DNA from: a bacterium
GTDB taxonomy: Bacteria; Armatimonadota; Fimbriimonadia; Fimbriimonadales; Fimbriimonadaceae
Length of the DNA: 64,000 nucleotides
Direction: 5' to 3'
Assembly (NCBI GenBank): GCA_027485645.1
Contig: JAIXQR010000003.1
Location: forward strand, 1 to 64,000
Shown here: piece by piece, positions 1 through 64,000 of the stretch
Position numbering within the stretch: position 1 is the first letter of the stretch
Layout of the letters: each line of letters opens with the position of its first letter
Notes under the pieces: model-generated
Database searches by the model: none
What the model saw: the letters and a program-made list of their open reading frames with translations, nothing else
Told to the model about the DNA's origin: nothing
Translations under genes and position numbers: made by a program

Positions 1-2172
1 AACGCTCACCACGTTCACATTCGCGAGTTCGAAGGCGGAAAATCGCTCTTTCTAAATGAGCAATTCGGCATCGTCCACCACCTGAGCTATGCCGGAGGAG
101 ACGAGCGGATCCTGAAGAAGATCACGACTTGGAGCCACCGCGACGAAATAGTGCCGGAATGGTGGGATCGGGTCTGGAAAAGGTGGGAACTCGACCCGTT
201 CCTGCGGGACGTGCACCCAACCCATCCAGGCTCATATGCGTTCGTCCAACGCATCGAAACTCCGGACATTCTAAAGGGCATTGGATGCATCGCTCATCCG
301 CTCCCGCCAATCGCTTTTCCCACTCTGCCTAAGGCTTCGGTCGTTATCCCCGTTCACGGCGGGCAAGAAGACCTTGATCGTTGCATCCTCAGCCTATCTA
401 GATGTCTCGATTACATCGAAGAAGTCATTGTCATCGACAACGGCAGCGGGATAAACATTCCGGACTATCCATGGGTCAAGTCGATCCTAAACGATTCTAA
501 CCTTGGCTTTGCCGTAGCTTCGAACCAAGGCGCCCGAATGGCGACTGCCGAAACCGTTCTGTTTCTTAACAGCGATACGGTCGTTCCGAAAGCCGGATTG
601 ATGCGCCTCCTGGAGAGCCTAAACCAAAGTCGCACCATTGCCGCCTCTGGACCGTATACGAACAATTGCGGCCACTTTCAGCGCATTGCTCCGACCTATC
701 TTTATGAAGCCGGGATCGATCTCTTCGCTGATTCATTCGCCGCTAGAGCGACCGACGACCGGGATACCGACATGCTCGTCGGCTTCTGCCTCGCGGTTCG
801 AAAGTCAGCCCTTGATGAAGTCGGGCTATTCGATGAAAGATTTGGCCTCGGCACGTTCGAAGATAACGATCTTTCCTACCGATTACGCCGCGCTGGGTAT
901 CGCCTCGTGATCTCGCGCCGATCCTACATTCACCACGAAGGATCTAAGACTATGCGGCGACTTGCCGTAACACGCTCGGAAAAGTCGTTCGATCTCCAAG
1001 CTCTTCTAGAAGAGAATCACCGGAAGTATGTTGCCAAATGGCGAGACGACCTTGAATCTGAATATGTCAATCACCTCGCAGGGACTTCGGGCGAGCCGGT
1101 TGTATTTAATCCCGATAACAAACCGGAAAGTCGCCGTGCTCGCGCTGCCGCTCTGGTCTCGAAGGCCGACATTTCTCTTTGCATGATTGTTAAGAACGAA
1201 GAGCGCGTTATCGCCGAGTGTCTTGAATCCGCATCGCCGTACTTCCGCGAAATCCTGATTCACGACACCGGCAGTACCGACAAGACAATCGAGATTGCCC
1301 GTAAATTTGGCGCAGTTGTCACCGAAGGCACCTGGCCCGATAGCTTTGCCCTTGCCCGCAACGAGAGCATGAAAGGTGCCAGAGGCAAATGGATCATGTG
1401 GATCGATGCCGATGACACGGTGATGTCGATCACGGGCGAAACCATCCTAAACGCCGTCGCCAACGCCGCACCGGATGTGATTGGGTTCGTCGTCCCGGTC
1501 CGGTTCCTCGAAGAAGCCGGTGGCGGCACCCAAGTGGACCACGTCAAGATCTTCCGCAACTGGCCCGAACTATCTTGGGAAGGACGAATCCACGAGCAAA
1601 TCCTTCCCAGCCTGCGGGCAGCTGCTGCGGCGCGCGGAATTCGTGACGGCGGACAGATTGTCCGCTTGCCGGTACAAGTCTTACATTCGGGATACGACAC
1701 GAGCGAAGCGGGGCAAAAAAAGAAGAGAACCCGCGACGAACAACTTTTGCGACTCGATCTAGCCGACCGACCGAACCACCCGTTCGTGCTCTTCAACCTC
1801 GGCATGACCGCCCACTTCACCGACGAGCACGAGGCCGCCATCGACTGGCTCAACAAATCGATCGCCGTCTCCGGCCCCACCGAATCCCATCTCCGCAAGG
1901 CATTCGCGCTCGCCTCAGGATCCTACAAAAAGCTGGGCCAAATCGCCGAAGCCGCCGACACCCTCGAAACAGGTCTCGAAACCGTCGGCGATGATCCCGA
2001 ACTCCTCTTCCTCGCCGCCCAACTCGATGCCGAGAACGGAAACAAACAAAGAGCCATCGCGCGCTACGAAAAGATTCTCACTCTAGACGTCTCCGGAATT
2101 TTCACCAGCTTTGATCCAGGCATTCTCGACTACAAGACCAAACACAACCTGCGACTACTGAAGGAATCCTAA
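1..2172 (+). CDS. multi-domain family 2 glycosyltransferase with TPR tail (5' partial)
   Basis: The reading frame is already open at base 1, so the gene begins upstream; the ATG at 151 is internal. The first ~80 residues (SYAGGDERILKK, then HPTHPGSY) resemble the tail of another glycosyltransferase unit. A first GT2 module starts near residue 112 (SVVIPVHGG; acidic motif LFLNSDTVV) and ends near HHEGSKTM. A second GT2 module starts near residue 390 (ISLCMIVKNEE, HDTGSTDKT, MWIDADDTV). The last ~120 residues look like TPR helices (LFNLGMTAHFTDEHEAA). GT2 enzymes transfer sugars from nucleotide-sugar donors, commonly onto surface glycans or glycoproteins; the acceptor cannot be told from sequence. 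No transmembrane segment is evident. The family call is firm, the substrate unknown. Confidence 0.85.
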   Translation, partial: NAHHVHIREFEGGKSLFLNEQFGIVHHLSYAGGDERILKKITTWSHRDEIVPEWWDRVWKRWELDPFLRDVHPTHPGSYAFVQRIETPDILKGIGCIAHPLPPIAFPTLPKASVVIPVHGGQEDLDRCILSLSRCLDYIEEVIVIDNGSGINIPDYPWVKSILNDSNLGFAVASNQGARMATAETVLFLNSDTVVPKAGLMRLLESLNQSRTIAASGPYTNNCGHFQRIAPTYLYEAGIDLFADSFAARATDDRDTDMLVGFCLAVRKSALDEVGLFDERFGLGTFEDNDLSYRLRRAGYRLVISRRSYIHHEGSKTMRRLAVTRSEKSFDLQALLEENHRKYVAKWRDDLESEYVNHLAGTSGEPVVFNPDNKPESRRARAAALVSKADISLCMIVKNEERVIAECLESASPYFREILIHDTGSTDKTIEIARKFGAVVTEGTWPDSFALARNESMKGARGKWIMWIDADDTVMSITGETILNAVANAAPDVIGFVVPVRFLEEAGGGTQVDHVKIFRNWPELSWEGRIHEQILPSLRAAAAARGIRDGGQIVRLPVQVLHSGYDTSEAGQKKKRTRDEQLLRLDLADRPNHPFVLFNLGMTAHFTDEHEAAIDWLNKSIAVSGPTESHLRKAFALASGSYKKLGQIAEAADTLETGLETVGDDPELLFLAAQLDAENGNKQRAIARYEKILTLDVSGIFTSFDPGILDYKTKHNLRLLKES

Positions 2173-2354
2173 ACCGTGACCACTTCGAATTCAATAGGTT
2201 CACTTTCTCGCGCCGTCGGCCCTTAGAGATAGACATGCTAGGTTCAACCAGAAGATATTTACATTTCCGTCCTAAGGCAGGAGTATTTATAATTAAATTT
2301 CTGACGCCCCACTGCACCAACCCCAAATCAACCCTCCCGAACCTAAAATGCCCT

Positions 2355-2396
2355 GTAATTAATTAATCCGTCTGGGGGGGAACGTTAATTAATTAC
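2355..2396. repeat. 12-bp perfect inverted repeat of TTAATTAA type
   Basis: GTAATTAATTAA (2355-2366) and its exact reverse complement TTAATTAATTAC (2385-2396) flank an 18-base spacer containing a run of seven G. It lies in the AT-rich 2173-2453 gap, downstream of the glycosyltransferase gene and next to the terminator of the opposing gene. The arms contain only A and T apart from the end pair, so as RNA the stem is weak. A protein-binding site or the + strand termination region are both possible. No gene is visible elsewhere in this gap. Confidence 0.5.
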
Positions 2397-2412
2397 GGCC
2401 AGGACACAAAAG

Positions 2413-2442
2413 CGCCCCTCCGAACCGAAGTCCGGAGGGGCG
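2413..2442 (-). terminator. rho-independent terminator of the Spy-like gene
   Basis: A perfect 10-bp GC-rich stem (CGCCCCTCCG at 2413-2422, CGGAGGGGCG at 2433-2442) with a 10-base loop. On the minus strand it is followed by CTTTTGTG. It sits just beyond the stop codon of the minus-strand gene ending at 2454. Confidence 0.8.
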
Positions 2443-2453
2443 AATGGGGAACG

Positions 2454-3422
2454 TTAGTTGCCGCGTGGGGCTTGTCGTTCGAACTTGAACTCTTTGCCGA
2501 GCATCGAGGCCCACTTCTTCTTCTGGTTGCTGGAAAGGATGGCGAGCACTTTCGCGTCGACTTCCTTTCTCATTGCTTCCATCCGCTCTGGATCCATTCC
2601 GCCAGGTCCACCTTGCCCGCCGGGTCCACCAGGACCGCGCTGCCCGCCAGGACCGCCTTGGCCACCAGGACCTCCCGGTCCACCGAAGCCACCCTGGCCA
2701 CCAGGTCCACCCTGTGGAGGACCGCCGAAGCCGCCCTGTCCGCCAGGACCTCCAGGTCCGCCTTGGCCGCCGCGGCCACCCTGAGGTCGGGTGAGCTCAC
2801 GAATCTGCTCGCGCTGATCGTCGCTCAGGTCGAGCTTCTTCGCAATGTCGTCTCGGTTCATGGCGCGAGTGCCTTCCAACTGAAGGGCGAGTTCGCTGTA
2901 GCGGGAGTACTGCCGATCGTTCAGGATTTCCTTGACCTTGGCATCCTGCTGGGCTCGCATCTGCTCGTTCATGCCACCCGGTCCGCCAGGACCACGCTGG
3001 CCGCCAGGTCCGCCCTGGCCACCAGGGCCTCCAGGGCCGCCAGGGCCTCCAGGGCCACCGAAGCCGCCCTGTCCGCCGCCACCAGGTCCACCCTGTGGAG
3101 GACCGCCGGGGCCGCCCTGACCGCCGGGCCCACCAGGACCGCGACCGAAGGCCTCTCGAACCTGCTCGATCTGGGCCTCAGAGAGCTTGAGTTCCTTCTG
3201 CACATCACTGCGCATTAGAATGCCGGGGCCGCCCTGCATCATGCCGCCGCGCATTCCGGGGCCACCCTGGCCGCCAGGTCCGCCTTGGCCGAAGCCTCCG
3301 CGTCGCTGTCCGCCCTGTCCCTGTTGGGGTCCGCCGTCCGGGAACCCTTGTGCCATCGATGCCGCGCAAACGGCCATCAGCGCTGTAACGACGATCAGAT
3401 CTCGAAACTTGAAGTTTTTCAT
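2454..3422 (-). CDS. secreted Spy/CpxP-like protein with Gly-Pro-Gln-rich linkers
   Basis: A 322-residue protein with a signal peptide (MKNFKFRDLIVVTALMAVCA, cleavage near SMAQG). The start at 3422 is chosen over 3452 because it puts the signal peptide at the N-terminus. Two copies of one module are visible. Each has a Spy/CpxP-type helix (KLSEAQIEQVREAF; DLSDDQREQIREL), then a long Gly/Pro/Gln-rich tract, then a second helix (KVKEILNDRQYSRY; KVLAILSSNQKKKW). Spy and CpxP are periplasmic ATP-independent chaperones or stress regulators; that role here is inferred from the LTxxQ-like helices and from the operon. It lies just downstream of the regulator and kinase genes, as CpxP relates to CpxRA, and ends at the terminator at 2413-2442. 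The collagen-like GGPGGPGGQ tracts are unusual for the family. Confidence 0.75.
   Translation of the reverse strand: MKNFKFRDLIVVTALMAVCAASMAQGFPDGGPQQGQGGQRRGGFGQGGPGGQGGPGMRGGMMQGGPGILMRSDVQKELKLSEAQIEQVREAFGRGPGGPGGQGGPGGPPQGGPGGGGQGGFGGPGGPGGPGGPGGQGGPGGQRGPGGPGGMNEQMRAQQDAKVKEILNDRQYSRYSELALQLEGTRAMNRDDIAKKLDLSDDQREQIRELTRPQGGRGGQGGPGGPGGQGGFGGPPQGGPGGQGGFGGPGGPGGQGGPGGQRGPGGPGGQGGPGGMDPERMEAMRKEVDAKVLAILSSNQKKKWASMLGKEFKFERQAPRGN
2590..3330. repeat. low-complexity GGP/GGQ codon repeats
   Basis: Three blocks of imperfect 9-base units on the plus strand (such as CCACCAGGACCG and CCGCCAGGTCCG) at about 2600-2790, 2970-3150 and 3230-3330. They encode Gly-Gly-Pro and Gly-Gly-Gln runs in the minus-strand gene. 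All six frames stay open across much of the region because the repeat lacks stop codons, so the other ORFs here are artefacts. Confidence 0.8.
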
Positions 3423-3441
3423 GTGTCTCTCATGAATCAGT

Positions 3442-4941
3442 CTAGGGGCCACTTGTGAGGAATTTGTTTGCTTTGGGAAGCTTTAAAAGGAATCGCGATC
3501 CTTGGCCAAATTTGCTCTCGACCGACGCTGTTCCGCCATGAGCCGAAACGATGGTTTGCACAATCGACAAGCCCAATCCGGCGTTCGTTGAACCTGAACG
3601 CGCCTCATCCACCCGATAAAAGCGCTCAAAAAGATGCGGCAAGTCTTTCTCGGAAATTCCGGGACCAAGGTCCCGAACCGCAACCTCGACCTCCTCGCCA
3701 ACTTCACAAACCGCCAGTTCCACCCGCGCCGAATCGGGCGAGTACCGCAGCGCATTGTCCAAAAGGTTTGAAATCGCCCGCGCCACCGCATCGATGTCGC
3801 AATCCAAAGCAATCGCCTCCTCCGGCAAAACGCAGTCAATCCGGTCCGCACTCGCAATCGGCAGTCGCTCAAGGGCCCGAATCACCACCGTCGGCACGTC
3901 GGTTGGCACAATCTTCAGCCAACCCCGCCCCGAATCCGCCCGGCTGAGCACCAGCAACTGCTCCACCAGCCGCGTCATCGATTCCGCCGATTGCCCACAA
4001 ACCCGCAGGGCTTCCCGTAGCTGCTCCGGCTCCGATCCCGGCTCCGACGCCGCCAGCCGAATCCGCGTCAACGGCGTTCGCAACTCGTGCGAAGCATCGG
4101 CAGTGAACTGCCGCTGTCGATCAAACGCGTCCTCTAACCGGTCCAGCACCTCGTTAAACTTGCTCCCCAACCCGGCAAGCTCATCCTGCCCGCGAATCGG
4201 CAAACGCCCGCTCAGGTTCCGCCCGGAAATCTGCCCCGCCGCGTCCGCCATCTCCTGCACCGGCCGCAGCCCTCGCGTCGCCAACAGCCAAGCCCCAAGC
4301 CCGGCGACCAAGCAGGCAATGGGAACAAACAACGCCACCGTCGTCGCCTGCGATCGCTCCCAGAACTCAAAATCCCGCAGCCCCCGCGCTACCTGAATCG
4401 CCGCCGCCTGCCCTTCCTGGTCCTTAAAGGGGATCGACAGCACCCGCACCGACATGCCGTCAACCTGCACCACGCGAACATCCTCGCGCCCCGCGATCGC
4501 GACCTTGGCCCCCTCCGGCGAAATCGCCGCGACCTTTCCATCCGGAAACTCCGCGAACCCGTTTGCCTGTACGACCTGACCATCGCGATAAAACCGAATC
4601 GGATCGGCCGATAGCCGGGCCAAATTGCCTTGCCGCCCAATCGGACCTGGGCCACCAAAACCGCCCGGCCCATCTGGACCCGGACCTCGCCCCATCCCAA
4701 ACCCCGGCCCACCCGGACCTCCTGGCCCTTGCCCCGGACCTTGCCCCTGTCCTGGACCTTGCCCTTGTCGTCCGGGCGGACGCATAAAGCGGCCCACCAT
4801 GCCACGCATATCGCGGTCGATATCCCCCCGCAACCGCTCCCGCTGGGTGAAAAAGAGCGCCGATGTGAAGCCAATCAGGCTCACCCCCAAAATGCCGGCT
4901 GTCCACAGGGTCAGCCTCAGCCGAAACGAGCCCTGGATCAA
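3442..4941 (-). CDS. HAMP-domain sensor histidine kinase
   Basis: A 499-residue membrane kinase. TM1 lies at about residues 10-30. The extracytoplasmic region begins with a Gly-Pro-Gln tract (roughly 57-105, GQGPGQGQGPGQGPGG type). TM2 is near 198-222, followed by HAMP. The HisKA box DASHELRTPLTRIRLA places the phospho-acceptor His near residue 283. The ATPase domain has the N box (NLLDNALRYSP), DLGPGIS, and a G2 box (NAGLGLSIV). The start is TTG, inside a 4-base TTGA overlap with the regulator stop, so the two are translationally coupled. By family it autophosphorylates and passes phosphate to the adjacent OmpR-type regulator. The signal is unknown. The periplasmic low-complexity tract matches that of the secreted product of the next gene. 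Confidence 0.93.
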   Translation of the reverse strand: MIQGSFRLRLTLWTAGILGVSLIGFTSALFFTQRERLRGDIDRDMRGMVGRFMRPPGRQGQGPGQGQGPGQGPGGPGGPGFGMGRGPGPDGPGGFGGPGPIGRQGNLARLSADPIRFYRDGQVVQANGFAEFPDGKVAAISPEGAKVAIAGREDVRVVQVDGMSVRVLSIPFKDQEGQAAAIQVARGLRDFEFWERSQATTVALFVPIACLVAGLGAWLLATRGLRPVQEMADAAGQISGRNLSGRLPIRGQDELAGLGSKFNEVLDRLEDAFDRQRQFTADASHELRTPLTRIRLAASEPGSEPEQLREALRVCGQSAESMTRLVEQLLVLSRADSGRGWLKIVPTDVPTVVIRALERLPIASADRIDCVLPEEAIALDCDIDAVARAISNLLDNALRYSPDSARVELAVCEVGEEVEVAVRDLGPGISEKDLPHLFERFYRVDEARSGSTNAGLGLSIVQTIVSAHGGTASVESKFGQGSRFLLKLPKANKFLTSGP

Positions 4942-5618
4942 CCCGCTTCTCCGGTGCTGCGAAGCGAATAACCCAACCCGTGCATGGTGTGGATCAGCCT
5001 AGCCTGCTCGCCCGCATCCACCTTCTTCCGCAGCGAAGCGATGTGGAAGTTAATCGTGTTCTCGTTCCGATCTTCATCCTGCCAAAGCGCATCCATCAGC
5101 AACGCGCGAGTCACGATTCTCCCTTCGTTCTTTGCAAGAATTTCTAGCAGAACATATTCTTTTTTAGTCAGCTTCAGCTCTTGCCCAGCCCGCTTTGCCA
5201 CGTGGGCGTTCGTATCTAGCTCCAGATCTGCCACTCGCAAAATCCCTGTCCGCTGCACCCAGTCCCGCCGCACCAATGCCCGAACCCGAGCGGTCAGTTC
5301 TCGCACGTCAAACGGCTTCACCAGGTAGTCATCGGCCCCGGCATCTAGCCCCTGAACGCGCTCGTCGATGGTGTCCCTCGCGGTGAGCATCAGCACCGGC
5401 GTTCGGTCTCTTTTCGACCGTAGGTACTGGCAAAACTCTAGGCCGTTCATCTTCGGCATCATCACGTCCAAGACGACCAATCCGTAACTCGCTTGGGCGA
5501 CGAACGACTTTGCCTCTTCGCCGTTGTAAGCAATCTGCGTGGTGTAACCCTCGGTCTCCAGGGTGGCCGCGATTCTGCTCGCAATAATCGGATCATCTTC
5601 CACCACCAGAATTCGCAT
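4938..5618 (-). CDS. OmpR/PhoB-family response regulator
   Basis: A 226-residue protein starting MRILVVEDD. The longer ORF upstream is rejected because it would place 50 unrelated residues before the receiver domain. The receiver has the acidic pair (EDD), the phospho-acceptor Asp near residue 51 in VVLDVMMPKMNG, the Thr of MLTARD and the Lys of LVKPFD. The C-terminal winged-helix DNA-binding domain (LKLTKKEYVLLEILAKN, NTINFHIASLRKKV) is typical of OmpR regulators. It is first in the operon regulator-kinase-Spy-like. It lies divergent from tolC, so the 5619-5805 region probably carries its own target sites. Confidence 0.95.
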   Translation of the reverse strand: MRILVVEDDPIIASRIAATLETEGYTTQIAYNGEEAKSFVAQASYGLVVLDVMMPKMNGLEFCQYLRSKRDRTPVLMLTARDTIDERVQGLDAGADDYLVKPFDVRELTARVRALVRRDWVQRTGILRVADLELDTNAHVAKRAGQELKLTKKEYVLLEILAKNEGRIVTRALLMDALWQDEDRNENTINFHIASLRKKVDAGEQARLIHTMHGLGYSLRSTGEAG

Positions 5619-5627
5619 TGTTGTTAC

Positions 5628-5640
5628 GGTACCGACGAAT
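5628..5640 (+). promoter_or_regulatory. 13-bp element shared with the hlyD-macB junction
   Basis: GGTACCGACGAAT in the divergent regulator-tolC intergenic region. Its exact reverse complement occurs at 8859-8871 between hlyD and the permease gene. A second shared word, CACGGTAACG, occurs at 5785-5794 just before tolC and at 8849-8858. A regulator-binding site is one explanation; this is inference. Confidence 0.35.
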
Positions 5641-5805
5641 GATGAGAAATATGTGAGGAGTCTCACCGGAAATCCATCACGTGAACTCGCAATTTTACGT
5701 GTCCCGCGCAACTTTCCGGGTTCGCGATTGCGTAAGATGACCTTGGGGATGCGGGGGCACAAAGTCATATCGACACAAACAAATCACGGTAACGTGGTTC
5801 GCGCT

Positions 5806-7104
5806 ATGCGTTTGCCGCTCACGTTACTCCTGACCAGCCTTGCCGGAATGGCATTTTCCCAGGCTCAGGAAGCCAGTCCCCTGACCAAACTCACTTTGGA
5901 CGACGTCGTTCGGCTCACCAAAGAGAGAAACGGAACCATTCGAGCCGCCTTCGCTGACCTCGATGCCGCAAAGGCTCGCAGTCAAGCCTCTTACAGCGCG
6001 TTCTTCCCGACGGTTACGCCGGGTTTCCGCTATCAGTACCAGCGGCAGGAAACCGCCAGCGCGCAGTTTGGCAACCGAACCTTCGTTTTCGACCAGAAGC
6101 AGACCCAAATTGACGGCAACTGGACCTTCCTAGACTCTGGCCAGCGCGACGCCGCTTTCCGCCTCGCCAAGCGAAACGCCGATGCGACCCAGTTCACGCT
6201 TTCTCAGACGGTTCGGCAGACTCTGTTCAACGTTCAACAGCAGTATTACGAAACCCTGCGAGCCCAAGAGCTTCTCAAGGTGACCGATTCCCAGGTCGTC
6301 CGCGCAAATGCGATTTTGGAGCAGACCAAGAAGCGAGTTGAAGTTGGAGACGCCGCCCGAAAGGACATTCTGCAAGCCAGCGCCGATGCGCTCAACGCCC
6401 AGGTCAACACCATCGCCGCACGGAACCGCGTGGCCAACAACGGTGCGACGCTTAAGGCTTCGGTCGGAATTGACCAGTTTGAGCCCTTGCCAACGCTGGT
6501 GGCTGTCGACTCCGAGCCTCAGCTTGACAAGCCTTCTGACCTCGAGGGACTGTTCAAGTCCGCGCTCGAAGTTCGCCCAGACCTTAGAGCCCAGCGAAAG
6601 CGGCTAGAAGCCCAAAAGTTCGCCCTGAAGCAGTCGCTAATCAACGCTGGCGTTTCGTTCAACCTCGACGGCGGCTACACCTACCAGTTTTCCCCGAACC
6701 AAGGCGCTAACCAGTCGCTGAACCTGACCTTTAGCTATCCGCTCTTTGACGGCGGATTCCGACGTGCAAACGTCCGACAGGACCGGGCAACATTGGAGTC
6801 CAACGTTCAGACCCTGACCCAGGCAGAGCGAACCGCGAGGGCAGAAATTGAAAGCGCATACACGACGCTTGCGCAAAACGTCGACCGGCTCGCCGCCGCC
6901 AAGGCCGCCGTGGAAGCGGCCCGCGTGAACTACGCCGCCGCCCTGGGTGCCCAGCAGGCTGGAGCCAGCGACCTTATTGAAGTTTTGACCGCACAAGTTT
7001 CGTTGGTCACCGCAGAGAGCAACTACATCGAGGCAGTTTATGACTCTCTTATCAGCGACCTTCGGCTGAAACTTGTAACGGGCAAACCCCTTCCCGGCGA
7101 ATAG
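5806..7104 (+). CDS. TolC-family outer membrane efflux protein
   Basis: A 432-residue protein with a signal peptide (MRLPLTLLLTSLAGMAFSQA). The start at 5806 is chosen for this; the open frame back to 5563 runs into the regulator gene. It shows the TolC/OEP architecture of two related halves, each with long helices rich in Ala, Gln and Arg (ADLDAAKARSQASYSA; AAVEAARVNYAAALGAQQAG) and strand segments (TVTPGFRYQYQR; NLTFSYPLFDGG). TolC trimers form the outer-membrane channel of tripartite exporters. The adaptor gene follows 3 bases later and a MacB-like permease comes next. It therefore belongs to one tripartite system, probably controlled by the divergent two-component pair. Confidence 0.92.
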   Translation: MRLPLTLLLTSLAGMAFSQAQEASPLTKLTLDDVVRLTKERNGTIRAAFADLDAAKARSQASYSAFFPTVTPGFRYQYQRQETASAQFGNRTFVFDQKQTQIDGNWTFLDSGQRDAAFRLAKRNADATQFTLSQTVRQTLFNVQQQYYETLRAQELLKVTDSQVVRANAILEQTKKRVEVGDAARKDILQASADALNAQVNTIAARNRVANNGATLKASVGIDQFEPLPTLVAVDSEPQLDKPSDLEGLFKSALEVRPDLRAQRKRLEAQKFALKQSLINAGVSFNLDGGYTYQFSPNQGANQSLNLTFSYPLFDGGFRRANVRQDRATLESNVQTLTQAERTARAEIESAYTTLAQNVDRLAAAKAAVEAARVNYAAALGAQQAGASDLIEVLTAQVSLVTAESNYIEAVYDSLISDLRLKLVTGKPLPGE

Positions 7105-7107
7105 TCC

Positions 7108-8856
7108 ATGAAAAAGACGATCCTTATCATCGTAGGCATAGTCGCGCTCGGCGCTGGAGGTTGGTACTACACCACCCAAAACCAGACCCAAGTCGCAGAG
7201 GTTGAGTACCGCTATGCCGCAGTGGAAAAAGGATCCTTGCGCCGCTCCATCTCGGCAAGCGGACAAGTTGTCGCTCTCACTGCAGTTGACGTGAAGTCGA
7301 AGGCGGGCGGAAACGTGGTCAAGCTCGCCGTCGAAGAAGGTTCCGTCGTTAAGCAGGGCGATCTCATTGCGATTATCGATCCCGAGGACACGAAGGCGGT
7401 TTACGACCAAGCTAGCGCCGACCTCGAAAGCGCCAATGCTCGTGCTCGACAGGCCGAAATCAATCTGGACCTGCAAATCAAGCAGTCCGAAACGGCCGTT
7501 CAAGACGCTCGCAACTCGCTTGCCGCCGCAAAGACTCGGCTTGAGCGAGCCACGATCGAGGCATCGCGCCAGCCAGAACTTTCCTCGGCAGCCGTTCGAA
7601 CCGCACAGGCGAACCTTGAGGCCAGTCTCGCGGCGCTTGAGCGACTTCAGAAAGTCGACATTCCGCAGCAGCGCGCCGACGCTCAGAACGGAGTAACTGA
7701 CACCCAGACTTCAGTAAACACCGCAGAAGCCGAACTCACGCGCCAGCAGTCACTGCTCCAGCAGGGCTACGTGGCGGCATCGGCCGTTGATAACGCGCGA
7801 CGCACCTTGGCCACCGCAAAGTCGAACCTGGCATCGGCAACTCAGCGACTGAAGACAATTGACGATTCGGCTCGCATCCAGATCGCCTCGGCAAATGCTG
7901 AAATCGCACGAACCCGAGCGGCGCTCAGTCAAGCGAAGGCGAACTCGACTCAGGACGCCGTGCTGAAGACAAACTTGGCCGAGTCGAAGCAGGCCGTTCG
8001 GTCCGCGGAAATCGCCCTGCAAATCGCCCAGGACAACCGAGAGCAGGTTGAAATTCGACGCTCAGAGTTGATCGGCGCCCGAGCCAGTACCGTTCGAAGC
8101 CGCGTTTCGGAGCGAAACGCCAAGATCAACCTCGACAGCACAACTGTGGTTGCACCACGAGATGGTGTTGTGACGGTGAAGTACTTGGAAGAGGGCACGA
8201 TCATTCCGCCAGGAGCCAGCACCTTCGCTCAGGGAACCTCCTTGGTTCAGATTTCGGACGTCACCGAGTTGTACGTAGAGTGCGCGGTGGATGAAGCGGA
8301 CGTCGCCGCAGTAAAGGTCGGCCAGAAGGTCAGCGTCACCACCGAAGGATTTCCAAACCAGAAGCTCGAAGGCAAAGTCACGCGGGTCAACCCAGCGGCG
8401 ACGACGGTAAACAACATCACCGCCGTTAAGGTCCGAGTGAAGCTAAACGCCGACAACAAGGTGCCCGTGGTTCCAGGAATGAACGCGACCTGCGAATTCA
8501 TCACGATGGAACTCAACGATGTCATCGTCGCGCCATCGCAAGCGGTAACCGCCGGCGCAGACGGAAAGTCCACCGTCCGCGTCAAATCTTCCGATCCGAA
8601 GAAGCCAGAAGTCAGAACGGTTGAGATTGGCGAAGCCGGAAACGAAGGAATCGAGATCAAATCCGGCCTGAAGGTTGGCGAAGAAGTCGTTACGGCCGAG
8701 ATTGATGTTGCCGAACTTCGAGAGATTCAGCGAAAGATGAAGGAAGCCCAAGAAGGTGGCGGATTGGCAGGTGGCGGCGGACGTCCGAACCAGAACCGAC
8801 CTCGGGCCACGACCGGCGGTGGTGCTGGTGCAGGCGGCGGAGCACGACCACGGTAA
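7108..8856 (+). CDS. HlyD/MacA-family periplasmic adaptor
   Basis: A 582-residue membrane-fusion protein. One N-terminal anchor (MKKTILIIVGIVALGAGGW) precedes a first half-lipoyl segment (GQVVALTAVDVKSKAGGNVV, EEGSVVKQGDLIAIID). A very long coiled-coil hairpin (about residues 100-330) is followed by the second lipoyl half (VVAPRDGVVTVKYLEEGT), beta-barrel and membrane-proximal parts. The Gly/Arg-rich C-terminal tail (GGGGRPNQNRPRATTGGG) is unusual. The hairpin is longer than in E. coli MacA, which may suit a wide envelope. It is coupled to tolC by a 3-base gap and bridges the inner-membrane permease to TolC. Confidence 0.92.
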   Translation: MKKTILIIVGIVALGAGGWYYTTQNQTQVAEVEYRYAAVEKGSLRRSISASGQVVALTAVDVKSKAGGNVVKLAVEEGSVVKQGDLIAIIDPEDTKAVYDQASADLESANARARQAEINLDLQIKQSETAVQDARNSLAAAKTRLERATIEASRQPELSSAAVRTAQANLEASLAALERLQKVDIPQQRADAQNGVTDTQTSVNTAEAELTRQQSLLQQGYVAASAVDNARRTLATAKSNLASATQRLKTIDDSARIQIASANAEIARTRAALSQAKANSTQDAVLKTNLAESKQAVRSAEIALQIAQDNREQVEIRRSELIGARASTVRSRVSERNAKINLDSTTVVAPRDGVVTVKYLEEGTIIPPGASTFAQGTSLVQISDVTELYVECAVDEADVAAVKVGQKVSVTTEGFPNQKLEGKVTRVNPAATTVNNITAVKVRVKLNADNKVPVVPGMNATCEFITMELNDVIVAPSQAVTAGADGKSTVRVKSSDPKKPEVRTVEIGEAGNEGIEIKSGLKVGEEVVTAEIDVAELREIQRKMKEAQEGGGLAGGGGRPNQNRPRATTGGGAGAGGGARPR

Positions 8857-8871
8857 CGATTCGTCGGTACC
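8849..8871. promoter_or_regulatory. composite repeat of two elements from the tolC promoter region
   Basis: CACGGTAACG (8849-8858, overlapping the hlyD stop codon) directly abuts ATTCGTCGGTACC (8859-8871), the reverse complement of the 13-mer at 5628-5640. Both words therefore recur in the tolC upstream region. The element lies in the 46-base gap before the permease gene and could bind a regulator or mark an internal promoter. Confidence 0.35.
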
Positions 8872-8902
8872 AAGACGTACTTCAAAAAGTAACGGTTAGA
8901 TC

Positions 8903-10114
8903 ATGAATATTGCCGACGCGATTGGAACTGCCCTCCGGGCGATTGCCGCTAACAAGCTGCGATCTGCCCTCACCATGCTCGGCGTCGTCATCGGCGTTGG
9001 CTCGGTGATCGCGATGATCGGGATCGGCGAGGGCACCAAGAAAAAGTCCGTCGAGAATATTCAGGTCATGGGCACGAACATGCTCACGGTGATGCCCAAC
9101 TGGCGACGTGGCAACGTGGCCGGTGGCCCGAACGATATTCCGACTCTGAAGGACGAGGACGTTGGCGACTTGAAGCGTTCAGTTCCCCTCATCGAGCTCA
9201 TTACCGGATCGGTTGGGGCGCGAGCAAGCGTTAAGTTCAAGAACATCAACTACTCGACTCAGATCAGTGGCGCTCAGCCGCAGGTCGCCATCATTCGCAA
9301 CGCGACGAAGATGCACCAGGGCACTTGGTACACGATGGAAGACGAGGCCGAAGCCAACCGCAAAGCCGTTCTCGGCTTCTTGGCTTACCAAGAGTTGTTC
9401 GGCGACGACAACGCCATCGGCACCACGATCCGCATCAAGAATCAGACCTTCGAAGTGATCGGAGTGGTGGCCTATAAGGGCGGTTCCGGCATGTGGAACC
9501 CAGACGACCAGATTTACATTCCGCTTTCCACCGCCAAGACCCGCCTGCTCGGGCGAACCAATCTTGACAACATCGTGATCCAGGGTACGAGCGCTGAGCT
9601 GTTGCCAATCATGCAGCAACAGGTGGAAGAAACCTTGGGCAAGAAGCGAAAGAACGCCGGCGGCGAGCCGCTCTTCCGCGTCATCAACCAGGGCGAGTGG
9701 ATTGAGCAGATGGAGCAGCAAACGCGCCTGCTTTCGACTTTACTTGCGGGTATCGCATCGGTCTCCCTCCTCGTTGGCGGCATCGGAATCATGAACATCA
9801 TGCTCGTTTCGGTCACGGAGCGAACGCGAGAAATCGGACTGCGAAAGGCTATCGGCGCAAAGCGCGAAACCATCTTGGGCCAGTTCCTGCTTGAGAGCGT
9901 CGTGATGTGTACCGTTGGCGGCTCGTTCGGCATTCTCATGGGCCTGAGTAGCGTTGCGTTTGTGGCGCAAGCGCTCAAGGTTCCGCCTGTGATCAACAGC
10001 ACGGCCATCATCGTGGCGTTCGGATTCTCTGCTGCGGTCGGGCTCTTCTTCGGCCTGTATCCAGCGTTGAGAGCTTCTCGGCTCCAGCCCATCGAAGCGC
10101 TTCGTTACGAGTAA
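8903..10114 (+). CDS. MacB-like ABC transporter permease without an ATPase domain
   Basis: A 403-residue FtsX/MacB-type permease. TM1 (ALTMLGVVIGVGSVIAMIG) is followed by a ~220-residue extracytoplasmic MacB_PCD-like domain, then three C-terminal TM helices with the FtsX-family signature (TREIGLRKAIGAKRETILGQF; YPALRASRLQPIEALRYE). E. coli MacB fuses an N-terminal ATPase to this permease. Here the protein starts directly at the permease, and no nucleotide-binding gene lies in the operon. The partner ATPase must be encoded elsewhere, or the complex works without one. With TolC and HlyD it would form a mechanotransducing exporter of peptides, lipoproteins or drugs; the substrate is not predictable. 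Confidence 0.93.
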   Translation: MNIADAIGTALRAIAANKLRSALTMLGVVIGVGSVIAMIGIGEGTKKKSVENIQVMGTNMLTVMPNWRRGNVAGGPNDIPTLKDEDVGDLKRSVPLIELITGSVGARASVKFKNINYSTQISGAQPQVAIIRNATKMHQGTWYTMEDEAEANRKAVLGFLAYQELFGDDNAIGTTIRIKNQTFEVIGVVAYKGGSGMWNPDDQIYIPLSTAKTRLLGRTNLDNIVIQGTSAELLPIMQQQVEETLGKKRKNAGGEPLFRVINQGEWIEQMEQQTRLLSTLLAGIASVSLLVGGIGIMNIMLVSVTERTREIGLRKAIGAKRETILGQFLLESVVMCTVGGSFGILMGLSSVAFVAQALKVPPVINSTAIIVAFGFSAAVGLFFGLYPALRASRLQPIEALRYE

Positions 10115-10122
10115 GTTTCGGC

Positions 10123-10128
10123 TATAGT
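10123..10128 (+). promoter_or_regulatory. -10-like hexamer TATAGT for a possibly leaderless start
   Basis: TATAGT ends 6 bases before the ATG at 10135, so a transcript starting at the normal distance would begin at or next to the start codon. The candidate -35 is weak (TTCGTT at 10101-10106, 16-base spacer). No Shine-Dalgarno sequence is present. Confidence 0.4.
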
Positions 10129-10134
10129 CTCCGC

Positions 10135-11277
10135 ATGGATCGCGTAAGACTTGGCGTTATTGGACTCGGAAACATGGGCGCTGCTCACATCCGTGAGAGC
10201 TTGCCAAAAGTGGATCGACTTGTACTCACCGCGGTGAGTGACGCCGATTCGGCTCGGATGGATCGGTACGAGAAGGTCGCACAGTTCGAGAACCCATCGG
10301 ACCTCATCCAGAGCGGACTCGTCGACGCAGTTCTGATCGCCACGCCGCACTACGCGCACACCAGCGTCGGCATCGAAGCCCTAGAAGCAGGGTTGCACGT
10401 TCTGGTTGAGAAGCCCATTTCGGTTCACAAGGCTGACTGCGAAAAGCTGATCGCCGCCCACAAGGGGCAGGTCTTTGCCGCCATGTTTAACCAACGCACC
10501 GATGGCGCCTACCAAGCGATCCGCCGGATGGTGCAAAGCGGTGAGTTGGGCGAAATCAAGCGCGTCAGCTGGATCATCACAAACTGGTTCCGTAGCGAGG
10601 CCTACTACGCTTCCGGCGGCTGGAGAGCAACCTGGGGTGGTGAAGGCGGCGGCGTGCTTCTCAACCAAGCGCCGCACAATCTGGACCTCTTCCAGTGGAT
10701 GTTTGGCATGCCAGTCCGGCTCCGAGCTTTCTGCGGATTCGGAAAGTATCACGACATCGAAGTCGAAGACGATGTCACGGCCTACATGGAGTTTGCCAAC
10801 GGCGCGACGGGAACGTTCATCACGACAACCGGCGAGTACCCCGGCTCGAACCGACTTGAAATCGCTTGCGACCGAGGTCGTGTGACTTACCAAGACGGCA
10901 AGATCGTTTTCGACCGAACCTGGGAGTCCGTTTCCGAGTTCTCGAAGTCGACCACGTCTAGCTTCCCGGGCATGTCCACCTGGCGATGCGAGATTCCGTC
11001 GAGCAACCCCGCAAATCAGCACTTGGAGATCATCAAGAACTTCACCGCCGCGATCTTGGATGGTGCGGAGCTGCTGGCGCCAGCGGTCGAGGGCATCAAC
11101 TCGGTCGAACTGGCCAATGCAATGGTTCTGTCAAGCCTTGACGGTGAGACGATCGAATTGCCAATGGACAGCGCGCGGTACGAAGCGAAGCTTCAGGAGC
11201 TCATCAAGAACTCCAATCGCTCGAAGCCAGCCGGCAACTCGGAAGTCGCCGACCTTTCGAAATCGTTCGGTAACTAA
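10135..11277 (+). CDS. Gfo/Idh/MocA-family NAD(P)-dependent oxidoreductase
   Basis: A 380-residue protein with an N-terminal Rossmann fold (RLGVIGLGNMGAAH), the family EKP motif (HVLVEKPISVHKADCEKLI) and the catalytic-region motif LNQAPHNLDLFQWMFG, with the conserved His. These enzymes oxidise or isomerise sugars, inositols or their derivatives using NAD(P). A second family member lies at 44497-45480, and a sugar isomerase-like gene at 29863, so several carbohydrate oxidation steps are represented in the window. The substrate cannot be assigned. It ends in a 4-base convergent overlap with the HIT-like gene. Confidence 0.92.
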   Translation: MDRVRLGVIGLGNMGAAHIRESLPKVDRLVLTAVSDADSARMDRYEKVAQFENPSDLIQSGLVDAVLIATPHYAHTSVGIEALEAGLHVLVEKPISVHKADCEKLIAAHKGQVFAAMFNQRTDGAYQAIRRMVQSGELGEIKRVSWIITNWFRSEAYYASGGWRATWGGEGGGVLLNQAPHNLDLFQWMFGMPVRLRAFCGFGKYHDIEVEDDVTAYMEFANGATGTFITTTGEYPGSNRLEIACDRGRVTYQDGKIVFDRTWESVSEFSKSTTSSFPGMSTWRCEIPSSNPANQHLEIIKNFTAAILDGAELLAPAVEGINSVELANAMVLSSLDGETIELPMDSARYEAKLQELIKNSNRSKPAGNSEVADLSKSFGN

Positions 11278-11720
11278 GCCTTCGTAGCAAGATAGGCACG
11301 AAGCTGCCCTATGAGTTCTCCGTGCTTTTCCATGGAGAACTCGTGCTCCGGATCCAGCCGGAATGACTCTGGGAACATCAACGGCGGCAGCGTTGCACGG
11401 TCGGCGGGCTCGTCCTCAAACCTCGGCCAAACGTGCGCGTGGAGAAATGGATCGACATTTCCGTAGATAGCGAGATTGGTTCGCTTGGCCATTGTAACGG
11501 CCTGTACCGCCTCGCTCACGAGTGCCAAGTCCTCGAGAAAGATTCGCCGCTGATCCCACTCAAGGTCATTGAGTTGCCCCACAATCGGGTCGGCAAGAAG
11601 TAAGCAGTAGCCGGGAAGAAACTGATTGGGGCTTAGCGTAAGAAAACCACTTCGAAGCCGCATGATCAGCTTCTGATCTTCACCGCTTCGCAGGGCTTCA
11701 ATTCGTTCTGCAGGAGTCAC
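11274..11720 (-). CDS. HIT-like nucleotide hydrolase/transferase
   Basis: A 148-residue protein similar to HIT-superfamily enzymes: LPGYCLLL in the N-terminal half and HAHVWPRFEDEP near residues 95-106. The classical HIT motif is H-x-H-x-H. Here only the first two His are kept, with Trp in place of the third, as in some HIT-like subfamilies ending in HxxPR. The family includes Ap4A hydrolases and nucleotidylyl transferases; activity here is uncertain. It starts with GTG, in a 4-base GTGA overlap with the upstream membrane-protein gene, so the two form a coupled pair. Confidence 0.7.
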   Translation of the reverse strand: MTPAERIEALRSGEDQKLIMRLRSGFLTLSPNQFLPGYCLLLADPIVGQLNDLEWDQRRIFLEDLALVSEAVQAVTMAKRTNLAIYGNVDPFLHAHVWPRFEDEPADRATLPPLMFPESFRLDPEHEFSMEKHGELIGQLRAYLATKA

Positions 11721-12406
11721 TCTGAACTGACTGGGAGCGGGGGCTCAACGATGCGGCCAAACTTATGGTTCGTGAGCGCCTCGGCAAAGCTCGCCAGGGT
11801 TTTGATGCGGTCTTGGGCCACGTTCGGATCGAAATCGAGGTTCGGGCTACCAACCAGAATGGGCAGCACACGCGTTCCCGGCTCCGTCGGTGGTTTGATG
11901 GTGCCAATTGAATAGATCAGTTTTCGGTCGCGCAAGTACGGGAAGACGCTGCGAAGTTTTGCCGTTTCAACCGCTCCGTCGGAAATGATGATGAAGGCAC
12001 TGTCGATCCCCTGATCACCGGCGACGTCGACCTTCAGGTTGTGTTGCTGGGCGGTGAACTTCCCAAGCAGGCTCTTTGTGAGGACCTTTGCGAGGTTCTC
12101 GGTCTGTGAGTTTCGCGGGAAGAAGATCACTAAGAACGGATGGTTCGTCTCGAGGCCCGTTGTATAGGACGTCTTGTCGAGCCCACCAAGCTCGCTCGTC
12201 GACTTCATGCTCACGCGAATCGGGATGCTGCCGGTTCGGAGCATGAGGCCATCAAACGGGGACTTCACGGGTTCGGCGCGGAACCGTTTTGCGAGCTCGT
12301 CCCAAAGTGCAGTTAGGCGGCGCCGGTAGGAGTGGTACGCGTAGATTCCGATCCCCGCAAAAAGCACGATGAGAAAGGGTCCAATCAGTTTGTCGAAGCT
12401 ATTCAT
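11717..12406 (-). CDS. uncharacterised membrane-anchored protein
   Basis: A 229-residue protein I do not recognise. One N-terminal TM helix (LIGPFLIVLFAGIGIYAYHS) is followed by a basic segment (YRRRL) and a ~190-residue soluble, probably cytoplasmic domain of mixed alpha/beta character. There are no Cys clusters, nucleotide-binding motifs or repeats. It is translationally coupled to the HIT-like gene downstream and divergent from the dehydrogenase at 12478. Confidence 0.7.
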   Translation of the reverse strand: MNSFDKLIGPFLIVLFAGIGIYAYHSYRRRLTALWDELAKRFRAEPVKSPFDGLMLRTGSIPIRVSMKSTSELGGLDKTSYTTGLETNHPFLVIFFPRNSQTENLAKVLTKSLLGKFTAQQHNLKVDVAGDQGIDSAFIIISDGAVETAKLRSVFPYLRDRKLIYSIGTIKPPTEPGTRVLPILVGSPNLDFDPNVAQDRIKTLASFAEALTNHKFGRIVEPPLPVSSE

Positions 12407-12443
12407 TTAGACTGCTCGATCGCTTGTTTGCATCCGTTACCGT

Positions 12444-12470
12444 TTGGGAGTTTATATCGTGATGGATAAT
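12444..12470 (+). promoter_or_regulatory. promoter with -10 GATAAT close to a GTG start
   Basis: TTGGGA (12444-12449), a 15-base spacer and GATAAT (12465-12470). The GTG start at 12478 lies 7 bases after the -10, suggesting a leaderless transcript. Confidence 0.45.
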
Positions 12471-12477
12471 CGACACT

Positions 12478-13461
12478 GTGCAAAAGTCCCGCGCTTTACT
12501 GTTCACCGCCGTCGATGTCGTTGAGCTTGCCGAGGTTCAGATTCCTCATCCGGAACCGGGTGAAGTGCTGGTCCGCACCGATTTCAGCTGTATTAGCCCT
12601 GGAACCGAGCTTCGGTGTCTGGCTGGATTACAGCCCGGGCTGGAGGAATGGGGCTATATCCCTGGCTATGCGGCCGTCAGTACGATCGTCGAGGCACCGG
12701 AGAGTGCCAAGGCAAAAGGCCTGATTGCTGGAACGAAGGTGATCGGCGGCGGAACGCTGCGCGCATCCGTTCCTCGGGCTTGGGGCGGGCACACCGAGTT
12801 TGCTGTCCTTCCTGCCGACAGTTGCATCCCGCTTGAGGAGAACGACGATCTCGTGGCCGCGAGCGCGGCACGATTGGCCGGGATCGCTTACCGAGGCGTT
12901 CGGTATGCCCAGGTGCTCCCAAGCGAACGAGTTGCCGTGCTTGGCCTTGGCGCAATTGGTCAGTGTTCGGCCCGCCTGTTCCGCGCCACCGGTGCGACGG
13001 TGGTGGCGATTGATCCGGTGGATCAGCGCCGGGCCCACGCCGAGGCCGAAGGCGTAACCACGACTGACCCCGAGACCGCCGGAAAAGAGCTTGCAAATTC
13101 CTTCGATGTCGTCGTTGATGCAACAGGCAGCGAGCGGGCAACGGCGCTGACGATTTCGCTCGCCAAAGGCCACCCTTGGGATCGCCCGGAAACCAACCCG
13201 GCGCGGATCATCGTGCAGGGCAGCTATCCCGGCAACGTCAGTTTTCCGTATCAGGCGACATTTGAGAAAGAGTTATCGGTGCGGTTTCCACGGAATGTGG
13301 TCCGGCAAGACATGGAAGCGGTGATGGACCTTCACCGACGGGGCCGGATCAATTTGCGGTCGATCGTGTCCGATGTGCTCTCGCCGTCAGACGCTCTCAG
13401 CGGCTACAACCGCCTGAAAGCAAGGCCGAGCGAAATCACCTTTGCGTTCGATTGGCGATAA
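12478..13461 (+). CDS. zinc-type (MDR) alcohol dehydrogenase-like oxidoreductase
   Basis: A 327-residue medium-chain dehydrogenase/reductase. The N-terminal GroES-like domain has the family GEVLVRTDFSCISPGTE segment. The Rossmann domain begins near residue 155 (VAVLGLGAIGQCSARLF) and is followed by VDATGS. The catalytic-zinc Cys/His set of classical ADH is incomplete (ISPGTELR replaces the usual Cys-containing segment), as in the bi-domain MDR group acting with Gfo/Idh/MocA enzymes on surface sugars. The substrate is unknown. The start is GTG, without a Shine-Dalgarno sequence. Confidence 0.85.
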   Translation: MQKSRALLFTAVDVVELAEVQIPHPEPGEVLVRTDFSCISPGTELRCLAGLQPGLEEWGYIPGYAAVSTIVEAPESAKAKGLIAGTKVIGGGTLRASVPRAWGGHTEFAVLPADSCIPLEENDDLVAASAARLAGIAYRGVRYAQVLPSERVAVLGLGAIGQCSARLFRATGATVVAIDPVDQRRAHAEAEGVTTTDPETAGKELANSFDVVVDATGSERATALTISLAKGHPWDRPETNPARIIVQGSYPGNVSFPYQATFEKELSVRFPRNVVRQDMEAVMDLHRRGRINLRSIVSDVLSPSDALSGYNRLKARPSEITFAFDWR

Positions 13462-13503
13462 ATTTACTGTCCCCTAAACGAGTGACGCTAAAAATCGGGG
13501 CAC

Positions 13504-13544
13504 TCACACGTTGGTGTGATGCTGGAACATGGGAACGTATTCCC
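13504..13544. promoter_or_regulatory. two inverted repeats upstream of the PEP-CTERM gene
   Basis: TCACAC-GTTG-GTGTGA (13504-13519) and GGGAA-CGTA-TTCCC (13531-13544, with base 13540 starting the second arm) lie in tandem 17-57 bases before the start at 13561. They could be operators or 5'-UTR hairpins. A good Shine-Dalgarno sequence, AGAGGAG, follows. Confidence 0.35.
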
Positions 13545-13560
13545 GAAGAGGAGAATTTTC

Positions 13561-14193
13561 ATGCAATTTCGACAGCTAGGATCACTATTAATCGCTTCGC
13601 TAGGTTTGGCTGGCGCAGCCAACGCTGACCTGATTTCAATCAGCGGCATGACCCCTGGAAAATTCAGCACGGTCACCATCAACTTCAACGGGAACAACTC
13701 TACGGTTTACGCCGGTCCGCAGCTTTCCACGTTCGCAGGCGAAACGTTCGACGCTTACTGCGTTGACCTTGAGCACTTCAACTACCTGCCAGCAAGCTAC
13801 AACGTTGACGCAGTCAGCGCTGCCGGCAACCTTTCGAACGGTGCCCGAGTTTCCAAGCTGTACAACAAGTACAGCGGATCGGTAACCGGAGACGCTGCCG
13901 CTGCTCTCCAGATCGCAATCTGGGATGTCATCTACGACAACGGCGACGGACTCTCGACCGGCATGTTCAAGTCTTCGCTCTCGGGTGCCAAGCTCACCGC
14001 TTTCAACGGCTACCTGAGCGACGCTCTCACCGGCATCACCGGAGACGCAACGTTCTTCAAGCCAAATCCATACAACGGCAACAAGAACCAGGGCCTCATC
14101 GGACCTGGCAAGTACAACCCAGTACCTGAGCCAGCTTCCTTCCTCGCATTCGCGCTGGTTGCTCCAGCTCTGATGCGCAAGCGCAAGAAGTAA
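13561..14193 (+). CDS. PEP-CTERM-sorted secreted protein
   Basis: A 210-residue exported protein. The start at 13561 has an AGAGGAG ribosome site and gives a clean signal peptide (MQFRQLGSLLIASLGLAGAA). The C-terminus is a PEP-CTERM tripartite signal: VPEPASFLAF, a hydrophobic stretch, then a basic end (MRKRKK). In known systems such proteins are cut by an exosortase and become surface or exopolysaccharide associated. The body is rich in Asn, Ser, Tyr and Gly with a single YCVDLEHF motif. No exosortase gene lies in the window. A strong terminator follows, so it is monocistronic. Confidence 0.85.
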   Translation: MQFRQLGSLLIASLGLAGAANADLISISGMTPGKFSTVTINFNGNNSTVYAGPQLSTFAGETFDAYCVDLEHFNYLPASYNVDAVSAAGNLSNGARVSKLYNKYSGSVTGDAAAALQIAIWDVIYDNGDGLSTGMFKSSLSGAKLTAFNGYLSDALTGITGDATFFKPNPYNGNKNQGLIGPGKYNPVPEPASFLAFALVAPALMRKRKK

Positions 14194-14204
14194 GAAACAC
14201 AATT

Positions 14205-14240
14205 AAGCGGCCCTTCGACTTGCTCGAAGGGCCGCTTTGT
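14205..14240 (+). terminator. strong rho-independent terminator
   Basis: A perfect 14-bp stem (AAGCGGCCCTTCGA at 14205-14218, its complement at 14224-14237) with a 5-base loop and a following TTGTTTT tract. It lies between the PEP-CTERM gene and the convergent map gene. Confidence 0.9.
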
Positions 14241-14246
14241 TTTGCC

Positions 14247-15050
14247 TCAGGCTTGGGGCAGTAGGGTGAGCACGCGTGGACCGTCGGCGGTCACTCCAAC
14301 CGTGTGCTCGAAGTGAGCTCCGAGGCTGCCGTCTTTCGTCACAACGGCCCAGGGGTCATCTTTTCGATGCTTCATATCGCCCCGACCGGCGGTAACCATT
14401 GGCTCAACGCAGAAAGTCATTCCGACTTCTAAGCGGATACCGGACTTGGGCCGCCCCGTATTCAATACATCTAGCCCGGGCTCATGGACCGCCGTACCGA
14501 CACCGTGCCCAACCATGTTTTTGAGGATGGAGAACCCGTTCTTTTCGACGTGCCGTTGAATCGCGTGGCCGATGTCTCCCATCGTGTTTCCCGCGCGGCT
14601 CTGCTCGATCCCATGCCACATGGACTCTTCCGTGATTTTCATCAGCTTGGTCGCGCGGTTAGAAACTTCCCCGACTCCGACGGTGATCGCGGTATCCGCA
14701 TGCCAACCATCAACGTTCGCAACTAGGTCGATTCCGAGCACGTCGCCTTCGCGGAGCAGCTTCTTGCGAGGCGTGCCGTGGATCACTTCATCATTCACGC
14801 TGAGGCAAGTTCCAAATTGGTAGGCGGTGAGTGAGAAGCCCGGGTGGTAGTTCAGCAAGCTCGGCTTCGCGCCATGGGCCGCCAACGTTTCCAGGGCCAA
14901 GGCCTCCAGATCTAGGAGCGAGACGCCCGGCTTAGCGGCATCGCTCAGCGTTTTGAGCGCCAGGGCGGCCACTTGTCCCGCTACCGCCATTGCATCCATC
15001 TCTCCGGGCGTTTTGAGCCGGATAGGGGGTCTAGGGCGGGAAGCTAACAT
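14247..15050 (-). CDS. map: type I methionine aminopeptidase
   Basis: A 267-residue protein. It removes the initiator Met from nascent proteins in the cytoplasm. The metal ligands are visible: Asp in GIDLVAN, Asp in WHADTAIT, His in MVGHGVGTAVHE, Glu in TFCVEPM and Glu in AHFEHTV. The length is normal for type I enzymes without an N-terminal zinc extension. It is the last gene of the ribBA / BamE-like / map unit, 4 bases after the preceding stop. Confidence 0.96.
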   Translation of the reverse strand: MLASRPRPPIRLKTPGEMDAMAVAGQVAALALKTLSDAAKPGVSLLDLEALALETLAAHGAKPSLLNYHPGFSLTAYQFGTCLSVNDEVIHGTPRKKLLREGDVLGIDLVANVDGWHADTAITVGVGEVSNRATKLMKITEESMWHGIEQSRAGNTMGDIGHAIQRHVEKNGFSILKNMVGHGVGTAVHEPGLDVLNTGRPKSGIRLEVGMTFCVEPMVTAGRGDMKHRKDDPWAVVTKDGSLGAHFEHTVGVTADGPRVLTLLPQA

Positions 15051-15054
15051 AGAT

Positions 15055-15441
15055 TTATGGTGACACGTTTGGAGTTGGAGGCGGCGTTCTCGATTCGAAA
15101 CTGACGCCGGTCACCTTGCCGGTTGAGTCGAAATCAACGTAAGCATCTTCCTCCGTGAATGTCTTCGTTTCGCCGCTCAACGCGGATCGTTCGTAGCGGA
15201 AGTAGTACGACCCATCCGCCTTTTCGACCGTTGCCTTGGGGTTTCCGATGCTCTTCAGAACATCCTGTTCTGACTTTCCGGGAGTGATGGCGCCCGCTTT
15301 GAGCTTTTGGATGGCGCTGGGAGCGGGGCCTGGTCCAATGATGGCTTGCAAACCGAACCAAGCGATCGCAAGAAACAACGCCGGGCCCCCGATGAAGAAG
15401 GCCCAATCAATTGGTTCAAGTTTCCGCTTGGTGGATTTCAT
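15055..15441 (-). CDS. membrane-anchored BamE/SmpA-like domain protein
   Basis: A 128-residue protein. One N-terminal TM segment ([19 protein letters not shown]) is followed by a domain with the SmpA/OmlA/BamE pattern: [19 protein letters not shown], then YYFRYER and a final strand pair ending [11 protein letters not shown]. BamE is an outer-membrane lipoprotein of the barrel-assembly machine. This protein has no lipobox and stays anchored in the inner membrane, so only the fold is inferred. It overlaps ribBA by 4 bases (ATGA). Confidence 0.65.
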
Positions 15442-16640
15442 TCCGGCAGCATATGCGCCATCTTTGCTCGCTTCGTTTCCATGTACTTCTCGCGAGCAGG
15501 ATTTGTAGGCGCGATGATCGGCACGTGCTCCACGATCTCGAGCCCGTAGCCCTGAAGGCCCGCGACCTTCTTCGGGTTGTTTGTCATCAAGCGAATCTTT
15601 TGTGCTCCAAGTTCGGCAAGCACCTGCGCGCCGAGGCCGTAGTCTCGCAAGTCGGCTTTGAAACCGAGGGCAAGATTGGCTTCAACCGTATCGAGCCCTT
15701 GATCTTGCAATTCGTAGGCCTTGAGCTTGTTCACAAGGCCAATTCCGCGGCCCTCCTGGGCGATGTACAGCACGATGCCGAGCCCTTCGGCCTCGATCAT
15801 CCGTAACGCCATTTCCAGCTGGTCGCCGCAGTCACAGCGGAACGAGCCAAGCAAGTCTCCGGTCAGGCAGCTAGAATGCGTCCGCACAAGGATCGGCTGT
15901 TCGGCTGAGGGATCGCCTTTGACGATGGCTACGTATGGGGCCGCTTCAACTTCGGCTTCAAAGACAAATAGGCGGAAGTGACCGAACTTGGTCGGAAAAT
16001 CGATTGGGCCCGCGGCCAGCTTGACGAGCTTCTCGGTTCGGCGACGGTAAGCAATCAAGTCTGCGATCGTAATGAGCTTCAGATCATGCTGGGCCGAGAA
16101 GACCTCAAGGTCGTCGAGCCGCATCATCGTGCCGTCTTCGTTTAGAATTTCGCAGCCAACGCCAACCGGCTGAAACCCGGCGAGGGTGCAAAGATCGACA
16201 ATCGCCTCGGTGTGACCGGCTCGGACCAAGACACCGCCCTCTTCTGCCCGCAACGGAATGATGTGGCCCGGACGCGCCAGATCAGAAGCGGTCGCTTTTG
16301 GATCTACAAAGACGCGCACCGTTGCGGCACGGTCGCCTGCCGAAACGCCCGTCGTCGTTCCGTGCAGCGCGTCCACCGTCTCCGCCATCGCCGTCCCATG
16401 GCGCGCGGTGTTTTGCTTAGTCATCATCGGAATCGACAACTCCTGCAGCCTTTGCGCGGTGGTTGGGATAAAGGGCACGCCCCGACCGTGGCGGATCATG
16501 AAGTTCATGTCGGCCGTAGAGCACGTCTCCGCTGCGCAGACCAAGTCTCCTTCGTTCTCGCGGTCTGGATCATCGACCACCACAATCATTTTTCCAAGCC
16601 GTAGATCGGCCAGCGCTTCATCTATCGTCGCGAACGGCAT
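15438..16640 (-). CDS. ribBA: bifunctional DHBP synthase / GTP cyclohydrolase II
   Basis: A 400-residue riboflavin-pathway enzyme. The N-terminal half makes 3,4-dihydroxy-2-butanone 4-phosphate from ribulose 5-phosphate ([33 protein letters not shown]). The C-terminal half opens the GTP ring ([20 protein letters not shown], with the three zinc Cys, then [12 protein letters not shown] and LMTNNPKK). The start at 16640 is chosen because [17 protein letters not shown] matches the usual N-terminus; the frame is open back to 16865. A -10-like TAGAAT precedes it by 8 bases and no FMN riboswitch is visible. It is first in the operon with the BamE-like and map genes. Confidence 0.95.
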
Positions 16641-16648
16641 ATGTAGAG

Positions 16649-16654
16649 ATTCTA
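16649..16654 (-). promoter_or_regulatory. -10-like TAGAAT upstream of ribBA
   Basis: On the minus strand TAGAAT lies 8 bases before the ATG at 16640, inside GTAGAGATTCTAC, which reads nearly the same on both strands. No Shine-Dalgarno sequence or convincing -35 is present, so this may be a leaderless start. Confidence 0.4.
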
Positions 16655-16761
16655 CGGTCCCCAGACTCAGGACCGCCGGGACAACATGGAACCGCATGAG
16701 TTTTGCGTCGTCTGAAGCAATAAGCCGCAATCTTGCTGGCAAAAATACTGGAGGTAATGAA

Positions 16762-17172
16762 ATGAAGTTTGATCTACGATTTAGCGGACTCGCCGCAGTT
16801 CTGGCGTTGACCATGGTGATCGCGCCGGTTACGGCATCGGCCCAATCTCTGAACGACCTGAGCAAGCTGGTTGACCGGCGTCAGGACAAGAAGAACGAAT
16901 GGCGAAACATCGGCATCGCCTCGGGTGCCCTGGGCGTGCTCGGCCTGCTGAAGAAGGACAACACGCTGTTCTTCGCCGGTGCTGCGGGTGCCCTCTACTC
17001 GGCAAACCGCTACGAGCAGGATCGCAAGAGCCAAAGCCAGCTCCAGCGAACTCGCGCGGCGTACTTCAGTCGGCCGTACTTCAACCGAGATGGGTACCGA
17101 TACACGCGGCAAACGAAGTGGAAAGACGGCAAGAAGTACATGTACTTCTCCAAGTCGAAGCTGAAGCGCTAA
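16762..17172 (+). CDS. small exported protein, function unknown
   Basis: A 136-residue protein with an N-terminal signal segment ([19 protein letters not shown]) and a GGAGG ribosome site 7 bases before the ATG at 16762. The larger ORF back to 16258 is antisense to ribBA and is rejected. The mature part has a small glycine/alanine-rich hydrophobic segment ([29 protein letters not shown]) followed by a Tyr/Lys/Arg-rich basic tail ([15 protein letters not shown]). I do not recognise the family. It overlaps the convergent SRPBCC gene by 4 bases. Confidence 0.75.
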
Positions 17173-17600
17173 CGGCTTAGAGCTTTCTTGGTTTTGTAAT
17201 GCCGAAAGGCAAAGAGGGCGCGAATCCCCAATCCGGCTACGGAGTCCACAAAGGACCCGTAGCCCGTTTTGTAGGTGATCTCGTCTTCCAGGATGGATCG
17301 ATCATCCAACGGCAAAAAGCGGTGATGATGTCGAAACTCCTTGAACGGCCCTTCTTCAGAGAAATCGGTAAATCCGTTTGGCCCGGCCTCCTCGATCACC
17401 GCCACCCACTTCTGCCGGAACGGACCAAAGCCGGACCATGTGACGAAGCGGGCTCCCGCATAAACGCTCAGATCGTCCCCCTCCACCTGCAGGTTGAGAA
17501 ACTTTGGCGTGAGCGCGTACAGCGCTTCGGTGGAGCTGTGAAAAGCGTGCAGCTCGGCCACGGTGCAATCAAGTTCGGTACTGAACACTAAGGTGGCCAT
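17169..17600 (-). CDS. SRPBCC (START-like) ligand-binding protein
   Basis: A 143-residue protein with the pattern of SRPBCC/polyketide-cyclase-like domains: an N-terminal strand and helix (VFSTELDCTVAELHAFHSS), GFGPFRQKWVAVIEE, a FTDFSEEGPFKEFRHHHRF segment, and a C-terminal helix ([13 protein letters not shown]). Members bind hydrophobic ligands in a deep pocket; the ligand is unknown. It is a single gene, convergent with the small exported protein gene. Confidence 0.75.
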   Translation of the reverse strand: MATLVFSTELDCTVAELHAFHSSTEALYALTPKFLNLQVEGDDLSVYAGARFVTWSGFGPFRQKWVAVIEEAGPNGFTDFSEEGPFKEFRHHHRFLPLDDRSILEDEITYKTGYGSFVDSVAGLGIRALFAFRHYKTKKALSR

Positions 17601-17693
17601 CTCTGTCGTTCTACAGCATTTCCCGTCTACAGAATCTCAGAGGTACCCTTCGGCTTCAGATACGTCCCGACAACAACGTCGTTGAAGGAAACA

Positions 17694-18848
17694 ATGAACC
17701 AAACCTACGCCATTCTCGGATCTGGCATGCAAGGCACCTGCGCTGCCTACGACCTCTCGAAATTTGCGCCCGACGCCACGATCAAACTGGGCGATCTCTC
17801 TTACGATCAGGCCAAGAAAGCGGCCGACCGCGTGAACGGCCTCCTCGGTACCAAACGATGCCACCCGTTTCAGGTGAACGCGAAGTCTCCGCTTGAACTG
17901 GCGCGATTCTTGGAAGGTGTCAGCACACTGCTGAGCTGCGTTCCCTACTACATGCACCCGGCCATCGCCCGAGCGGCGATCTCGTCGAAAACGAACATGT
18001 GCGATCTCGGGGGAAACACCGAAGTCACCCAGGAGACGCTTGCCCTCGATGCCCTGGCAAAGGAAGCGGGCGTGGCACTCGTGCCGGACTGCGGGCTGGC
18101 TCCCGGATTGGTCAACAGCCTTGGGCTATTTCTCATGGAATCGATGTCTCACCCAGAATCGATTCGACTCTATTGCGGCGTACTTCCTCAGCATCCGGTG
18201 CCCCCGTTTAACTACAAGCTCACCTTCAACGTTGAAGGGCTAGTTACCGAATACGACTACCGCGCCATAGTGCTTCGAGACGGGGAAATTCTGGAAGTGG
18301 ACACGCTCTCAGAACTTGAAACTTTGGAGGTTTCGCCGTTGGGCCAACTCGAAGCATTTACGACTTCCGGCGGAACCAGCACCGCGCCTTACACCTTCCA
18401 AGGTCGACTTAAGAACTACGAGTACAAAACCTTCCGCTTCCCTGGCCACTGCGAACGCATGAGAATCTTCAAGGATTTCGGACTTTGGCGAGAAGACGAA
18501 GTCGAGATTCGCGGAATGAAAGTCCGGCCGAAGGACGTATTTTGCCGAGTGTTCGGCGAAGCATTGGGGCAAATTGAAGACGCAGACCAGTGCGTGATTA
18601 GGGCGATCGGCGAAGGCTCTAACGATGGGGAAAACGTGCGGACAGTGGTGGATATCTTTGACAAAGAAGATCCCGAAACCGGCTTTACGAGCATGGAACG
18701 CCTCACCGGCTTCAGCCTAAGCATCGTCGCCCAAGCTGTAGCTTCCGGCGCTGTTCCAGCAGGAGTAAATCGGTACGAGACCGCGATGACGGGGACGGCG
18801 TTTGTGGAACAACTACGCCGCCGTGGCGTTTCGGTTCTGGTGAGCTGA
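17694..18848 (+). CDS. saccharopine-dehydrogenase-family oxidoreductase (lysine 6-dehydrogenase-like)
   Basis: A 384-residue protein starting MNQTYAILGSGMQGTCAAY, with a Rossmann GxGxxG, and the family segments LLSCVPYYMHPAIA, CDLGGNTEVTQ and PDCGLAPGLVN. An AAGGAA ribosome site precedes the ATG at 17694, which is preferred over the TTG at 17682. The length and motifs fit L-lysine 6-dehydrogenase, which oxidatively deaminates the lysine side chain with NAD, but other saccharopine-family roles such as spermidine or lysine catabolism are possible. No other lysine gene is adjacent. Confidence 0.85.
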   Translation: MNQTYAILGSGMQGTCAAYDLSKFAPDATIKLGDLSYDQAKKAADRVNGLLGTKRCHPFQVNAKSPLELARFLEGVSTLLSCVPYYMHPAIARAAISSKTNMCDLGGNTEVTQETLALDALAKEAGVALVPDCGLAPGLVNSLGLFLMESMSHPESIRLYCGVLPQHPVPPFNYKLTFNVEGLVTEYDYRAIVLRDGEILEVDTLSELETLEVSPLGQLEAFTTSGGTSTAPYTFQGRLKNYEYKTFRFPGHCERMRIFKDFGLWREDEVEIRGMKVRPKDVFCRVFGEALGQIEDADQCVIRAIGEGSNDGENVRTVVDIFDKEDPETGFTSMERLTGFSLSIVAQAVASGAVPAGVNRYETAMTGTAFVEQLRRRGVSVLVS

Positions 18849-18885
18849 CCCAAGACTCATTCCCAGAATAGGTGGTGTCCAGACG

Positions 18886-19908
18886 TTAAAGCTCTGGGAG
18901 CGGCAGGTCGCTCGGCTTCGCCAATCCCAGCAGCTTATAGGCCGCGTCCGTGACCATTCGGCCGCGGGGGGTGCGTTGGATGTAGCCCATTTGCAGGAGG
19001 TAGGGCTCGTAGACGTCTTCGATGGTCGTGGCGTCTTCGCCGGTGCTGGCGGCAAGGGTGTCTAGGCCGACGGGGCCGCCTCGGTAGCGTTCGATCATCA
19101 TGCGCAGGAGTTGCCGGTCGATTTGGTCTAGGCCGTTATCGTCAATCTCGAGGGCGTGGCAGGCTTTGGCGGCGATAGCGCGGTCGATGGTGTCGTAGCC
19201 GTCGACCTGGGCAAAGTCGCGGACGCGGCGGAGGAGGCGGTTGGCGATGCGGGGGGTGCCACGGCTTCGCCGGGCGATCTCTTCTGCGCCAGTCTTGTCG
19301 ATCGGGAAACCGAGAATGTGCGCCGAGCGCACGACGATTTCGTACAACGCCGCCCGGTCGTAAAACTGGAAGTGGGAAATGATTCCGAAACGGTCGCGGA
19401 GAGGGCCGGTGAGCAGCCCTTGTCGGGTGGTGGCACCGACAACGGTGAACTTCGGCACATCCAGCCGGATGGATCGGGCGGCCGGGCCTTTGCCAATCAT
19501 GATGTCGACTTTGCAGTCCTCCATGGCCGGATAGAGAATCTCTTCGACGGTGCGGCTGAGGCGATGAATTTCGTCGATAAACAACACGGCGCCGGGCTCG
19601 AGGTTGGTGAGAATTCCGACCAAATCCCCGGGTCGTTCGACGGCGGGGCCGCTCGTTACGTGCAACTCTGCGCCCATTTCGGTGGCGATAATGTGGGCGA
19701 GGGTGGTCTTGCCAAGGCCTGGAGGGCCGTACAAAAGCACGTGGTCTAGGGCTTCATCGCGCTGGCGGGCAGCGGTAAGGAAGACATTCAGATTGGTCTT
19801 CAGCTTTTCTTGCCCAATGAACTCGTTCAAACGGCGCGGGCGAAGGCTCAGCTCGGCGGAAAAGTCATCCGTGTGGACATTTGGATCGAGCTCATCTCCG
19901 CGAGGCAT
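18886..19908 (-). CDS. ruvB: Holliday junction branch-migration ATPase RuvB
   Basis: A 340-residue hexameric AAA+ motor that drives branch migration with RuvA. Walker [13 protein letters not shown], Walker [10 protein letters not shown], sensor segment [19 protein letters not shown], and the C-terminal winged helix ([16 protein letters not shown]) are all present. The start [10 protein letters not shown] fits the family. It lies 22 bases after ruvA. No ruvC is in the window. Confidence 0.98.
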
Positions 19909-19930
19909 AGGTCAGTTTAGCGCGTGGTGT

Positions 19931-20527
19931 CTAAGCGCGAAGTTCTGCGAGGGCGAGGCGGATTTGCTCGGCGATGTCCTTGGTTTGCTTCGACACTTTC
20001 TCGGAAATCGCTTCGATCTCGTTACGGCGATAACCGAGCGCAAGCAGCGCTTCGGTGAGTTCGCTGTCAATCAGCTTGGGCGCGGCAACCGGCACCGTGC
20101 CGGGGATTCGATGGGCCATCATCACCTCTGCAACCTTGTCCTTGAGCTCGACGATGATGCGCTCCGCTGTTCGGGCTCCAATTCCGCTGGCGCGGGCCAA
20201 TGTCTTGGCATCCTGTGACACGATCGCTCCACATACGGCATCCTCGCCGACTTGTCCAAGCAGGCTGAGCGCACTCTTTGGACCGCAACCGCTGACCGAG
20301 ACCAAAAGGTCAAAGACTCGGCGCTGAAATGGGGTTCGGAAGCCGTAAAGGGTGTTACTGTCCTCTCGAATCACTTGCCGAATCATCAGCTCAACTTGGC
20401 TGCCGATGGAACCCAAGCTCAGGGCAACGTGATCGGGAATGGTGACCTCGTACCCGACCCCTCCACAATCTATCAGGGCGAGGCTTCCCTCGAGGTCGGC
20501 AAGCTCACCGCAAAGTCGTCCGATCAT
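19931..20527 (-). CDS. ruvA: Holliday junction DNA-binding protein RuvA
   Basis: A 198-residue protein beginning MIGRLCGELADLEGSLALID, the normal RuvA N-terminus; the extension back to 20908 is an artefact over the opposing esterase gene. It has an OB fold, two helix-hairpin-helix motifs (LLVSVSGCGPKSALSLL, LARASGIGARTAERIIVEL) and the small C-terminal domain that contacts RuvB (LTEALLALGYRRNEIEA). The tetramer holds the four-way junction. It is the first gene of the ruvAB unit. Confidence 0.97.
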   Translation of the reverse strand: MIGRLCGELADLEGSLALIDCGGVGYEVTIPDHVALSLGSIGSQVELMIRQVIREDSNTLYGFRTPFQRRVFDLLVSVSGCGPKSALSLLGQVGEDAVCGAIVSQDAKTLARASGIGARTAERIIVELKDKVAEVMMAHRIPGTVPVAAPKLIDSELTEALLALGYRRNEIEAISEKVSKQTKDIAEQIRLALAELRA

Positions 20528-20572
20528 CCTGCGCAAGTGTGGCACGGAAAGTGATTGGAGTAAGTTACGGGA

Positions 20573-21277
20573 ATGCTTGGTTCCGCTCTTCTCACCGTAG
20601 CGATGGTTGGTGCCCCTGGTCAGACCCCGCAGGACGAAACGTTCTCGCGCAAGATTACGAAAACCGTTAGTGCAGGCTTTCGGGTGGCTTTGCCCGATGG
20701 GTACGACAAGAACAAGCGGCAAAAGTGGCCGCTGATGGTCTTTCTCCACGGCTCTGGCGAACGAGGAAATGACCTCAAGGCGGTGTCCGTCCACGGTCCG
20801 CTGAAGGAGATTGCCAACGGTCGAAAGATCCCGATGATCGTGGTTGCGCCTCAATGTCCGGCAGATAAGTGGTGGGATATCGACATGCTCGGCGGGCTGG
20901 TAGATCACTTGGAGCGAAAGTACCGAGTCGATAAGGAGCGCATCTACATCACAGGTCTGAGCATGGGCGGTTACGGAACCTGGGGCTTAGCGGAGGCGTT
21001 TCCGAACCGGTTTGCCGCGATCGCGCCGGTTTGCGGCGGCGGAAATTTCCGATTGGCGAATACCATCGCGCACATTCCGACTTGGGTGACGCACGGCGAC
21101 GCGGACGGCGCGGTGCCAATTGCGGAGAGTCAGCAGATGGTAGATGCGCTTATTCGAGCCGGAGCGAAGCCGCGGTTCGATATCATCAAAGGCGGCGGGC
21201 ACGACGTTTGGACGGACTTCTACGCGAAGGACGAGTTTTACACCTGGCTATTGGCACAGAAACTGCCGAAAGTTTAA
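20573..21277 (+). CDS. exported alpha/beta-hydrolase esterase
   Basis: A 234-residue protein with a short signal-like N-terminus (LGSALLTVAMVGAPGQ). The oxyanion segment LMVFLHGSGERGND, nucleophile elbow GLSMGGYGTW, Asp in HGDADGAVP and His in GGGHDVW give a full Ser-Asp-His triad. The pattern fits the Esterase D / PHB depolymerase-like or phospholipase/carboxylesterase group. The substrate is unknown. It is divergent from ruvA. Confidence 0.88.
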   Translation: MLGSALLTVAMVGAPGQTPQDETFSRKITKTVSAGFRVALPDGYDKNKRQKWPLMVFLHGSGERGNDLKAVSVHGPLKEIANGRKIPMIVVAPQCPADKWWDIDMLGGLVDHLERKYRVDKERIYITGLSMGGYGTWGLAEAFPNRFAAIAPVCGGGNFRLANTIAHIPTWVTHGDADGAVPIAESQQMVDALIRAGAKPRFDIIKGGGHDVWTDFYAKDEFYTWLLAQKLPKV

Positions 21278-21298
21278 GGTCTAAAACAAAGGGCGGCG

Positions 21299-21304
21299 TA
21301 TCAT
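21299..21304 (+). promoter_or_regulatory. -10-like TATCAT upstream of the Uma2 gene
   Basis: TATCAT matches TATAAT at five of six bases and ends 8 bases before the ATG at 21313. The -35 is unclear. A leaderless or near-leaderless start is possible. Confidence 0.4.
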
Positions 21305-21312
21305 TTTAGGTA

Positions 21313-21875
21313 ATGGTTAGTAGCGTACTGGCAACCGATTTCATGGATCGTCTACTGCGCTCGGCGGTCAAGTTGGAACTGCTCAAGGGGCATGTTTACG
21401 AGATGTCCGGCAGCCGGCGGGATCACAGCAGAATCCAGTCAAACATTGCCAGGCTGGTTTATGACGGAGGTATGGCTCCGGAGCTGGAGTATTTTGGACC
21501 GGATCAATCAGTCCGAATCAGCCAAGAATCTTACGTTTTTCCAGATGCCTCGCTAGCCCTTGGCGCAGAATTTGAACGGTTCCGCGGCATTGATGCATTG
21601 GTGAACCCGCTGGTTATCGTGGAGGTACTGTCGCCGTCAACGGCGGAGCATGATCTCGCACGAAAACAACCGCTATATCGGTCGCTACCCACACTTCAGG
21701 CAATTGTTTACATCGACTCGTCCCAGCCATGGCTGGAAGTTCTGCTCCGATCGCCTGAGGGCGAGTGGAGCGTGAAGGACCTGGGCCTAGAAGCAGAACT
21801 GGAACTCGAAGTCATCGGACTTCGAATTCCAGTTCGCGAGCTTTACCACCGCGTCAGCTTCGATTCGGCCGAGGC

Positions 21876-21879
<4 letters not shown>
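21313..21879 (+). CDS. Uma2-family (DUF820) PD-(D/E)XK nuclease-like protein
   Basis: A 188-residue protein with the Uma2 pattern: [13 protein letters not shown] near the N-terminus, [21 protein letters not shown] (the PD motif) and [17 protein letters not shown], where the (D/E)XK site is VEVLS-like, then [21 protein letters not shown]. These domains are abundant in cyanobacteria and related phyla and are predicted to bind or cut DNA; the biological role is unknown. It is a single gene, overlapping the convergent prepilin gene by 4 bases. Confidence 0.9.
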
Positions 21880-22613
<734 letters not shown>

Positions 22614-22636
22614 AAGGCAGTCTAGCAAAGGCGATG

Positions 22637-23488
22637 TTAAGGAGCGATTAAGATCGGGTCACAGATCCAACCTTCTAATGGATCGACATCTAACGGAATG
22701 CCAAAGTTCGGCTGCGTCGCCGCCCAGGCGGCCTGAATGGCGGCGAGAACGCTATCCAGAATGTCTCCATGAGCGTCCTGCAAGGCCATTTGCTCAACCA
22801 CACTGGCGATCTCAATACTGAGTCCGTAGTGATCGAGGCAGACTTGCGGGAGGCGGCTCAGGATCGTTTGCCGGCGAGCTTGCTTTGTCGCGCGCTGGGT
22901 GGAGGTTCCGCCTTTATAGCTTAGAGCTTTGTAGGCGTTTTGACTCGGCACCGCCTTCGCGGCCACGAGGGCGGGATAGGCCTCTATGACAACTTGATCT
23001 GACTCGGTTCGGCGAACTGGCGGCATTGAGAACCCAGCACGGTGGAGCAACGGCGCGCCGCGATGAAACATCATTCCGACTGGCGGGTTGTCGACATTCA
23101 TCGCTTGCCCGGCCCTCGCGCAGCGGTCGACGTGCCGACCGATTCGACGCTCACCGTTGGACCCGCGAAATCCCTTGACCAAGGATTTCCACTCGCTCGG
23201 ACTCAGCTCGGATGCCTTGGCGATCAGCTCGTCGTAGTCTGAGATTCCGAGCGACTCCACGAATTCTCGAGGCTGTCCGAGCGGGAAGTCGACGCCAAAA
23301 ATCCAAGCTCCATCCTTCGGGAGCGCCGCGAGCCAGTCTTCGTTTGAAAGAAAACTGGCGTGACTATGGATGGTGAGGTGGGTCCCGGACAGGTGACCCC
23401 GGACCATGTGCTGAGCCTTCGATCTCGAAAGGATCTCGGTGCTGGTGAAGTCGCTGCCGAACACAGCGACTTCGCGACTAGTCACCAT
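22637..23488 (-). CDS. DUF429 family protein (predicted RNase H-like)
   Basis: A 283-residue protein with the DUF429 pattern: an early FGSDFTS segment, [41 protein letters not shown] and a final EGWICDP. The acidic residues of these segments match the predicted RNase H-like active site; no function has been established. It overlaps the upstream ABC permease gene by 11 bases, so it is the last member of the ABC transporter operon. Confidence 0.82.
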
Positions 23489-24245
23489 CTTCTCGTGGAA
23501 CGTACTCGTTTCGGTCGAACCACTGGGCGTTGAACATCGAACACAGCACGACCAAGCCGATCATGGCGAGCCAAGCGGCACCGGGCTGGATCGTGTTCAC
23601 GGCCCCGGGCGTAGCAACCGGAGCGCTATCTGATGCCACGGGCACGATCTTGGGGTGCGAAGCGATCGACATGAGGTAGCTGTTGATGCTGACCTTGTAG
23701 ATATCGCCGGGCATCTTTGGCACGGCGGCTTCGTAGCCGAAGGCAAAGATGAGGTTAATCACCATCGACTTGTTGATCAGAAGGCTAACCAATACGAAGA
23801 GCGCACAGTAAGCGAACGCTCCCAAAATCAGGGCGCTACAGTCACGAAGGAACACATCGCCGAAGCTGGCGCGCGTTCCGAGTGCCGTTCCGACGGCAGC
23901 CAGAATTCCAACGATCGACACGGTGACCGAGGCGGCCAAGGTTCGGGCAAGAATGAGCACAGGCCGAGGAACCGGTCGCGTCAGCAAATAAACAATCGTC
24001 TTTTGCTCGACTTCCTGGCTCACAACTCCGGTAGCGAAGATCGCGGCGGCCAACGCAAGGATTCGAAAAACGATCAGCTCAGACAAGGTGCTGTAAGCCG
24101 TCGTGGCCGTGCTGGTCGGCGTAAACCGCAAGAACACCTGACCCAGAACGACCATCGCGATAGCGACAATCACCCAAATGGCAAAGCGCTTGGGGCGAAG
24201 CATGTCCTGCAGCGTGGAGGTGAAAACGAAAGGCGCGATACTCAT
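23478..24245 (-). CDS. ABC-2 type permease (second exporter)
   Basis: A 255-residue membrane protein with about six TM segments (WVIVAIAMVVLGQVFL, LALAAAIFATGVVS, SVTVSIVGILAAV, LILGAFAYCALFVLVSL, WLAMIGLVVLCSMF). The EVEQKTIVYLLTRPVPR motif between TM2 and TM3 is the cytoplasmic coupling segment seen in ABC-2/NatB-type permeases. It overlaps the preceding ATPase gene by 4 bases and pairs with it. Confidence 0.85.
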   Translation of the reverse strand: MSIAPFVFTSTLQDMLRPKRFAIWVIVAIAMVVLGQVFLRFTPTSTATTAYSTLSELIVFRILALAAAIFATGVVSQEVEQKTIVYLLTRPVPRPVLILARTLAASVTVSIVGILAAVGTALGTRASFGDVFLRDCSALILGAFAYCALFVLVSLLINKSMVINLIFAFGYEAAVPKMPGDIYKVSINSYLMSIASHPKIVPVASDSAPVATPGAVNTIQPGAAWLAMIGLVVLCSMFNAQWFDRNEYVPREDGD

Positions 24246-25156
24246 TCGATTAAGTAGTGGAAGATAGATTCCAAGTTGTTATCGGGGGATGAGAAGCCGG
24301 TGATGGTGAAATTCTCTTCCGTAGTCAGCGTGGGTAGGAACGCGAAGAACTGGTTCAGCTCTCGGGTTTGGAGCTCAATTCCGCCGCGCCATTCGTCAAA
24401 TTCGACCTTCAGCACGTAAGGCAATTGAATCAGCTTCGCGGCAACCTCTCTTGGCTGCGGCGTTTCGATCCGGACACGGTGCGGGTACTTGTCGATGTAT
24501 TCGCGGATCAGGCTGACATCGCCGGCCGCGAGTAGACGACCGCGATGGAGCAACATGATCGACTTCGTCATCTGCTCAACTTCAAAGAGGATGTGCGAGC
24601 TGACGAGGATCGTCTTTCCACGCTCAGCGAGCGTGTGGAGATAAGACATGAATTCTCGACGACCAACCGGGTCTAGGCCGTTGAGCGGCTCGTCCAGAAG
24701 GATGATGTCGGGGTCGTGCAAGATGGCCTGGGCGAGCTTGATCCGCTGGCGCATTCCCTTCGAATAACCGGCAAGTTTCTTGTCGGCCCGGTCCGCCATC
24801 CCGACTTCGTGCAGAACCTCGTCGGTCCGTGTTTTGGCTTCTGCCGCCGACATCCCGGCCAATCGCGCCAGATAGTTCACAAACTGGCGTCCAGTTTTGT
24901 GCTCGTAGAACTGGTCGATTTCTGGGCAATAGCCCATTCGCTTATAAACCTCTGGATTTGCGAACGGCTCGTTGCCGAAAACCTTGATCGATCCGGTAGT
25001 TGGCTGGATCTGTCCGGTGATCAGTCGCAATAGGGTGCTCTTTCCGGCACCGTTCATCCCCAGGAGCGCAGTGACACCGGGCTCAATGGTGTGCGTGACA
25101 TCGTTGACGCCGATGACTTGGCCAAACCAGCGCGAAGCGTTCTCGATCTGGATCAT
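24242..25156 (-). CDS. ABC transporter ATP-binding protein (second exporter)
   Basis: A 304-residue NatA/CcmA-type ATPase. Walker A LLGMNGAGKSTLL, Q-loop region GYCPEIDQFYEH, signature YSKGMRQRIKLAQ, Walker B IILLDEPLNGLDP, and the switch His in VSSHILFEV. A ~90-residue C-terminal extension (after residue ~215) is typical of ABC-2 ATPases. It overlaps its neighbours by 4 bases on both sides, consistent with one polycistronic transcript. The substrate is unknown. Confidence 0.95.
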   Translation of the reverse strand: MIQIENASRWFGQVIGVNDVTHTIEPGVTALLGMNGAGKSTLLRLITGQIQPTTGSIKVFGNEPFANPEVYKRMGYCPEIDQFYEHKTGRQFVNYLARLAGMSAAEAKTRTDEVLHEVGMADRADKKLAGYSKGMRQRIKLAQAILHDPDIILLDEPLNGLDPVGRREFMSYLHTLAERGKTILVSSHILFEVEQMTKSIMLLHRGRLLAAGDVSLIREYIDKYPHRVRIETPQPREVAAKLIQLPYVLKVEFDEWRGGIELQTRELNQFFAFLPTLTTEENFTITGFSSPDNNLESIFHYLIE

Positions 25157-26103
25157 CCGATCACCTCAACGGCGCGAATCTTTCGCCAGGCGATGAGAAC
25201 AAAGACGACGCTGATCAGGAGCGCAACTCCGAGGATCGGTACGACGGCCGGAGCCGGAACCTGGCTCATGCCTCCCTGACTTTGGATGCCAAACGGTGCG
25301 GAGCCCTTCGTGCCGATGATGGCCTTACAAGCACCGATCAAAACACCGTCGATGCTCGCATAGAAGAGGTGCTTCACCGGGAACGGCGTTTCTCCGCGAG
25401 AAGACGCCCAGATTCCACCCATTAGCAAGGTGAAAAAGTTCGTGATGAAATAGATGCCCGCGTAGGTTGCCGATGCGTTCCGTGCTTGATTGAACATGGA
25501 GCTGATGCCGACCACGATGCTGGCGTGGAAGATGGCGGCAATCGGGATGATGACGAGCATCTTCGGAAGGAGCCAGGCATCCTTGAGGAATCCGTACTCC
25601 CGGAAGGTTAGGGCGCCGTACGCATAGAAAATGATCGTCGGGACGACCATGATCACGAGGATTGGAAGGGCGATGCCGATCCACTTTCCGAAGAGGTACT
25701 CCCTTTTGTCGCACGGTTTGCTGAGATAAACGAGCATCGCGTTGGCTCGGTTGTCATTCGCAATGGATCCCGCGCCGAGCATCAAAGCGATGATCAGCAT
25801 GGGCAGCTGCGCATAGCTGAAACCGTGCAAAAACTGATCGGGCCATACGAGGCGTTCCATGAACGCTTTCATGGCCTGAGCTCCGGCTGGGTTCGAAGAA
25901 GTGATCTGCTGGACGAAGAAAAGAACAACCAGCATGACCAGGTAGTACCAAGCCGAAACAAACATCAGGCCCCAGAGCGCCTTCTTTTTCAGCGCGATGC
26001 GGATACCGTTCTTTGCGATAACCCACCAGCGGGAGCCGGGCTTTTTGAGCGGGCCATCGTAGTTGCGATAGCTTAGGTCGGCAATCGGTTTGATGTTGCT
26101 CAT
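25153..26103 (-). CDS. ABC-2 type permease (first exporter)
   Basis: A 316-residue membrane protein with six or seven TM segments (GLMFVSAWYYLVMLVVLFF, QLPMLIIALMLGAG, IGIALPILVIMVVPTIIFY, MLVIIPIAAIFHASIVVG, YFITNFFTLLMGGIW, VPILGVALLISVVFVLIAW). The coupling segment NDNRANAMLVYLSKPCDKRE matches ABC-2 permeases. It is the partner of the ATPase encoded just upstream (4-base overlap). Confidence 0.87.
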   Translation of the reverse strand: MSNIKPIADLSYRNYDGPLKKPGSRWWVIAKNGIRIALKKKALWGLMFVSAWYYLVMLVVLFFVQQITSSNPAGAQAMKAFMERLVWPDQFLHGFSYAQLPMLIIALMLGAGSIANDNRANAMLVYLSKPCDKREYLFGKWIGIALPILVIMVVPTIIFYAYGALTFREYGFLKDAWLLPKMLVIIPIAAIFHASIVVGISSMFNQARNASATYAGIYFITNFFTLLMGGIWASSRGETPFPVKHLFYASIDGVLIGACKAIIGTKGSAPFGIQSQGGMSQVPAPAVVPILGVALLISVVFVLIAWRKIRAVEVIG

Positions 26104-27017
26104 GCGGTGAGGGCCTCCAGGAAGACTTCTTCCAAGGTTCGGACGGCGGTTTCGAATCCGCGAACCTGGGCGCCAGATTCCAGGGCGGTTCTTTGAACGA
26201 CGCGGAGGAGCTCCTCCGGCGGCAATTCACTTTGGACTCGGTAGATATTGCCTTTCGGCGGGGTAACGGTTAGACCCTTTTCCATCAGCATGTTCGCGAA
26301 AGCGACATTAGGTTCGCGCAACTCGACGTCAGCTGGCTGGCCCGCGAGCTTCTTGAGATCCTTGATCGTGCCAGCGGTTCGGAGCTTGCCTTTGATCACC
26401 ACGATGACCCGATCGCAAACTCGCTCAATATCCGGCAGGAGGTGGCTGCTGACGATCACGTTCACGCCACGACCGTGCGACACGGATCGGACGAGGTCCA
26501 ACATTTCCTCACGACCACGTGGGTCGAGGCCGTTTGTGGGTTCATCTAACAGCAGGAGCTTCGGGCCGTGCACCAAGGCTTGCGCGAGTTTGATGCGCTG
26601 CTTCATACCGGTGGAATAGGTTTCTACGTTGCGGTAGCGTGCTTCGCCGAGGCCGCAGTACTCCAGAACCTCGTGCGCTCTTCGAAGGGCCTCCGCAGGT
26701 GGCATCCCAGAGAGCTCGCCCGCATAGCTCACGAAGCCGACGGCAGTCATACCGGGGATGTGGCAGTCCTGCTCCGGCATGAGCCCAATCAGCTGGCGAA
26801 TGGCCATGCCATCCGTGCGGATGTCTTTGTCCATCACCGTTCCTTCGCCGGAGGTTGGATTGACAAAACCGAGAATGGTTTTGAGAAGCGTCGTTTTGCC
26901 CGCACCATTCGGCCCCAACAGCCCGGTGCAACCTTCTGGTATTTCACAAGAAAGGTCGTCTAAGGCGGTGAAGTTGCCGTATCGTACGGTTAGATTGCTG
27001 ATTCGGGCTACAGTCAC
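26100..27017 (-). CDS. ABC transporter ATP-binding protein (first exporter)
   Basis: A 305-residue ATPase when started at the GTG at 27017 (MTVARISNLTVRYG). Alternatives are the GTG at 27038 and the ATG at 27062; the frame is open to 27434 but that part is antisense to ndk. Walker A LLGPNGAGKTTLL, signature YSTGMKQRIKLAQ, Walker B LLLLDEPTNGLDP and VSSHLLPDIE are intact. It opens the four-gene exporter operon, divergent from ndk. Confidence 0.92.
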   Translation of the reverse strand: MTVARISNLTVRYGNFTALDDLSCEIPEGCTGLLGPNGAGKTTLLKTILGFVNPTSGEGTVMDKDIRTDGMAIRQLIGLMPEQDCHIPGMTAVGFVSYAGELSGMPPAEALRRAHEVLEYCGLGEARYRNVETYSTGMKQRIKLAQALVHGPKLLLLDEPTNGLDPRGREEMLDLVRSVSHGRGVNVIVSSHLLPDIERVCDRVIVVIKGKLRTAGTIKDLKKLAGQPADVELREPNVAFANMLMEKGLTVTPPKGNIYRVQSELPPEELLRVVQRTALESGAQVRGFETAVRTLEEVFLEALTA

Positions 27018-27074
27018 GAGTCGCGCATAGCTTAACACGCCCGAACTATTCTCGTGGGCCATAAGGCAGGTCGG

Positions 27075-27080
27075 TACACT
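27075..27080 (+). promoter_or_regulatory. -10-like TACACT upstream of ndk
   Basis: TACACT lies 9 bases before the ATG at 27090, with no Shine-Dalgarno sequence between them. The -35 is weak. Confidence 0.35.
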
Positions 27081-27089
27081 TCTGGACTC

Positions 27090-27503
27090 ATGGAAACAAC
27101 TCTGATTCTCATTAAGCCGGGCGGCGTTCAGCGAAATCTCATTGGTGAAATCACCACGCGAATTGAGCGACGCAACCTGAAAGTTGTTGGACTGAAGCTT
27201 GTGAATGCACCGCGCGAAACGGTTGAAGCTCACTACGCCGAGCACAAAGAGCGACCGTTCTTTGGCAGCGTCTGCGACTACCTCACGTCGGGTCCCGTTG
27301 TTGCACTCGCCGTCCGCGGTGAGAATGCGATCAAGGCGATTCGAGCGATGATGGGCGCGACCAATCCTCTCGATGCCACTCCTGGCACGGTTCGAGGCGA
27401 CTTCGCTCTCAGCATTGACGACAACTTGACTCATAGCAGCAGCGATCCAGAAGCCGCCGCCAACGAGCTTGCGCTCTGGTTCCCCGAAGGACTGGTTGCC
27501 TAA
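27090..27503 (+). CDS. ndk: nucleoside diphosphate kinase
   Basis: A 137-residue enzyme of normal length that balances NTP pools by a phospho-His ping-pong reaction. The catalytic His115 lies in NLTHSSSD (usually NLVHGSDS or similar), with conserved VGLKLV, RPFFGSV, GENAI, MMGATNP and GTVRGDF segments. The usual IKPDGV is IKPGGV here (Gly at residue 11). The start at 27090 gives METTLILIKPGG; the longer frame is rejected. A bidirectional terminator follows. Confidence 0.97.
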   Translation: METTLILIKPGGVQRNLIGEITTRIERRNLKVVGLKLVNAPRETVEAHYAEHKERPFFGSVCDYLTSGPVVALAVRGENAIKAIRAMMGATNPLDATPGTVRGDFALSIDDNLTHSSSDPEAAANELALWFPEGLVA

Positions 27504-27522
27504 CTCAAAAATTGACTGACAA

Positions 27523-27556
27523 AAAAAGCCCAGCCTCTCGCGAGGCTGGGCTTTTT
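27523..27556. terminator. bidirectional rho-independent terminator
   Basis: A 10-bp GC-rich stem (GCCCAGCCTC at 27528-27537, GAGGCTGGGC at 27542-27551) with a 4-base loop, an A tract before and a T tract after. It serves the convergent ndk and DYILD-protein genes. Confidence 0.92.
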
Positions 27557-27566
27557 GCTTTCTGTC

Positions 27567-28385
27567 TTAGTCGAGGATGTAGTCGACGGTTGGCACGATC
27601 GCTCGGGCCGCGGTACCGGCTTCGAAGTTCGTGGTGAAGACCAGCGTCTTCGCTCCATCGCCCTGCTCTCGAACCTTGGCAACCACGTACACCTTGCCGT
27701 CGGCGAAGAAGATGTCCTTGACCTTTCGGACGACCAGCGAATTGTCACCAACTCGGTTGATGGTCTTCGGCCCGCAGTTCAGACCGGTGACTTCATCGCA
27801 GGTGCTGTTCGTTCGGAATCGGATGACGCCCGACTCCTTGTTGAACTCAACCCAGCCGTTGATCTGAACGCCTTCGGTGTCTCGATCTTCGTCGTCAAAG
27901 GTCCAGCCTGCGCCGAGCGTTCCCGCGTCTGGCGAGCTGAGGCGTGCCGCTTGTCCTTCCGAACCGTCGGAGATCAGCGTTGCAGCGGTTACGGCGCCAT
28001 GGGCAAAGTTTGGCGTAACGATCTGCGTCGTTCCATCTGCCAAAACTGCCTTGACGTACAGCTTTCGGTTATCAACGAATGCCCATTCGTATCCGACAAC
28101 GGTAGAGCCGTAGGTGGAGAAGACCTTCAGGCCTGCTGGTGCGCCGGATGGAAGTACGGTGCTGTTGCTGGTGAATTCCAGAGCACCGTTAGCCACTCGG
28201 ATATCCGCTCGGATCTGCTGGCCAAGTCGGAACTGCACGTCCTTGAAGTACCAAGCCGGAGCTACGGTTCGACCGTCAAGGATGTAGTCAGCCAGCGGCG
28301 TATCGAGAATGTAGTCTGCTCGGGAGACGGCACTGAGACCGATCAATCCGGAAATAACGAACGCTACCTTGGTATTCAAATTCAT
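27567..28385 (-). CDS. secreted protein with repeated DYILD motif
   Basis: A 272-residue protein of unknown function with a signal peptide (MNLNTKVAFVISGLIGLSAV, cleavage near SRA). The pentapeptide DYILD occurs twice right after the signal peptide (ADYILDTPLADYILDGR) and again as the last five residues (PTVDYILD). The middle is predicted mostly beta, with two Cys (STCDEVTGLNCG) that could pair. The start has an AGGTAGG ribosome site. It has its own terminator and appears monocistronic. Confidence 0.75.
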   Translation of the reverse strand: MNLNTKVAFVISGLIGLSAVSRADYILDTPLADYILDGRTVAPAWYFKDVQFRLGQQIRADIRVANGALEFTSNSTVLPSGAPAGLKVFSTYGSTVVGYEWAFVDNRKLYVKAVLADGTTQIVTPNFAHGAVTAATLISDGSEGQAARLSSPDAGTLGAGWTFDDEDRDTEGVQINGWVEFNKESGVIRFRTNSTCDEVTGLNCGPKTINRVGDNSLVVRKVKDIFFADGKVYVVAKVREQGDGAKTLVFTTNFEAGTAARAIVPTVDYILD

Positions 28386-28500
28386 GGCGTAAACCTACCT
28401 TCTGATATTATGCTCTGGGAGGCAAATGCTCCAGTAATTTTTTGCTACTATTCCCGCATTTTGCTTGGAAAATCGCACAGAAGTGGGACACTGTAAAGGG

Positions 28501-29823
28501 CTACACCGCCATTAGGTCGTAATGCTCTGCAGATTTAATCCGTACGGTACGAAGTTCACCCAAGGGATAACTTCCTTCCGTGAAAACCAATCCATCGATT
28601 TCCGGCGCATCTCGGAAGGAGCGTCCGATCGACCATCCGTCGCGATGATCCTCGATTAGGACCTGCAGCTCGCGTCCCACCCAGGCTTGATTCTTGGCTA
28701 ACGAAATGCCTTGTTGCAATTTCATAAGCTGGTCATATCGCATACGCTTGGTGCGGAAAGGAACTTGTCCTTCCATCTCAAAACTAGGCGTTCCCGGCTC
28801 GCGGCTGTAGACAAAGGCACCCACCCTATCCATTTGTGCGGCCTTGATAAAGTCTAACAAGTACTGGAACTCCGCATCTGTTTCGCCAGGGAAACCCACG
28901 ATAAACGTGGTTCGAATCGCGCAGTCTGGCATCGCTTCTCGGACCTTCTGGAAGCGGGCAAGATATCGTTCGCCATCCCATGGCCGCTTCATACGCCGAA
29001 GGACGTCAGGGTGTGCGTGCTGCAACGGAATATCGATGTAAGGCACCACCTTTTCGCATGCCGCCATCGTTTCGATCACTTCATCGGTAAGGCGATTCGG
29101 ATAGAAGTAAAGGATTCGGATCCACTCAATGCCGTCTACTTCGTTCAGTTGTTTCAGAAGTTTCGGTAACGTGAATTCCTTATAGAGGTCGTACCCATAC
29201 TGCGTAACATCTTGAGCAATAAGGTTGATCTCTTTGGTTCCTTGACTTGCAAGAAAACGTGCTTCTTCCATCACTCGCTCAATCGGTTTGCTCTGGTGAG
29301 CTCCCCGGAATGACGGGATAGTGCAGAACGTACATCGGTGGTCACAGCCTTCAGACACCTTTAGGTAAGCGCTCCAGGGTCGGCCACTTCTTGCCCGGGT
29401 TGGCACGTCTGCCCATCGGTGGTGGGGCGGAGAAACGTCCAACGTTGTTTCGCGACTAGCCTGGACTTCCTTGACGATTTCGGCAAAGCGGCCCATTTGC
29501 CCCACGCCGACGTAGGAGTCCGCCCCGGGTGCGAGTTTCATGAGCTCTGGCCCAAGTCTTTGCGCCAAACAGCCCGCAACGATAACTCGCCCGGTGAGCC
29601 CTTTGTGTTTCGCCTTCACGGCTTCCTTGATCGCCGCAATGCTTTCCTCTTTCGAAGCTTCGAGAAAACCGCAAGTGTTGATCACGGTGACGGCAGTTTT
29701 TCGGGCGTTTCCGTCAACTCGGTAGCCCGCTTCATTCAGCACCCCGGCGATCTCTTCGCTATCGACCTCGTTCTTGGCGCACCCGAGGGTTACGATGCGT
29801 ACGGCATTATCTGTTTGGGACAC
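28501..29823 (-). CDS. rimO: ribosomal protein S12 methylthiotransferase RimO
   Basis: A 440-residue radical-SAM enzyme that methylthiolates the Asp of ribosomal protein S12. The N-terminal UPF0004 domain carries three cluster Cys (LGCAKNEVDSE, NTCGF, AGCLAQR), the SAM domain has CDHRCTFCTIP, and the C-terminal TRAM domain follows (VLIEDHRDGWSIGRS). LGCAKN and NTCGFLE favour RimO over MiaB. The start is GTG at 29823, 6 bases after CATAAT, suggesting a leaderless transcript. It is divergent from the isomerase gene. Confidence 0.95.
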   Translation of the reverse strand: MSQTDNAVRIVTLGCAKNEVDSEEIAGVLNEAGYRVDGNARKTAVTVINTCGFLEASKEESIAAIKEAVKAKHKGLTGRVIVAGCLAQRLGPELMKLAPGADSYVGVGQMGRFAEIVKEVQASRETTLDVSPPHHRWADVPTRARSGRPWSAYLKVSEGCDHRCTFCTIPSFRGAHQSKPIERVMEEARFLASQGTKEINLIAQDVTQYGYDLYKEFTLPKLLKQLNEVDGIEWIRILYFYPNRLTDEVIETMAACEKVVPYIDIPLQHAHPDVLRRMKRPWDGERYLARFQKVREAMPDCAIRTTFIVGFPGETDAEFQYLLDFIKAAQMDRVGAFVYSREPGTPSFEMEGQVPFRTKRMRYDQLMKLQQGISLAKNQAWVGRELQVLIEDHRDGWSIGRSFRDAPEIDGLVFTEGSYPLGELRTVRIKSAEHYDLMAV

Positions 29824-29829
29824 CTCTGA

Positions 29830-29835
29830 ATTATG
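29830..29835 (-). promoter_or_regulatory. -10-like CATAAT upstream of rimO
   Basis: On the minus strand CATAAT (five of six consensus bases) ends 6 bases before the GTG start at 29823. No Shine-Dalgarno sequence fits between them. Confidence 0.42.
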
Positions 29836-29862
29836 GTTGGTTGTCCGGTATCGTCTCCGTCG

Positions 29863-30729
29863 ATGCTTGCAACTCGAACTGGTTCATTTCCGATTGGCTT
29901 CCGACGAGGCTGGTCTGACTGGCAAAAAGACATTTCTTCCGTCATCAGTTTTGCTAAAGAGAACGGCTTTGGCGGAATCGACATTGGCAACGAGGTAGCG
30001 GACGCAGAAGCGATCCTCGCGGCTGGACTGACGGTCGGATCGGTCGATGCGTTTTCGTCTGACCTGATGAGCGAAGACGTGGATAAGCGCGCTGCCGCGG
30101 TTGCCGCTTTGGAAACCAAGATCTCCACCTTTGGGGCCCACGGGATTCGAAACTACTTCACCGTCATGCTGCCGGCAGATCCGAAACGAGCGCGCCGAGA
30201 CAACTTTGACTCCATGGTGCTTGGCCTAAAGGCGCTTGCGCCAATCCTGGAAGCCAACAACGGCCGTCTCGTGATCGAAGGCTGGCCAGGTGAAGGCGCC
30301 CTTTGCTGCACACCAGAAACTTACCGAGCGACCTTCGAGGCCGTGAGCTCGATGGCCATTGGCATCAACTACGACCCGTCGCACCTGATCCGAATGGGAA
30401 TCGATCCAATTCGCTTCCTGCACGAGTTCAAGGATCGCGTGTATCACGTTCACGGCAAGGACACCGAAGTGATGGCAGAAGCTCGCTACGAGTACGGCTT
30501 CGAGCAGCAATCCACTTTCGGCGTGGAGCACGGCTTCGGAGCCGCATCTTGGCGATACACGATTCCTGGTCACGGCGAAACCCGCTGGGTCGAAGTTTTC
30601 CGAATCCTGGAAAAATCCGGCTACGATGGAATGGTAAGCATTGAGCTCGAAGATGAGAACTTCAACGGCTCGGAAGAAGGCGAAAAGGCCGGTCTTCTGG
30701 CTGGCGGCGCTTACTTAGCAAGTTGCTGA
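29863..30729 (+). CDS. sugar phosphate isomerase/epimerase (AP-endonuclease-2 TIM barrel)
   Basis: A 288-residue TIM-barrel protein. Metal-binding segments typical of the xylose-isomerase-like family are visible: LVIEGWPGEG, INYDPSHLIRMGID, VYHVHGKDTE, IPGHGETRW and MVSIELEDENF. The ATG at 29863 is chosen because the one at 29833 lies inside the opposing promoter region and adds a poorly matching segment. The substrate is unknown; these proteins often act with Gfo/Idh/MocA dehydrogenases in inositol or sugar catabolism. ppc follows after 10 bases. Confidence 0.87.
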   Translation: MLATRTGSFPIGFRRGWSDWQKDISSVISFAKENGFGGIDIGNEVADAEAILAAGLTVGSVDAFSSDLMSEDVDKRAAAVAALETKISTFGAHGIRNYFTVMLPADPKRARRDNFDSMVLGLKALAPILEANNGRLVIEGWPGEGALCCTPETYRATFEAVSSMAIGINYDPSHLIRMGIDPIRFLHEFKDRVYHVHGKDTEVMAEARYEYGFEQQSTFGVEHGFGAASWRYTIPGHGETRWVEVFRILEKSGYDGMVSIELEDENFNGSEEGEKAGLLAGGAYLASC

Positions 30730-30739
30730 GCCGATTCTC

Positions 30740-33502
30740 ATGCCAAGTCATCGATCCTTTTTGAACATTGAGCCCGAATCCTACGGGCTAAGTCCGGAGC
30801 TTTCTCACGATCTCCGCACCTTGGATCGATTGCTTGGCAAGGTCCTGTCCTCACAAGGACAGGACCGACTCATTGATCTGGCCCGACAACTTTTGGCCAC
30901 GAAAGATGCCGCCTTTGGTGGGCAATCGGAATTCCGAGATCCCATCTTTGTTCGTGACCTCGCTCGCGCGTTCACCGTGCTCTTCCAACTGTTGAACGTT
31001 GCCGAGCAGAAGGAGATCGTTCGCGTTAACCGCTCACGAAAAGGCATCCGCCGAGAATCCATCTTGGAGGCCATGCACCAGCTGAAGGCGCGCGGTCACA
31101 GCGCCGATGAAGTCATGGCGCTGATCCAAGGATTGGAAATCGTTCCAACGCTAACGGCACACCCAACCGAAGCCAAGCGGAAATCGGTGCTGGACAAGCT
31201 TCAGGCCATCGCGATCTGCCTTGCCGAAGCCGAAGCCCCTCCTTCTCTCCAAGAAAAGCTGGACGCGGTTGGAAGTTCGCTCTGCGAAGTCGAGCGACTA
31301 TTGACTCAGCTTTGGCAAACGGACGAGATGCGCGGAACTCGCCTTACCGTTGACGAGGAAGTACGTAACGCGCTCTACTTCTTCGAACGGACCATTTTGG
31401 ACGTGGTGCCCTGGCTGCACCGCGACCTCGATCTCGCTTTCGCCGAAGTGTTTCCGGGCGAGAGTCGGTCCTGCCCGGTTGTGATGCGCTACCGCTCTTG
31501 GGTGGGTGGAGACCGAGATGGAAACCCGAACGTCACGCCAGAAACGACTTGGAACACGTTGCTGGAGCACCGTCGGCTGGTGCTAGAAGTTTACGTTCGA
31601 AGTACCGAGACCTTGCGGAAGACTTTGACGCAAAGCGTCAAGTTAATGAACGTAAGCCCTGAACTGATCGATCGGTTAGGCGACTACTTTGAGAAGCTGC
31701 CGTACAGCCGGATCTCGAAAGATCGGTACGCACAAGAGCCCTATGTGCTGCTCCTCCTCGGCTGCGAAATGCGGCTTCAGGCGACGTTAGATCAAGCCAT
31801 CGCAATGAAGTCCACTGGACGCCGCGACGGGTTTCCAAGCGCTTATCATTCGCCCGACGAGTTTGTCGCCGATCTAAGAGTAGTTCAGGAAAGTCTGCGC
31901 GCGAATTCTGCCGAGGTTCTTGCCGCAGATGGTCAGCTGCCCCACTTGATTCGTCAGGTCGAAATTTTTGGCTTCCACTTGGCTTCGCTCGATGTTCGGC
32001 AGCACAGCGACGAGCACGCGATTGCGCTCGGGGAGATGCTGGCGGTGGGCGGCGTGCTCGCGGGCCCTCAGGATTACGCGCGGCTCTCAGAAGAAGAGAA
32101 AGTTCGCCTGCTGGAACAAGAGATTCAGAACCCTCGGCCCTTGCTACCGCAGAACTGTGAAAAGAGCGAGGCGCTGCACCGGGTGCTGGATGTCTTCAAT
32201 ATCCTCGCTCGATCGCACCGGGAATTGGGCAAGATCGCGGCTGAAACTTACATCGTTTCCATGACCCACGGCCTCAGCGACATCTTGGAAGTCTTGGTCT
32301 TCGCGAAGGAAGCGGGAGTCAGCCTCGACGTGGTGCCGCTCTTCGAAACCATCGATGATTTGCAGCGCTCTGGAGGTCTTCTTCGCGAGCTGCTGAGCTT
32401 GCCGCTGTACAAGAACCAACTCCTCGCGCGCGGAAACGTGCAGGAGGTCATGCTCGGCTACAGCGACTCCAGCAAAGACGGCGGATTTTTGGCCGCGAAT
32501 TGGTACCTGCAGCAGACCCTGGCCGAAGTAGCGGCGGTCCAGCGGGAAACCGGCGTCAGCATCCGGCTCTTCCACGGAAGAGGCGGAACGGTAGGACGCG
32601 GAGGCGGCCGGGCGAACCGAGCCATTCTGTCGCAGCCCGAGGGCACTTTCCAAGGCCGAATTCGCTTTACCGAACAAGGCGAAGTCATTAGCTTCCGCTA
32701 TGCGCTGCCTCCGATTGCGCACCGACACTTAGAGCAGATCGTCTCCGCGGGCCTACTCGCCGCTCAACCTCATGTCGCGGCCAGGGTGAATCCGGAAACG
32801 GAATACCGAGAGATCATGGAGAAGCTTTCGGAAACCAGCCGTGCAAAGTACCGTGCCTTGGTTTACGACCATCCGAAGTTCTGGGACTTCTACACCCAAG
32901 CCACGCCAATTGAGCACATTGCGTTGCTGCCAATCGCATCCCGACCGGTCTTCCGTCCGGGGCAAGCCATCTCGGGAATCGAAGGCTTGCGCGCGATTCC
33001 GTGGAACTTCGCCTGGGTGCAAAACCGGGCGACCGTCGTGGGCTGGTACGGAATCGGAACGGCACTCGCCGAGATGACGGCGACCGAAGACGGTCGACTC
33101 ACCCTCCAAAAGATGGCTCGGGAGTGGCCGTTCTTCCGAACCGTCATCGCGAATGCCCAGCTTGAGCTTGCCCGCGCCCATCTCGACACCGCACGAAAGT
33201 ACTCGGAGCACATTTCCGATGCAGCAGTAGCGGATGTTCAGCGGCTAATCGACGAGGAATACGCGAAGAGTGTCGAAGCGATTCTCTTGATCACCGAGCA
33301 GAAGCAGCTCCTCTCTGAAGCCAGCGTGGTTCGAAACACGATCCACTTCCGAAATCCGGCCGTGATGCCGCTTTCGATGATGCAGATTTACTTGATGCGA
33401 GCCTGGGGTGACCTGAGCGACGAGCAACAATCGGGTCCATGGCGCGAGGCGATGCTTCAAACGATCGCCGGCCTTGCCGCCGCGATGCAAAGCACCGGAT
33501 AG
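30740..33502 (+). CDS. ppc: phosphoenolpyruvate carboxylase
   Basis: A 920-residue enzyme making oxaloacetate from PEP and bicarbonate for anaplerosis. Diagnostic segments are present: LTAHPTEAKRKSVLDKL (catalytic His), RSWVGGDRDGNPNVT, EVMLGYSDSSKDGG, the mobile loop FHGRGGTVGRGGG, and a C-terminus ending QSTG. The usual C-terminus is Asn-Gly or Asn-Thr-Gly; here it is Ser-Thr-Gly. Length is typical. It lies 10 bases after the isomerase gene. Confidence 0.97.
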   Translation: MPSHRSFLNIEPESYGLSPELSHDLRTLDRLLGKVLSSQGQDRLIDLARQLLATKDAAFGGQSEFRDPIFVRDLARAFTVLFQLLNVAEQKEIVRVNRSRKGIRRESILEAMHQLKARGHSADEVMALIQGLEIVPTLTAHPTEAKRKSVLDKLQAIAICLAEAEAPPSLQEKLDAVGSSLCEVERLLTQLWQTDEMRGTRLTVDEEVRNALYFFERTILDVVPWLHRDLDLAFAEVFPGESRSCPVVMRYRSWVGGDRDGNPNVTPETTWNTLLEHRRLVLEVYVRSTETLRKTLTQSVKLMNVSPELIDRLGDYFEKLPYSRISKDRYAQEPYVLLLLGCEMRLQATLDQAIAMKSTGRRDGFPSAYHSPDEFVADLRVVQESLRANSAEVLAADGQLPHLIRQVEIFGFHLASLDVRQHSDEHAIALGEMLAVGGVLAGPQDYARLSEEEKVRLLEQEIQNPRPLLPQNCEKSEALHRVLDVFNILARSHRELGKIAAETYIVSMTHGLSDILEVLVFAKEAGVSLDVVPLFETIDDLQRSGGLLRELLSLPLYKNQLLARGNVQEVMLGYSDSSKDGGFLAANWYLQQTLAEVAAVQRETGVSIRLFHGRGGTVGRGGGRANRAILSQPEGTFQGRIRFTEQGEVISFRYALPPIAHRHLEQIVSAGLLAAQPHVAARVNPETEYREIMEKLSETSRAKYRALVYDHPKFWDFYTQATPIEHIALLPIASRPVFRPGQAISGIEGLRAIPWNFAWVQNRATVVGWYGIGTALAEMTATEDGRLTLQKMAREWPFFRTVIANAQLELARAHLDTARKYSEHISDAAVADVQRLIDEEYAKSVEAILLITEQKQLLSEASVVRNTIHFRNPAVMPLSMMQIYLMRAWGDLSDEQQSGPWREAMLQTIAGLAAAMQSTG
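30841..30866. repeat. perfect 10-bp hairpin inside ppc
   Basis: GGTCCTGTCC (30841-30850), a 6-base loop, and its exact complement GGACAGGACC (30857-30866), about 100 bases into the ppc coding sequence. It is GC-rich enough to be stable in the mRNA. Confidence 0.6.
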
Positions 33503-33505
33503 CCC

Positions 33506-33534
33506 TTCCCAAGGCCCTGATCAAGCACTAAACT
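33506..33534 (+). promoter_or_regulatory. candidate promoter of the PhyH-like gene
   Basis: TTCCCA (33506-33511), a 17-base spacer and TAAACT (33529-33534). The GTG at 33541 follows 6 bases after the -10, again placing the start codon at the expected transcription start. Confidence 0.4.
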
Positions 33535-33540
33535 GCCTGG

Positions 33541-34347
33541 GTGGAACCTCGACAGCCAAGCGCGTTGGATGATTTCTTCTTTGACCTCAACGGCTATCTG
33601 GTTCTGCGCCAAGCGGCGTCAACGGAATTAGTTGACCGCCTGAACTTCGCCATCGATGCGCTGCCTTCGGTGGAGTTTGGAGAGTGGATTGGCAACGCGC
33701 AGCGACGCGATTACACCCAGGAGACCGGACTGGAAATGCACAATGCCGTCGAGCTTGGCGAACCGTTTGAGGAGCTCATTGATCATCCGGCGTGGGTCAA
33801 CTACGCCCGGCACTGGTGCGGCGAAGAAGGCAGCTACGTTCAGGGACTGTTCTTGGACGAATGCATCCTTTCCGTAAGAACCCAAGGCGGCCATCACCCG
33901 GTTCATTCCGGCGGGTTTCAAGGTGCGTTGCGGGGAGCCTATCGGTACGAGCACGGCGTTTTCCGATGCGGGCAAGTCAACGTTATTCTTGCCCTAACGG
34001 ACATTCACGAAGGTGACGGTCCGACCATGGTGATTCCGGGAAGCCACAAGAGCAACTTCCCTCATCCCCAAGCGGGTGACTATGGCCGAGGGGATCGGAT
34101 GGATGCACTACCCGGGGCGATTCCGGTTCACTTGGATCGCGGTGATGCGCTGTTGTTTGTGGATGGACTAATGCACGGCGGGAGTAGCCGCACCAACGTC
34201 GGCGAGCGCCGCATCACAATCTATCGCTACGGCGTCAGTTGGGGCGCAACGAGATTTGGCTATGAGTACTCCGCGGCTTTGCTCGACCGGCTTTCGCCCG
34301 AGCGAAGGGCGATTCTACGACCGGTCGAGCCGCGCCGTCCAAGTTAA
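33541..34347 (+). CDS. PhyH-superfamily Fe(II)/2-oxoglutarate enzyme with H-S-G in place of H-x-D
   Basis: A 268-residue phytanoyl-CoA-dioxygenase-like protein: GYLVLRQAAS near the N-terminus, VILALTDIHEGDGPTMVIPG as the core strand, GSHKSNFPHP, and the distal metal His212 in LMHGGSSRTN with the 2-oxoglutarate Arg about 11 residues later (ERRITIYR). The proximal H-x-D expected before the core strand is instead HHPVHSGG: His122-Ser-Gly124. Fe/2OG halogenases (HxA in SyrB2, HxG in WelO5) replace the Asp this way, but some PhyH-like relatives simply lack the ligand. The start is GTG. The substrate is unknown; it is a single gene. Confidence 0.82.
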   Translation: MEPRQPSALDDFFFDLNGYLVLRQAASTELVDRLNFAIDALPSVEFGEWIGNAQRRDYTQETGLEMHNAVELGEPFEELIDHPAWVNYARHWCGEEGSYVQGLFLDECILSVRTQGGHHPVHSGGFQGALRGAYRYEHGVFRCGQVNVILALTDIHEGDGPTMVIPGSHKSNFPHPQAGDYGRGDRMDALPGAIPVHLDRGDALLFVDGLMHGGSSRTNVGERRITIYRYGVSWGATRFGYEYSAALLDRLSPERRAILRPVEPRRPS

Positions 34348-34357
34348 AACGCGGTCA

Positions 34358-36940
34358 TCAAACGACCGTCATCTCTTTCCAGTTCTCGCCGAGCTTTGCG
34401 TCAACTTCCACCGGAACGCTGAGCGGAAGCGCTTGCTCCATGGCGTCACGGAGTTTGGCCACGATTGCCTCGTCACCATCGGCGACTTCAAAGACGAGTT
34501 CATCGTGAACGTTTAGAAGCATTCGCGACGGCGAGTCTTTCAGAACGGCCGAGCACTTTAGCATCGCCAACTTGAGCATGTCGGCGGCGGTCCCTTGGAT
34601 CGGAGCATTCATGGCCTGACGTTCCGCGTACTTGCGGTCATTAAGCCGACTGGCGTGAATGTCGGGGAAGTACCGTCGACGGCCCCGCAGGGTGGTCGTG
34701 AAGCCCTTCGATTTGGCTTCCGAAATGATCGACTGGGTGAATTCCTTCACGCTTGGGAATCGCTCGTTGTACTGCTTGATCAGCTCGCGCGCTTCGCTCA
34801 CGCCAAAGCCGATTCCGAGCTGTTGCGCAAGCCCGAACTCGGTAACACCGTACAAAACCGCATAGTTGAGCATCTTCGCCAAGCGTCGTTTCTCTTTCGA
34901 GACGGCTTCGCCCGGGAACATCGCTTGCGCGGTCACGGTGTGAACATCTTCGCGCTCGTTAAAGGCGCGGACCAGCTGCGGTTCTTCGCAGAGGTGAGCC
35001 AGAACGCGGAGTTCAATCTGGCTGTAGTCCAGAGAGGCGAGAGTGTAGCCCGGGGCGGCTTTGAACGCTTTGCGTATGCCACGACCAAGTTCGGTGCGGA
35101 TCGGAATGTTTTGAAGATTGGGATCGTTCGAAGACAATCGCCCAGTGGCGGCGCCCGTCTGGTGGTAAGTCGTGTGGATCCGACCATCTTCTCGGACCAT
35201 CCTTTCGAGCGCGTCGGCGTAGGTTGATTTGAGCTTCGTAAGCTCGCGCCAGTTGAGAACTTCGGCGACGATTCCGTGTTCAGCTGCGAGGTCGCCAAGA
35301 ACTTCGACTCCGGTCGCATAGCCCGTTTTGGTCTTTTGTGCACCGGGCAATTTCAATTCGTCGAAGAGCACTTCGCCAAGCTGCTTCGGAGAGCCGATGG
35401 TGAATTCCCGGCCCGCCAGCTTATGTATTGTTGCGGTGAGCCGCTCGATTTCGACAAGCAGCGTTGCCGAGAACTCGCGGAACTGGGTTTTATCTGCGGC
35501 AATTCCGAGGGTCTCCATCTTGGCCAAAATCGGAATCAGCGGCTGTTCGATCCCGGTGAGGACCGCGAGTTGACCTTCTTTCTCGAGTCGATCATTCAAC
35601 ACGCGACGCACTTGGTACAGCCCGACCGCCATCTGCGCGCCGGTGCTCGGTGGAGCGACTTCCAAGTACCCCTGGACCAGTTCTCGGAGGGGGTAGTTAG
35701 ATCGCTCTGACCTCAGAACAAAGGCGGCGAGCATCGTGTCGAAGCCAGGCGTGAGCTCTTGCCCGAGGCGCCGAACGATCGGCTTTGCGTCATGGAGGAT
35801 GGCTCGCTCGGAGTGTGCGGCAAAGAGGGCGAGCGCAATCGCCTCTGGTACTTCGGCGGCGGCATCGCCGCAGCCAACAAATGCCCAGCGCTCAGGCTCG
35901 TCAAACAGATCCTGCCGCACGACTCCCGCTGGCAGGAAGATCGAAAACTGCCCTTCTCCAACAAACCCCTCAAGCTCCTGGGCAGTAGACAGTTTTTGTT
36001 CTCGTACGGCAAGCGGTTCTTCAACAACTTGAACAACCGGCGCCCGTTCTGCCGCGCCTTCCAGATACTTTCCGAGAACGCCCGGCGCACGCTTGACGAG
36101 GCCGCGAAACTCGAGCTTGTCCATCATCGCAACCGCGGCTTCCATTGCTTCGGTGCTCAGCACGTACGGCTCGAAGGCAAACTCAAGCGGGACATCGCGA
36201 ACGATGGTGGCGAGCCACTTGCTCTGCCGCATCTGTTCTTGATTGCCGTCCATCTTCTTCCGAAACTTCTCGGGAAGCTCGGCCCACTTCTCGAGCATGT
36301 TTTCAATCGTGCCGAAGGAGTTGATGAGCTCGGCGGCACCTTTGTCTCCGATCCCGGGGACGCCCGGAATGTTGTCGCTGGTGTCACCTTTAATGGCCTT
36401 AAAGTCCGGTACGAATTCGGGACCGAAGCCATATCGTTCGACTACGGCAGCCGGATCGTACGTGACCGTATCCGTAACGCCGGTCTTTAGGGTCAGGACC
36501 GAAACGGATTCGTCGACAAGTTGAAGTGAATCGAGATCGCCAGTGACGATGGTTGTGTCGTAGCCGTGATTTTCGGCCAGCTTGGAAAGCGTTCCGACGA
36601 CGTCATCGGCTTCGTAGCCGGGGACTTCGATGCTTGGGATGCCAAGCGCAGCGATGAGTTCGCGGGCATCGTGAAGCTGAACTTTTAGCTCGTCGGCCGT
36701 TTCCTTGCGGGTTCCTTTGTATTCGGCAAAAGCATCGTGGCGGAACGTTTTGACCGGCGCATCAAGCGCAACGACAATGGCAACCGGCTCCAGCTTTTCA
36801 AAAAGGTTGAAAAGCATCGAGGTGAAACCGAACAGCGCGTTCGTGGGTCGGCCATCGCTCGTGCTCAGGTACCGGGTGGCGAAGAACGCCCGGTATAGGA
36901 GGGAATACCCATCAATAACAACAAATCGCCGACGATCCAC
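34358..36940 (-). CDS. polA: DNA polymerase I
   Basis: An 860-residue protein. The N-terminal 5'-3' flap nuclease (residues 1-~290) has VIDGYSLLYRAFFA, EADDVVGT, TGDLDSLQL and GDTSDNIPG. The central 3'-5' exonuclease-like domain has lost the DxE metal site (SIFLPAG region), so proofreading is probably absent. The polymerase domain has motif A DYSQIELRVLAH, motif B RRLAKMLNYAVLYG and motif C VHDELVFE. Tyr693 occupies the position of Phe667 in Taq, and Ala follows where Taq has Gly. The start is GTG. It is divergent from lepB and convergent with the PhyH-like gene. Confidence 0.97.
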   Translation of the reverse strand: MDRRRFVVIDGYSLLYRAFFATRYLSTSDGRPTNALFGFTSMLFNLFEKLEPVAIVVALDAPVKTFRHDAFAEYKGTRKETADELKVQLHDARELIAALGIPSIEVPGYEADDVVGTLSKLAENHGYDTTIVTGDLDSLQLVDESVSVLTLKTGVTDTVTYDPAAVVERYGFGPEFVPDFKAIKGDTSDNIPGVPGIGDKGAAELINSFGTIENMLEKWAELPEKFRKKMDGNQEQMRQSKWLATIVRDVPLEFAFEPYVLSTEAMEAAVAMMDKLEFRGLVKRAPGVLGKYLEGAAERAPVVQVVEEPLAVREQKLSTAQELEGFVGEGQFSIFLPAGVVRQDLFDEPERWAFVGCGDAAAEVPEAIALALFAAHSERAILHDAKPIVRRLGQELTPGFDTMLAAFVLRSERSNYPLRELVQGYLEVAPPSTGAQMAVGLYQVRRVLNDRLEKEGQLAVLTGIEQPLIPILAKMETLGIAADKTQFREFSATLLVEIERLTATIHKLAGREFTIGSPKQLGEVLFDELKLPGAQKTKTGYATGVEVLGDLAAEHGIVAEVLNWRELTKLKSTYADALERMVREDGRIHTTYHQTGAATGRLSSNDPNLQNIPIRTELGRGIRKAFKAAPGYTLASLDYSQIELRVLAHLCEEPQLVRAFNEREDVHTVTAQAMFPGEAVSKEKRRLAKMLNYAVLYGVTEFGLAQQLGIGFGVSEARELIKQYNERFPSVKEFTQSIISEAKSKGFTTTLRGRRRYFPDIHASRLNDRKYAERQAMNAPIQGTAADMLKLAMLKCSAVLKDSPSRMLLNVHDELVFEVADGDEAIVAKLRDAMEQALPLSVPVEVDAKLGENWKEMTVV

Positions 36941-37070
36941 GTCTTACGTTACCGCTCAGGTGGGCCTTTCTACCGCTTCTTCATAGATCGGGAGAACCTG
37001 ACCCCGTCATTCGCGTGTAAGCCTGCACCGGAACGGAATTCAACTTCCAGCCCGGCGCAAAGGAAAATCT

Positions 37071-37634
37071 GTGGCGCACGTTCTGGCAATCAACAACTCA
37101 ATCAAAGCCCTGGCGGCCTCCGTGGTCGTCCTCGGGATCTACACGGCGCAACCTTACCGACCGATCGTCGTGAGCGGCGCCTCCATGGCGCCGACTTACA
37201 ACGATTGGCAGCTCATCGTTGCGGATCGGCGCTTGCCCAAACTTCAGCGCGACGATGTTGTGGTGGTCAAAACGGAGAAGGGCGTGTTGCTAAAGCGGGT
37301 TGCCTACGTTGCGGGAGACTCCTACCTGCAGTGGAACAAAATGGGCGAGAAGTGGGACATGGTGCAAGTGGTCCCATCGAAAAATTTGGCTCCTGATTGT
37401 TACCGGGTGGCCACGGTGCCGGCGGATCACATTTACGTAGTTGGCGACAACCTGACCCGAAGTTCGGATTCCCGAAACTTCGGCCCGGTCCCAGTTTCGG
37501 ATGTGATTGCTTGGCTGCCCGGGGCACCCAAGCCCGGCCTGGGCGCACAAACAGTTCCACCGCTGGGCCAGAGCCTGATCGCAGCGTTGTCTCCTCGAGT
37601 TCGTCCGATTGCAGATTCCACGGCCACTGAATAA
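37071..37634 (+). CDS. lepB: signal peptidase I
   Basis: A 187-residue membrane protease that removes Sec/Tat signal peptides. The N-terminal anchor (ALAASVVVLGIYTAQP) is followed by box B SGASMAPTY with the catalytic Ser, box D with the general-base Lys (GVLLKRVAYVAGD) and box E VVGDNLTRSSDSRNFGPV. The start is GTG with an AAGGAAA ribosome site. It is shorter than E. coli LepB, as in many Gram-positive-type peptidases. Confidence 0.93.
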   Translation: MAHVLAINNSIKALAASVVVLGIYTAQPYRPIVVSGASMAPTYNDWQLIVADRRLPKLQRDDVVVVKTEKGVLLKRVAYVAGDSYLQWNKMGEKWDMVQVVPSKNLAPDCYRVATVPADHIYVVGDNLTRSSDSRNFGPVPVSDVIAWLPGAPKPGLGAQTVPPLGQSLIAALSPRVRPIADSTATE

Positions 37635-37638
37635 GTAC

Positions 37639-37667
37639 TTGGGTTCCAAGGCGACCTTTGGTACAAT
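37639..37667 (+). promoter_or_regulatory. sigma-70-type promoter of the TfoX-like gene
   Basis: TTGGGT (37639-37644), a 17-base spacer and TACAAT (37662-37667). The 5' leader would be about 55 bases and ends in the AAGGGAA ribosome site before the ATG at 37730. Confidence 0.5.
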
Positions 37668-37729
37668 GCTCATGGCCCGGTGGAAACCCTCTTTGGGTGT
37701 CCAGTTAAACGGCTTCAAGGGAACTCAAC

Positions 37730-38068
37730 ATGGTCTACCGACCGCTTCGTTACGAGCAGATCATGCGGGCTGCAGAAGCCTATGATGTCCGTGCCCGCCG
37801 CATGTTCGGCGGCATGGGCGTCTACACCGGAGAAAAGATGTTCGCCTTTCTCATTGGCGAAGACATCGGCTTCAAATTGTCCCCGGATGACATTCAAGAA
37901 GCGCTCAAGTTGCCCGGCTCTGGGCCGATGAAACCTGATGCCGACATGGAGCCAATGCGCGAGTACGTCAAGATGCCTCGGGATGTACTCGACAACATGG
38001 ACGTCTTCATGTTCTGGCTCGATAAGAGCGCGAACTATGCGCGCCAGAAAGTTTCGCGAGTTGCATAG
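37730..38068 (+). CDS. TfoX N-terminal domain protein
   Basis: A 112-residue single-domain protein with the TfoX_N pattern: RRMFGGMGVYTGEKMFAFLI near residues 23-42, then FKLSPDDIQEAL and a YVKMPRDVLDN segment. TfoX regulates competence in Haemophilus and Vibrio, but isolated TfoX_N proteins are common and mostly uncharacterised, so no role in transformation is claimed. A ribosome site (AAGGGAA) precedes the ATG. Confidence 0.85.
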   Translation: MVYRPLRYEQIMRAAEAYDVRARRMFGGMGVYTGEKMFAFLIGEDIGFKLSPDDIQEALKLPGSGPMKPDADMEPMREYVKMPRDVLDNMDVFMFWLDKSANYARQKVSRVA

Positions 38069-38122
38069 CGCTCATTTTTAGGCTAGGATTGGGGGGCGAG
38101 AGTTCCGACTCGTGAGCTGAGC

Positions 38123-39496
38123 ATGAGCGAGAAGCGTTACAAAGGTGCACTCATTGGGCTTGGAGCCCTGACCGTAATTGTTGCGGCGGGTTACGGTGCA
38201 TACGCCTCGCAGGCATCGGCGATTCTAGCCAAAGAGCGAGATGCCCTCAAAGCCGTCGGCGGGGTGCTTGACGCAAGCGAAATCAACCGAAAGATTCCCG
38301 CAGAAACGAACGCAGCGTCCGCCTACCGAAAGGCGTTTGGTTCAATGCAAATTCTGCTTGACAAGGACGAACGGCAAGCAAAGGTCCTCGACGCGAACGA
38401 ATCCATTGACGGGCAAATCGTCCCAGTAGCCGAGCGAGCTGCCGCCCTAAAAAACGCGGAAGTGGCTCTCCAGCGATTTCGAGATGCCGCGAAGTTCCCC
38501 GACTGCGCGTTCAGCCGAGAAGCAAACGGAAACGCCGTCGGCGTTCCCGAGTTTGAAGAGGCCCCGGTGGCCACACGCTTGCTCATGACCAGCCTCCGAG
38601 GTCGCGCCGAAGCCGGTGATTTCGACGGTGCCATTTCCGAACTGCAAACTGCCCTTGCGATGGCGACTCACTTTGGCCGAGAGCGGACGCTGGGATCCCA
38701 GATCATTTCGGCAAGCATCCGGAGCCGGATTCTCATCGAGTGCATGTCCCTGATCGGTGAGCACGAGACGCACCCCAAGTTCCTCTTAGACCTCGCTGAA
38801 GTCGTATCTAGCTTCCCCCGGTTCCCCGATATGCGGAAGTACATCGTCTACGAATCCGCATTTGGACAGCTTGCCGTAAGCAGGTTCCGGTCCGATCCCG
38901 AGAAATGGCTCAACTCAGCACCTTCCCCCGAAGACCAAGGCACGGAAGAGCGTTTCATCCGAAACTTCAAGTTGATCAAGTTGCCGCCGGTTCAGGACGC
39001 CATGGAAGCGAAGCTGCTGGCCCGCTACCGAATGCTGATTGAGGGATCGCCTCGATCGCTGAGCGATCTTGATAAGGCGCGCATTGCCCTCGTGAAACTC
39101 GACCAGTTGCGTGAGGACGATCGCACTTGGCAGGCTTGGCTTGCCAACCGAACGATTCCAAACCATAGCCAAATCCCGACCTCGCTGGTTCGAACCGATG
39201 CGCTGACTCGCTGTGTGGTCGTGCTGGCGCGGATTGCCGCGACTCCGGCGGCAGAAAGAAGTGCGGTTGCCGAGAAGCTACGACGTCAGGAACTTGATCC
39301 GTTTTCGGGCAAGCCCCTATTAGTGAAGCTACTGGAAGATTCCATCATCGTTTACAGCGTCGGGCCGAACCTTCAGGATGATGGTGGAGGCACCTCGTTT
39401 GACCGAGGTGCCGGAGATGTTGTCGCTCGGTCGCCGAACCGACGCCCCCGGACTGACAGTCGCTTCCCGGGAATCGCCGCCGCAGCGCCGCAGTAG
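38123..39496 (+). CDS. uncharacterised membrane-anchored helical protein
   Basis: A 457-residue protein I do not recognise. One N-terminal TM helix (GALIGLGALTVIVAAGYGAY) is followed by ~420 mostly helical, extracytoplasmic residues. The segments SAYRKAFGSMQILLDKDER and GDFDGAISELQTALAMATHF resemble TPR-like helices. The C-terminal part (DPFSGKPLLVKLLEDSIIVY, then SVGPNLQDDGG) resembles the tail of proteins in Planctomycetota-type bacteria that show an H/L-DP-FSGKPL pattern. The function is unknown. It ends 2 bases before the stop of convergent pdxS. Confidence 0.75.
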   Translation: MSEKRYKGALIGLGALTVIVAAGYGAYASQASAILAKERDALKAVGGVLDASEINRKIPAETNAASAYRKAFGSMQILLDKDERQAKVLDANESIDGQIVPVAERAAALKNAEVALQRFRDAAKFPDCAFSREANGNAVGVPEFEEAPVATRLLMTSLRGRAEAGDFDGAISELQTALAMATHFGRERTLGSQIISASIRSRILIECMSLIGEHETHPKFLLDLAEVVSSFPRFPDMRKYIVYESAFGQLAVSRFRSDPEKWLNSAPSPEDQGTEERFIRNFKLIKLPPVQDAMEAKLLARYRMLIEGSPRSLSDLDKARIALVKLDQLREDDRTWQAWLANRTIPNHSQIPTSLVRTDALTRCVVVLARIAATPAAERSAVAEKLRRQELDPFSGKPLLVKLLEDSIIVYSVGPNLQDDGGGTSFDRGAGDVVARSPNRRPRTDSRFPGIAAAAPQ

Positions 39497-39498
39497 AG

Positions 39499-40422
39499 TT
39501 ACCAGCCGCGGTCGGACATCTTTTGCGAATCCGTCAGGCTGTCGCAGTTGATGCCTACCATTGGCTCGCCGAGACCCTTGCTGATTTCGGCAACTTTCTT
39601 GGGCTCGTTGTAGAACAACACGGCCTCGACAATCGCGCGAGCGCGGCGGGCCTGTGAGTTGAGTCGCTCAGAATCCGAAAGGTTGGCGGCACTCTTGAAG
39701 ATGCCCGAACCAACGAACACGGTTTCCGCGCCAAGTTGCATCATCAGAGCCGCATCCGCAGGGGTTGCGATGCCGCCCGCGCTAAAGTTCGGGACCGGCA
39801 GTTTTCCGGTTTCGTGAACTTCCCGAATGAGGCTGATGCATGCCTGGTGGTTTTTCGCCAGCACGTAGAGCTCGTCTTCGCGGGCGTTTTGAACCTGGCG
39901 AATCTGCGACTGGATGGTTCGCATGTGGCGCACAGCTTCGACTACGTCGCCTGTACCGGCTTCTCCCTTTGTGCGGATCAGTGCCGCACCTTCGGCGCAG
40001 CGTCGCAGGGCCTCGCCAAGGTTCTTTGCACCGCAAACGAACGGCACGGTGAAGTTGTGCTTGTCAACGTGGTTCTCTTCGTCGGCCGGCGTGAGCACTT
40101 CGCTCTCATCGATGAAGTCGACTTCAAGAGCCTCAAGGATTTGCGCTTCTGCGAAATGTCCGATTCGGCATTTCGCCATGACCGGAATCGAAGCGATCGC
40201 CTGAATCTCTTGGATCATCTCCGGGTCGCTCATTCTCGCGACGCCGCCATCTCGGCGAATATCGGCCGGAACTCGTTCTAGGGCCATCACGGCGACGGCG
40301 CCTGCATCTTCCGCAATTTTTGCCTGCTCCGGATTGATGACGTCCATGATGACGCCGCCCTTGAGCATTTCCGCGAGTCCAACCTTTTCACGCCACGTTT
40401 TCTTTACGATGATTCCGCTCAT
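39499..40422 (-). CDS. pdxS: pyridoxal 5'-phosphate synthase lyase subunit
   Basis: A 307-residue PdxS (Pdx1) that builds PLP from ribose 5-phosphate, glyceraldehyde 3-phosphate and ammonia. Signatures: [40 protein letters not shown], the second-site Lys in [16 protein letters not shown], and [20 protein letters not shown]. The glutaminase partner PdxT is not adjacent and must be elsewhere. A -10-like TACAGT at 40440-40445 (minus strand) lies about 17 bases upstream, with AGAGAAA as a possible ribosome site. Confidence 0.97.
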
Positions 40423-40586
40423 TGATGTTTCTCTACGAAACTGTACCGCCGTTTGGTCCTGAGGTACCGGGTCACCCTCTTTTCAAGCCGCAAGGCACGG
40501 CTTTTACGAAATATTATTTGGCCCAGCCCACGAATCACGACCAGAACAACGATGGCTGCGCGCATGGCATAACCTAATCGTTAGAT

Positions 40587-41756
40587 ATGGAGGTCGAATT
40601 GATTGGGTCCGGGAAGCTGGAGGCGCTCGCGAGCGCACGGCGGCTGGCATTTCCGCCAAGTGCGACGGAGATTGAACGGCTCATTGCCGACCACGGACAG
40701 GAGGCTGGCTCATGGGCCGTACAACAGGTTCATTGCCGAAGAAGGGCGCAGGACAAGTTCTCGCGGGCAGACGAAATGCTGTTCGATGCTGACACCGTCG
40801 AAATGGCCACGAACGAAAAGCTTGCTGCCTATCACGCAAGCCGCTTTCCACAAGATCAGCCGATAATCGACCTCACCGTCGGGGCAGGAGCAGACCTCAT
40901 TGCGTTGGCCGGTCGTGGCCCCGTGGAAGGGTTTGAGCTCGACCCGGTCCGGGCAAATTTGGCGCGATGGAACGTGAAAGTCTACGGACGCGAGGCGACC
41001 GTGCATGCGGAAGATGGCTTGAGCGCGGGAGCCGGACCGTATGTTTTTGCCGACCCCGCCCGACGCAAGAACGGTCAGCGGTTTGCGAAGTTGGAAGATT
41101 TTTCGCCGTCGCCCCACGAGATCGTCGAAAGGTTCTCGAACGCAAAACTCGGGGTCATGAAGCTCTCGCCGATGCTCAGCGATGATGAGCTCTCATCGCT
41201 CGGGCCGCGCTTAGAGTTCGTGTCCTTCGGCGGAGAATGTCGCGAGGCGCTGGTCTTGTGGGGCGAGGAAGTGCAACCGGGCCGGTTTGCGATCCACGTG
41301 GAAACGGGCTCCAGCGCTGAGGCAGCACCGACCATCTCGACAGAAACCCCCGAAGAGTTCTTGTTCGACTGCGACCCGGCCCTGGTTCGGGCCCATGCGG
41401 TGGGCCAAATCGGATTGCCCGTGCTGGGTGATTCGAAAGGCTATCTCACGTCCACCGAGCGGATCACGAGCGAATGGCTACGGCCATACCGGGTGCTGGC
41501 CCATCACTCGGCCGACTTGAAGCGCACTCAAGCATGGCTCCGAGCCAACGAAGCCATGATTCACGAAGTCAAGATTCGAGGGGTGAAGTTGGACGGCGAT
41601 GCGCTTCGCAAAAAATTGAAACCCGGCGGGTCGCGCCGGGTTTCGTTGGCCGTTTATTCGGTGGGTAAGAGCATCCGCTACGTGCTTTTGGAGGCTATTT
41701 CAGCAAAGCAAAGTCCAGCAGCAGTTCCGTTTCCGCCGACTGGCCCGCATCCGTGA
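40587..41756 (+). CDS. class I SAM-dependent methyltransferase with THUMP-like domain
   Basis: A 389-residue protein. The central Rossmann methyltransferase has IIDLTVGAGADLIALAG (motif I), GFELDPVRANLARWN and the FADPARRKNGQRF catalytic-type motif. The C-terminal ~110 residues (CDPALVRAHAVGQIGLPVLG, then HSADLKRTQAWLR and KIRGVKLDGDALRK) match the PG_1098/THUMP-like domain. RNA is the likely substrate by family, but the target is unknown. The 3' end overlaps the convergent subtilase gene by 62 bases. Confidence 0.86.
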   Translation: MEVELIGSGKLEALASARRLAFPPSATEIERLIADHGQEAGSWAVQQVHCRRRAQDKFSRADEMLFDADTVEMATNEKLAAYHASRFPQDQPIIDLTVGAGADLIALAGRGPVEGFELDPVRANLARWNVKVYGREATVHAEDGLSAGAGPYVFADPARRKNGQRFAKLEDFSPSPHEIVERFSNAKLGVMKLSPMLSDDELSSLGPRLEFVSFGGECREALVLWGEEVQPGRFAIHVETGSSAEAAPTISTETPEEFLFDCDPALVRAHAVGQIGLPVLGDSKGYLTSTERITSEWLRPYRVLAHHSADLKRTQAWLRANEAMIHEVKIRGVKLDGDALRKKLKPGGSRRVSLAVYSVGKSIRYVLLEAISAKQSPAAVPFPPTGPHP

Positions 41757-43581
41757 GAATCCGGAAGTAGACAGTTCCTTCGTAGTCAACAAAGTTTTGC
41801 CCGTTGGTGATCGGAAGGTCGAGTTTGCTCCAGGTCGTTGGAAGCGCTCCGACGTTGATGTTCACAAAGGAACCGTACGGGTACGAGTTGGAAGACCAAT
41901 CGTACAGCTGGATCCGCTCAATGCCGGTGACCGTGCCGGTGTACTTGCGACGCAGAACGAGGTTGGTGAATCCAGTTCCGGGCAATCGGCGGAAGGTTCC
42001 TTCGAGCATCACGGTTCCGTTTGATCGACGCGTAACCCGCATGTTTCGCCGGTCGTTTTCGAGGGTCTCAAAGAAGCCACCGTAGACGAGTCCGCCGCCA
42101 TCCGACGCGCCTTCGATCAGAGGATAAGCAAGTCCGTTGGAAACCGGGGCGGTGATTTCCGCGATCTGGTTGAAGCGATCAAATATGGTGAAGGATCGGG
42201 TGCCAGGTCCAAGCCGGATGTCGCGATAATCGCGGCCGGCGGCGACGGTCTGGAGCCGGTTTCGGCTCGTGGTGATCGTCATGCGGCCGTCCAAGCTTCG
42301 ACCATAGATTCGCGCCGTGGCAACTCCCGTGGGGTCTTGCCCTACCGGCGTCACGTAGCGAACGACAGCCGACTTTCGCCTTGCATTGCCATCAAGCAAC
42401 GCATTCAGCGCCGCTTGCGCATCGACGAGGCCGTAGTTTGAGAACTCACCGAACGGGCTCTGCGTGAGCGTTGAGGCGGTGTCCTCGATCGCATTTCGAA
42501 CTTGCGTCACCGTCGCATCGGGGCGAGCACCAAAGAGGAGGGCCGCAACTCCGGCAACATTGGGGCACGCGGCACTCGTGCCAGCAAACCCGGTTGTGTA
42601 TCCGCCGCTCGTGACGGTTGTCGAAATACCAACGCCTGGCGCGGCGACATCAACCCAGGAACCCCAGTCAGAAAAGCCCGCTTTTGCGTTGCTTTGGACC
42701 GTTGCCGCAACGGAAAGGGTGTTCTCGTACGCGGCCGGATAGTACGAATACACCGTGCTGTCATTGCCCGAGGCGGCGATGGGCAAGCAGCCTTTGCTAA
42801 AAACGTAATCAATCGCTTCGCGCTCGGCGGGGCTAAGGCTGTCGGAGAAGAACGACATGCTAAGCACCTTTGCGCCCATGTCCGCCGCGTAGAGGTACGC
42901 CGGGAGGTTATTCGAGAGGAAGAAGTAGCCGTCATCTTGGGCCGCTTTCAGGCACATGATGCGGGCTTTCGGGGCAATGCCGGCGACGCCGATGCTGTTA
43001 TCTCCCACCGCCGCTGCGATGCCGGCACACGCCGTGCCGTGCCCGTTGACATCTTCCGGAATCGCGTCCTCACCCACAAAGTCGTAGCCATTCATGTCGT
43101 CGACGTAGCCGTTGCCGTCATCATCGATGCTGTTTCCGGCGATCTCCCCTGAGTTTTGCCAGAGGTTCGCGACGAGGTCCTCGTGGGCGGTGTTCACCCC
43201 GGTGTCCATGATCGCGACGATGGCGGAGTTACTGCCAAGCGTGCGGTCCCACGCGAGGTCGACCTTCATCGTGCGCAAGTTCCATTGATCTGTCCAGCGC
43301 GGATCGTTTGGCACGTAAGCAATTTTCGCGGCTCGATCTCGCTCCACCGCCTTCACTCCCGGCATGCGACTAACGCCATCGATGCTGTAGGCCGTGAGCG
43401 GGCGAAGGCTCTGAACCACGGCGCGCTTGATTTGCGGCATCCAGCGGAGCGTCTTGAACCCCGGTAGCGACGGCTTCTGATCGCACTTAACGATCAAACG
43501 CGTCGGGTGAAACTTTTGAATACCTAGATCATTTTGCGGATTTAGCGTGGTGGCAACAAAAAGCAGGGCAAGATCAAGCAC
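41695..43581 (-). CDS. secreted subtilisin-like (S8) serine protease
   Basis: A 628-residue protein. A short signal peptide (MLDLALLFVATTLNPQ) and an I9-like propeptide (to ~residue 90) precede the catalytic domain with a complete triad: Asp in VAIMDTGVNTAHED, His in VNGHGTACAGIAAA and Ser in GFAGTSAACPNVAGVAALL. The C-terminal ~230 residues (RKSAVVRYVTPVG onwards) form beta-rich domains, including a possible jelly-roll ending LLLDFALLK. Probably secreted or surface-attached. Its last 62 bases overlap the methyltransferase gene on the other strand. Confidence 0.92.
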   Translation of the reverse strand: MLDLALLFVATTLNPQNDLGIQKFHPTRLIVKCDQKPSLPGFKTLRWMPQIKRAVVQSLRPLTAYSIDGVSRMPGVKAVERDRAAKIAYVPNDPRWTDQWNLRTMKVDLAWDRTLGSNSAIVAIMDTGVNTAHEDLVANLWQNSGEIAGNSIDDDGNGYVDDMNGYDFVGEDAIPEDVNGHGTACAGIAAAVGDNSIGVAGIAPKARIMCLKAAQDDGYFFLSNNLPAYLYAADMGAKVLSMSFFSDSLSPAEREAIDYVFSKGCLPIAASGNDSTVYSYYPAAYENTLSVAATVQSNAKAGFSDWGSWVDVAAPGVGISTTVTSGGYTTGFAGTSAACPNVAGVAALLFGARPDATVTQVRNAIEDTASTLTQSPFGEFSNYGLVDAQAALNALLDGNARRKSAVVRYVTPVGQDPTGVATARIYGRSLDGRMTITTSRNRLQTVAAGRDYRDIRLGPGTRSFTIFDRFNQIAEITAPVSNGLAYPLIEGASDGGGLVYGGFFETLENDRRNMRVTRRSNGTVMLEGTFRRLPGTGFTNLVLRRKYTGTVTGIERIQLYDWSSNSYPYGSFVNINVGALPTTWSKLDLPITNGQNFVDYEGTVYFRILTDAGQSAETELLLDFALLK

Positions 43582-43615
43582 GGCGATAGTCTAACATTCG
43601 AAACTAGGAAACGCC

Positions 43616-44500
43616 ATGCAATATCGAATCTCCTGTTGGGCCAAGATCAATGAATTCTTGGCGGTCGGTCGTCCTGACCACCGAGACTATCATCCAATCG
43701 AAACGGTCTTTCAGGAAATCAGCCTCGCCGATGAGCTGGTCGTCACGACAGGCGAGACCGCGGTCGACCAAGTCGAGTTCACCAAGGCCAGTTCGTTAGC
43801 GTTCGAAAAGGAAAACATTCCGCACATCAACACCGTCACGAAGACGCTGATGTTGCTGCGCACCCAGGCAACAATGCCGCCTTTCCGAATCGAGGTGATC
43901 AAGCGGATTCCGAGCCAAAGCGGGCTTGGTGGCGCGAGCGCTGACGCCGCTGGGGTGCTGCGCATGGTTCAAGCGCTGGTTCCGGATGCCTTCACTAATG
44001 AACGGCTTTTGGAGCTGGGGCTCATGATTGGTGCCGACGTTCCGTTCTGTTTCACCGGTGGAAGGGCGCTTGGGACCGGTTATGGTGAAGTCCTCCGACC
44101 GCTGCCAGATACTCCGATTCGATGGCTCGTGGTTGCGCGGCCGTTCGAGCATGGAAGCACGCCAAAGATGTTCACCGCTCTTGACCGAAAAGTCCGGGAC
44201 ATCGTCACTTACCGAGGAGATCTGGGTTACAACGACTTTGAGCAAGTGACAGGGCCCGAATCGCTGTGGCTGATCGAACGCATGCGATCGCTAGGGTCAG
44301 TGCAGGCGGGCCTGTCTGGCTCCGGCTCTGCGGTGTTCGGGTTCTTTACCGGGCAGAAGGCCGCCCAGTGGGCAGCGGGCAAGCTGATGGAAGACAACGT
44401 TCCGTTTGTGCAGGTTGCACACACCATGCCCAAGCGAAAGTCGGTCATGGATGGCATCGCAAGAACCGATGCCATCCAAGAGATCGTCGCGCCTTTTTAG
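43616..44500 (+). CDS. ispE: 4-diphosphocytidyl-2-C-methyl-D-erythritol kinase
   Basis: A 294-residue GHMP kinase of the MEP isoprenoid pathway. The substrate-binding Lys is in SCWAKINEFLAVGRPD, motif 2 is PSQSGLGGASADAAG, and the final GHMP motif is AGLSGSGSAVFG. A TAGGAA-like ribosome site precedes the ATG. It overlaps the convergent oxidoreductase by 4 bases. Confidence 0.95.
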   Translation: MQYRISCWAKINEFLAVGRPDHRDYHPIETVFQEISLADELVVTTGETAVDQVEFTKASSLAFEKENIPHINTVTKTLMLLRTQATMPPFRIEVIKRIPSQSGLGGASADAAGVLRMVQALVPDAFTNERLLELGLMIGADVPFCFTGGRALGTGYGEVLRPLPDTPIRWLVVARPFEHGSTPKMFTALDRKVRDIVTYRGDLGYNDFEQVTGPESLWLIERMRSLGSVQAGLSGSGSAVFGFFTGQKAAQWAAGKLMEDNVPFVQVAHTMPKRKSVMDGIARTDAIQEIVAPF

Positions 44501-45480
44501 GCGCTGACGACGACGGCGCTGCCGTTAAGCGCGCTGGACTGCCACGCCGCCTCGGTGAGCCGAATGACTTCGAGGCCGCACTCGAACGGCGACTCGCATT
44601 CGACCTTGCCGAGGATGCTGTGGATGAAGTTTCGATCTGGGGTCGAGCCACCGGAAAGGTGCTCGGCCTTGATTCGGTTTCGATCTCGGTCGGTGATCGT
44701 GAGCTTGCCGTCTCGAATGAAGAACGCCATGTTCTCGCAAACGATCGTTACGTCCTCGTGCCAAGACATGCCGTCGCCAACGATCGCGATGCTGCCCATC
44801 GCGCCGCCGTGGAACATGATCGAAAGGGACGAGTTGATGTCAACCTCGGTGCCCTTGTTGTCGGTGTAAGCCGAAACCGACTTTGGCGAAAGGCTGGTTA
44901 CCCAAAGAACGATGTCGATGACGTGCGAACCGGAGTCGTTGAGCTGACCGCCGCCGGATAGCGCCGCAATGTGTCGCCAGGTTCCTGCACAAGCTCGCAG
45001 CCACTCTTGGCTCTGAAGCACTTGGATGTACTGGACCGCGCCGGCTTCGCCGGACTTGATCTTTTCGCGGATGTAGCGGAACTCGGCCTGGAAGTGTCGC
45101 TGGTAGCTGACCATGCCAATCTTTCCAGCTTCGTCGCGGGCCTTGATGACTTCGTGGGCATGGGCAACCGACGTGACGAGCGGCTTTTCGCAGCAAACGT
45201 GAACGCCTGCTTTTAGACCGTCCAAAATCTGGGTGACGTGCTGGGTGTGCGGCGTAGCGATCATGATCGCGTCTGGCTTGACCTGCTCCAGCATCTCATT
45301 GTGATCGTGGAAAACGGCAGCGTTGGCCGTCACTGGTCGCTGCTCTTTCATCAGCGCAATCTGCTCGTCGCTGGTGTCTACCAGGGCAACGATTTCCGCT
45401 TCCTTAACTTCCTGCAAATTTCCGACTCGGTAGCGCTGAAAGCCACCACATCCCACCATTGCTACTCTTACTTTTTCCAT
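44497..45480 (-). CDS. Gfo/Idh/MocA-family oxidoreductase
   Basis: A 327-residue protein with a Rossmann fold (RVAMVGCGGFQRYRVGN), the ATPHTQHV and VCCEKPLVTSVAHAHE segments (EKP motif), and LNDSGSHVIDIVLWV with the conserved His. It is related to the gene at 10135 but not a close copy. It oxidises or epimerises an unidentified sugar or polyol with NAD(P). It is divergent from lpxB. Confidence 0.9.
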   Translation of the reverse strand: MEKVRVAMVGCGGFQRYRVGNLQEVKEAEIVALVDTSDEQIALMKEQRPVTANAAVFHDHNEMLEQVKPDAIMIATPHTQHVTQILDGLKAGVHVCCEKPLVTSVAHAHEVIKARDEAGKIGMVSYQRHFQAEFRYIREKIKSGEAGAVQYIQVLQSQEWLRACAGTWRHIAALSGGGQLNDSGSHVIDIVLWVTSLSPKSVSAYTDNKGTEVDINSSLSIMFHGGAMGSIAIVGDGMSWHEDVTIVCENMAFFIRDGKLTITDRDRNRIKAEHLSGGSTPDRNFIHSILGKVECESPFECGLEVIRLTEAAWQSSALNGSAVVVSA

Positions 45481-45536
45481 GTTTGAAGACCCCGTTGGCG
45501 TCGCCGGGCAGGTTACCAGAGCCCCGTTTGGTCACA

Positions 45537-46670
45537 ATGGCGATGATGCGAATTGTTCTTTCCGCCGGTGAAGCGTCGGGTGATGCCTACGGTGCCGCGC
45601 TTATACGGGAGATCCGGAAGGCGACCGATTTGCCGGTGAATTTCCGAGCCATCGGCGGCACGCAGATTCGGGCGGAAGGGGCGGAGATCATCGCAGACTC
45701 GTCTCACTGGGGTGCCATCGGGGCGATTGAGGCGGTCAAGCTGGCTCGAGATGTTTTGGTCGGTCGAAAGCATCTGGAGAACGAACTCAACACCGGAACG
45801 CCGGGTTTGTTCATGCCAATCGATTTCGGCTTCGTGAACGTGCGGATGTGCCGGGTGGCGAAAGCTCGAGGCTGGAAGGTGCTGTACTTCATTCCGCCAG
45901 GTTCTTGGCGTCGGGACCGGCAAGGGGCAGACCTTCCGACCATCACCGATGCGATCGTGACTCCGTTCCCTTGGTCGGCCGAGATGCTGAACCAAAACGG
46001 CGGCAGCGCGCACTTCTTTGGCCACCCTCTCAAGCAGTTGATTCAGGGCGAGATGGAGAAACTGACCGACGCTTCGCGGGTGCCGGATTCCATCGCGCTC
46101 CTTCCGGGAAGCCGGAATCACGAGCTCAAGTTCCATTTGCCAATCCTCGCGAAGGCCCTTCCGTTGATCGAAGCGGGCCGCGGACGGCCCATGACGGCGA
46201 CCTTCGGACTTGCTCCGGGAGCCAGCGTCGCCGCGATCCAAAAGCGTTGGATTCAGCTCTCAGGGCGCAAATCGGACCAGTTTGAAGTTGGCAAGAGCAC
46301 GCAGGTTTTATCCACGGCGGAAGCGGCGCTGGTTTGCAGCGGCACGGCCACGCTCCAAGCGGCCTTGTGCAACACACCTCACGTGATCTTCTATCGCGCG
46401 ACGCGATTGCTAGAGGTCCAACGGGCCATAACCCGAACGCCGTGGCCAAAGTTCATCGGTCTGCCGAACATCATCCTTGACCGGGGTGCGGTGCCGGAAT
46501 TCGTGCAAATGGCCGCCACTCCCGAAGCGATTGCGAACGAGTTTCTGCGCCTCCAAAGGGATTCGTCGGGCCAGCTTGCCGCCTTTGCCGAGCTGAGCGA
46601 GTTGTTGGGAGAGCCGACGGCGATTTCTCGGGCAGCAAGGCTTGCGGTGGACATCGCTTCTCTTGTCTAA
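45537..46670 (+). CDS. lpxB: lipid-A-disaccharide synthase-like GT19 glycosyltransferase
   Basis: A 377-residue protein with LpxB features: IVLSAGEASGDAYGAALIRE, MPIDFGFVNVRMCRVAK, YFIPPGSWRRDRQGAD (usually PSVWAW), FFGHPLKQLIQ, IALLPGSRNHELKF and ALVCSGTATLQAALCNTPHV. LpxB joins two acylated glucosamines in lipid A synthesis. The PGSWRR variant shows this is a divergent member. ATG at 45537 is followed by in-frame ATGs at 45543 and 45546, and any of them could be used. It supports a diderm envelope; no other lipid A gene is in the window. Confidence 0.85.
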   Translation: MAMMRIVLSAGEASGDAYGAALIREIRKATDLPVNFRAIGGTQIRAEGAEIIADSSHWGAIGAIEAVKLARDVLVGRKHLENELNTGTPGLFMPIDFGFVNVRMCRVAKARGWKVLYFIPPGSWRRDRQGADLPTITDAIVTPFPWSAEMLNQNGGSAHFFGHPLKQLIQGEMEKLTDASRVPDSIALLPGSRNHELKFHLPILAKALPLIEAGRGRPMTATFGLAPGASVAAIQKRWIQLSGRKSDQFEVGKSTQVLSTAEAALVCSGTATLQAALCNTPHVIFYRATRLLEVQRAITRTPWPKFIGLPNIILDRGAVPEFVQMAATPEAIANEFLRLQRDSSGQLAAFAELSELLGEPTAISRAARLAVDIASLV

Positions 46671-46688
46671 GTGCGATTACGTTAGACA
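46664..46688. terminator. weak inverted repeat between convergent genes
   Basis: TGTCTAA (46664-46670) and TTAGACA (46682-46688) flank an 11-base loop between lpxB and the convergent lipoprotein gene. There is no T tract, so a termination role is only tentative. Confidence 0.25.
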
Positions 46689-46694
46689 TCGATG

Positions 46695-47366
46695 CTATGG
46701 CTGAATCAGGACCTTGCCCACCGGACGATCGAACAATCCACTCGGTCTGCGGCTGGCGATGATTAAGTAGTTCTTACCGCCCTGCGCGGTGAACCGACCG
46801 AATCGATCGCGGAGTCCAGAGTCGTCGTACACCTCGGTGATGTACTCAACTCCGGGCGTTAGAGGAGTTTCCAGGACCGGGACAGTAGTACCCGCGGAAT
46901 TAAAATATCCTAAAATTGCATTTTTAATTATATTTCCTGTGGTGGCCTCGACCAGACGGATACCGAACGGACCGTTAACGCCTAAGATGTGTCTTGCTTT
47001 GCTTTTGTTAGGTTGAAGCGGCTCATCAAATGCCAAGGGACGAAGGTTTCCTTGACCGTAAATTCCCCAGTATTGTTCGGCCATACCATATGCAGGAAGT
47101 GATTGATTTACAGGGCTGCCAGTGGTTAACAGACCGTCAGCAAGAGCTGCCCTTGGCAGATTCACAATCGGACCTATTTCTGCAAATGGTTCGCCATCAA
47201 TCACCGCTATCGGCTCACCCTTGTATGACAGCGTAACGTCCGCAGGATCGGCCCCAATGCTTACTAAAGTCATGCGTAGTCGCTCGTCTTCTGGGCCACT
47301 TCCCCCGCATCCAAAGACGGCGGATAACAAAAGACACATCATCAATGGTTTCGGTGCTTTAAACAT
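46695..47366 (-). CDS. predicted lipoprotein, function unknown
   Basis: A 223-residue protein. The start at 47366 has an AGGAAG ribosome site and gives a lipoprotein signal with a lipobox-like end (LLLSAVFGCGG, modified Cys at residue 20 or so). The frame open to 47480 is not used. The mature part is short beta-rich sequence (GVEYITEVYDDSGLRD, GKNYLIIASRRPSG). Bases 46890-47110 are visibly richer in A and T than the neighbours, with a TTTTTAATTATATTT run. The family is not recognised. Confidence 0.72.
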   Translation of the reverse strand: MFKAPKPLMMCLLLSAVFGCGGSGPEDERLRMTLVSIGADPADVTLSYKGEPIAVIDGEPFAEIGPIVNLPRAALADGLLTTGSPVNQSLPAYGMAEQYWGIYGQGNLRPLAFDEPLQPNKSKARHILGVNGPFGIRLVEATTGNIIKNAILGYFNSAGTTVPVLETPLTPGVEYITEVYDDSGLRDRFGRFTAQGGKNYLIIASRRPSGLFDRPVGKVLIQP

Positions 47367-47494
47367 AACTTCCTGTGATATCAACGTAGCTGTCGGTGAG
47401 GGTGAATGACGGGGATTGACCAGGAAGCATGAGGCACGGGCAGAAGCAAATGGCGCAGGATCAGGAATCCGCAACGTCACTCCTCACGACGCCC

Positions 47495-48802
47495 CTAGAG
47501 CAGGCCGCGTTCCTTTACGTTCATGTAAAAGTTGACCAGGTTGGCGGCGAGGTCTTGCGGCTCGGATTCGAGTTGGTGGATGCGCGCGGCGCTGAACATC
47601 TTGGCTGCCTCTTTTCTTTCGGAGAGGAGCAAGTCGGCGGCGGCGCGGGTGTAAGCGGCTTCCGTGGAGTCGATGGGTGCTTGCATCGCCTCATTAAGCC
47701 GTCCATCCTGAACTCTCACTACCAGCACCAGATGACGGCGAGTGAGGCTGCCAAGAGCCGCGACCATTTCTTTCGCCCGATCGCCGTCCTCGTAGTCCGA
47801 GAACACCACCACCAGCGATCTGCGCTTCCAGCGACCATTCAGATACGAGGTGCCGCCGATCAGGTCTGTCTCGACCGGTTCGGCGACAAGGTCGTGGCAA
47901 CTCTCGATCACCATGCCAACCTGCGAGCGGCCCTTGCGCGGCGGGATGTAACGCCGGACCGTATCGGAAACGACAAGTAATCCCACCAAGTCGCCCGCAA
48001 CCGACGCCGCGTTCGTCAGCAAAATGAGGCTGTCAAGAACGTGATCCAGTTTTCGGACCCCGTTGACCTCGGAGAGCATGTGCCGACCGACGTCAATAAG
48101 GATGAGCACCGCCTGGCTGCGCTCGGTTTCGTACTGGCGCACGATCAATTTGCCACGGCGTGCACTGGCTTTGTGGTCGATCTTTCGGAAGTCGTCACCC
48201 TCGGCGTATTCGCGGAGGGATTCAAATTCGGACCCAAGTCCTCGGAATCGGCTCCGGCGAATCCCCATTTCTCGCAGCCGACCTTGTTGGTTCAGCAAGT
48301 CAAATTCGCGCAGGGCGAGGACGTTTGGATAGACGCGGACTGCTTCGGTGGTTTCGAGCTTAAGGTCGCGATAGGAGAGCCCGAACGGGCAATTCAGCCG
48401 AAGATAGGTACCTCGGAACCGATCGGTACCCCGCTCTTCCGGCGTGACGTGATAGACCGTGTCAAACGATGCTCCCGGCTGGAGAGAGATCGGGACTTCG
48501 TTTCCATCCGGAACGACACCGGCAGGGGCCTCGTCACGAAGTTTTCCTTCTAGAGCTTCCCGGGACCCGTTCTCAACGCGAAGCAGAATCCGGTTTGGAA
48601 CCCGGACCGAGAGCACCGGATCGAAGACACGTTTGACCGTGATGTTGTCGCCTTTCGGTCCAAGGCGATGGTCGACGAAGGTCGCCACCAGAATCAAAAC
48701 GTTGTAGGCGACCAGCAAGATCGGGCTTCCCATCGACGCGCTGACGACTCCGATGGGAACTCCCATCGCGAGCAAGAGCCAGCAGCGTTTTGTTGGTACC
48801 AA
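47495..48802 (-). CDS. DUF58 domain membrane protein
   Basis: A 435-residue protein. Two N-terminal TM segments (CWLLLAMGVPIGVVSA, ILLVAYNVLILVATF) precede a beta domain and the DUF58 core (REYAEGDDFRKIDHKASARR, then GKLIVRQYETER). A vWA-like stretch follows (AVLILIDVGRHM, LVVVFSDYEDGD). The start is TTG at 48802 with an AAGGAT ribosome site. In many bacteria DUF58 proteins are encoded with MoxR ATPases and RDD or SpoIIM membrane proteins; only the RDD gene is here, divergently placed. The function is unknown. Confidence 0.88.
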   Translation of the reverse strand: MVPTKRCWLLLAMGVPIGVVSASMGSPILLVAYNVLILVATFVDHRLGPKGDNITVKRVFDPVLSVRVPNRILLRVENGSREALEGKLRDEAPAGVVPDGNEVPISLQPGASFDTVYHVTPEERGTDRFRGTYLRLNCPFGLSYRDLKLETTEAVRVYPNVLALREFDLLNQQGRLREMGIRRSRFRGLGSEFESLREYAEGDDFRKIDHKASARRGKLIVRQYETERSQAVLILIDVGRHMLSEVNGVRKLDHVLDSLILLTNAASVAGDLVGLLVVSDTVRRYIPPRKGRSQVGMVIESCHDLVAEPVETDLIGGTSYLNGRWKRRSLVVVFSDYEDGDRAKEMVAALGSLTRRHLVLVVRVQDGRLNEAMQAPIDSTEAAYTRAAADLLLSERKEAAKMFSAARIHQLESEPQDLAANLVNFYMNVKERGLL

Positions 48803-48813
48803 GAGAAATCCTT

Positions 48814-48841
48814 TTGCTCGGCTGGCGTTAACCCGTAGAAT
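48814..48841 (+). promoter_or_regulatory. promoter overlapping the RDD gene start
   Basis: TTGCTC (48814-48819), a 16-base spacer and TAGAAT (48836-48841). The -10 overlaps the ATG at 48840, so if it is used, translation would begin at the in-frame GTG at 48849, 7 bases further on. Confidence 0.42.
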
Positions 48842-49595
48842 GTACGTTGTGCAGCACGAATTTGCGGTGCTTACCCCAGATAAGGCGGTCGTAACCTATC
48901 GGCTCGCCGGCCTGAGTGCGCGAATCTTCGCCCATCTGCTCGATGTGATTATCGTCGCCGGCATCATGGTGCTGCTGAGTTTTGTTCTGGCCTTTGGGGT
49001 TGGCCGAATTGATCCGGGCATTGCCGAAGCCCTGGTGCTCATTGCCAGCTTTTTGGTGCCGCTCGGTTATTTCATCCTCAGCGAGGTTTGGATGAATGGT
49101 CAGACCCTCGGCAAGAAGGCAACCGGGGTCCGCGTTCGAATGTTGGACGGAACGCCGATCACCTGGAATGCGGCCTGCGCGCGGAACATGCTCCGGGTTG
49201 CCGACATTCTTCCAGGGCCGTACTTAGTCGGAATGATTGCGATTTTCACCAACGCCAAGGCACAACGACTGGGCGACATGCTCGCCGGAACGGTGGTGGT
49301 GGTCGAACGACGAAACACACCGAAGTACGTGATCGCACCTCACCGCGCGGGCCTACACCCGTTGGAAAGCCAGGTGGGCGAGCTCGAAGGAATGACCTTG
49401 AGCGAGTACCACACTCTGAAGCGATTCGCCGACCGATTCCCGGAGTTGCCCGATCGCATTCAGCACGAAATGGTGGTTCAAGTTTGGCTGCCTTTTGCCG
49501 AGCTTCGACAAGTTCCGCCGATGCCAACCATCCATCCGATCTTTCTTGCGGAGGCCGTCGTCATGAAATACGGGCGGCAAAATGGTCTGCTTTGA
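48840..49595 (+). CDS. RDD-family membrane protein with C-terminal extension
   Basis: A 251-residue protein (248 if the GTG at 48849 is used). The RDD domain has two or three TM segments (IFAHLLDVIIVAGIMVLL; ALVLIASFLVPLGYFIL) and the LSARIFAHLLD and GQTLGKKATGVRV signatures, with a short ATP-free TM3. The last ~85 residues (IAPHRAGLHPLESQVGELEG to the end) form an unrecognised cytosolic extension. It is divergent from DUF58, a partner that is usually co-directional. The function of RDD proteins is unknown, though transport roles have been suggested. Confidence 0.85.
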   Translation: MYVVQHEFAVLTPDKAVVTYRLAGLSARIFAHLLDVIIVAGIMVLLSFVLAFGVGRIDPGIAEALVLIASFLVPLGYFILSEVWMNGQTLGKKATGVRVRMLDGTPITWNAACARNMLRVADILPGPYLVGMIAIFTNAKAQRLGDMLAGTVVVVERRNTPKYVIAPHRAGLHPLESQVGELEGMTLSEYHTLKRFADRFPELPDRIQHEMVVQVWLPFAELRQVPPMPTIHPIFLAEAVVMKYGRQNGLL

Positions 49596-49610
49596 AGTGC
49601 CGAAAACCTG

Positions 49611-49839
49611 GTGGAAATCTGGCACTTATGTGCGGGGAAAACTTTTCGACTTCTCTCTTTTGGGGAAACTCCACGACCTTTGATCCCCCAACGATCCAGT
49701 TTTCCCATCGTCTTCCCCACCATGGTTTGAACCTGAGGTTGAACCTAAAGACCACGGTTTTCCACCGATTTGGGGGGCTCTAATAATAACTGTAAGTTCA
49801 GTAAATACAGACGTTCAATTAGAAACACCCAGTGGAAAT
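49611..49839. repeat. cluster of GTGGAAA/GGGGAAA words upstream of recF
   Basis: In the 250-base gap before recF: GTGGAAAT at 49611-49618, GGGGAAAA at 49634-49641, GGGGAAAC at 49662-49669, and GTGGAAAT at 49832-49839. On the opposite strand sense: TTTTCCCA (49700-49707), TTCCCCAC (49713-49720) and TTTTCCAC (49758-49765). TTTTCCACC differs from the DnaA box TTATCCACA at two positions. An AT-rich segment (49780-49815) and a repeated GGTTTGAACCT / GGTTGAACCT lie within. It could be degenerate DnaA boxes or another regulator's sites. Confidence 0.4.
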
Positions 49840-49845
49840 CCGTCT

Positions 49846-50940
49846 TTGGTCCCCATTGCGGAGACCATTGCGGTCACAAACTTTCGCTTGCTGAAAACCG
49901 CAGAAGTCAGATTGAATCCTGGTTTCAACGTTTTGGTAGGAGCGAATGCTCAAGGCAAGACGAGCTTGCTCGAAGCGCTGAACCTGGTTTCGACGACCCG
50001 CCTATTGCGAGGGCGACGTGAGCAAGAAGCGATTCGAGATGGAGAAGGTGACGCATCGGTTTCGGTCACGCTTGCCGAATCTCTCACGCAACTTTCGATT
50101 CATATCTCTCGGACGGCAAAGAAGCGAGCTTCGCTGAATCGTGCCTCTTTGCCTCGAGCCGCGGATCTGCTGGGTCGGTTGCCGACGGTGTCGGTGACGA
50201 CGGCTGACTTGGAGCTGGTCCGAGGAGATCCCAGCGATCGGCGAATGCAGCTTGATTTAGATCTCAGCTCCCTTTCAGCGGCCTATCTTCGCGATTTGAC
50301 GCAGTACAAAAAGGCGCTCGAGCAACGAAACAGCCTTCTCCGAACGGCACGCGAACGGTTTGTTTCTGAGGAGGCTTACATGCCCTGGGAGCAGATGATG
50401 GCGGCTCCGGCTGTAGAACTCCGTTCTGCGCGTCGAAACTACGTTGACGCCATTAATCAGCTTGCGGCCCAAATTCACGCGGAGATGGGCAATGGAGAGG
50501 CATTGCGGCTGGAGTACGAAGCGAACGACCCCGCCGAAACTGAAGAGCAGATGATTGCCTACTTGGCCCAAAGCCGCACGGCCGATATTGCTCGGGGCGG
50601 ATCATCGGTTGGCCCACACCGAGACGATGTAGCGATCTTCATCGAAAGCCGGGACGCCAGGTCATTTGGATCGCAGGGTCAACAGCGCACGGCAGTGATC
50701 AGCGTAAAACTGGCTTCCTTGGAAGTTGCAAAATCGAGGCTTGGCTTTTCGCCAATTCTGCTCCTTGATGACATGCTTTCCGATCTCGACGAGTCACGGC
50801 GAGCGTTCTTGGTGGACGTGGTCCTTAACCGGGCTGGTCAAGCGCTGTTGACTTGCACCGAAGCTTCCCTTGCGGGAGATCGACTGTTAAACTCTGCCTC
50901 GGTGTTTCAGGTTTCTGCGGGTGAGGTGACTTCGGCATGA
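49846..50940 (+). CDS. recF: DNA repair/replication protein RecF
   Basis: A 364-residue SMC-like ATPase. Walker A NVLVGANAQGKTSLLEAL, signature SFGSQGQQRTAVISVKLA and Walker B ILLLDDMLSDLDESR are complete. RecF loads RecA at gapped DNA with RecO and RecR. The start is TTG at 49846; no ATG or GTG is available upstream in frame. The next gene is DUF721/DciA-type with a 4-base overlap, a pairing also seen in the origin cluster of mycobacteria (dnaA-dnaN-recF-DUF721-gyrB). Confidence 0.96.
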   Translation: MVPIAETIAVTNFRLLKTAEVRLNPGFNVLVGANAQGKTSLLEALNLVSTTRLLRGRREQEAIRDGEGDASVSVTLAESLTQLSIHISRTAKKRASLNRASLPRAADLLGRLPTVSVTTADLELVRGDPSDRRMQLDLDLSSLSAAYLRDLTQYKKALEQRNSLLRTARERFVSEEAYMPWEQMMAAPAVELRSARRNYVDAINQLAAQIHAEMGNGEALRLEYEANDPAETEEQMIAYLAQSRTADIARGGSSVGPHRDDVAIFIESRDARSFGSQGQQRTAVISVKLASLEVAKSRLGFSPILLLDDMLSDLDESRRAFLVDVVLNRAGQALLTCTEASLAGDRLLNSASVFQVSAGEVTSA

Positions 50941-51344
50941 GGCAAGTATCGGATTTGCTTTCTTCGGCGGTCGCTCGGCCGGAGGTTCTGCGAACGGCAC
51001 GGGCGTTTCGCGTCATGCGGCGGTGGTCAAAGATCGTTGGACCGGAACTGGCAAAGAAAAGTCAGCCAGACCGCTATGACCAGGGCACGCTTTGGGTGGC
51101 GGTGATCAACTCCGTTTGGGCGCAAGAGCTACGGATGCAATCGGACACGATTCTGCGGCGATTGGCGGAAGAAGCGGGTGACCGGTCTCTCTTTGAGAAA
51201 GTTCGATTTGGGGTTCGGTCGCTCGAAGTGCCAGATGAGCTGATTCCGGTTGAAGAATCAACCTACGTGAGCTCCGCGCAAACGAACTTTCGCGAATTCG
51301 CACTCGAAAAAATTAAAGCGAGGAAGCGTGAGGAAGGAGCTTGA
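50937..51344 (+). CDS. DUF721/DciA-type helicase-loader-like protein
   Basis: A 135-residue protein with the DUF721 pattern: VMRRWSKIVGPELAKKSQPD and GTLWVAVINSVWAQELRMQ. DUF721 includes DciA, which helps load the replicative helicase DnaB; that role here is inferred from the family and from its position. The ATG overlaps the recF stop (ATGA), so the two are coupled, and its own 3' end overlaps the ComEC-like gene by 17 bases. Confidence 0.82.
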   Translation: MRQVSDLLSSAVARPEVLRTARAFRVMRRWSKIVGPELAKKSQPDRYDQGTLWVAVINSVWAQELRMQSDTILRRLAEEAGDRSLFEKVRFGVRSLEVPDELIPVEESTYVSSAQTNFREFALEKIKARKREEGA

Positions 51345-52698
51345 AAACCGACCTGCACTGTTGGCATTGCTCGGGCTCCTCTGTGGATTAGCCACCGCAT
51401 CTTCTCCGTTCCGCCTTGCTTATCTCGTTGTTTTGCTTGCATGTTTGAAATCTCGGGTCGGCCAAGGGTTGGTACTTGCTGCTGCGATTCTGGGCTTCTG
51501 GATTGCACCGAACATCAGCCAGGTGACATCGCCTGCCACTCGAGTTTCAGGAGTCGGCGAGATCGTCTCCATGCCGAAGATTCTGGAGGCGGGAACACGT
51601 TTTACATGGCGCCAAGAGGATCGACTCTTCGACGTTGTTCTTTTGTCTCGCAACCGAGATTTGGGCCTTGGTGACAAGCTTCGGTTGTCCGGTGAGGTCC
51701 GTCAGCCGAGCGCGGATTATCAAACGTACTACGATCTGAACCGCCTTTCTGGTCGGGTGACTACGGATCAGTTTGCGCTCGTTGAGCCTTCAAGACTCAT
51801 GGGCATGAAGCCCGCTTTGAATCTGCGAACTGGCTTTCTGGAATGGTCGGCAGCCCGCTTTTCGGACGGCAATGCCCAACTGCTTCAAGCGATGTGCCTT
51901 GGAACCGACACGCTCCTCACGCCTACGCAGTGGAAGCAACTAAGAGACAGCGGAACGATTCACATCGTCAGCGCATCCGGGTTTCAGGTCTCAATTGTCG
52001 CGGCGGCGCTGACCGTGTTGTTGTCTTTCTTGCCGGTTTCCCGGCCGTTTATGATCCTCGTTTTAGCCGGTTCGTTAGGGATCTACTGCCTTGCCGCGGG
52101 CTTCAATGCCCCCATCATTCGTGCCTCGGCAATGGCGATCGTGCCTCTGTTTGCGTATCTTCTGCGCCGGGAATCTGACTTCTTAAGCACGGTTGCTTGC
52201 ACCGCGATTGGCTTACTGTTGTGGCGTCCGCTTTGGGCATACGACCCTGGATTTCAGCTCTCGTTTATTACGGTTTCGGCGCTTGGCCTTTACGGGAACG
52301 CAAACTCCGAGGCGGAGGCGTATCTCGGCAACGTGCCTTCGCAAGTTCGAACAGGTGTCATCGCTTCCATCGCATCTTTGCCCTTACTGGCCATTCACTT
52401 TGGCACCAGCCCCGTGCTCTCACTGATTCCAAACCTGCTGATCGCTTTGCCCTCTTCGGCTTGCGTCGTCTTAGGATTGGCGCAGTTTGGTTTGTCACAG
52501 TTGGGGTTTGGTTTTCTCGAGCCGATCACGACTTGGCTCATTGAAGGTCTTCTGAGTTATTGCCAAGTCGTGATTCAAACTTCGGCCGGTTGGTCTTGGA
52601 CCATGCTCCGATTTCCGAATGTCCCGCCAGATGTGGCGGCTTGTTTCTTGATCGCCTTGTTTGGCAGTTGGAGGTTTGCGCGTGCGCCGGCTGTTTAG
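51328..52698 (+). CDS. ComEC/Rec2 membrane channel half
   Basis: A 456-residue protein with about ten TM segments, matching the N-terminal and Competence domains of ComEC. It has an OB-like extracytoplasmic region (LGDKLRLSGEVRQPSADYQ), QAMCLGTDTLLTPTQWKQLR, the IHIVSASGFQVSIVAAALTV signature (usually SGLHV), and FNAPIIRASAMAIVPLFAYL. ComEC conducts DNA across the inner membrane in transformation. The usual C-terminal metallo-beta-lactamase domain is absent and is encoded by the next gene. GTG start at 51328, 17-base overlaps at both ends. Confidence 0.9.
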   Translation: MRKELENRPALLALLGLLCGLATASSPFRLAYLVVLLACLKSRVGQGLVLAAAILGFWIAPNISQVTSPATRVSGVGEIVSMPKILEAGTRFTWRQEDRLFDVVLLSRNRDLGLGDKLRLSGEVRQPSADYQTYYDLNRLSGRVTTDQFALVEPSRLMGMKPALNLRTGFLEWSAARFSDGNAQLLQAMCLGTDTLLTPTQWKQLRDSGTIHIVSASGFQVSIVAAALTVLLSFLPVSRPFMILVLAGSLGIYCLAAGFNAPIIRASAMAIVPLFAYLLRRESDFLSTVACTAIGLLLWRPLWAYDPGFQLSFITVSALGLYGNANSEAEAYLGNVPSQVRTGVIASIASLPLLAIHFGTSPVLSLIPNLLIALPSSACVVLGLAQFGLSQLGFGFLEPITTWLIEGLLSYCQVVIQTSAGWSWTMLRFPNVPPDVAACFLIALFGSWRFARAPAV

Positions 52699-53503
52699 CT
52701 TCACGAGCATCGGCGTTTTCGTGGCCGCGCTCGGCGGCGCATGGGTGGGATATGCCGGTAGACCGGAGAGCCGAATCCTGATCTTGGATGTCGGCCAAGG
52801 CGACGCGACGCTGATTCAAACGGAGGGTCGCACGCTGCTCATCGACACCGGCCCGAACGGTGACAATCGACTTGCCCGGAAGCTTCGAACGCTACGGGTC
52901 GGCTCACTTGACGCCATCTTGCTCACTCACCCTGATCTCGACCACATTAACGGAACGATGGCGGTCGCAGAGGAGTTTCCAGAGGCGCCAATTCTGATTT
53001 CCGCCGCCTTCCGAAACCACCCGGACCTTTCCCAGCAAATTAACTCGTGGAAACTTGCGGATCGGGTTCGTTGGGTTTCGGCACCAGGGACGCTTCAGAT
53101 CGGCGCTGCGCGCCTGGAGGTTTACGTTCCCGCTTGGATGCCCGGAACGCCCGACAACGACGGAAGCATGCTGACCCGGTTCTGCATTTCAGACGCGTGT
53201 TTCGTGAACCCCGGCGATGCCAGCTCTGCCCTGGACCCGATTATTACGGACGAAATGCGATGGAAAGCCAACCTCGTCAAAGCTGGACATCACGGCAGCC
53301 GAACTTCAACGAGCGAAACGTTACTAAATGAGCTCGGAGCGACGGATGTCGCTATTAGTTGTGGACGCAACAACCGTTTTCAGCATCCGCATCCGGAGGT
53401 CTTGGAGCGTGTCAACAGCGCTGGTTTGAAGCTGCATCGAACAGATGAGTCCGGAACGATCACTTTCGAGATTCGTTCCGGACGTTGGCAGCGCATTAAT
53501 TGA
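52682..53503 (+). CDS. ComEC-type metallo-beta-lactamase half
   Basis: A 273-residue protein. A GGAGG ribosome site (52670-52674) lies 7 bases before the GTG at 52682, so this is an authentic separate start inside the preceding gene. An N-terminal TM helix (FTSIGVFVAALGGAWVGY) leads to a ComEC-type MBL domain: LDVGQGDATLIQTEG, LLIDTGPNG, LTHPDLDHINGT, and VKAGHHGSRTSTSETLL. In known ComEC this domain is thought to degrade the incoming DNA's other strand. The TM helix would hold it at the membrane beside its partner. Confidence 0.9.
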   Translation: MRRLFSFTSIGVFVAALGGAWVGYAGRPESRILILDVGQGDATLIQTEGRTLLIDTGPNGDNRLARKLRTLRVGSLDAILLTHPDLDHINGTMAVAEEFPEAPILISAAFRNHPDLSQQINSWKLADRVRWVSAPGTLQIGAARLEVYVPAWMPGTPDNDGSMLTRFCISDACFVNPGDASSALDPIITDEMRWKANLVKAGHHGSRTSTSETLLNELGATDVAISCGRNNRFQHPHPEVLERVNSAGLKLHRTDESGTITFEIRSGRWQRIN

Positions 53504-56126
53504 AGAGTGCTTTTCGCTCTTGAAGTTTTGCGAGGCGGTCGGTCATTTCTTCCACCGCAGCGCGATCTCGCTCGATGACTTCGGGCTTGGCTCGCTCAAC
53601 AAACTGAGGATTGTTCAGCCGTCCGCTGATCTTCGTCATCTCCAGTTCTAGCTTCGCGATTTCTTTCTCGATTCGTTCAAGCTGCTTCGCCTTATCGACC
53701 AAGCTGTCAACCGGCAGGTGGAAGTCCACGCCGGCGGTCGTCACGGATACGAGCTGGATGCCCTCCGGCTTGCCCGGGGTCAATTTCTCCACCCAGGCTT
53801 GGCTCATGACGATCGATTCGTTTCCTTGGAGGTCACCTTCGTAGAAGGCCTCCGGAATCTTCACCATCGCCGCGACATCAACACTTGCGCGGAGGGCTCG
53901 TAGGCTTCGCGTGATCTCAAATGCGCGTTCAATGCGCTCCTCGGTTTCCGGATTCTCAAAGTGGGCAGGCAGGCTTGGCCAGTTTGCCGACATCAGGAAC
54001 GGTGCCTTGTTCGGAATCGGCAAGAACGAGTAGAGCTCCTCCGTAAGGTGCGGCATCACTGGATGCAGCATCGTAAGGAACGCCTCAATTGACGTGAGCA
54101 GCACCCATTGCGGTACCAGACGCTGCGCAGGGTCGTTCAGACGCGATTTGGAGACCTCGATGTACCAGTCGCACAGTTCGCTCCAGAAGAAGCGGAACAG
54201 GGCCTGACAGCCCGTTTGCAGGTCGTACTCGTCGAAGGCCTTCCGGACGGCTTTTTCGGTGTTTGCAAGCCGGCTGAGCAGCCAGCGATCGACTTCGGTC
54301 AGTTCGGTTGGCTCTTCCGGCATCACCTCAACGTTCATCAGAACGAAGCGCGTCGCGTTCCAAATCTTGTTCGCAAAGTTGCGGGAGTCCTGGTTCTTTT
54401 GTTCCGAGTACCGAATCTCCTGGTTTTCGCCGGTCTGGCTTTGCAGAGTCCAACGAAGAACGTCCGCGCCAAGGGTCTCAATGACCTCCATCGGATCGAC
54501 ACCGGTGCCGAGCGACTTCGACATTCGTCGTCCGTCTTCTCGCATAACCGTGGCGTAGATCATCACCTCGTGGAATGGCACTTCACCCACCAGATCCAGC
54601 CCCATCATCATCATTCGGGCGACCCAAAGGTTGATGATGTTGCGGTCGGTGACGAGAACATCCGTTGGATAGTGGTTCTTGAGGTCGGCGGTTTCTTCTG
54701 GCCAACCAAGCGTCGCAAAGGGCCAAAGGCCACTGGAGAACCAGGTGTCTAGCACGTCATCGTCTTGCCGGACGATCTTCTTATCACCAGCTTTAGCTTG
54801 TGCTTCTTCCCAACTGAGTCCGGCGAAGGCTTCTCCATCTTCGGTGTAGTACACCGGCACCCGGTGCCCCCACCAAAGTTGGCGGCTGATGTTCCAAGGT
54901 CGGATGTTTTCGAGCCATTCGATGAAAATCCGTTCGTACCGCTCAGGATGGAACTTAACCTTCCCGTTTTTGACCGCGTCGATGACTGGCTGAGCCAGCG
55001 CGGGCTGGTCGGCAAACCATTGCTCGCTCAAAAGCGGCTCAATGATGTCCTTCGATCGGTCGCTGAGCACGATCGCGATTTCGTGATCTTCAACCTTCAC
55101 CAGTAGCCCGGCAGCTTCGAGATCCTCGAGAATCTTCTTGCGCGATTCCGCGCGATTGAGGCCGTCGTAGGTTGCAATCAGCTCGTTGACCGGCTGAATC
55201 TCGTCGAGCTTGATGTGCGCAGTGTCGGTCAGGATGACGGGCATTGGCAAGTTGTGCCGAACCGCGACTTCGTAGTCGTTGGCATCATGCGCCGGCGTGA
55301 TCTTGACCGCACCAGTCCCGAAAGCAGGATCGGGATACATGTCGGCCACCAGCGGAACCGCGCGGTTAACGAGTGGAACAATCAGCTTCTTGCCGTGATG
55401 CTCCTTGTACCGTTCGTCCGAAGGGTGAACCGCAACGGCGACGTCCGCGAGGATGGTTTCCGGGCGCGTAGTTGCAATGATGATTTCGCCCGAGCCATCT
55501 TCGAAGATGTAGCGGAGGTGGAAGAGCTTGCCCTGAACGGTCTGGCGCTCGGTTTCGATGTCCGAGACGTTCGTCTTTAGGGTTGGGTCCCAGTTAACGA
55601 CCCGTTTTCCTCGGAAGATGATTCCGCGCTCATACCAATTGATAAAGACCTTGAGGACCGCTTGGGCGTACGCCTCATCCAGCGTAAATCGGCTGCGCGA
55701 CCAATCAAATCCGCAACCGAGGGCACGGAACTGCTTGAGGATGGTGTCTCCGCTTTCCTTTCTCCATTCCCAAACCCGCTCGATAAATTTCTCGCGGCCG
55801 AGGGCGGCTGCGCTGGAGCCTTCCTTTCGAAGCTGCTTGTCGACAACCGACTGAGTCGCGATTCCAGCGTGATCCTGGCCCGGCAAAACGAGGACGTTCT
55901 TGCCGCGGAGTCGCTGGTATCGGCCCAGCATGTCCTGGATCGGATAGCAAAGGGCATGGCCCATGTGCAGACTACCGGTGATGTTCGGCGGAGGAATGGT
56001 GACGGTGTAAGTCGGCTTCTCAGAGTTGACCGTTGGTTGGAACAGTCCGGCCGCTTCCCAGGCTAGGTACCACTTCGTTTCCGTCAGAGTCGCGTCGTAA
56101 CGCGTAGGCATCGCGAATTCATTCAT
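53496..56126 (-). CDS. valS: valyl-tRNA synthetase
   Basis: An 876-residue class I synthetase. The ATG at 56126 has a GGAGGGAG ribosome site 7 bases upstream and is preferred over 56156. HIGH motif PNITGSLHMGHAL, KMSKS motif RRMSKSLGTGVDP, editing-domain segments (ATTRPETILADVAVAVHP) and the C-terminal coiled coil (KQLERIEKEIAKLELEMTKI) are present. It charges tRNA-Val and edits misactivated Thr. The 3' end overlaps the MBL gene by 8 bases. Confidence 0.97.
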   Translation of the reverse strand: MNEFAMPTRYDATLTETKWYLAWEAAGLFQPTVNSEKPTYTVTIPPPNITGSLHMGHALCYPIQDMLGRYQRLRGKNVLVLPGQDHAGIATQSVVDKQLRKEGSSAAALGREKFIERVWEWRKESGDTILKQFRALGCGFDWSRSRFTLDEAYAQAVLKVFINWYERGIIFRGKRVVNWDPTLKTNVSDIETERQTVQGKLFHLRYIFEDGSGEIIIATTRPETILADVAVAVHPSDERYKEHHGKKLIVPLVNRAVPLVADMYPDPAFGTGAVKITPAHDANDYEVAVRHNLPMPVILTDTAHIKLDEIQPVNELIATYDGLNRAESRKKILEDLEAAGLLVKVEDHEIAIVLSDRSKDIIEPLLSEQWFADQPALAQPVIDAVKNGKVKFHPERYERIFIEWLENIRPWNISRQLWWGHRVPVYYTEDGEAFAGLSWEEAQAKAGDKKIVRQDDDVLDTWFSSGLWPFATLGWPEETADLKNHYPTDVLVTDRNIINLWVARMMMMGLDLVGEVPFHEVMIYATVMREDGRRMSKSLGTGVDPMEVIETLGADVLRWTLQSQTGENQEIRYSEQKNQDSRNFANKIWNATRFVLMNVEVMPEEPTELTEVDRWLLSRLANTEKAVRKAFDEYDLQTGCQALFRFFWSELCDWYIEVSKSRLNDPAQRLVPQWVLLTSIEAFLTMLHPVMPHLTEELYSFLPIPNKAPFLMSANWPSLPAHFENPETEERIERAFEITRSLRALRASVDVAAMVKIPEAFYEGDLQGNESIVMSQAWVEKLTPGKPEGIQLVSVTTAGVDFHLPVDSLVDKAKQLERIEKEIAKLELEMTKISGRLNNPQFVERAKPEVIERDRAAVEEMTDRLAKLQERKALFN

Positions 56127-56174
56127 ATTGGCTCCCTCCATGTCATAGAGGTCCAATTAATGTACCGCCGCCGA

Positions 56175-56192
56175 TTGTTTCACGTGAAACAA
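56175..56192. other. parS centromere site
   Basis: The sequence TTGTTTCACGTGAAACAA (56175-56192) is a perfect 18-bp palindrome containing the 16-bp bacterial parS consensus TGTTTCACGTGAAACA without a mismatch. ParB binds such sites and spreads, and ParA/SMC then segregate the origin region. Most parS sites lie near the replication origin. This one occupies the short gap between valS and cdsA. A search by eye found no second perfect copy in the window. Confidence 0.92.
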
Positions 56193-56200
56193 ATCGCGGG

Positions 56201-57004
56201 TCACTTTCCGAACAGTTTGAAGATCGCGAGAATAGCGATGGCGGAGAAGCCGAGACTGTCATAACGGTCAAGAAGACCGCCGTGACCCGGGAAAAGGGTG
56301 CCGCTGTCTTTCAGGTCTGCCGTACGCTTGAGCCAACTTTCGAACAAGTCGCCAATTTGCCCTAGAACGCCAGTCGCGGCCCCGATGGCGAGTCCCATCT
56401 CGGTCGGCATTCCGGTGAGCAGCGCCAACCCGTAAGCGCCTAAAACGTTGGCGAAGAGATTGGCAAGTGCGCCCTCCCAGGTTTTGCCGGGTGAAACTTC
56501 CGCCCAAAGCTTATGCTTGCCAAACTTCTTGCCGACAACCATCGCCGTCGTGTCTCCCAGCCAAATTGGGATGAATCCAAAAAGTATTGGGGTGCGGAAG
56601 TCAAGTGGCACGGTTAAGTTGCCATGTCGATGGACGAAAACAAAAGCGATGAGGGTGGTGACGATCCAGCCAGCACTGATCCACTCTGCCTGCAAGAAAC
56701 GTTGCCAGTAAGGAGCCGCTTTTGGCAATCGAATCCAGAGCAGCGACCCGATGATTCCGATGACAAAGGCAATGAAAACGCTCCAATCTGGGATGCGGTC
56801 GAGGAAAAGGCCAGCAGCGAGCAGACTCAGCGAACCAAAAATCGGGATGGGAAGGGCCGCGCTGTCGCCGAACTTTCGGATCTCTCCGTGCGCCAAAAAC
56901 AATATCAGAAACGAGGCGCCAACAACGCACCAGAGCGGGGTCGCAATGACCGGGAGCAATACCAAAGGGATCGCTAGTATTGCCGTCAGGATGCGCTGGC
57001 GCAT
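56201..57004 (-). CDS. cdsA: phosphatidate cytidylyltransferase
   Basis: A 267-residue polytopic membrane enzyme making CDP-diacylglycerol from phosphatidic acid and CTP, the branch point of phospholipid synthesis. The segments GDTTAMVVGKKFGKHKL, SPGKTWEGALANLFA and the C-terminal PGHGGLLDRYDSLGFSA match the CdsA signature. It lies in the minus-strand run between the LuxR-type gene and valS, with the parS site just downstream. Confidence 0.95.
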   Translation of the reverse strand: MRQRILTAILAIPLVLLPVIATPLWCVVGASFLILFLAHGEIRKFGDSAALPIPIFGSLSLLAAGLFLDRIPDWSVFIAFVIGIIGSLLWIRLPKAAPYWQRFLQAEWISAGWIVTTLIAFVFVHRHGNLTVPLDFRTPILFGFIPIWLGDTTAMVVGKKFGKHKLWAEVSPGKTWEGALANLFANVLGAYGLALLTGMPTEMGLAIGAATGVLGQIGDLFESWLKRTADLKDSGTLFPGHGGLLDRYDSLGFSAIAILAIFKLFGK

Positions 57005-57030
57005 TTGTATTTGTAGTTTGCTCGATTACG

Positions 57031-57504
57031 TCAGGTCGACGTTGCCGCGCCCGATTTGGAGAGCTTGAGCGCGACCTCGACACGGCTTCGGCAGCCGAGG
57101 CGGTCCATGATCTGGCTGACCAAATTCTTCACGCTTTGCTCACGAAGGTCCGTCGCTTCCGCGATGCTGCGGTTACTAAGCCCAGCAGCAACCAGTCGAG
57201 CAATCGCAAGCTGTCGCGCGGTCAAGGGCACCTCGGCATCGTAAACGTTCACTGGAGACCTAACCCCAAGCGAAGACTTAGTCTCGGGAGCCATCGCCGC
57301 AAGTTGAGCTTCTAAGGCGGCTAACGTTGTGTTTCCGTCAACGCGAATGTGACGAGCTTTCGGGTGAGAAGGAGCGCCGTCCGTAATGATCACTTCCAGG
57401 CTTGGATCGGCCGTGACAAAGGTCGGCTGATGCCCATGCGTGGAAAGGTGAAGGACAACGAGGTCGGCAAGAAGAGCGTTCTTGATCTCAATTCCGACTT
57501 TCAT
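57031..57504 (-). CDS. LuxR/NarL-type helix-turn-helix regulator with degenerate receiver
   Basis: A 157-residue protein. The C-terminal ~65 residues are a LuxR-type HTH (PLTARQLAIARLVAAGLSNR, then SIAEATDLREQSVKNLVSQI). The N-terminal ~80 residues resemble a shortened receiver (LLADLVVLHLSTHG) but lack the normal acidic pocket and phospho-Asp/Lys arrangement. It may therefore be controlled by something other than phosphorylation. The start codon lies only 9 bases after the 57514-57542 hairpin on the minus strand, with no ribosome site. Confidence 0.82.
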   Translation of the reverse strand: MKVGIEIKNALLADLVVLHLSTHGHQPTFVTADPSLEVIITDGAPSHPKARHIRVDGNTTLAALEAQLAAMAPETKSSLGVRSPVNVYDAEVPLTARQLAIARLVAAGLSNRSIAEATDLREQSVKNLVSQIMDRLGCRSRVEVALKLSKSGAATST

Positions 57505-57513
57505 AAATAGAAA

Positions 57514-57542
57514 TGGGTCGCAGGAACGAATCCTGCGACCCA
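57514..57542 (-). terminator. hairpin terminator after the PKD-protein gene
   Basis: A perfect 12-bp stem (TGGGTCGCAGGA at 57514-57525, its complement at 57531-57542) with a 5-base loop. On the minus strand it is followed by TTTCTATTT and then the LuxR-type start codon. It would end the rny-ymdB-PKD transcript or act as an attenuator for the gene below. Confidence 0.75.
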
Positions 57543-57555
57543 GAAACTCACGAAC

Positions 57556-58560
57556 TTAGCCGTTAATGATTCCCTTGATCGAAGTCTTGTACTTCGTTTT
57601 CAGGCCGAAGTAGTCGCTAACCGTGAGGGTGATCGTGTAAGAGCCAGCTTTTCGGAACTTGCGCTTGACGAACTGTCCTTCGGAGTCAACGTTCTCGTCC
57701 GAGCCATCGGTGTCGTCGAAGTCCCAGGTGTACTTCAGAATGCTGGAGCCGCCCTCGCCGCGAGCGCCAAAGATCATCTCCGCACCGAGTTCGCGGTTGA
57801 ACGACTTAGGCGAGATTTCCGCTCGGATCGGAGTGGAATCGCTTACAACCCGCATATCACCGACATAAAACGTCGTGGTCGTATCGGCAGAAAGGCCGAT
57901 CTGGTTGATGACCTTGTTCGTTCGATCGAATCCAGAAATGGCCTGAAGCGGAACCGAAACCGTTCGCCAGCCGCGCTCGCCCGCCGAAGAAGAAGTGTTG
58001 GTTGGCATATACGCTTCCGACTTCTTGCCATCGGTTGTGGTGATGATCACGCGGATCATCTTGAAGCTAGGTGGTGCGCTTGCCGCTGCGCCGCCGAAAC
58101 CACCCGGTGCACCACCGCCGAACTGACCGCCACCAGGCAGGCCGCCGCCAGGCAGGCCGCCGCCAGGCAGGCCGCCGCCAGGAAGGCCACCACCAGGTCG
58201 ACTTCCGCCGGTACCAGACCCAGGGCGATTCGCGCCGCCGGCGCCCGTTCCCATAGCTCCAGAATCAACCGGGCGATAGATCAAGCGGAACAGATTGCTC
58301 TTGTTCGTCTGAGCCTTCGCGAGATCAACCGGGGTACCGAAATTGATTTGTCCGCCTTGGAAGAAGTTTCGGGTGGAGATTCGAATGGATCGAGTTCCCT
58401 CGTAAGCCACTTCGTCGGTTTCGGAAATGACGCCGCTGCCCCAGCCTTTGACCGAGATGTTCTGGTCCTTAATTTCCCGAACCGGCGTGTAAAGCACTTC
58501 GCTGCCTTGCGTACCCATCGAGGTGAGTGCGATTACTGAAATTACGATTCCAAGTCCCAT
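57556..58560 (-). CDS. secreted protein with Gly-Pro linker and PKD-like domain
   Basis: A 334-residue protein with an N-terminal signal segment (GLGIVISVIALTSMGTQ). The first domain (~30-110) may be a carbohydrate-binding-like beta sandwich (VAYEGTRSIRISTRNF). A low-complexity linker follows (PGGGLPGGGLPGGGLPGGGL). The second domain (~180-250) is beta-rich. The C-terminal domain (~255-334) has the PKD pattern (YTWDFDDTDG, KFRKAGSYTITLTVSDYFG). A binding or surface function is inferred. It follows ymdB after 3 bases, so it may be the last gene of the recA-rny transcript region. Confidence 0.78.
   Translation of the reverse strand: MGLGIVISVIALTSMGTQGSEVLYTPVREIKDQNISVKGWGSGVISETDEVAYEGTRSIRISTRNFFQGGQINFGTPVDLAKAQTNKSNLFRLIYRPVDSGAMGTGAGGANRPGSGTGGSRPGGGLPGGGLPGGGLPGGGLPGGGQFGGGAPGGFGGAAASAPPSFKMIRVIITTTDGKKSEAYMPTNTSSSAGERGWRTVSVPLQAISGFDRTNKVINQIGLSADTTTTFYVGDMRVVSDSTPIRAEISPKSFNRELGAEMIFGARGEGGSSILKYTWDFDDTDGSDENVDSEGQFVKRKFRKAGSYTITLTVSDYFGLKTKYKTSIKGIING
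58134..58193. repeat. 15-bp tandem repeat encoding GGGLP
   Basis: Three exact copies of CAGGCAGGCCGCCGC (58134-58178) plus a diverged fourth (58179-58193). They encode the (GGGLP)n linker of the PKD protein on the minus strand. Such exact repeats are prone to copy-number change. Confidence 0.85.
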
Positions 58561-58563
58561 TGT

Positions 58564-59349
58564 TTATTCTCCAATTCGGATGCGCTCAATGCGCACCGCT
58601 CGTCCTGTACTTCTTTCGACGTTTATAACGACACCACAGATTACACCGGGTCCGCCTGCAACTTCAAATCGTTCCGGAAGATCACCGCGAAACCGTCGCA
58701 GAATGATGTCCCGATCCATGCCAAGGACCCCGTTCAGCGGTCCGCACATACCGACATCCGTAATGTACGCCGTCCCTTGCGGAAGCACGCGCTCGTCGGC
58801 AGTTTGAACGTGAGTGTGCGTCCCAACAACGGCGCAGGCGCGTCCATCGCAGTGCCAACCCATCGCCACCTTCTCGCTGGTGGCCTCGCCATGAAAGTCA
58901 ATGAAGATGATTCCCGGCGAGGTCTCGCAGATTCGATCGACCGCCATAAACGGATCGTCATAAACCGGGTCCATCCCCACCCGGCCGCTCACGTTAGCCA
59001 CGGTCAGGGTCACGCCATCCGATTCGAGAACCGTCGTGCCGTGCCCCGGCAGCCGCGCGGAAAAGTTGATGGGGCGAAGAATGTTCGGCTCTTGGTCCAA
59101 GTACGGTCCAATCTCTCGCTTGTTGAACGAGTGGTTGCCAAGGGTAATCGCGTCCACTCCCCAGTCAAAAATTTGGTCCGCAATCTTCGGCGTAATGCCG
59201 ATGCCGGCCGCCGTATTTTCGCCGTTCACAATCGTGAACAGCGGCTTGTGGGTCGACTTGAGCGAGGGAAGGTACCGCTGGACAATGTTGCGCCCAACCT
59301 CACCCACGATGTCGCCAAGAAAGAGAATTGTGAACGTCGCCAAGAACAA
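58564..59349 (-). CDS. ymdB: YmdB-family metallophosphoesterase
   Basis: A 261-residue protein with the YmdB/TIGR00282 pattern: ILFLGDIVGEVGR, VNGENTAAGIGIT, DAITLGNHSFNK, IFIDFHGEATSEK and GTHTHVQTADE. YmdB is a cyclic-nucleotide phosphodiesterase that controls multicellular behaviour in Bacillus. The neighbouring rny gene repeats the conserved rny-ymdB pairing. The first codon read is TTG at 59349; the in-frame TTG at 59343 is also possible. The start lies in a 9-bp hairpin. Confidence 0.93.
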   Translation of the reverse strand: MFLATFTILFLGDIVGEVGRNIVQRYLPSLKSTHKPLFTIVNGENTAAGIGITPKIADQIFDWGVDAITLGNHSFNKREIGPYLDQEPNILRPINFSARLPGHGTTVLESDGVTLTVANVSGRVGMDPVYDDPFMAVDRICETSPGIIFIDFHGEATSEKVAMGWHCDGRACAVVGTHTHVQTADERVLPQGTAYITDVGMCGPLNGVLGMDRDIILRRFRGDLPERFEVAGGPGVICGVVINVERSTGRAVRIERIRIGE

Positions 59350-59367
59350 CAGTATGACGTTCTTGGC
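59339..59367 (-). promoter_or_regulatory. 9-bp hairpin covering the ymdB start
   Basis: GCCAAGAAC (59339-59347) and GTTCTTGGC (59359-59367) form a perfect stem with an 11-base loop. On the minus strand it spans the short rny-ymdB gap and takes in the ymdB TTG start. It could limit ymdB translation or be an RNase Y target. Confidence 0.45.
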
Positions 59368-59377
59368 TGCCGAGGGC

Positions 59378-60856
59378 TTACTTTGCGATCTCGGTCATCC
59401 GCGTTTCCCGGATGACGGTGACCCGAATTTGGCCCGGGAAGTCCAGTTCCTTTTCAATTCGCCGGGCGACGTCATGCGCCAGTCGCTTGGCCGCAAGGTC
59501 GTCAATCATTTCTGGTTTCACTATCAACCTCACCTCGCGACCCGCTTGGACGGCAAAGCTGCGCTCGACGCCGGGGAAGTCGTTGGCGATGGTTTCCAAA
59601 GCGCTTAGCCGCTTGATGTAGTTATCGAGGCTCTCTCGGCGAGCTCCGGGTCTCGCGGCGCTAATGGTATCGGCGAGGATGACAAGAATGGCTTCCGGCG
59701 AGGAGGGTTCGATATCGTGGTGGTGTGCTCCTACGGCGTGGAGCACGGACTCACGTTCGCCCGCAATGCGTAGGAACTCCATTCCGGTTAGCGCGTGCGG
59801 ACCTTCGTACTCTGGCCCGAGAGCTTTGCCGATATCGTGGAGGAACCCGGCGCGTTTGGCAATCTCCGCGTTCAATCCAAGCTCGAAGGCAAGTGATTCC
59901 GACAAGCGAGCAACTTCGACCGAGTGGTCAAGCACGTTCTGGGCGTAGCTCGTCCGGAACCGTAGCTTGCCCATCGTCTCAATGAGTTTTGCTGGGAGCC
60001 CGGTTACGTTGGCTCGTTCCGCCGCCCGCTCGCCTGCCTCAACGACGATGCGATTGACCTCTGCGGTCGCCTTCTCGAAAAGCTCCTCAATCCGGCCAGG
60101 GTGAATGCGGCCGTCCATCATGAGGTTGATCAGCGTGAGTCGTGCCGTCTCTCGCCGCACAGGATCAAAGCATGAGATAACAACCGCTTCCGGCGTTTCG
60201 TCGATGATCAGGTCAACCCCCGTCACTTGCTCGAAGGCCCGAATATTGCGACCCTCTCGCCCAATCAGCCGACCCTTCATGTCCTCGGTTGGGAGCTCAA
60301 TAACCGCTAGCGTCGCCTCCGTAAGGTAGTCAACGACGGTTCGCTGCATCACATCGAGCAGCACCTTCTTGGCCTGTCGATTGAGTTCGGAAGCGGTCTG
60401 TTCCTCGACTTCCTTGGCGCGCTTCAGCGCCATTTCGCGGAACTCTGATTCGATGCGTTTGAGATACAAGTCACGCGCTTGGTTCTTGGTCAGGTTAGCC
60501 ACGCGGGCCAGCTCTTCTTCCACGCTTCGTCGTTGGCGCTCAATGTTCTCTTCCCGGTCAAAGAGAGTTTTCGATTCGAGAACAAAGGCTTCTTCACGCG
60601 CCTCAATCTGCTTCCAACGTGCGTCCAGCGAGGCCTCGCGGGCGTCGAGTCGGTCTTCTGACTTCTGTAAATTTGCCGCGCGTTCTTGCGAGAGGACCTG
60701 AGATTCGGCGCGGATCCGGCTGATCTCCTGCTCCGTTTCGGCCTTTACGGTCGCGATACTCTGTCGCGCAGACTTCGATAGAACGGTGTAGAGCCCGTAC
60801 ACGATGGCCGAGCCGCTGACCACGCCGGCCACCAATCCTTCCATTACGGGACTCAT
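59378..60856 (-). CDS. rny: ribonuclease Y
   Basis: A 492-residue membrane-anchored endoribonuclease that starts bulk mRNA decay. The N-terminal TM (LVAGVVSGSAIVYGLYTVL) is followed by a long coiled coil (to ~residue 165), the KH domain (EDMKGRLIGREGRNIRAFE) and the HD domain (VLDHSVEVARL, RAGFLHDIGKALG). The start at 60856 (MSPVMEGLVAG) is chosen; 60844 is possible. It lies 5 bases after recX and is paired with ymdB. Confidence 0.95.
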   Translation of the reverse strand: MSPVMEGLVAGVVSGSAIVYGLYTVLSKSARQSIATVKAETEQEISRIRAESQVLSQERAANLQKSEDRLDAREASLDARWKQIEAREEAFVLESKTLFDREENIERQRRSVEEELARVANLTKNQARDLYLKRIESEFREMALKRAKEVEEQTASELNRQAKKVLLDVMQRTVVDYLTEATLAVIELPTEDMKGRLIGREGRNIRAFEQVTGVDLIIDETPEAVVISCFDPVRRETARLTLINLMMDGRIHPGRIEELFEKATAEVNRIVVEAGERAAERANVTGLPAKLIETMGKLRFRTSYAQNVLDHSVEVARLSESLAFELGLNAEIAKRAGFLHDIGKALGPEYEGPHALTGMEFLRIAGERESVLHAVGAHHHDIEPSSPEAILVILADTISAARPGARRESLDNYIKRLSALETIANDFPGVERSFAVQAGREVRLIVKPEMIDDLAAKRLAHDVARRIEKELDFPGQIRVTVIRETRMTEIAK

Positions 60857-60860
60857 AGAT

Positions 60861-61292
60861 TCAATTGTGACGCCAGTTTGAGGCTTCTCGGAGACTATCG
60901 CCGAGAACCGAGTCAATCACTTCTTCGGCAAATCCTCGGGAGGCCAAAAAACGCGCCTTGCGGATGGCATCTGGCTTTCGTACCAAGCCCAGCAATTCGG
61001 TCGCCCGGTCCGTATCGTTCGGCAGCGTTTCTAGCAGGGCTTCCAAGATCGGAAGCGGAATCTCGCGGCGCTCGAATTCCGACTGGAGCCACATGCGTCC
61101 TCGCATGTTTCGACCTGACCATCGGTGAATAAGCGCCTCGGCAACGCGGCGGTCGTTGAGCAGCCGCTTTTCTCGCAGGTGCTCAACAACGTCGTCTCGG
61201 CCGGTAATGCGCCGCGCTTCCGCTTCCGTGACGTCGCCGCGCGAGAGCCGAAGCATCACGCGGCGAAGACTATCTTCGAAGGATTGGTCCAT
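60861..61292 (-). CDS. recX: regulatory protein RecX
   Basis: A 143-residue helical protein with three RecX repeats: YAL-like DSLRRVMLRLSRGDVTEAE, LREKRLLNDRRVAEALIHRW and the C-terminal KARFLASRGFAEEVIDSVL. RecX inhibits and fine-tunes RecA filaments. Its position directly downstream of recA supports the call. Confidence 0.9.
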   Translation of the reverse strand: MDQSFEDSLRRVMLRLSRGDVTEAEARRITGRDDVVEHLREKRLLNDRRVAEALIHRWSGRNMRGRMWLQSEFERREIPLPILEALLETLPNDTDRATELLGLVRKPDAIRKARFLASRGFAEEVIDSVLGDSLREASNWRHN

Positions 61293-61310
61293 GAAGAACG
61301 GTCACCGAGC

Positions 61311-62417
61311 CTACAGGCCGAGATCTTCGTCCAGCGGTTCGTCTTCGCTCACCGGTTCTGGCGGCATCTTCGCCATCTCGGCCAAGAACATCTCCCGGAC
61401 CTTCTTATCGATCTCGGTGAAGACTTCCGGATGTGATTCCAAGAAGTTTCGGGCATTATCGCGGCCCTGCCCCAATCGGATTTCGCCGTAGTTGAAGTAG
61501 GTCCCCGATTTTTGAATGATGCCTTTGAGGGACGCCATGTCGAGAACGTCGCCTGCTCGGCTGATTCCCTTGCCAAAAATCATGTCGAACTCGGCCGTCT
61601 TAAACGGTGGCGCGACCTTGTTCTTCACAACCTTCACCTTGGTCCGAGCGCCAATTTGGTCCGTTCCGGTTTTGATTGCGTCGCCCTTTCGGACTTCGAG
61701 CCGGACGCTCGCCCAGAACTTAAGAGCTCGACCGCCGGGCGTCGTTTCTGGGTTGCCGTACATCACGCCAATCTTCTCGCGAAGCTGGTTGATGAAGATG
61801 GCAGCGGTGCGGGACTTGTTGAGCGTTCCACCAAGCTTTCGCAGCGCCTGACTCATCATTCGAGCCTGGATACCGACAAACGTGTCGCCCATCTCGCCTT
61901 CGATTTCCGCCTTTGGAACGAGGGCGGCAACCGAGTCGATGACGACGATGTCGATGGCACCCGACTTAGTGATGGCATCGGCGATTTCCAAAGCTTCTTC
62001 GCCGTTGCTTGGCTGAGAAATGTACAGCCGGTCGACGTCTACGCCCAGGGTGCGGGCGTACTCCGTATCAAGCGCGTGCTCCGCATCAACGTATAGGGCA
62101 AGTCCGCCAAGCTTCTGCGCTTCGGCAACACAGTGGAGGGCGAGGGTCGACTTACCGCCGGATTCAGGTCCGTAGATTTCGGTGATTCGACCTCGGGGAA
62201 GACCACCTATCCCGAGCGCCATGTCAAGCGAAAGTGATCCAGTTGGAATGGCTTCAATTCCAACTCGGCTGGTATCGCCCATGCGCATGACCGCGCCTTT
62301 GCCGAACGATCGCTCTACCTGACCAAGCGCGGCTTCTAACGCCTTCTCGCGGTCTGACTTGTCAACGTTTACTTCTGAATTCGCGGCTGCCTTTCTCACG
62401 GGTTCCTCTTCACTCAC
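61311..62417 (-). CDS. recA: recombinase RecA
   Basis: A 368-residue protein. Walker [14 protein letters not shown] (consensus GPESSGKTT), Walker [21 protein letters not shown], the loop motif [21 protein letters not shown], and an acidic C-terminus ([15 protein letters not shown]). It forms the filament for strand exchange and SOS induction. The start is GTG at 62417 with no clear ribosome site. No recognisable LexA box (E. coli or Gram-positive type) was seen upstream. recX follows. Confidence 0.98.
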
Positions 62418-62840
62418 TTTACCAAAGAAAGAATAAAAATGCTAGACAAAAGAATACATATTTTTTGAAGATTTGAATTGGAATGTAGACGAGTGTACGG
62501 TAATGGAAACCCGGGACACGATTTTTTGAAGGAAAATCCAATAGCCTGTTTCTCGTTGGGACACGGCAGCGTTGCCGGAAGCCGAACGTTGCCGCGATCA
62601 AAGCGGCTTATGTTTTCTGCTTTGCAGATAGCTTTTTTCCTCTGTCGGGATAAAACATTGACGAAACCAACTCGATACTGGATTCCATAAATAGCACTCG
62701 TACCTGCGGTTGACCTGGCAATTGCCATCGTTAAACCTTGGTGACTCTGGTCGATGTCCATTTGGCATCGGCCAGTTCTTCTTTAAACCCCTTCCATTTG
62801 CTCGGCACGCTCGGGGAGCGTCCAGTAGAATGTCGCTACG
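62418..62840. other. intergenic region between recA and the binding-protein gene
   Basis: A 423-base gap, AT-rich near 62430-62470 (TTTTTTGAAGA, AATACATATTT). It holds a minus-strand ORF of 115 codons that overlaps the recA start and has no family resemblance. No RNA gene, SOS box or riboswitch was recognised. It must carry the recA promoter on the minus strand and the TAGAAT at its right end. Confidence 0.6.
62826..62831 (+). promoter_or_regulatory. -10-like TAGAAT upstream of the binding-protein gene
   Basis: TAGAAT lies 9 bases before the TTG at 62841. The same word precedes the RDD start (48836) and ribBA (minus strand, 16654). The only TTG-type -35 nearby (TTGCTC at 62798) has a 22-base spacer, so it is weak. 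Confidence 0.4.
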
Positions 62841-64000
62841 TTGATCTCGGCCCGACTTCGATCGTTTCTGCTTGCTGGTCTCAGTTTGCTACTTGGATCG
62901 AGTGCGCTGGCGCAAACCGAAGCCCCCACCGAGATCCGAATGATGGCCGGGCCCGGATACGGAATTCCTCCCAAAGAAGCCACCGCAACGACGGCCCAGA
63001 TTCGCCGCGCCGTATTTGAAGAGTTCCACCGTACGAATCCCGACGTCCGCGTTGTCAATGCCGGCGGGCTCAACCTGGTCGGTCCGCAAGCAGACAACAT
63101 GTTCCTGATGTCGATGGCCGGCGACCGTGCGCCGGATGTCTTTTACGTCAACTTTCGGCAGTACTACACGTTCGTTGAGCAAGGCTTTTGCCGGCCGGTA
63201 GACGACCTCATCGCGCAAGACCCCGATGTCATGGCTCGGGTCAACCCGACCGTTCTAAAGGTCCTCAAGAGCTTTGACGGCAAGTCGTACGCCATTCCGT
63301 TTTTCCAGGTCGCCGTAGCGCTGTACTACCGAAAGGACTTCTTTCTGGAAGTCGGCCTTGACCCCGCGAAGCCACCGGAAAACTGGGATCAGTTCTACGA
63401 ATACTGCCTAAAGCTCACGAAGCCAGGACGCAGTGGTTACGCCCTCAGCCAGGTGCCGAGCTACCACTGGCAAAACTTCCTCTACCAAGCTGGCGGCGAA
63501 GTGGTCGCCCCAACCGAATCTGGCGTTTGGCAGTCGAAGATCAATTCGAAAGGCGGTGAGCTTGCCGTCGACTACTTCCGGAAGCTGTTCCTGAAGCAGA
63601 AAGACGGCACTGGTCCCGTCGCCCACATTGCCACCGACTTTACGACCGACGTGAACACCGGCAAGATGGCGATGTGGTTCGGCTACACGAACGACGTCGT
63701 GCTCAACCAAAGCGATCTCAGCCCGAGCGTCATCGGCGTCAGTGCCCTTCCAGCCGGGCCGGCGGGAAGAAGCAACGAAATCAACGCCGGAATGTGGGCG
63801 ATTTCTTCGCGAGTGAAGGATCCGAAAAAGCTGGACGCTTGCTGGCGCTTCATCAAGTTCTTCGCCGGAGATGAAGCCGCGCGGGTGAACACCCAAAAGT
63901 GCGTTGAGCTTGGAATCGGAAACCTCGTGAACCCGGTCTGGCTGGAGAAGTTTGGCTACGACGATTACCTCTCGCAAGTCGATCCCAGCTACGTCAAAGC
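62841..64000 (+). CDS. extracellular sugar-type ABC solute-binding protein (3' partial)
   Basis: Open to the end of the window, 386 codons. The TTG at 62841 gives MISARLRSFLLAGLSLLLGS, a signal peptide ending SALAQ. A stop in frame at 62826-62828 fixes the upstream limit. The mature region has the family-1 binding-protein pattern: a VFEEFHRTNPDVRVV start, ADNMFLMSMAGDRAPDVFY, SYAIPFFQVAVALYYRKDFF, PENWDQFYEYCLKL and KMAMWFGYTNDVVLNQS. It would deliver a sugar or glycerol-phosphate-like solute to an ABC importer, probably encoded just beyond the window. Confidence 0.9.
   Translation, partial: MISARLRSFLLAGLSLLLGSSALAQTEAPTEIRMMAGPGYGIPPKEATATTAQIRRAVFEEFHRTNPDVRVVNAGGLNLVGPQADNMFLMSMAGDRAPDVFYVNFRQYYTFVEQGFCRPVDDLIAQDPDVMARVNPTVLKVLKSFDGKSYAIPFFQVAVALYYRKDFFLEVGLDPAKPPENWDQFYEYCLKLTKPGRSGYALSQVPSYHWQNFLYQAGGEVVAPTESGVWQSKINSKGGELAVDYFRKLFLKQKDGTGPVAHIATDFTTDVNTGKMAMWFGYTNDVVLNQSDLSPSVIGVSALPAGPAGRSNEINAGMWAISSRVKDPKKLDACWRFIKFFAGDEAARVNTQKCVELGIGNLVNPVWLEKFGYDDYLSQVDPSYVK

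Follow-up and report, generated by a model that had tools for sequence, protein, structure and literature searches.

The window analysed here, a stretch of 64,000 nucleotides from a 3.19-Mb draft genome, carries on its minus strand (positions 2454-5618) an operon encoding an OmpR-type response regulator, a membrane sensor histidine kinase, and a secreted tandem Spy-type protein, of which the latter two bear Gly-Pro tracts that are predicted to be disordered and that covary in length among relatives. Judged from sequence, this covariation suggests that the kinase and chaperone tracts work together in sensing. We read the system as a three-gene envelope-stress circuit in which the tandem Spy chaperone would gate its cognate kinase and the tracts would join the same coupling step, a reading to which we assign a probability of about one half. 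The system is a variant of a known accessory-chaperone-kinase logic, and the observation generalizes beyond the window.

In the order of the open reading frames, the regulator (4938-5618, 226 aa) is followed by the kinase (3442-4941, 499 aa) and the secreted protein (2454-3422, 322 aa), all on the minus strand. The TTG start codon of the kinase overlaps the TGA stop codon of the regulator, and 19 bp separate the kinase stop from the gene of the secreted protein; the operon of the preliminary description is thus borne out, and it recurs across the order. With a regulator that matches Response_reg (E 7.9e-33) and Trans_reg_C (winged helix, E 1.3e-22) beside a kinase that matches HAMP, HisKA, and HATPase_c above cut-off, the pair belongs to the two-component systems of the OmpR/PhoB class. 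For the secreted protein, the ATG at 3422 is a likelier start than the GTG at 3452 given in the ORF list, since the signal-peptide-like N terminus begins there. A GC-rich hairpin at 2442-2413 (minus strand; 13-bp stem with 10 GC pairs, T-rich tail CTTTTGTGTC) is a probable intrinsic terminator of the operon; its stem is by far the longest among the terminator-like sites scanned, of which 5 were observed against 3.8 expected from shuffling. No description of such an operon type was found in the literature searched, coverage of which was partial.

The assignment of the secreted protein was made at the level of its family. Taken alone, it matched LTXXQ weakly (E 0.31) and the Spy model below cut-off (E 4e-4); among 83 aligned family members, 67 matched LTXXQ, and the family profile reached the Escherichia coli Spy structures at E ~1e-8. 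These motifs and the profile match, in a secreted helical protein, place the family in the Spy/LTXXQ superfamily, while CpxP chains were reached only at E 0.13-0.14, so that CpxP-family identity was rejected. The profile of the central core also matched these proteins in their N- and C-terminal segments; the proteins are thus internally duplicated, and their two halves together hold four LxxxQ motifs. The conserved helical core (residues ~149-211, 2790-2978, minus strand) was defined by alignment and is confidently predicted, with a pLDDT mostly above 90; a Foldseek search with the model returned no chain. Three tracts with a pLDDT below 50 occupy residues of about 25-61, 97-146, and 220-271, the second and third of which (2985-3134 and 2610-2765, minus strand) stand at the places taken by the first and second hairpin tips in helical tract-free paralogues.

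Members of this tandem-Spy family occur in 108 of 113 genomes of the order, with several copies per genome, and in 57 of 151 genomes sampled from the phylum. Many paralogues carry no tract and are helical from end to end (e.g. L156, L122, and L133); in the operon form, Gly-Pro tracts replace the segments between motifs 1 and 2 and between motifs 3 and 4, and in three apparent intermediates (L066, L077, and L080) the first half is helical while the second bears a tract. Elsewhere in the phylum (20 loci), the helical tips are kept, with at most Gly-Pro tails, and no such kinase adjoins.

The AlphaFold2 model of the kinase (mean pLDDT 81.8), together with the domain matches, indicated a long helix that runs through TM1 into the periplasm, a disordered tract, a mixed helix/strand domain resembling extracytoplasmic PAS domains, TM2, HAMP, and the HisKA and HATPase_c kinase core. 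The tract follows the TM1 helix and precedes the PAS-like domain (residues ~54-104, 4630-4782, minus strand), in agreement with the preliminary placement at about residues 57-105, and residues 64-68 and 72-104 have a pLDDT below 50. In a structure search, the kinase core matched WalK, HprS, CusS, and CpxA, the listed matches all being filled by the kinase domain, and the sensor region found no match in sequence or Pfam searches. The score against the NCBIfam CpxA model was 127.6 bits, below the cut-off of 486. The sensor of CpxA is likewise PAS-like (PMC11078701).

As for composition, the tracts had been described as Gly-Pro-Gln; their Gly-Pro character holds, while Gln is a minor component (about 8% of kinase tracts and 11% of Spy tracts). 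Kinase tracts are enriched in P, N, D, and R, and Spy tracts in G. Collagen-like or polyglycine-II repeats of period 3 were considered and found unsupported in the kinase tract, the best Gly occupancy being 0.39 for the kinase and 0.51 for Spy tracts. The pairing of tracts exceeds chance, since at least 25 tract residues were found in just 3.0% of 1052 other genes of the sampled loci and in 1 of 50 in the window. That single gene of the window encodes a PKD-domain protein with repeated LPGGG (57556-58560).

The presence of tracts in both partners is not limited to one genome. Kinase loci were gathered from relatives, tandem-Spy loci were gathered independently with a core alignment that excluded the tracts, and the neighbourhoods were then examined, with start codons set mechanically; a kinase was called linked when a tandem-Spy gene lay no more than 2 kb away, and one with at least 20 tract residues was called tract-positive. 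Before any restriction by kinase family, the median number of tract residues is 45 in linked kinases and 0 in the others (p 1e-9). Within the same kinase family among relatives in the order, 37 of 39 linked kinases carry a tract vs 7 of 19 unlinked ones (Fisher p 4e-6). The sampling was not random, since loci were found through similarity to the window proteins; of the 12 linked kinases that were reached only via the Spy search, in genomes outside the kinase search, 11 carry the tract, a finding that speaks against its enrichment through the kinase query.

Several of the tract-bearing unlinked kinases have a tract-bearing protein of another kind or at another place. One (L049) has, to either side, a single-module LTXXQ gene that bears Gly-Pro tracts, two (L053 and L056) belong to genomes that hold a tract-bearing tandem-Spy gene elsewhere, one (L076) lies 4.2 kb from such a gene, and one (L078) adjoins an unrelated helical protein bearing a Gly-Pro tract; in L060 and L075, the kinase tract is present and a Spy-like neighbour is absent. 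Conversely, in genus g47, long Spy tracts adjoin tract-free soluble GAF kinases (L093, L097, L099, L100, and L102), an arrangement in which the secreted protein serves another circuit. Together, these loci indicate that a Spy tract can occur where the kinase has none, and that a kinase tract is rarely found where a Spy-like protein is lacking.

Some of these loci deserve mention in their own right. L049 (6460-9751) appears to be an independent pairing of a tract-bearing kinase with a different Spy architecture. The neighbour in L078 (7678-8556) has two helical segments that resemble each other, with a Gly-Pro linker between them, and shows no clear LTXXQ match and a weak NPA match. The g47 loci, which include L103, where no kinase was seen, are tract-rich in their tandem-Spy genes, of which some loci hold two. 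The window's own genome contains a second regulator-kinase pair (L069, 5373-8172), with a tract-free kinase and a divergent gene for a 176-aa Spy-like protein that ends in Met/Gly/Pro repeats.

Among the linked pairs, the tract lengths of kinase and Spy protein are correlated (rho 0.54; 0.43-0.69 over definitions), also when GC is partialled out (0.55) and after removal of near-duplicate loci (rho 0.64, n=32). Independent contrasts on the kinase tree, which was a single FastTree run, gave r 0.55 (p 0.0005), and the covariation held over 20 tract definitions (contrast r 0.32-0.68). The contrasts revealed no positive correlation between the non-tract length of the Spy protein and the kinase tract length. 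Composition also covaries between cognate partners in P (contrast r 0.76), R, G, and N, and the Q fraction showed no covariation in the contrasts. The tracts therefore do not vary independently, as the notion of matched partners had demanded, with exceptions in both directions.

A genome-wide taste for Gly-Pro tracts was rejected as the sole cause. Sixteen genomes hold linked as well as unlinked Spy proteins; in these, kinase tract length correlates with that of the linked proteins (rho 0.72) and not with that of the unlinked paralogues (rho -0.10), linked Spy tracts exceed the mean of the unlinked ones in all 16 (Wilcoxon p 3e-5), and the other kinases of the same genomes are mostly without tracts. 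Covariation of this kind supports coevolution of the tracts and does not by itself establish contact between them.

A less likely alternative is that the tracts are separate flexible spacers without contact, namely a longer helix-PAS loop in the kinase and a hairpin-tip replacement that serves the Spy protein's own chaperone work, with the match arising from a common compartment and from selection for solubility and disorder. The modelled disorder of both tracts would suit such spacers, as would the Gly-Pro tails of tandem-Spy proteins without such a kinase elsewhere in the phylum and the long-tract g47 proteins beside soluble kinases. Separate spacers, however, leave unexplained why length and composition covary between cognate partners specifically and not with unlinked paralogues of the same genome.

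It is unlikely that the operon is a heavy-metal system. In such a system, the closest subfamilies would be CzcS/CopS for the kinase and CopR for the regulator, and the secreted protein would bind metal like ZraP. The best NCBIfam models are indeed cztS_silS_copS and cztR_silR_copR, the N terminus of the secreted protein is Met-rich, and efflux genes adjoin; however, both models score below cut-off (TIGR01386, CzcS/SilS/CopS: 231.2 bits for the kinase, cut-off 292.55), and His and Cys are almost absent from the kinase loop and the Spy-like protein. ZraS-ZraP likewise pairs a kinase with an accessory protein of the Spy/CpxP superfamily, and ZraP binds metal, but it differs from the window system in regulator class, metal ligands, and architecture. 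The efflux genes themselves, the divergent TolC-like, HlyD-like, and MacB-like permease ORFs (5806-10114, plus strand), form a possible regulon that the preliminary description had named as the obvious target. They are not a conserved neighbour, as just 3 of the 40 linked operons have them in the fetched flanks of mostly 3-8 kb (adjacency is kept in the close relative G014, TolC/HlyD also in G069, and none was seen at the other linked operons); a conserved target is thus unsupported, and regulation of the efflux operon is a weak guess. A search of the intergenic region 5619-5805 for regulator-binding repeats yielded one 8-mer pair only and no promoter-like match. The HlyD-like adaptor ends in a low-complexity tail rich in Gly, Arg, Pro, and Asn (8750-8856).

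A genomic or mutational artefact, by slippage of GC-rich repeats or gene conversion inside the operon, is very improbable and largely refuted: insertion and deletion do drive tract evolution (G000 vs G014) and some imperfect tandem repeats occur (69-85% matches), but tract length is uncorrelated with locus GC (rho 0.03 and -0.12), which rules out GC-driven repeats, 11-mers common to both tracts are rare across pairs (1.0% real vs 0.6% swapped), tracts are mostly absent from other kinases of the same genomes, and the window tracts have no common 10-mer and differ in codon choice, so that copying of DNA between them was discarded and the match lies at the protein level.

The circuit in which an accessory chaperone gates its kinase is the most economical reading in light of the precedents of CpxP-CpxA, Spy, and EnvZ-MzrA. 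The secreted tandem Spy-type protein would serve as a periplasmic chaperone and as the accessory protein of the neighbouring kinase. When free, it would act on the extracytoplasmic domain of the kinase, probably as an inhibitor; when filled with misfolded or disordered client, the presumed signal, it would release the kinase, as CpxP does with CpxA. On this reading, disordered Gly-Pro tracts have taken the place of the hairpin tips of an ancestral helical protein. The cognate kinase has a tract of similar composition before its PAS-like domain, and both tracts would participate in one coupling step through weak multivalent contact or a common binding target.

The Cpx-like label given earlier holds for this logic and not for CpxP identity. 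As in E. coli CpxA-CpxR-CpxP, an OmpR-type regulator accompanies a HAMP/HisKA kinase, whose extracytoplasmic domain is PAS-like, and a gene for a secreted Spy-superfamily protein adjoins them; unlike there, the accessory protein is of tandem Spy type and its gene is usually co-directional in the operon, and disordered Gly-Pro tracts are found in both partners. Charge complementarity has been proposed for CpxP-CpxA. Here, both partners carry a mildly positive net charge (medians +2 and +5), which at this level argues against a positive accessory surface facing a negative sensor; contact, if any, is therefore probably not of the polar kind proposed for CpxP-CpxA. CpxP interacts directly with CpxA and thereby inhibits it, and misfolded pilus subunits such as PapE displace CpxP (PMC4160245).

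E. coli Spy, a periplasmic chaperone with the same LTXXQ motifs, binds its clients on a concave surface, with flexibility being important (PMC3910116); it differs from the protein described here, which has two Spy-like halves per chain, Gly-Pro tracts in place of hairpin tips, and a linkage to a kinase. In EnvZ, a periplasmic polyproline motif co-occurs with the modulator MzrA and is needed for its binding (PMC6023141), a parallel to the kinase tract, although the motif is short and confined to EnvZ, MzrA has no matching tract, and the modulator is unrelated. Sensing through disorder itself is a possible, still doubtful form of the coupling, in which the kinase and chaperone tracts would bind each other in a homotypic, multivalent, and length-tuned manner, perhaps condensate-like, so that the chaperone tract would report client load or envelope state directly to the kinase tract.

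Beyond a handful of systems, it is poorly understood how accessory chaperones signal to sensor kinases. The family described here provides about 40 natural variants of a single kinase-chaperone pair, in which the tracts vary together in length and composition, with examples of separation and of near-loss among them. What disordered extracytoplasmic segments contribute to the control of kinases is thereby directly testable, and the pair would also be a further clear case of low-complexity sequences that coevolve.
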